Assembly: GCA_021789095.1 (NCBI GenBank)
Contig: JAJYJX010000024.1
Span: forward strand, 1-18,800
DNA: 18,800 bases
Direction of reading: 5' to 3'
DNA from: a bacterium
Lineage (GTDB): Bacteria; JAMCPX01
The position numbers were made by a program, and so were the translations under genes. Under the pieces are notes generated by a model. The model was not told the origin of the DNA and did not search any database. It worked only from the letters and a program-made list of their open reading frames with translations. Within the stretch, counting starts at the first letter, position 1. Every line of letters begins with the position of its first letter. Below are positions 1 through 18,800 of this stretch, piece after piece.

Positions 1-633
1 TGTTTTAAATCTTAATGATGCAAAATGCTTGTCTATTTCATCCTTTACCTGAAAGGATAGATTATTTCTTGGGTCAAACATTGTCAACAAAATACCTTCT
101 ATCTCCAGCACATGGTTTATGTTCTCGGTTACGAGTTCCACGGTCTGCATGAGCTGACCGAGTCCTTCCATGGCATAATATTCACATTGCAGCGGGATAA
201 TAATGCTGTCTGCCGCTGTAAGTGCGTTTACTGTTAACAGTCCGAGCGACGGCGGACAGTCAATAATAATATAATCATAGTCGTCCCTGACATCCTTCAG
301 TACGTTTTTTAGCCTTGTTTCCCTTGATAAGACGTTGATGAGTTCTATTTCAGCGCCTATGAGCTCCTGGTTGGAAGGGGCAACCTGAAGATATGCAAGT
401 TCTGTTTGCTTTATAATCTGGGTTAATTTGCCCTTGCTTATGATTGCATGGTAGATGCTTTTTTCCAGGCCTGCCTTGTCGATATTAAATCCGCTTGTGG
501 AATTGCCCTGCGGATCCATGTCAACGAGCAGGATCCGCTTCTCTGCCACGGCAAGGCTTGCAGACAGGTTTACAGCCGTTGTCGTCTTGCCTACGCCGCC
601 TTTTTGATTAGCGATTGAGATTATTTTCCCCAT
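1..633 (-). CDS. parA: ParA/Soj family chromosome-partitioning ATPase (3' end cut by window)
   Basis: This is the first 211 codons of a ParA/Soj-type deviant Walker ATPase, read leftwards and open at the window edge. The start at 633 gives MGKIISIANQKGGVGKTTT, the usual Soj beginning. It carries the deviant Walker A box KGGVGKTT (residues 11-18, signature Lys11 and Lys16), the A' motif LLVDMDPQGNST and the Walker B stretch DYIIIDCPPSLGLLT. ParA proteins bind DNA non-specifically in the ATP state and work with ParB on parS sites to segregate chromosomes; ParB would be expected just left of the window but is not visible. About 40 C-terminal residues are missing compared with a typical Soj of around 250. 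The start codon has almost no room for a ribosome binding site (AAAGG lies one base upstream). The family call is firm; chromosomal rather than plasmid ParA is inferred from the housekeeping neighbours. Confidence 0.95.
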   Translation of the reverse strand, partial: MGKIISIANQKGGVGKTTTAVNLSASLAVAEKRILLVDMDPQGNSTSGFNIDKAGLEKSIYHAIISKGKLTQIIKQTELAYLQVAPSNQELIGAEIELINVLSRETRLKNVLKDVRDDYDYIIIDCPPSLGLLTVNALTAADSIIIPLQCEYYAMEGLGQLMQTVELVTENINHVLEIEGILLTMFDPRNNLSFQVKDEIDKHFASLRFKT

Positions 634-642
634 GCCTTTATT

Positions 643-671
643 TTTATGTCAGAACAAGATAAGTCTGTCAA
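643..671 (-). promoter_or_regulatory. Candidate sigma70 promoter for parA
   Basis: Read on the minus strand, a perfect TTGACA (-35, bases 671-666) is followed after exactly 17 bases by CATAAA (-10, bases 648-643, 4 of 6 consensus). The predicted transcription start falls only a few bases before the parA ATG at 633. The parA message would then have a very short leader or none, which fits the lack of a properly spaced Shine-Dalgarno. Seen by eye only. Confidence 0.5.
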
Positions 672-702
672 TGCAGAGCAAGGTTGCTGTTTTGAAAAAT
701 AA

Positions 703-729
703 GTCCTATAAGACCTATAGGACCTATTA
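703..729. repeat. Three tandem 9-bp units, consensus GACCTATAR, forming a hairpin
   Basis: Three adjacent 9-mers (GTCCTATAA, GACCTATAG, GACCTATTA) run up to the start codon of the release-factor-like gene. GTCCTATA (703-710) and TATAGGAC (716-723) also form a perfect 8-bp inverted repeat with a 5-base loop. The AGGA inside (719-722) sits 6 bases before the ATG at 729 and is probably the Shine-Dalgarno, so the repeat overlaps the translation start signal. Confidence 0.6.
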
Positions 730-1127
730 TGATCAGTGAAAGCAAGGGAAAAGAGCTCTCTCAAAGGATGCGGGAACTGGACATCCGGGAGCAGGACATT
801 GAAGAAAAATTCATCAGGGCGCAGGGGCACGGGGGCCAGCATTTGAATAAGGCTTCGACATGCGTATACCTGAAACATATTCCGACAGGCATAGAGGTTA
901 AGATGCAGAAGGAAAGATCGCAGTCGATCAACAGGTTTCTTGCAAGACGGCTTTTGGCCGATAAGGTTGAGCAGAGGATAATGGGGGAAAAGAGCCGCAT
1001 CATGCAGGAAATAGAAAAGCGCAGGCGGCAGAAAAGGAAACGATCAAAACGCGCAAAAGAGAAGATGCTTGAGGTCAAGAAAATGCAGTCCATGAAGAAA
1101 GCATTAAGAGGCAGGATAACAGAATAG
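729..1127 (+). CDS. Stand-alone GGQ-domain peptide chain release factor-like protein
   Basis: A 132-residue protein made almost entirely of a class-I release factor catalytic domain. It has GHGGQ at residues 33-37, followed by HLNKASTCVYLKHIPTGIEV and a KERSQSINR segment, the conserved RF-1 domain core. The GGQ glutamine loop triggers hydrolysis of peptidyl-tRNA in the ribosome. The codon-recognition (PxT/SPF) domain is absent, so it cannot be a normal RF1 or RF2. The C-terminal third is extremely basic (KRRRQKRKRSKRAK), recalling the tails with which ArfB and MTRFR/C12orf65-type factors enter an empty mRNA channel or a split 50S subunit. The likely role is rescue of stalled ribosomes, inferred from the domain layout. 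An AGGA sits 6 bases before the ATG. It diverges from parA and is followed by pncC after a 138-base gap containing repeats. Confidence 0.88.
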   Translation: MISESKGKELSQRMRELDIREQDIEEKFIRAQGHGGQHLNKASTCVYLKHIPTGIEVKMQKERSQSINRFLARRLLADKVEQRIMGEKSRIMQEIEKRRRQKRKRSKRAKEKMLEVKKMQSMKKALRGRITE

Positions 1128-1130
1128 GGA

Positions 1131-1146
1131 GAATATATATATATTC
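1131..1146. repeat. 16-bp AT palindrome just after the release-factor-like gene
   Basis: GAATATATATATATTC is a perfect palindrome that begins 4 bases after the TAG stop. Two flanking G-C pairs (1128-1129 with 1148-1149) extend it past one mismatch. No T tract follows, so it is a poor intrinsic terminator; it may simply be the boundary of the adjoining repeat. Confidence 0.4.
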
Positions 1147-1149
1147 CCC

Positions 1150-1217
1150 GTCATTCCGTGCTACGACACGGGATCCAGTGTTTAAGTGCATGAGTCCCGC
1201 CTATAGCTGGATGACAG
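1150..1217. repeat. Dispersed GTCATTCC-type palindromic repeat, degenerate copy
   Basis: It begins GTCATTCCGTG, folds back on CACGGGATCCAG (1167-1178) and ends near GCTGGATGACAGG. This is the same design as the clean copy at 8582-8647 (GTCATTCC, hairpin, GGAATCCAG, spacer, CTGGATTCC, hairpin, GGAATGAC). It fills most of the gap between the release-factor-like gene and pncC. Confidence 0.6.
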
Positions 1218-1265
1218 GAAGGAGCAATTGGATCCCTGCTTGATGACAAACAGGGGTGTGGATTT

Positions 1266-1739
1266 ATGAAAAGATTGGCAGAAAAACTCGGCGATCTCCT
1301 TATCAAACATAAGAAGACCCTCTCAACGGCAGAGTCGTGCACAGGCGGCATGATTGCAAAGGTCGTAACCGATATTCCGGGCAGCTCCCAATATTTTATG
1401 GGCGGGGTTGTCAGCTATTCCAATGAATCAAAGATAAAGCTTCTGCATGTTGACAGGGCATTGATAGCGAAACGCGGAGCTGTGTCAAAGGAGATTGCAT
1501 CTGCGATGGCAAAAGGCGTTCAAAGGCTTTTGCACACGGACTGTGCAATTGCAGTAACGGGCATAGCAGGCCCTGAAGGCGGCACGCCTGAAAAGCCTGT
1601 AGGCCTGGTTTACATTGCAGTCATTCATAATGATACTATCAGTATAAAAAGGTTTATATTTAAAAAAGACAGGGATGGAAACAGACAGTTAACAACGGAT
1701 GCTGCCATTAACATATTGATAAATATGCTGAATCCCTGA
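1266..1739 (+). CDS. pncC: Nicotinamide-nucleotide amidase, CinA C-terminal domain type
   Basis: A 157-residue stand-alone CinA C-terminal domain. The family hydrolyses nicotinamide mononucleotide to nicotinate mononucleotide and ammonia, recycling the NMN released by NAD-dependent DNA ligase. Family motifs are clear: TAESCTGG at residues 21-28 (containing the proposed catalytic serine), then GSSQYFMGGVVSYSNESK, and GIAGPEGGTPEKPVG around residues 99-113. Length is normal for PncC; the N-terminal MoCF-like domain of full CinA is absent. A purine-rich AGGGGTG lies upstream of the ATG. No transcription coupling to its neighbours is evident, since repeats separate it on both sides. Confidence 0.95.
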   Translation: MKRLAEKLGDLLIKHKKTLSTAESCTGGMIAKVVTDIPGSSQYFMGGVVSYSNESKIKLLHVDRALIAKRGAVSKEIASAMAKGVQRLLHTDCAIAVTGIAGPEGGTPEKPVGLVYIAVIHNDTISIKRFIFKKDRDGNRQLTTDAAINILINMLNP

Positions 1740-1762
1740 GATTACACTCGGGGTTGGTTGAC

Positions 1763-1793
1763 TTGACAGGCCAACTACACATATTCATATAAT
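1763..1793 (+). promoter_or_regulatory. Candidate sigma70 promoter for the M16 peptidase
   Basis: A perfect TTGACA (1763-1768) and a perfect TATAAT (1788-1793) are separated by 19 bases, 2 longer than ideal. The -35 box lies in the loop of a small inverted repeat (GTTGG 1753-1757, CCAAC 1771-1775). A start from here would give a leader of almost 190 bases that includes the hairpin repeat at 1859-1945. Confidence 0.5.
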
Positions 1794-1858
1794 AGTAGGC
1801 TGTTAGATAATTATCAATTTGTCGTCTGAATGGAGCACAGTCACGTCGTTTAGTGTAA

Positions 1859-1945
1859 ACGCCGCGAAGAATCCGTCGATCTGAGTAAAACGAAGAGTCT
1901 CGGTTTTAGATTCTTCGTGGCGTCAAGGCGCCCCTCAGAATGACA
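1859..1945. repeat. Dispersed hairpin repeat, GTCATTCTGAGG family
   Basis: ACGCCGCGAAGAATC (1859-1873) pairs with GATTCTTCGTGGCGT (1909-1923) over 15 bp with one G-T pair and a 35-base loop. The right flank ends CCCCTCAGAATGACA. On the minus strand this reads GTCATTCTGAGGGG then GCC...GAAGAATC, a layout I associate with widespread intergenic repeats in environmental bacteria. It lies in the predicted 5' leader of the M16 gene. Confidence 0.6.
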
Positions 1946-1988
1946 ATGCGGCACAGTTCCGGCAGCTTTAGAGGACGATGGAGGTATC

Positions 1989-4610
1989 ATGAAATTATAC
2001 ACGAAATTATACACAATGAAAATGGAAAACCTTCCCGCAGGCAATAATAAATATCAAAGGATAGAAGCTTTTACCCTTGATAACGGATTGAAGGTCTTTT
2101 ATGATCGTGTGCCCGATGCCCCGCTTGTATCAATACAGGCATGGGTCAATACAGGCAGTGCTGATGAGCCGCCGAGATTTGCAGGCATATCTCATTTCAT
2201 AGAGCATATGTTTTTTAAGGGAACATCAAGCAAACATATAGCGGCAATTGCAAAGGAGATAGAAGCACTCGGAGGCTATATAAATGCCTTTACATCATTC
2301 GAAGAAACGGTGTTTTATATAACCATTAAAAACGAGTATTTTAACAGGGCACTGCATGTTCTTGCCCAAACCATTATCAATCCGTCGTTTAATGAAGACG
2401 AATTAAAGATGGAGAGGGAGGTCGTGCTTGATGAGATTAAACGCGGCAAAGACGATACGTACCAGACATTGTTCCTGAAACTGTACGAACTTGCCTACAG
2501 GGACCATCCGTACAGCAGGCCTATTATAGGTTATGAGAGAACAGTGGGATCCCTCACAAGGGACAGTATACGTGCTTATTACAAACACTGGTATGTCCCT
2601 TCGAACATCAATCTCGTGATCGCCGGTGATGTACCGAGACAGCAGGTGGAACAGAGGGTTTACGATGCATTCGGCGTAATGAAGCACACCAGCGTAATCA
2701 GGCATATCAGGCCCAGGCGTCCTGAACAGAAGCTCCAGCAGGATGTTGTAAAAAGGCTTGACGTAAAGGATACCTATTATGCAATGGGCTTTCTGACCCC
2801 GTCCGTGTCAAACAATGACAGCTTTTCGCTTGAGGTATTGGCATACATACTCGGAGGGAATGACGCTTCCAGGCTGCAGCGAATCGTGAAGAAAGAAAAC
2901 GGCCTTGTTGACAGTATCATGGTTTCACATTCCGCCAACAAATATACCGGCTTTTTCAGCATAAGCGGTACGACCGAGCCGGAGAAACTGAAAAAGGCCC
3001 TCGGCAATATTATGAGCACCGTGTCGGACTCGAGGGTTCAACTTCCCACGCAGGAAGAGATAAATCGTGCAAAACAAATGCTGAAAAGCTCGTTTATATA
3101 TGATCTGGAAACAGTGAAACACCGTGCGATGAAGATAGGAGAGGCTGTTGTTGAGATGGGCGGGCTTGATTATATCATGGACTACACAAAAAATATTGAT
3201 ACGGTCAGCGCGGAAAGTATAGAAAATGTAATAGGCAAATACCTTAATTCCTGGCAGAGGAACGTTGTAACGATTTTACCCAGGAAGGATACCTACAATA
3301 AAAAGCACGTTCCTGCCGTGCATCCGGGTGTATCACGGGCAAGCGTATCGCCGGATTATGACCTTACCCATGCAGGGGACATTGTCATGGCATCATTCGA
3401 AAACGGGCTCCGGGTGATTGTCAAGGAAAAACACACAATACCTGCAGTGGCATTGTCTGCCGTCTTTCTGGGGGATATTACAGAAGAGCCTTCCGGCAAA
3501 ACAGGACTTATCAATCTTATGTCCATCATGCTGAAGAAGGGCACGCATTACAGGAAGGAAAGCGATATAGAAAGGGAGAGTGACAGTATATCAGGCATGT
3601 TTGCCTATGTCAGGACAAAACAATCCTTCGGCATAACAGGTGAATTCCTGAATAACTATACGGATGACGGATTAAACCTGTTTTCGGATATGCTGCTGCA
3701 CTCTACCTTTGACCCCGATGAGATGAACAGGACAAAGAAGGACATTATAGCGGACCTCAGGGTAGACAAGGACAATATAGGCCTGCAGGCAAGGAACGCA
3801 TTCTTAAAGCTCATCTACAGGCAGACACCGCTGAGTTTAACGGAAAAAGGCAACGAGCATACGATAAAAAGGATCACAAGGCCGGATTTAGTAAACATGT
3901 ATGACAGGCTCGTTTGCAGCAAAAACGGCGTTGTCTCGGTTGTTGGAGATATAAACAAAATGGATATAATAAAAAAGATTGCGCGGTACCTGTCCATGAT
4001 CAAAACCGGAAGGAGCTACATCCCGCCTGCACATGATATACAGCCACCTGTCCATGCAACAAAGATGGAAAAGTACAGGATGGAAAAGAACCAGGCCCAT
4101 ATTATAACAGGTACGCTTACGGTTCCCGTTAACCATAAAGACAGGTTCGCCATAATGCTCCTTGACCAGATACTCGGGGGACAGAGCGGCAGGCTGTTCA
4201 TAGAGCTGAGGGACAAGCGCGGCATATGCTACACGGTTCAAACCATAGGTGAATCAAAATTGAATAACAGGGGATGGTTCGGGATCTATACGGCAACATC
4301 GCCCGAAAGGGTGGAGATTTCTTTAAAGGTCATAGAATCGGAGCTGAAAAGGCTCTACAGCAAGGGCATCAATGATCTGGAACTCGAGAACAGCAAGAGG
4401 TACATACTTTCCGATTATGACAGCAGAAAACAAATGGCGTTGAGCATATCAAGCATGCTTGCTTACAATGAACTGTTCGAGCGCAGCGTTGATTACTATA
4501 ACAAGCTGCCGCAGTTTATAAAACAGGTGACAAGGAACGAGATTAACGCGGTCATCAAAAGGTACTTTTCCCCGGAAAGGTTCGCGACGCTTGTGCTTAT
4601 GCCGGATTAG
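1989..4610 (+). CDS. Two-domain M16 (insulinase/MPP-like) zinc metallopeptidase
   Basis: An 873-residue protein with two M16 units in one chain. The N-terminal unit is the catalytic one. It has the inverted zinc motif HFIEH at residues 69-73, the downstream GGYINAFTSFEETVFY segment and Glu149 in VVLDEI as the likely third ligand, about 75 residues on. The C-terminal unit (from about residue 460) lacks HxxEH, having GLINLMSIMLKKGT at that place. It keeps the LFIELRDKRGICYTV motif typical of the non-catalytic half. The arrangement resembles a fused catalytic/non-catalytic pair, whereas many bacterial M16B enzymes assemble from separate subunits. M16 enzymes form a closing chamber that degrades or trims peptides. 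No signal peptide is visible. GGAGG sits 4 bases before the ATG; the MKMEN methionine at residue 10 is an alternative start. The first codons contain a tandem 12-bp duplication (KLYT KLYT). gmhB starts 2 bases after the stop. Confidence 0.95.
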   Translation: MKLYTKLYTMKMENLPAGNNKYQRIEAFTLDNGLKVFYDRVPDAPLVSIQAWVNTGSADEPPRFAGISHFIEHMFFKGTSSKHIAAIAKEIEALGGYINAFTSFEETVFYITIKNEYFNRALHVLAQTIINPSFNEDELKMEREVVLDEIKRGKDDTYQTLFLKLYELAYRDHPYSRPIIGYERTVGSLTRDSIRAYYKHWYVPSNINLVIAGDVPRQQVEQRVYDAFGVMKHTSVIRHIRPRRPEQKLQQDVVKRLDVKDTYYAMGFLTPSVSNNDSFSLEVLAYILGGNDASRLQRIVKKENGLVDSIMVSHSANKYTGFFSISGTTEPEKLKKALGNIMSTVSDSRVQLPTQEEINRAKQMLKSSFIYDLETVKHRAMKIGEAVVEMGGLDYIMDYTKNIDTVSAESIENVIGKYLNSWQRNVVTILPRKDTYNKKHVPAVHPGVSRASVSPDYDLTHAGDIVMASFENGLRVIVKEKHTIPAVALSAVFLGDITEEPSGKTGLINLMSIMLKKGTHYRKESDIERESDSISGMFAYVRTKQSFGITGEFLNNYTDDGLNLFSDMLLHSTFDPDEMNRTKKDIIADLRVDKDNIGLQARNAFLKLIYRQTPLSLTEKGNEHTIKRITRPDLVNMYDRLVCSKNGVVSVVGDINKMDIIKKIARYLSMIKTGRSYIPPAHDIQPPVHATKMEKYRMEKNQAHIITGTLTVPVNHKDRFAIMLLDQILGGQSGRLFIELRDKRGICYTVQTIGESKLNNRGWFGIYTATSPERVEISLKVIESELKRLYSKGINDLELENSKRYILSDYDSRKQMALSISSMLAYNELFERSVDYYNKLPQFIKQVTRNEINAVIKRYFSPERFATLVLMPD

Positions 4611-4612
4611 AT

Positions 4613-5191
4613 ATGCCCGACAATAAAATCATTTTTCTTGACCGGGACGGGACCATCAACAAAGAAGACGGGTACATAACAAAGGTCGGGCAGCTTGAAC
4701 TGTACAGAGGAACAGTGCCTGCACTGAGGATGCTGAATGAAGCAGGGTACGGGATTGTAATCGTTTCCAATCAGGCTGGTGTTGCAAAGGGACTGCTGAC
4801 CGAATCTGAGCTTATGAAAATAAACAATGCACTGCTTGAAATGCTCGGGTCGGAAAACATCATGGTTGAAAGATTGTACTACTGCCCGCACCATCCGGAC
4901 GCAGTCATCCCTGAGTATAAAAAGGACTGCGAATGCCGAAAGCCCAGGACAGGGATGGTGCAAAGCGCGGAAAAAGCATTAAACGTATCAGCCAGGGGCG
5001 CCTATATGATAGGAGACAAACTTACGGATATGGAGCTTGCGCACAACTTCGGAGGCAAAGGCATACTGCTGCAAACGGGCTACGGCAAAGAAGAAGCGAG
5101 AAAGATCAACAGCACGGCGCATAATCCCGTATATATTGCCGGGGATATCCTGGACGCAGTGGAATGGCTGAAAGCGAACAATAAGTTATAA
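4613..5191 (+). CDS. gmhB: D-glycero-D-manno-heptose-1,7-bisphosphate 7-phosphatase (HAD family)
   Basis: A 192-residue HAD-superfamily phosphatase of the GmhB type. GmhB removes the 7-phosphate of heptose bisphosphate during synthesis of the ADP- or GDP-heptose used for LPS core or surface glycans. Visible motifs are FLDRDGT with Asp10 and Asp12, VSNQAG (motif II), CRKPRTGM supplying the motif III lysine, and MIGDKLTDMELA (motif IV). The zinc loop that marks the GmhB group is intact: Cys91, His93, Cys106 and Cys108. Histidinol-phosphate phosphatase (HisB-N) has a similar fold and is the main alternative, but no his genes lie nearby. The ATG follows the M16 stop by 2 bases, so the two are probably co-transcribed and translationally coupled. 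Confidence 0.93.
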   Translation: MPDNKIIFLDRDGTINKEDGYITKVGQLELYRGTVPALRMLNEAGYGIVIVSNQAGVAKGLLTESELMKINNALLEMLGSENIMVERLYYCPHHPDAVIPEYKKDCECRKPRTGMVQSAEKALNVSARGAYMIGDKLTDMELAHNFGGKGILLQTGYGKEEARKINSTAHNPVYIAGDILDAVEWLKANNKL

Positions 5192-5199
5192 TGAGGTAA

Positions 5200-5285
5200 A
5201 CCCCGTTAGAAGTCTGCATAGCATTTATATCAAGTTACCCTTAGGAAGATACGTCCTATGGTATATAATGGACTTCTAACGGGGT
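5200..5285. repeat. CCCCGTTAGAA inverted-repeat element, copy 1 (86 bp)
   Basis: A perfect 15-bp terminal inverted repeat: ACCCCGTTAGAAGTC (5200-5214) and GACTTCTAACGGGGT (5271-5285). The interior holds a smaller imperfect hairpin (CCTTAGGA against TCCTATGG). No T tract follows on either strand and no flanking target duplication is obvious. Copy 2 is at 13556-13656. Both copies stand directly upstream of a TTGACA. Confidence 0.75.
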
Positions 5286-5295
5286 GAAAAAATAC

Positions 5296-5323
5296 TTGAC
5301 AGGTTTTTTTATGCATGTATACT
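5296..5323 (+). promoter_or_regulatory. Strong sigma70-type promoter for the peptide/exported-protein cassette
   Basis: TTGACA (5296-5301), a 16-base spacer, then TATACT (5318-5323). The predicted start near 5330 is followed at once by the AAAGGGG ribosome binding site (5331-5337), so the 5' leader would be only about 14 bases. It lies 10 bases after the inverted-repeat element. Confidence 0.7.
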
Positions 5324-5343
5324 GATACAAAAAGGGGCTCAAT

Positions 5344-5538
5344 ATGTCCGAAAAAAGGCAAAACAAAATAACTGTCACGTCTGAAAAATCAGATACCAGT
5401 GCTGTTGCTTGTTCTAATCGGGAGGGAAAAAAGACATTTATTGAACCTGAGCTCAGAGAATATCCTTCTCTTAAAGAAGTAACACTGTTGACTATGTCGG
5501 GCGTTTCCGGCGCAACATTTTTTAAAACATTTAAGTAA
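5344..5538 (+). CDS. 64-residue peptide with lasso/RRE-type leader motif (putative RiPP-like precursor)
   Basis: A small hydrophilic protein preceded by AAAGGGG 6 bases before its ATG and by a good promoter. Residues 32-47 (FIEPELREYPSLKEVT) match the pattern aromatic-xx-P-x-L-xx-Tyr-(G)-x-L-xx-hydrophobic-T, which is the B1/RRE recognition signature of lasso peptide leaders, with Pro41 in place of the usual glycine. The remaining tail (LLTMSGVSGATFFKTFK) would be the core. It has no Asp or Glu and no Cys; the only cysteine is Cys23, upstream of the motif. A lasso macrolactam or a lanthionine ring therefore cannot form in the usual way. No B, C or other maturation gene is in the window. Proteins with this leader signature are often seen as orphan short ORFs in delta-type proteobacteria. 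The coding call rests on promoter, RBS and motif; a mature modified product is speculative. Confidence 0.72.
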   Translation: MSEKRQNKITVTSEKSDTSAVACSNREGKKTFIEPELREYPSLKEVTLLTMSGVSGATFFKTFK

Positions 5539-5545
5539 TTTAATG

Positions 5546-5572
5546 AAGTCACGCTGTGGCGTGGCTTTATTT
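5546..5572 (+). terminator. Hairpin between peptide and exported-protein genes, possible attenuator
   Basis: AAGTCACGC (5546-5554) pairs with GCGTGGCTT (5559-5567) over 9 bp with one G-U pair and a 4-base loop, followed by a short T-rich tail (TATTTGT). It resembles a weak intrinsic terminator and lies 8 bases after the peptide stop codon. It could lower transcription into the large downstream gene or stabilise the peptide mRNA. Confidence 0.5.
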
Positions 5573-5634
5573 GTAGATAGATGAATGCAAAAAATACAAA
5601 GACAGTGAAAAAAAATGCAAGAAAGGAGGAAAAT

Positions 5635-8496
5635 ATGAGTACAGCACGTAAACAAACAAGTCTTTTATCTATAATAATGAGGTATATCCTATTACCATTG
5701 ACAGTCTTCAGTTTTGCCATTCTGCTTTCACGCTGCGGTCAGCAGGGTCCGTCGCCGGCACCGCCTTATAAAGGTCCTTCGCTGGTAAGCGTTTATCAGG
5801 TTAACTTCGACAAATCGCTGAATAAATTAACCTGGGAGAACATGACACCGCCCCAAGTAACACCTGCAAACGGCGGCGCAGGTTACACAGTTTCTATCGT
5901 TGGTGTTGCGCCGGCTACCTACAGCGCAGGGATAATCAGCCAGTCTGTGCAAATTACATATGTTAATCCGCCTCCCGCTGGCTTTCCAATCACGTTAACA
6001 GGTGTTGTTGCCGTGGTTGACAATGCTCCAACAGGCAAGTCAACAACAACGGTTAACAATCCTGATTATGGCAACGGCTACCGTGCAGACAATCCAACAA
6101 AGGGACCATGGACATGGTGGTTCAAAGGCTCGGGAACAAATGCTGACGCAACGGCAAACTACGGTATTACATCAGGCGGTTCATCCGTTGCAAAGACAAT
6201 TGCATTCAATGCAACAGCCAGTTTTTCTGCAACCCTTTACATCTATGCATTCTGTCCTTCGGGCGTTGTCGTTGACAGGCTGAACAGCAATGCAGCAGTA
6301 GCCAACGCGTTTGTCATGCTTGGCAACAGCCCCGGCGATTCAAACTACTGGGCAGAAAACAGCCAGCCAATCACTACTATTGTAAATTACGTCCCTGCAA
6401 CAGATTCACAGGGATACTGGGCAATGCCGATCACAACGGTTATTGGCAATTACATGACCATTACAATAGGCGCTATAGGCAGCGGAACCCCGGTCAATCC
6501 GCAGTATGACAACGCAACACTCTGGGCAACAGGCTTCTCCAATGTCGTGGGCCCGATACGGGCAAGGATCGTACGTTCAGGTTATGTTGCTGTTGGAGAC
6601 ACAGACGGGACCCACAGTTCGTTAAGTACAGTGACGGGCATTTCTCCCGGAACTTGCACCAATAACCTGCTTATGCCAGCCGCACTTGCAACACAGGCCA
6701 TTGGTTATGAGGAGGTTGCAAACATCAATATATCAACGCTTACAGGACCATATTTCGGCAAAAACCTTTTTGTAGGCACAGGCTGCGGACAGACAGATGC
6801 AAACCAGTGGAACGGCATGCCTTCAAACCTGCTTGTACCCGCTATGAATGCGAATAATATGACGCTCTATACAGCGCCGAATGCAACCACCACCGTTATG
6901 GCACCAAGGACATTGAACGCCGTCGGCACCGGCAGGATCTTTTTTGTACCTGCACCTGCAAATGCGACAAACTTTGCGTTCGGAGGCAGTATGGGAGTGA
7001 TTAACTACACCTGGTTCTTAGGGCTCGGATCAGGACAGGCTATGTGGAATAACCCCATGCCTCTGACCAATGTGCTGAGGAACGTAAGTTTTTCAAACAT
7101 GGGTATTGACATGGCTATATCTACAAATACAGCCCCTGGTACAGCAGTCGGGTTTACAACCACAGGCTCAGGGACAAATTATTTAGGTACAACATTGAGT
7201 TCCAAGAGCGTAGCTCTTAATAACCTTGGTACAATCTGGGGACCGACAATGCCAACCACCCAGAACTATGATATTGTAGGATCTATTGGTGTTGATCTTG
7301 GTGCAACCCAGCCCGCGGACTTGAGGATAGTAATACCTGCGTTAACGCTTGCTGATACGTCAAAAACAGCAATGACCATATCAATGCCTGCTGCCATACC
7401 TTCTGGCGCAACACTTGTTCCAACAGCCATGATCCTGGCAGTTGATGCGCTCAATGAAGGTAACAATATTCAGTATACACCGAACACAGGCACTTCACCG
7501 CTTGCGAATTTCTCTGCAACTGTGGTTGTGTCGGACAGGACGGGCTATTCAGTAGCCAGTTTCCCTGCATCAATAACCTTTAGCAACTGGTATAAGTTTA
7601 TAGAGCTTAAGTGGCCGACCATCAATGCCAATGATCAAACACTGCAATGGACATCTGCTGTAAATGCAGGGGTAACAGGGGAGTTACCACCGTCCATAGG
7701 GTATATGCTTGTTACCTACGCTGTTCCGTATAATGAGGCTGTGACAGGATATCTGAGTAACGGTGTACAGATTGCAACACCCACGATCTACAGGCCTGCA
7801 TACGCATGGGAGATACTGTTCAATCCTAATGCTGTATGTTTTACCTGTCCCACTACCAGTTTGACCATACCTACACTGCCGCTGACCTCTGGAGGAGAAC
7901 TGCTTACACAGGGTACTTATGGAAGGTTCCACACGGTGAACATACTGCAGGGACTTGCGCATACGAGTATAAACGGTCCTGCCTATCAATGGGACACAAA
8001 CAACGATATGGCAGCGGTTTCAAACTATCTGATCACCAATATGGACAACTTCTCGAGAATAGGCGTACCGATTGGAGCAGGATGGATTATAACGCCGGCA
8101 ACAGGTGCCAATTTGGGGGCTGTGGGTACAACACCAGCCACGGCTTATATAGATGCATACAACTGGAAGATCGTTTCAGCGAGCAGCGGGACAGACCTCA
8201 GAGGATGCTGGTGGGTGAATTCTGTATATCTTAATTGCACCGGTGGAACCTGCGGAGCTTCAACGTATTATAACTGGTCGAGTTGTGCCAGTGGTACAAC
8301 TGCGTGCTCAAGCATGCCTGGTGTAACAGTGATTGCAAACCAGTACGCATACCTGCAGTCAACGATCACCCTTACAACCGGCGAGTATAATACCATTACA
8401 TTCACGCCTTACAATACATCGGCAGGTACAAGTACAAATGGTTCTCCAGCATGCCAGCAGGTTGGACCATCACACACAATCAATGTAAAGAACTGA
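5635..8496 (+). CDS. 953-residue Asn/Thr/Gly-rich exported protein of unknown family (lipoprotein-like)
   Basis: I do not recognise this family. The start at 5635 is preferred over an in-frame ATG 18 codons upstream because AAAGGAGGA sits 4 bases before it. Residues 10-32 form a hydrophobic export segment ending LLSRC-GQQG; Cys34 suggests a lipoprotein, but Arg at -1 is atypical of a lipobox. The rest is low in charge and rich in Asn, Thr, Ala, Gly, Ser and aromatic residues, with many short beta-prone runs, as in large extracellular adhesin- or S-layer-like proteins. Cysteines cluster in places: CFTC about residues 730-740, and seven in the C-terminal 120 residues (GCWW, NCTGGTC, SSCASGTTAC, ACQQ). 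Disulfides or metal binding are possible. No catalytic motif, LPxTG, autotransporter barrel or PEP-CTERM tail is visible. It is followed by a strong terminator, and the 64-residue peptide gene lies just upstream, so the two probably form one transcription unit. Confidence 0.88.
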   Translation: MSTARKQTSLLSIIMRYILLPLTVFSFAILLSRCGQQGPSPAPPYKGPSLVSVYQVNFDKSLNKLTWENMTPPQVTPANGGAGYTVSIVGVAPATYSAGIISQSVQITYVNPPPAGFPITLTGVVAVVDNAPTGKSTTTVNNPDYGNGYRADNPTKGPWTWWFKGSGTNADATANYGITSGGSSVAKTIAFNATASFSATLYIYAFCPSGVVVDRLNSNAAVANAFVMLGNSPGDSNYWAENSQPITTIVNYVPATDSQGYWAMPITTVIGNYMTITIGAIGSGTPVNPQYDNATLWATGFSNVVGPIRARIVRSGYVAVGDTDGTHSSLSTVTGISPGTCTNNLLMPAALATQAIGYEEVANINISTLTGPYFGKNLFVGTGCGQTDANQWNGMPSNLLVPAMNANNMTLYTAPNATTTVMAPRTLNAVGTGRIFFVPAPANATNFAFGGSMGVINYTWFLGLGSGQAMWNNPMPLTNVLRNVSFSNMGIDMAISTNTAPGTAVGFTTTGSGTNYLGTTLSSKSVALNNLGTIWGPTMPTTQNYDIVGSIGVDLGATQPADLRIVIPALTLADTSKTAMTISMPAAIPSGATLVPTAMILAVDALNEGNNIQYTPNTGTSPLANFSATVVVSDRTGYSVASFPASITFSNWYKFIELKWPTINANDQTLQWTSAVNAGVTGELPPSIGYMLVTYAVPYNEAVTGYLSNGVQIATPTIYRPAYAWEILFNPNAVCFTCPTTSLTIPTLPLTSGGELLTQGTYGRFHTVNILQGLAHTSINGPAYQWDTNNDMAAVSNYLITNMDNFSRIGVPIGAGWIITPATGANLGAVGTTPATAYIDAYNWKIVSASSGTDLRGCWWVNSVYLNCTGGTCGASTYYNWSSCASGTTACSSMPGVTVIANQYAYLQSTITLTTGEYNTITFTPYNTSAGTSTNGSPACQQVGPSHTINVKN

Positions 8497-8521
8497 GCTA
8501 ATGTTTTAAACATATAAATTC

Positions 8522-8551
8522 AAGGGCGGTCTTGATGACCGCCCTTTTTTT
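8522..8551 (+). terminator. Rho-independent terminator of the cassette
   Basis: AAGGGCGGTC (8522-8531) pairs with GACCGCCCTT (8537-8546) over 10 bp with a TTGAT loop, and seven T residues run to 8551. It starts 25 bases after the stop of the exported protein. It would close the unit that begins at the 5296 promoter. Confidence 0.92.
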
Positions 8552-8581
8552 GTTCTGCAAACTTGTCATTTTCCTCTTTCT

Positions 8582-8647
8582 GTCATTCCGTGTCTGACAC
8601 GGAATCCAGTCTTCTTTTTTCTGGATTCCCGCTTTCGCGGGAATGAC
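8582..8647. repeat. Dispersed GTCATTCC cruciform repeat, cleanest copy
   Basis: The order is GTCATTCC, inner hairpin CCGTGT/ACACGG, GGAATCCAG (8601-8609), an 11-base spacer, CTGGATTCC (8621-8629), inner hairpin CCCGC/GCGGG, GGAATGAC (8640-8647). The outer halves are reverse complements, and each half carries its own hairpin, so the DNA or RNA could fold as a three-armed structure. It lies between convergent genes. Degenerate copies are at 1150-1217 and 11704-11795. Confidence 0.8.
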
Positions 8648-8698
8648 GGAGAAAAGCGGATAGATCCCCGGTGGAATTTATCCCGGAATGCTAAATCT

Positions 8699-11212
8699 TT
8701 AATTTTGAGTTTTGAATCCGCCCTGGTTATACTGCTTCAGCATTTGCATAAGCTGTGCGTTCCCCGGTACAGCTTCCATGCCCTTTTTCAGGACCTCCAA
8801 AGCCTGCGCATCCATGTCCTGGCTTTTGTAGATCAATGCCATCTGCGCATAGCCCTGCTCATATTTCGGGTTGAGCACAACCGCCATCTTGAACGCCTCT
8901 ATCGCATTGTACCAGTCATTGTCCTGGTTATAATAAGCACCGAGTATGGCATACAGCGCGTAGTCATAGGGAAGATTGTAGGCCGCCTGCTTCATGACCT
9001 GTATTGCAGTATCAAGCCTGTTTCCGGATGCATAAATACCTGCAAGCAATGTATACGCCTGTTTGTATTTTTTGTCTGTCTGAATAACATGCTCAAGGTC
9101 GGCAACTGCGGAAGCCGTATTGTCGGTCTGGATTTTAAGCATGGCAGTGTAAAACAGCATGTCAGGACTTGTTATATGCAGGGATTCAAGCTGGGTTAAA
9201 GCGTTTTTCTTGCTTGGTGTTATGGAGATGAACAGGGGAATATATCTGTTCAGTTGCCCATTATCGGATACCATGAGCCGTTTTAGTATCCCTTCAGCAA
9301 CCGTGATATCATCGCCTGTATCGCCTTGTACATTGACACGTTTAATCAGCTCGTTTGCAAGCACCCATTCGCCGTCGGGCAGTGTCTTTGCTGTTTGTTG
9401 AATCTTTTCCATAGCAACATTATAAGCAATAAGCATGGCAATGGCGTTCCATGTATAAGCACCATAGATTTCACCGGCTTTTTTATAGTAAGATATTGCA
9501 TCATGTTCATTGCCTGTCTCAAGCTCCATGTCTGCCATTCTTAAACACAAAGATGCATTCGTTGGGTCGAGCACCAGGGATTGTTTTGTGTATAAAATGG
9601 CATTGTTCATGTCCCCTTTGAACTGATAAAGCCCGCCTATGTCCTCGGGATAATACGGGTTCCACGGACACAGCCTGTATGCTTGTTTGAACTGCACGAT
9701 AGCTTTATCAAGAGTGCCGGGTTCGCCAGATTGGACAAACTGCCTGAACAATGCCCTGCCTGATTCATAGTGGACAAGGTCGGTATTGATAAACTGCTGT
9801 GCGCGTGTGAGCGTTTCAACGGCGGCTCTGGCATGGTTTTGCCTGAGAAAGTCACTGCCTTTGTTGTACATGTACTCACCATAAATAGCCCTTGAACATA
9901 CAACAGTGACGCCTGTAAACAAAACGACTGCTGCGGCTCCTGCAAGTACGCGCTGCGTGTTTGAAAGCCTTTTTACATAATCAGGAGGCAGGTCATTTTG
10001 ATTTACAGGTCCGTTTGACTTTAAAACAGAGGCCGTGCCTGCCATCAGTATGATTGCGCAAATGGCATTTGAAGGGACCAGGATGCCGAAGTCCACAAAG
10101 TTGTGGAATATAAGATACAGTGTTGACGTCAATCCTGCCCAGAGCACTGCCTTTATAAAATCGGACGAAGCATGCTTGATGCCGTTGACCATGCTCAATA
10201 TCCATGACAGGAGTATCCATAGAAAAATGCCCAATCCTATAATCCCGGCATCATCCGCGATTTCTATGAACATGTTGTGCGCATGATTAACGAGATACAG
10301 TATGTCCGCAGGCCTGAACCTGTGAAATGCATCTTCATAGGTGCCTATGCCCCAGCCTGTAACAAAAGAACCGGGATCAAAAACAAGCATCCTTACGGAG
10401 CCCAGCCATATACCCAGCCTTTGCGATGCGCTTAAGATGAACAGGCTGCTGAAAAGCCTTTTCTGGAAAGGATACATGTTCATAATGAAAATACCTGCGA
10501 GTACACATGCAGCCAGCAGCACAGATGCGGTTTTCCTGCTGAAAAGTCCGAGCCATGCTGACAGGACAAGCATAATTGCTGTCGCAAGCACAAAAGAGAT
10601 GTAACCGCCCCTTGACACGGAGAACAAAAAGCCCGCGAGTATGGCGAATAATGCAATAAACCATGCAGCCCTGCTTTTTACGTCCTGATGTTTATAAACG
10701 CCCAGTGCAATGGCATAGGGCATGAGCATGCCCGCAAGCATTGCAAGGTGATTGTTGTTTACCAGCCAGCCCGAGAAAGAGTTTGTCCCTGCCTTGAAAT
10801 GGACAAGCATTTTTACGATGTAAGCAATCAACAGCAGGCTGTTTGTATAGAGGACGGATTTTATCAGGTCAAGGCTGTCACTCCGTCCGCCGAAACCCGC
10901 GTACAGATAAACCAGGAACAGGGCAATTAACGAGAGTACGAAAAGGGGCTCGAAAATGTAGCGCTGGTTCGATGGCCATAAAATGATTACACGGACTATG
11001 ACGTAGACGGACAGGAAGAGCAACGGCAGGTATAAACGGGATCTGGGCAGGCTGATCATGCCGCTGCGGATCCATGAAAACACGATGAGTGTCAGCATCA
11101 GGCACGCAAAAATGATGATAAAGAGTTTATCGATCAGGAAAGGCGAGCCGTAATGCAAAGATGTGGCGAGAACAAGCAGTGCGCTGAAAAATATAATTAT
11201 CTTTTTTGTCAT
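8699..11212 (-). CDS. O-antigen ligase family membrane protein with C-terminal TPR domain
   Basis: An 837-residue protein. Residues 1 to about 430 contain around a dozen hydrophobic helices. The Wzy_C/O-antigen-ligase core is recognisable: a GWGIGTYEDAFHRFRP loop followed by NHAHN at residues 309-313 in LVNHAHNMFIEIADDAG. An earlier GWLVNNNHLAMLAG segment is also typical. From about residue 440 to the end there are several tetratricopeptide repeats, for example around NAILYTKQSLVLDPTNA and NAIEAFKMAVVLNPKYEQGY. Family members transfer undecaprenyl-linked glycan to lipid A core (WaaL), polymerise repeat units (Wzy) or glycosylate proteins (PglL/PilO type). The TPR tail would face the periplasm and may bind a partner. 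Which of the three reactions applies cannot be told. It is the only complete minus-strand gene, diverges from dksA by 46 bases, and has only a weak GAGAA ribosome site. Confidence 0.9.
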   Translation of the reverse strand: MTKKIIIFFSALLVLATSLHYGSPFLIDKLFIIIFACLMLTLIVFSWIRSGMISLPRSRLYLPLLFLSVYVIVRVIILWPSNQRYIFEPLFVLSLIALFLVYLYAGFGGRSDSLDLIKSVLYTNSLLLIAYIVKMLVHFKAGTNSFSGWLVNNNHLAMLAGMLMPYAIALGVYKHQDVKSRAAWFIALFAILAGFLFSVSRGGYISFVLATAIMLVLSAWLGLFSRKTASVLLAACVLAGIFIMNMYPFQKRLFSSLFILSASQRLGIWLGSVRMLVFDPGSFVTGWGIGTYEDAFHRFRPADILYLVNHAHNMFIEIADDAGIIGLGIFLWILLSWILSMVNGIKHASSDFIKAVLWAGLTSTLYLIFHNFVDFGILVPSNAICAIILMAGTASVLKSNGPVNQNDLPPDYVKRLSNTQRVLAGAAAVVLFTGVTVVCSRAIYGEYMYNKGSDFLRQNHARAAVETLTRAQQFINTDLVHYESGRALFRQFVQSGEPGTLDKAIVQFKQAYRLCPWNPYYPEDIGGLYQFKGDMNNAILYTKQSLVLDPTNASLCLRMADMELETGNEHDAISYYKKAGEIYGAYTWNAIAMLIAYNVAMEKIQQTAKTLPDGEWVLANELIKRVNVQGDTGDDITVAEGILKRLMVSDNGQLNRYIPLFISITPSKKNALTQLESLHITSPDMLFYTAMLKIQTDNTASAVADLEHVIQTDKKYKQAYTLLAGIYASGNRLDTAIQVMKQAAYNLPYDYALYAILGAYYNQDNDWYNAIEAFKMAVVLNPKYEQGYAQMALIYKSQDMDAQALEVLKKGMEAVPGNAQLMQMLKQYNQGGFKTQN

Positions 11213-11258
11213 AAATTCTCTTTACAACAGGGATGATTTATAGCATACATGGAGTATT

Positions 11259-11651
11259 ATGGAAAAGGAAAGATTAAAGGAATTCAACCAGATCCTTTTG
11301 AAGATGAGGCAGGACATCCTTGAGGAAACAGGCAGGCTTTCGGATCACTTCCAGACAGGCGGGGAAAGGAATATAAGGCTGTCAGATCCGAACGACAGGG
11401 CGTCCATAGAAACAGATGCCGGCGTATTATTGAGGCTCGGAGACAGGAACAGGAAACTTCTGATCAAGATAGAGGATGCGCTGAAGAGGATCAGGGATAA
11501 CACATACGGCATATGCGAGATCTGCGGCGAGGAGATCTCCGAGGAAAGGCTGAGGTTCAGGCCAGTTACAACACAGTGCATAAAGTGCAAAACAGAGCTG
11601 GAGGATGAGGAAAAGCTATTGAAGAAAAAAACAACACGATGGCCGAGATAA
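11259..11651 (+). CDS. dksA: DksA/TraR family RNA polymerase-binding zinc-finger protein
   Basis: A 130-residue DksA-type regulator. It has an N-terminal coiled coil with the tip motif DPNDRAS (residues 43-49, matching the D-xx-D-x-A active tip of E. coli DksA). The C4 zinc finger is formed by Cys86, Cys89, Cys107 and Cys110. DksA enters the RNA polymerase secondary channel and, with ppGpp, changes initiation at rRNA, tRNA and amino-acid promoters. Presence of both tip aspartates supports true DksA activity rather than a TraR or YocK relative, although it is shorter at the N terminus than the 151-residue E. coli protein. GGAG lies 4 bases upstream of the ATG. It is divergent from the O-antigen ligase gene, so one short 46-base region must serve both. 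Confidence 0.93.
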   Translation: MEKERLKEFNQILLKMRQDILEETGRLSDHFQTGGERNIRLSDPNDRASIETDAGVLLRLGDRNRKLLIKIEDALKRIRDNTYGICEICGEEISEERLRFRPVTTQCIKCKTELEDEEKLLKKKTTRWPR

Positions 11652-11659
11652 GGTGGGTT

Positions 11660-11697
11660 GTCATTGCGAGGATGGCGAAGCCGGACGAAGCAATCTT
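11660..11697. repeat. Dispersed repeat, GTCATTGCGAGG...GAAGCAATCT family
   Basis: GTCATTGCGAGG (11660-11671) is followed by GCGAAG and GAAGCAATCTT (11687-11697). This is a repeat type I have seen described in intergenic DNA of many environmental bacteria. It abuts the GTCATTCC-type copy that begins at 11704. Confidence 0.5.
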
Positions 11698-11703
11698 ATT
11701 TTC

Positions 11704-11795
11704 GTCGTTCCGCACCCCCGATCGGCGTCGAGGGCAGGCTTGATGCGGAATCCAGAGAAAATGAAAACATGGGTTCCCGTTTTCACGGGAATGAC
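11704..11795. repeat. Dispersed GTCATTCC-type repeat, third copy
   Basis: It starts GTCGTTCCGCA, pairs with TGCGGAATCCAG after a 27-base interior, and ends TTCCCG, a TTTTCA loop, CGGGAATGAC. The right arm matches the copy at 8582-8647; the left arm is longer. It fills most of the dksA-lemA gap. Its last bases (ATGACA) lie 18 bases from a TAATAA, a weak promoter possibility for lemA. Confidence 0.6.
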
Positions 11796-11835
11796 AATGA
11801 AGGGAATGTATTAGTAATAATATAAAGGAGGGAAT

Positions 11836-12396
11836 ATGGGTGCGGGTGCGTGGGTAGTTCTTATTCTGATTATATTTGCGGTTTTCTGGGCTGTGGCCAT
11901 ATACAACAGCTTTGTAAGGATGAATGCAGGCATTGACAATGCGTACAAACAGATAGATGTTCAGCTGAAACGGCGTTACGATCTGATACCGAACCTCGTT
12001 GAAGCGGTAAAGGGATACATGAAATTTGAAAGGGAAACGCTTGAGGCCGTTATAAGCGCGCGTTCAAAAGCCATGTCAGCCCCGCCGGGCGCAGAAAAGT
12101 TTGCAGCAGAGGGCGCCCTGTCGGGTGTGCTGGGCAAACTGCTTGCTGTTGCGGAAAATTATCCGGAACTGAAGTCCAATGAGCAGGTGAAAACCCTGAT
12201 GGAGGAACTGCGCACGACCGAGAACCAGCTCACATTTGCACGGCAGTACTACAACGACAGCGTCATGACGCTGAACACAAGGGTAGGGCAGTTCCCGTCC
12301 AACATGATTGCAGGCATGTTCAACTTCAAGCCGAAAACGTATTTTCAGATAGAAGAAACCGCAAGGGCAACACCAAAGGTGGATCTGAAAATATAA
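11836..12396 (+). CDS. lemA: LemA family membrane protein
   Basis: A 186-residue protein with an N-terminal membrane helix (about residues 3-20). The strongly conserved LemA segment follows: NSFVRMNAGIDNAYKQIDVQ, LKRRYDLIPNLVEAVKGYM and ERETLEAVISARSKA. LemA proteins are membrane-anchored helical bundles whose biochemical role is not settled. In many bacteria they are encoded beside an M48 protease or a TPM-domain protein, and here an HtpX-like M48 gene follows after 148 bases. AAAGGAGGG stands a few bases before the ATG. Length and motifs are ordinary for the family. Confidence 0.95.
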   Translation: MGAGAWVVLILIIFAVFWAVAIYNSFVRMNAGIDNAYKQIDVQLKRRYDLIPNLVEAVKGYMKFERETLEAVISARSKAMSAPPGAEKFAAEGALSGVLGKLLAVAENYPELKSNEQVKTLMEELRTTENQLTFARQYYNDSVMTLNTRVGQFPSNMIAGMFNFKPKTYFQIEETARATPKVDLKI

Positions 12397-12401
12397 GAGA
12401 T

Positions 12402-12499
12402 AAATACTAAATTCTAAATCCGAAATTCTAAACAATAGTAAATAAGTAAATATAAAAATTCGGAAATGTTTAGTATTTAGATATTCGAATTTAGTGTTT
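12402..12499. repeat. AT-rich imperfect inverted repeat (TAAATTC type)
   Basis: The left arm, beginning AAATACTAAATTCTAAATCC (12402 onward), resembles the reverse complement of the right arm (ATGTTTAGTATTTAGATATT, then CGAATTTAGT). Each arm is about 35-38 bases, with mismatches, around an A/T-rich centre. It separates lemA from the M48 gene; a run of similar TTCAA-rich sequence follows the M48 stop at 13520-13550. Confidence 0.5.
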
Positions 12500-12544
12500 C
12501 AGCGTTAAGCGGGTAGAGCGTTATAGTGGAGTGGATGAAAATAT

Positions 12545-13519
12545 ATGGATTTTTTTGAAGAGCAGAGAAAGAACAGAAGAACGACGATCGTACTTATAAG
12601 TGTATTTTTATTCCTGGTACTGCTGCTGGGGTATTTTATTGATCACTACTATCTGGGGTTTGACATAACAAAAGGGCCGTTCCCCTTTGCCACGGCAGTG
12701 GCGCTTGTTGCGGCTTCTTTCTGGGCAATGACGTCTTACTACAGCGGCGACAGTATTGTGCTTGCATCCGTCGGGGCCCTACCTGTTGATCCTGCGATCA
12801 ACGATGAAAAAAACAGGATACTCATGGATGTTGTCAGGGAGATGTCCATTGCATCCGGCAATCCTGTGCCGCTTGTTTACATCGTACCGACAGACCAGCC
12901 CAATGCGTTTGCAACAGGCAGGGACCCCGGACATTCGAGCATAGCCGTAACGCAGGGCCTGCTTGAAAAGATGGACAGAAGCGAGCTGCAGGCAGTAATT
13001 GCGCATGAAATGGGTCATATAAAGAGCAAGGATATACAGACAATGACCATTATTGCAGTGCTGCTCGGCGCTATCGCTCTGATGAGTGACTGGCTGTGGC
13101 GCATAGCCTTTTATTCTCCAAGGAGGCGGGGCAGGAGCACGGACTTCAGGGGCACCATAGTCCTGCTGATCGTGGCACTCGCGCTTGCCGTGATTGCTCC
13201 TTTGATAGGCCAGATTATTGCAATGACAGTATCCAGAGAAAGGGAATATGCGGCGGACGATGCATCGGTAGAGTTCACGCGCAATCCGCTTGCACTTGCA
13301 GCGGCACTTCAAAAGCTCAGGGCGGATTTTGTGCCGATGAGGAACGCCTCGCGCGGTACTGCGCATATGTTTATCGTTGACCCGCTTGTAAAAATGGTGG
13401 GCGATAAAGAGGGCTTCTGGGCAGACCTGTTCGCGACCCATCCTCCGATAGACAAGCGCATAGCACGGCTGAAACTTACAGGGCATGAGATCGTAGCGCA
13501 GGGATACGGGAGAAGATAA
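12545..13519 (+). CDS. htpX: HtpX-like M48 family membrane zinc metalloprotease
   Basis: A 324-residue membrane protease. Two hydrophobic helices (about 16-34 and 46-63) precede the catalytic region. The zinc site HEMGH is at residues 154-158, with Glu234 of EREYAADD as third ligand. Another two hydrophobic stretches (about 168-185 and 202-228) lie between them. This matches HtpX, which degrades misfolded membrane proteins together with FtsH in E. coli. The C-terminal end carries the family LFATHPPIDKRIARL motif. The lemA gene upstream is a frequent partner. A GTGGAGTGGATG purine stretch lies upstream of the ATG at a long spacing, so initiation may be weak. M48 subgroup assignment beyond HtpX-like is not certain. 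Confidence 0.93.
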   Translation: MDFFEEQRKNRRTTIVLISVFLFLVLLLGYFIDHYYLGFDITKGPFPFATAVALVAASFWAMTSYYSGDSIVLASVGALPVDPAINDEKNRILMDVVREMSIASGNPVPLVYIVPTDQPNAFATGRDPGHSSIAVTQGLLEKMDRSELQAVIAHEMGHIKSKDIQTMTIIAVLLGAIALMSDWLWRIAFYSPRRRGRSTDFRGTIVLLIVALALAVIAPLIGQIIAMTVSREREYAADDASVEFTRNPLALAAALQKLRADFVPMRNASRGTAHMFIVDPLVKMVGDKEGFWADLFATHPPIDKRIARLKLTGHEIVAQGYGRR

Positions 13520-13555
13520 AGATTCAAGATTCAAAATTTGAAATTCAGGAATCGC

Positions 13556-13656
13556 CCCCGTTAGAAATCCTTCCAATTTCTTTATCTGCGCAAAGGGTCA
13601 TTTTCTTCAGAAATCAGTGGCTCTGGGACTCAGGCCGATTAGGGTTTCTAACGGGG
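13556..13656. repeat. CCCCGTTAGAA inverted-repeat element, copy 2 (101 bp)
   Basis: CCCCGTTAGAAATCC (13556-13570) pairs with GGGTTTCTAACGGGG (13642-13656) over 15 bp with one G-T pair. It shares the outer 11 bases with copy 1 (5200-5285), but the interior is unrelated by eye. Its right end runs directly into TTGACA (13657-13662), upstream of the isomerase gene. Confidence 0.75.
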
Positions 13657-13713
13657 TTGACAGCTTGTAAATTGTATGGAACTGTTCTATTATTAAAGAT
13701 TAAAGGAGGCTAC

Positions 13714-14778
13714 ATGTCTGACATTGAACCAAACAATGAAACAAAAAATGAAGGGCAGCCGCAGCAGCCGCGTGACCGGTCAACGCTGATCGTTTTATCG
13801 AGCGTATTGATCGTGGTGGCGATAGTTGTGGGGGTACTTCTCTGGAAAACAAACATACTGAAAAGCGGACCCAAGCCGTTGGCTCTTATAAGCGGCTCAG
13901 GACCTGCCATCATAATAGGCGATAAAACCATTTCCAAGGCTGATCTCAACAAACAGCTCAATCTCCAGGTGTTGCTGCTGAAGCAATTCTTTGCCAGCCA
14001 GGGCAGGCCGTTTGATCCGTACAGCAAGGACAGTGCGCAGATAATAACCCAGATAAAGAACAATGTTATCCAGGGTATTATTACATTAAACCTGCTGACG
14101 GGTTACGCCAAGCAGAAAGGCATAAAGGTTGACGATAAAGAGGTAGACACAACGCTCGGTATGCTTGAGGGCAGGTTCGGTAAGGATAAATTTAGCGCAG
14201 TGCTGAAAGAATCAGGCCTGAGTATGGACGAGATCAAGCAGCAGATCAAAGACCAGCTTATCGCAAGGGATGTTTATACGGATATAGAAAAGAACGTAAA
14301 GGTCAGCGATGCTGAGGCAAGGGCCTTCTATAAACAGCATATAAAGGAATTCAAGGCTGCCGAAGAGGTCCATGCGAGGCATATACTGGTAAAGACACCG
14401 CAGGAAGCGGATCAGATAGAAAAGGAACTGAAAGCAGGAAAATCCTTTACAATGCTTGCAATGGAAAAATCCATTGACAAGGCAAGCGGAGCAAAAGGCG
14501 GGGATCTGGGCTTCTTTACCCAGGACATGATGGTCCCGGAGTTTTCAAAGGCGGCATTTGCCCTGAAAAAGCCAGGGCAAATAAGCCCTGTTGTAAAGAC
14601 ACAATTCGGCTATCACATAATTCAGCTGATCGCCAGGAAAAAGGCAGAGGTAAAGAGCTTCAAGGAGATCAAGCCGATGCTCGAGCAGAACCTTGCAAAG
14701 AGACAGGCGTCATCCGATCTGGAAAAATTGGTGGACAGCCTGAAAGCAAAGACAAAGATAGAAATAAAAGTTCAATGA
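13714..14778 (+). CDS. Membrane-anchored parvulin-type peptidyl-prolyl isomerase (SurA/PpiD-like)
   Basis: The start at 13714 is chosen because AAAGGAGG lies 4 bases upstream; an in-frame TTG 19 codons earlier is in fact a -35-like TTGACA. The resulting 354-residue protein has a short Gln/Pro-rich cytoplasmic tail, one membrane helix (about 24-44), an N-terminal SurA-like helical chaperone region (about 65-210) and a single parvulin domain (about 218-313). The parvulin domain shows the signatures VHARHILVKTPQEADQI, GAKGGDLGFF, MVPEFSKAAFAL and TQFGYHIIQL. It would assist folding of exported proteins on the periplasmic face, as PpiD does, but is shorter than PpiD and has one rotamase domain. 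The helicase gene begins 1 base after its stop, so the two are probably one transcript. Confidence 0.93.
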   Translation: MSDIEPNNETKNEGQPQQPRDRSTLIVLSSVLIVVAIVVGVLLWKTNILKSGPKPLALISGSGPAIIIGDKTISKADLNKQLNLQVLLLKQFFASQGRPFDPYSKDSAQIITQIKNNVIQGIITLNLLTGYAKQKGIKVDDKEVDTTLGMLEGRFGKDKFSAVLKESGLSMDEIKQQIKDQLIARDVYTDIEKNVKVSDAEARAFYKQHIKEFKAAEEVHARHILVKTPQEADQIEKELKAGKSFTMLAMEKSIDKASGAKGGDLGFFTQDMMVPEFSKAAFALKKPGQISPVVKTQFGYHIIQLIARKKAEVKSFKEIKPMLEQNLAKRQASSDLEKLVDSLKAKTKIEIKVQ

Positions 14779-14779
14779 T

Positions 14780-16750
14780 GTGCACAGGGAAAACACTTTA
14801 AAACAAGCTTATCAAAAGCCCCGCATAAATTTTGAAAAAGAGCTTAACGAAGAGCAGCTCAACGTCGTGTTATCAAAGGGCGGCCCGTGCCTTGTTATCG
14901 CAGGCGCGGGAAGCGGTAAAACACGTACACTTATTTACCGGGTGGCAAAGCTTGTAGAGGACGGCGTTTCTCCCGGCGGCATCCTGCTTGTCACGTTCAC
15001 GAACAAGGCGGCAAGAGAAATGCTGTCAAGGGTGGAAAAGCTCTTGTCCATTGACAGCACCGGCGTATGGGGCGGTACGTTTCATCACGTTGCCAACCTT
15101 ATCCTCAGGAGGCATATAGGCCTTCTTGGTTTTAAGAACAACTATACAATCCTTGACGAGGAAGACAAGACAGACCTTGTTTCTCTTACAATCTCTGAAT
15201 TCGGACTGAACGAGAATAAAAGGTTCCCAAGGGCGAACGCTATTGCGGATATGCTGAGCCTTTCTTCAAACCTTTCAATGAATATAGAAAAGACAGTACT
15301 TGAAAGGTTCCCCCACCTTTCAGATTTCATAGATGATCTGATGCTGATACACCAGCACATGACAAATAAAAAAAGGGCGCTGAACGCCCTTGATTTTGAC
15401 GATCTGCTTGTTTTTCTTAAGCAGCTTTTGATTGAACATGAAGAGGTAAGGGATCATTATGAAAGGCTTTTCCGGCACATACTCGTTGATGAATACCAGG
15501 ATACAAGCAAGCTGCAGGCGGATATCGTAGACATACTTGCACAGGGACACAAAAACATTATGGTAGTCGGGGATGATGCGCAGTCCATATATGCATTCCG
15601 CGGCGCGCACTATGAGAACATAATCGGGTTTACGGATCGCTATCCGGATGCGGTTGTTTGCAAGCTCCAGACGAATTACAGGAGTACCCAGTCAATCCTT
15701 GATCTTGCGAATGCAAGCATAATCAGGAACAAAAAACAGTACTTTAAACAGCTGACTGCGACAAGGGGCGCCGGCGCCATACCAACAGTTATAAAAACCG
15801 CGAATACCGAGGAACAGGCAAGCTTTATAGCAAGGCGCATACTCGAGTCGGATGTGAATCTGAACGAGATCGCGGTCTTGTACAGGTCCCATTACCATTC
15901 AATGGAGATCCAGATGGAGCTTACAAGGCTCGGCATACCCTACGAGGTAAGGTCTGGCGTGAGATTTTTTGAGCAGGCGCATATAAAGGATGTGCTCAGC
16001 TTCCTCAGGTTTATAAACAACCCCATGGATGAACTCGCCTTCAAGCGGGCATTGAAGTTGTATCCGGGCATAGGCATAAAAACAGCTGGACACCTGTGGG
16101 ACGGCTTTGCCAGGAATAATTATGCAATTGCATCACTTGGCAATAAGGATACTGCAAACGAGCTGACCGGCAAAGCAAAACAATACTTTTCAGATTTTTA
16201 TAAGCTCATATTCAATCTATCCGAAATGCGCGAGAAGCTTCCGTCCGACATGCTGATGATAATACTTGAGTCGGTTTATGAGGAGTACATGAAGCTGGCG
16301 TATACAAATTATGAAACAAGGCTTGAGGACATAAAGCAGCTGGTAAACTACTCAACGAGGTTCAGCAGTGTAACAGATTTCCTGAGCGAAATGGCCTTGG
16401 TGGCGACCGTGGTATCTCCCGACACGGAGGAGGATGAAAAGGAAAAGGTCGTACTGTCAAGCATACACCAGGCAAAGGGACTCGAATGGAAGATCGTTTT
16501 CATGCCCTGGCTCGTGGAAGGCAAGTTCCCCGTGATAAAGAACAGGGGCCAGAATAAAATGGAAACAGACAACGACGCAATAGAAGAGGAGAGGCGGCTG
16601 TTTTATGTTGCCGCTACAAGGGCAAAGGACATGCTTTACCTGTGTTATCAGGAATGGCTGCCTGAAAGGGGAAGTTATAATGATGCATTGATAAAACCAT
16701 CGAGGTTTTTAAGGGAACTTCCGTCCTATACCTATGAAGTGCAGGAATAA
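14780..16750 (+). CDS. UvrD/Rep/PcrA-like superfamily 1A DNA helicase
   Basis: A 656-residue SF1A 3'-5' helicase with the expected motifs in order: Q-motif region LNEEQLNVV, Walker A AGAGSGKT (41-48), VTFTNKAAREM, Walker B VDEYQDT (from 236), GDDAQSIYAFRGA, QTNYRST, VLSSIHQAKGLEWKIVF and EEERRLFYVAATRAKD. Such enzymes unwind DNA during repair or remove proteins from forks. The protein stops soon after motif VI and lacks the long C-terminal tail (RNAP-binding Tudor-like region) of PcrA/UvrD, which makes a Rep- or UvrD-like subgroup possible. The start is GTG at 14780; the overlapping ATG at 14778 is out of frame and quickly meets a stop. It begins 1 base after the isomerase stop, suggesting translational coupling. 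Confidence 0.94.
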   Translation: MHRENTLKQAYQKPRINFEKELNEEQLNVVLSKGGPCLVIAGAGSGKTRTLIYRVAKLVEDGVSPGGILLVTFTNKAAREMLSRVEKLLSIDSTGVWGGTFHHVANLILRRHIGLLGFKNNYTILDEEDKTDLVSLTISEFGLNENKRFPRANAIADMLSLSSNLSMNIEKTVLERFPHLSDFIDDLMLIHQHMTNKKRALNALDFDDLLVFLKQLLIEHEEVRDHYERLFRHILVDEYQDTSKLQADIVDILAQGHKNIMVVGDDAQSIYAFRGAHYENIIGFTDRYPDAVVCKLQTNYRSTQSILDLANASIIRNKKQYFKQLTATRGAGAIPTVIKTANTEEQASFIARRILESDVNLNEIAVLYRSHYHSMEIQMELTRLGIPYEVRSGVRFFEQAHIKDVLSFLRFINNPMDELAFKRALKLYPGIGIKTAGHLWDGFARNNYAIASLGNKDTANELTGKAKQYFSDFYKLIFNLSEMREKLPSDMLMIILESVYEEYMKLAYTNYETRLEDIKQLVNYSTRFSSVTDFLSEMALVATVVSPDTEEDEKEKVVLSSIHQAKGLEWKIVFMPWLVEGKFPVIKNRGQNKMETDNDAIEEERRLFYVAATRAKDMLYLCYQEWLPERGSYNDALIKPSRFLRELPSYTYEVQE

Positions 16751-16754
16751 GACA

Positions 16755-17015
16755 ATGTTTAAAATTATAAAATACATTATTTTGCTCCTGCTTGTAATTG
16801 CGTTGATCTACTTTATCAGGATCAGGTTAAAACATAATGCAATGGAGATAACATTGAAGAACCAGGAGAAAATAGAAGATATAAAGCAGAAGACCAACGA
16901 GCTGAAAAACGAATTTACGATTCTCAGGAAACAGCAGGGGCAAAAGCCCACGGAAACCTCGCCTTCAGAGGACAAGCAAGAGCTCGATAAGTTTATAGAA
17001 GAACATTCAAAGTAA
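16755..17015 (+). CDS. Small single-pass membrane protein with coiled-coil tail, unknown function
   Basis: An 86-residue ORF beginning 4 bases after the helicase stop, with AGGA 8 bases before the ATG. An in-frame ATG 7 codons upstream, inside the helicase gene, is less likely because it would put polar residues before the helix. Residues 3-22 are a strongly hydrophobic membrane helix followed by a basic stop (RIRLK). The remainder is a charged heptad-like coil (NQEKIEDIKQKTNELKNEF) and a Glu/Lys/Gln-rich tail. No family is recognised. It lies just ahead of the ATP synthase Fo genes, but no functional link can be shown from sequence. Confidence 0.75.
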   Translation: MFKIIKYIILLLLVIALIYFIRIRLKHNAMEITLKNQEKIEDIKQKTNELKNEFTILRKQQGQKPTETSPSEDKQELDKFIEEHSK

Positions 17016-17074
17016 TACCGTTTTTTTCATTTCATTTGACGGCATATCGAACGCCGTGTTAGCGGAAAAATGGC

Positions 17075-17290
17075 ATGTTAGGCTTTAACCTTCGACAGGT
17101 GGGAACGATCTTTGCCCTGAGCATAGAGGCCGGATTGGCCGTGGTTGTTGGTATTTTTATCGGGTATTACGCAGACAAGCACTTCGGCACAACGCCATGG
17201 CTTACGCTGGTTTTTACGTGTCTTGGGTTTGTTGCAAGCGTAATGAGACTGCTGGAAATAGGCAGGATCGTAGGATCGAAAAAGAATTAA
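17075..17290 (+). CDS. atpZ: AtpZ/AtpI family Fo-associated small membrane protein
   Basis: A 71-residue protein with two membrane helices and the family pattern of the putative F0F1-ATPase subunit (AtpZ/AtpI): AGLAVVVGIFIGYYADKHFG then TPWLTLVFTCLGFVASVMRL. Members sit at the head of atp operons and have been linked to c-ring assembly and magnesium or calcium uptake in Bacillus. An AGCGGAA precedes the ATG, a weak ribosome site. The next gene is a second, distinct AtpI-type protein, then atpB and atpE. The 59-base gap upstream has a T run but no strong hairpin. Confidence 0.88.
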   Translation: MLGFNLRQVGTIFALSIEAGLAVVVGIFIGYYADKHFGTTPWLTLVFTCLGFVASVMRLLEIGRIVGSKKN

Positions 17291-17329
17291 CCTGAAAAAT
17301 GCTGTTCAAAAAAAAGGAAAGGTTGTGAA

Positions 17330-17704
17330 GTGAGCGGAAAGATGCGTCATTTTATGTATAAAGTGTGGGTTATAACAGGAGTACTCATGATCGCGGGCGG
17401 AACGCTGCTTTTTGCACCAAGCCCGGCAGACATGTTCGCATTCCTGGCAGGTGCAGGCATAATACTCGTCAATGTGCTGCTGCTCGCAAAAGGCATATCC
17501 TCCCTGCTCGGACGCACAAAAAAACAGCCCGTCTTTATCTTCCTGCTCATACTAAAATATGCGTTTTTGTTGACAACACTTTATATAGCAATAGTAATAA
17601 TCAGATTTAATCCCGTTCCTTTTATAGCAGGGATAACAACGCTGCCTTTGAGCATGATGATAATGGCGGTTTTTTTAACAATAAGGAGACAGGACAATGC
17701 ATGA
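17330..17704 (+). CDS. atpI: ATP synthase subunit I (AtpI)
   Basis: A 124-residue protein with four hydrophobic helices in two pairs, the layout of ATP synthase I proteins, which are thought to help assemble the c ring. The start is GTG at 17330, with AAAGGAAAGG about 8 bases upstream; an ATG 4 codons later is the alternative. Sequence conservation in this family is low, so the call rests on size, topology and position between the AtpZ-like gene and atpB. Its last 8 bases overlap the atpB start, indicating translational coupling. Confidence 0.85.
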   Translation: MSGKMRHFMYKVWVITGVLMIAGGTLLFAPSPADMFAFLAGAGIILVNVLLLAKGISSLLGRTKKQPVFIFLLILKYAFLLTTLYIAIVIIRFNPVPFIAGITTLPLSMMIMAVFLTIRRQDNA

Positions 17705-18401
17705 ACAATTGACATGGTTTAGCTTTATACCGGTGATAAAGGAGATTCCGAATTTTATAATAACATATGCATTAGCAGGGATCTTGCTGATAATCTGCGC
17801 ATTGTTAGTAACGCGAACACTGAAAAGACGGAATTACCCGGATGTACCCGACGGTGAATTTACATTGTCCTCGCTGTTTGATATGATTTATGAAGCGCTG
17901 TATAACTTTACGGCGTCGGTAATACCGGAAGAGCCGGAAAAATATCTACCCCTGATAGGAACGTTGTTTGTATTGATCTTTATTTCAAACCTCTGGGGCG
18001 TTGTACCGGGCATGGTGCCGCCTACAGATAACCTGAATACGAATGTCGCAATGGCCGTGATAGTCTTCATAGCTTTCAACTATTATGGATTTAAGACGCA
18101 CGGCAAGGCATACATAAAGCATTTTATGGGGCCGGTATGGGTAATAGCGCCCATCATGCTGGTTGTTGAGCTTATCAGTACTCTTGTAAGGCCTGTTTCG
18201 CTTTCGCTGAGGCTTTTTGCAAATATGCTTGGCGATCATACGGCATTGAGTATCTTTTCGCACCTTATCCCGTTGGTTGTCCCTATATTTTTTATGATAC
18301 TCGGTATTTTTGTATCATTTATACAGGCATTGGTATTTTCAATTCTGAGTGCGATTTACATTGCTCTTGCAGTTGCACACGAACACGAAGAAGAACATTA
18401 A
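17697..18401 (+). CDS. atpB: ATP synthase Fo subunit a
   Basis: A 234-residue polytopic subunit a. The signature VRPVSLSLRLFANMLGDH carries Arg172, the equivalent of the essential E. coli aArg210 that faces the c ring and drives ion transfer. ISNLWGVVPGMVPPTDNLN near residue 100 is also typical. The protein forms the two half-channels for H+ or Na+ at the stator/c-ring interface. AAGGAG lies 8 bases before the ATG, inside the end of atpI. atpE follows after 22 bases. It is slightly shorter than E. coli AtpB (271), normal for this group. Confidence 0.97.
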   Translation: MHEQLTWFSFIPVIKEIPNFIITYALAGILLIICALLVTRTLKRRNYPDVPDGEFTLSSLFDMIYEALYNFTASVIPEEPEKYLPLIGTLFVLIFISNLWGVVPGMVPPTDNLNTNVAMAVIVFIAFNYYGFKTHGKAYIKHFMGPVWVIAPIMLVVELISTLVRPVSLSLRLFANMLGDHTALSIFSHLIPLVVPIFFMILGIFVSFIQALVFSILSAIYIALAVAHEHEEEH

Positions 18402-18423
18402 ACATAAAAAGGAGGAATAAAAC

Positions 18424-18753
18424 ATGGTAAAAAGGCTTTTAAGTATAGCGTCATCGACTATTTTGCTGATGCTTGTTGCGGTCCCCGCATTTGCCGAGGC
18501 TGTGCCAGCCCAGGCGCAGGAAACGGGTGTAAAGGCATGGCTTGCCATTGCGAGCGGTATTGGTATTGCAATAGCGGCATTCGGAGGAGCACTCGGTCAG
18601 GGAAGGTCCATCTCATCTGCACTTGATGGTATTGCACGCAACCCCGGTGCATCTGGCAAGATTGTAACGCCGATGATCATAGGTCTTGCTCTTATAGAGT
18701 CTCTTGTTATTTACGCCTTTGTTATAGCATTCCTGCTTCAGGGAAAGATATAA
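18424..18753 (+). CDS. atpE: ATP synthase Fo subunit c with N-terminal signal peptide
   Basis: A 109-residue c subunit with an added N-terminal signal sequence: basic start, hydrophobic core, then VPAFA with probable cleavage after Ala24. The mature hairpin has the GGALGQG first helix, the polar loop ARNPGASGKI and the ion-binding helix ALIESLVIYAFVIAF. Glu92 is the ion-carrying carboxylate. Gln59 lies 33 residues before it, the same spacing as Gln32/Glu65 in the Na+-type Ilyobacter c subunit, and Ser93 follows it as Ser66 does there; the Thr67 equivalent is Leu. Na+ coupling is therefore possible but not shown. AAGGAGG precedes the ATG by 9 bases. It is the last complete gene; F1 and the b/delta subunits are not in view. 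Confidence 0.97.
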   Translation: MVKRLLSIASSTILLMLVAVPAFAEAVPAQAQETGVKAWLAIASGIGIAIAAFGGALGQGRSISSALDGIARNPGASGKIVTPMIIGLALIESLVIYAFVIAFLLQGKI

Positions 18754-18768
18754 ACGGTACATTGTTTT

Positions 18769-18784
18769 TAGGGACAGCGCCCTA
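18769..18784. repeat. Small REP-like hairpin after atpE
   Basis: TAGGG (18769-18773) and CCCTA (18780-18784) enclose ACAGCG and are followed by TTTTCTTTT. The GGGACAGCGCCC core resembles palindromes that accompany REP-associated (RAYT) transposases. It could equally be a weak terminator. It lies at the window edge, so its context is incomplete. Confidence 0.3.
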
Positions 18785-18800
18785 TTTTCTTTTGAAGAAA

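Follow-up and report, generated by a model that had tools for sequence, protein, structure and literature searches.

The window analysed here, an 18,800-nucleotide stretch of bacterial DNA, contains a gene for a 64-residue peptide that is probably the precursor of a RiPP made with the front half of lasso biosynthesis, using B1 and B2 proteins encoded at an unlinked site and no cyclase, and giving a product that is probably linear. The gene and its conservation, the presence of B1 and B2, the predicted fold, and the conserved catalytic and contact residues are directly established. An earlier note on this DNA had raised a precursor for a different modification as one possibility, and this is the best reading of the data, although it is unproven.

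The gene (5344-5538, plus strand) translates as MSEKRQNKITVTSEKSDTSAVACSNREGKKTFIEPELREYPSLKEVTLLTMSGVSGATFFKTFK. Searches at the level of family, class and phylum all led to the same nine genomes of the phylum (G000, from which the window derives, to G008), and homologues of the peptide are present in five of them (G000, G001, G002, G006 and G008). Alignment of the five reveals a conserved half, FIEPELREYPSLTEVTLLTxxGxSGxTFFKTFK, preceded by a polar and variable N-terminal extension. Over 24 conserved codons the values of pN (0.08-0.25) are well below those of pS (0.61-1.10) in all ten pairs of homologues, which is strong evidence of selection on the protein; judged by this substitution pattern, the open reading frame is real and protein-coding, with strong purifying selection on its conserved half. 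The earlier note had listed a lack of homologues keeping the leader motif and a lack of coding constraint as results that would count against its proposal; neither was found, as the motif is kept in all five homologues and the codons are constrained.

Scans of the peptide with Pfam, NCBIfam and PADLOC assign it to no family, a sequence search of the PDB gives no match, and none was found in viral contigs. A search of public genome contigs returned three loci, on MAG contigs apparently identical with those in G001, G002 and G008. No peptide was found in G003, G004 and G005, the assemblies of which are fragmented and 80-87% complete, and extra weak matches in G000, G001, G004 and G005 looked like chance and were rejected. 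An antisense reading frame (5256-5720) was also rejected, since in G002 it does not stay open along its length and the plus-strand change is mainly synonymous.

Positions of the peptide gene, its parts and its flanking features in the window.
Feature	Position	Strand	Evidence
Inverted repeat with perfect arms of 15 nt, one copy of an element scattered through this genome and related ones	5200-5285		Related arms in seven of nine genomes
Sigma-70-like promoter, TTGACA-16-TATACT	5296-5323	+	11/12 bases match
Putative ribosome-binding site, AAGGGG, 6 nt before ATG	5332-5337	+	Sequence
Probable precursor peptide gene, 64 aa	5344-5538	+	Translation, homologues, alignment, pN/pS
N-terminal extension, polar and variable, residues 1-31	5344-5436	+	Alignment
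Conserved leader, residues 32-48: F32 (-17), P35 (-14), L37 (-12), T47 (-2)	5437-5487	+	Alignment, lasso spacing
Predicted core, L49-K64, no acidic residue	5488-5535	+	Alignment; boundaries predicted
Terminator-like hairpin ending the peptide unit	5542-5571	+	-16.8 kcal/mol, z -5.1
Adjoining lipoprotein gene, member of an expanded family	5635-8496	+	Family members beside the peptide in four genomes

The good promoter claimed from the sequence is borne out, as it is near consensus and the same arrangement recurs 5' of the G002 homologue, and in part in G006, where TTGACA is followed by a weaker second box. A hairpin similar to that in the window, which is absent from the list of a simple terminator scan, lies 3' of the G002 gene (-16.3 kcal/mol, z -3.75). 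Promoter and hairpin together suggest that the peptide gene probably forms a short transcript of its own, 5' of the adjoining lipoprotein gene. The lipoprotein family has up to six copies per genome and was not found in G007 and G004; the peptide adjoins a member in G000, G001, G002 and G008, and beside the other lipoprotein copies that were read there is no convincing peptide precursor. The proteins of this family (5635-8496 and L089-L103) have a common N-terminal domain, and some have NHL, TIG or other C-terminal repeats. The leftwards-transcribed gene at 8699-11212 encodes a fusion of an O-antigen-ligase (Wzy_C) domain with a long stretch of TPR repeats. The inverted repeat to the left of the promoter has arms ACCCCGTTAGAAGTC/GACTTCTAACGGGGT and a structured middle, with related arms in seven of the nine genomes, and is a dispersed palindromic element, REP- or MITE-like, probably unrelated to the peptide.

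Residues 32-47 (FIEPELREYPSLKEVT) have the leader pattern previously described for this peptide, with Pro41 at a position where Gly is usual. Lasso precursors contain YxxPxL at -17 to -12 and usually Thr at -2 (PMC10368454); F32, P35, L37 and T47, invariant in all five homologues, occupy the lasso-leader positions -17, -14, -12 and -2, with Phe replacing Tyr. Discrete lasso RREs are known to favour Tyr or Trp at -17, not Phe (PMC13381572). The column pattern [FYW]xxPx[LIVM]x9T arose in 20 of 200,000 shuffles of the alignment columns. The motif alone is not rare, occurring in genomic DNA about four times per genome (38 matches listed, the five family genes among them), at or below a reversed-pattern control and thus at chance level, and the leader evidence rests on conservation. 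With this invariant spacing, and with cognate-looking B1 and B2 genes in the genome, the designation as a lasso-type leader is well supported.

The remaining 17 residues (48-64) contain no Asp, Glu or Cys, and acidic residues are absent after the leader in every homologue, including core positions 7-9 at which a lasso ring needs Asp or Glu. Since the core begins with Leu and contains no acid, a normal lasso macrolactam is excluded, and the absence of a cyclase from the B1/B2 cassette (below) agrees with the initial view that this core cannot form a normal lasso. Every homologue has Ser or Thr at residues 50 and 55, and the tail FFKTF is kept in four of the five; the G001 core has diverged and ends GASGGSVY, without FFKTFK.

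The peptide had been described as an orphan, and this is correct locally in that no maturation gene adjoins it; at the genome level it is not, as lasso-type B1, B2 or both are present in eight of the nine genomes, and the RRE and transglutaminase-like genes that the earlier note proposed to look for were both found. Seven genomes carry one PqqD-type RRE gene each at the Pfam cut-off, and seven have a Transglut_core3 (B2-type) gene above cut-off. When complete, the cassette contains in order a large lipoprotein, B1, a PD40-propeller lipoprotein, B2 and a PF14907 nucleotidyltransferase. In G000 it is split by a contig break within the PD40 gene, with overlapping sequence at both ends; no B1 is seen in G008, where the contig ends within the cassette, and the contig of G004 ends before B2. 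Wherever both were read the peptide gene is neither in nor near the cassette, and no convincing leader-bearing short open reading frame that could be a local precursor was found inside or around the B1/B2 cassettes.

Searches of the PDB by sequence match the PqqD-type protein to lasso B1 proteins and nothing else, and its AlphaFold model (pLDDT 90) resembles TbiB1 and TfuB1 with query-length TM scores of 0.79-0.89 (0.89 for TbiB1); it falls below the curated NCBIfam lasso PqqD cut-off (48.4 vs 70 bits). A B1 of the kind that lasso systems have, as a discrete RRE or as a B1-B2 fusion, is present. B2 scores 34.3 bits, above the NCBIfam lasso B2 cut-off of 33, and six intact copies all keep Cys82, His119 and the Asp residues after them, corresponding to the Cys-His-Asp of the transglutaminase-like leader peptidases. 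Its AlphaFold model is weak (pLDDT 73) and gives only low-scoring transglutaminase-fold matches, and a plasmid search with B2 found none. In the decayed part of the G006 cassette (L025 5600-7540), beside an intact B1, B2 is broken, with two internal stops and the catalytic Cys changed to Arg, the nucleotidyltransferase is split over several frames and the PD40 gene is truncated; the peptide in this genome is intact, which is the chief evidence against a precursor trimmed by B1/B2. This represents either recent decay or a peptide function needing B1 alone or neither. B1 is also present in G003, G004 and G005 (with B2 in G003 and G005), in which the peptide was not found. G007 is without peptide, B1 and lasso-type B2, and in G008, of the same genus, both peptide and B2 are present, nine genomes being too few for a test of co-occurrence.

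The contacts between B1 and the leader can be compared with those of LppB, in which Asn33 fixes a kink at the leader Pro, its loss nearly abolishing binding, and Asp70 bonds the hydroxyl of the leader Tyr (Popov et al., PMC13381572). With the LppB positions placed through the PbaB1 equivalents given in that paper (Gly42 and Gln79), Asn33 aligns with B1 N34 and Asp70 with B1 S71, both of which are invariant among the RREs of the phylum; TbiB1 and TfuB1 have Asp at the position of S71. In this comparison, which was chosen after the key residues were known and includes three outside RREs, a leader Phe without a hydroxyl and an RRE Ser would fit a matched receptor and ligand, and the pairing is suggestive and not proof because it is a single lineage-wide change.

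No lasso macrolactam cyclase (C) is encoded in the cassette, and none of the homologues read elsewhere in the genomes fits one. Asparagine-synthetase homologues are present in all nine genomes, and one lies on the G000 contig that carries B2 and the nucleotidyltransferase; it scores 214 bits, as against a lasso-cyclase cut-off of 525, its best match is an XrtA/EPS amidotransferase, and no counterpart adjoins the cassette in the other genomes. The other long homologues that were read, judged by neighbourhood only, have ElyC-like, aminotransferase or glycosyltransferase genes around them. Cyclisation of the core in an unusual manner by one of these enzymes, such as a head-to-tail closure at the C-terminal carboxylate, would draw on their presence in every genome and on the G000 contig; the low score, the amidotransferase match, the lack of such a neighbour in the other genomes and these neighbourhoods make it very improbable.

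As to tailoring, the nucleotidyltransferase of pseudomycoidin adds a hexose to the phosphorylated peptide (PMC8498205); we take it to be of the PF14907 kind. An unlinked operon in G000, G001, G002, G005 and G006 encodes an HprK_rel_B-like kinase, a radical SAM protein and an outer-membrane-like protein, in some cases with a sugar nucleotidyltransferase; it was not detected in the peptide-bearing G008. At L121 1184-4940, L122 3679-7666 and L125 1475-5281 it contains a MurU-like nucleotidyltransferase, the kinase with a GMxMSGKT P-loop, a radical SAM protein closest to ScmF and the outer-membrane-like protein, and we regard it as a candidate separate modification system. SPASM radical SAM genes are not specific, because they are also found in G007, and were rejected as pathway partners.

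We propose that the unlinked B1, a discrete RRE, would bind the leader at FxxPxL and deliver the peptide to B2, a cysteine peptidase. From lasso spacing the cut is predicted after residue 48, one residue past T47 and between L48 and L49, and would release the linear 16-residue core LTMSGVSGATFFKTFK. The PF14907 nucleotidyltransferase could act on the conserved Ser/Thr residues of this core, perhaps together with an HprK-like kinase from another locus. Whether these elements amount to a new class of linear RiPP outside the Bacillota, in which a cyclase-less lasso B1/B2 pair acts on a detached precursor, Tyr to Phe and Asp to Ser have co-adapted, and the nucleotidyltransferase modifies core Ser/Thr, is a more tentative matter, and we put it forward as a possibility somewhat short of an even case.

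The alternative that deserves most weight is that this is a conserved small protein unrelated to B1/B2, for instance a signalling, surface or regulatory peptide, the middle of which resembles an RRE leader by chance. The peptide is not linked to the cassette, is retained in G006 despite the broken B2 and nucleotidyltransferase, adjoins lipoprotein-family members in four of five genomes, and has Phe, not Tyr or Trp, at -17, all of which suit that explanation. We nevertheless consider it unlikely, given the exact and invariant fit at -17/-14/-12/-2, so seldom reproduced by column shuffling, the RRE with matching contact residues in the same genomes, and the joint absence of peptide, B1 and lasso-type B2 from G007. 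It is less probable still that the system is the decaying relict of a real lasso pathway that has lost its cyclase and the core of which has drifted, as the partly pseudogenised G006 cassette, the lack of a fitting cyclase and the patchy presence might indicate: the conserved half of the peptide is under strong purifying selection, with the FFKTF tail in four of five homologues, the B2 catalytic residues are intact in six genomes, and the acid is absent from all homologues, so that it would have been lost long ago even though selection has continued. We favour the cyclase-less RiPP precursor.

RRE-Finder reported that only about 4,000 of nearly 8,000 proteins for which its discrete lasso-RRE model is the best match co-occur with the leader peptidase and the cyclase (PMC7470986), and a B1/B2 cassette that lacks a cyclase and has a recognisable precursor far from it offers one concrete candidate answer to the role of such RREs. 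The detached precursor suggests that cluster-bound mining misses precursors, and the Phe/Ser pair provides a testable rule for leader recognition.

Among known systems, the linear polyphosphorylated peptides (LPPs; Popov et al. 2026, PMC13381572) are similar in having a discrete lasso-type RRE, an aromatic-xxP leader, an NTP transferase, no macrolactam cyclase and a presumed linear product, and the combination of RRE and NTP transferase without a cyclase is found here also. LPPs have an SpI-type leader peptidase, a linked HprK kinase and an MsbA-like transporter and occur mainly in Bacillota, whereas here the peptidase seen in the cassette is B2, and the candidate kinase and the precursor are both encoded at other sites. 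The LPP leader motif YxxPxVLxHQxIxFETxxS is not present, the corresponding sequence being FIEPELREYPSLTEVT, and because of this the peptide falls outside the LPPs as they are defined. The phosphorylated and phosphoglycosylated lasso peptides Bsf (PMC10368454), paeninodin and pseudomycoidin (PMC8498205) likewise use B1 and B2, several with a nucleotidyltransferase, and the Bsf leader has YxxPxL at -17 to -12, most lasso precursors having Thr at -2; in contrast to these, the present cassette lacks cyclase and transporter, and the peptide has no acidic ring residue, Leu at core position 1 and Phe at -17. The kinase/radical SAM operon at its separate site is similar to HprK_rel_B and to ScmF of the SynChlorMet systems (NCBIfam), but scores far below the cut-offs and is unlinked to peptide or B1. 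As two defining features, the cyclase and the core acid, were looked for and are lacking, this is not a lasso peptide; most likely it belongs to a new cyclase-less B1/B2 variant, which would operate in the manner of the part of lasso biosynthesis that recognises and removes the leader, with a logic close to that of the LPPs.
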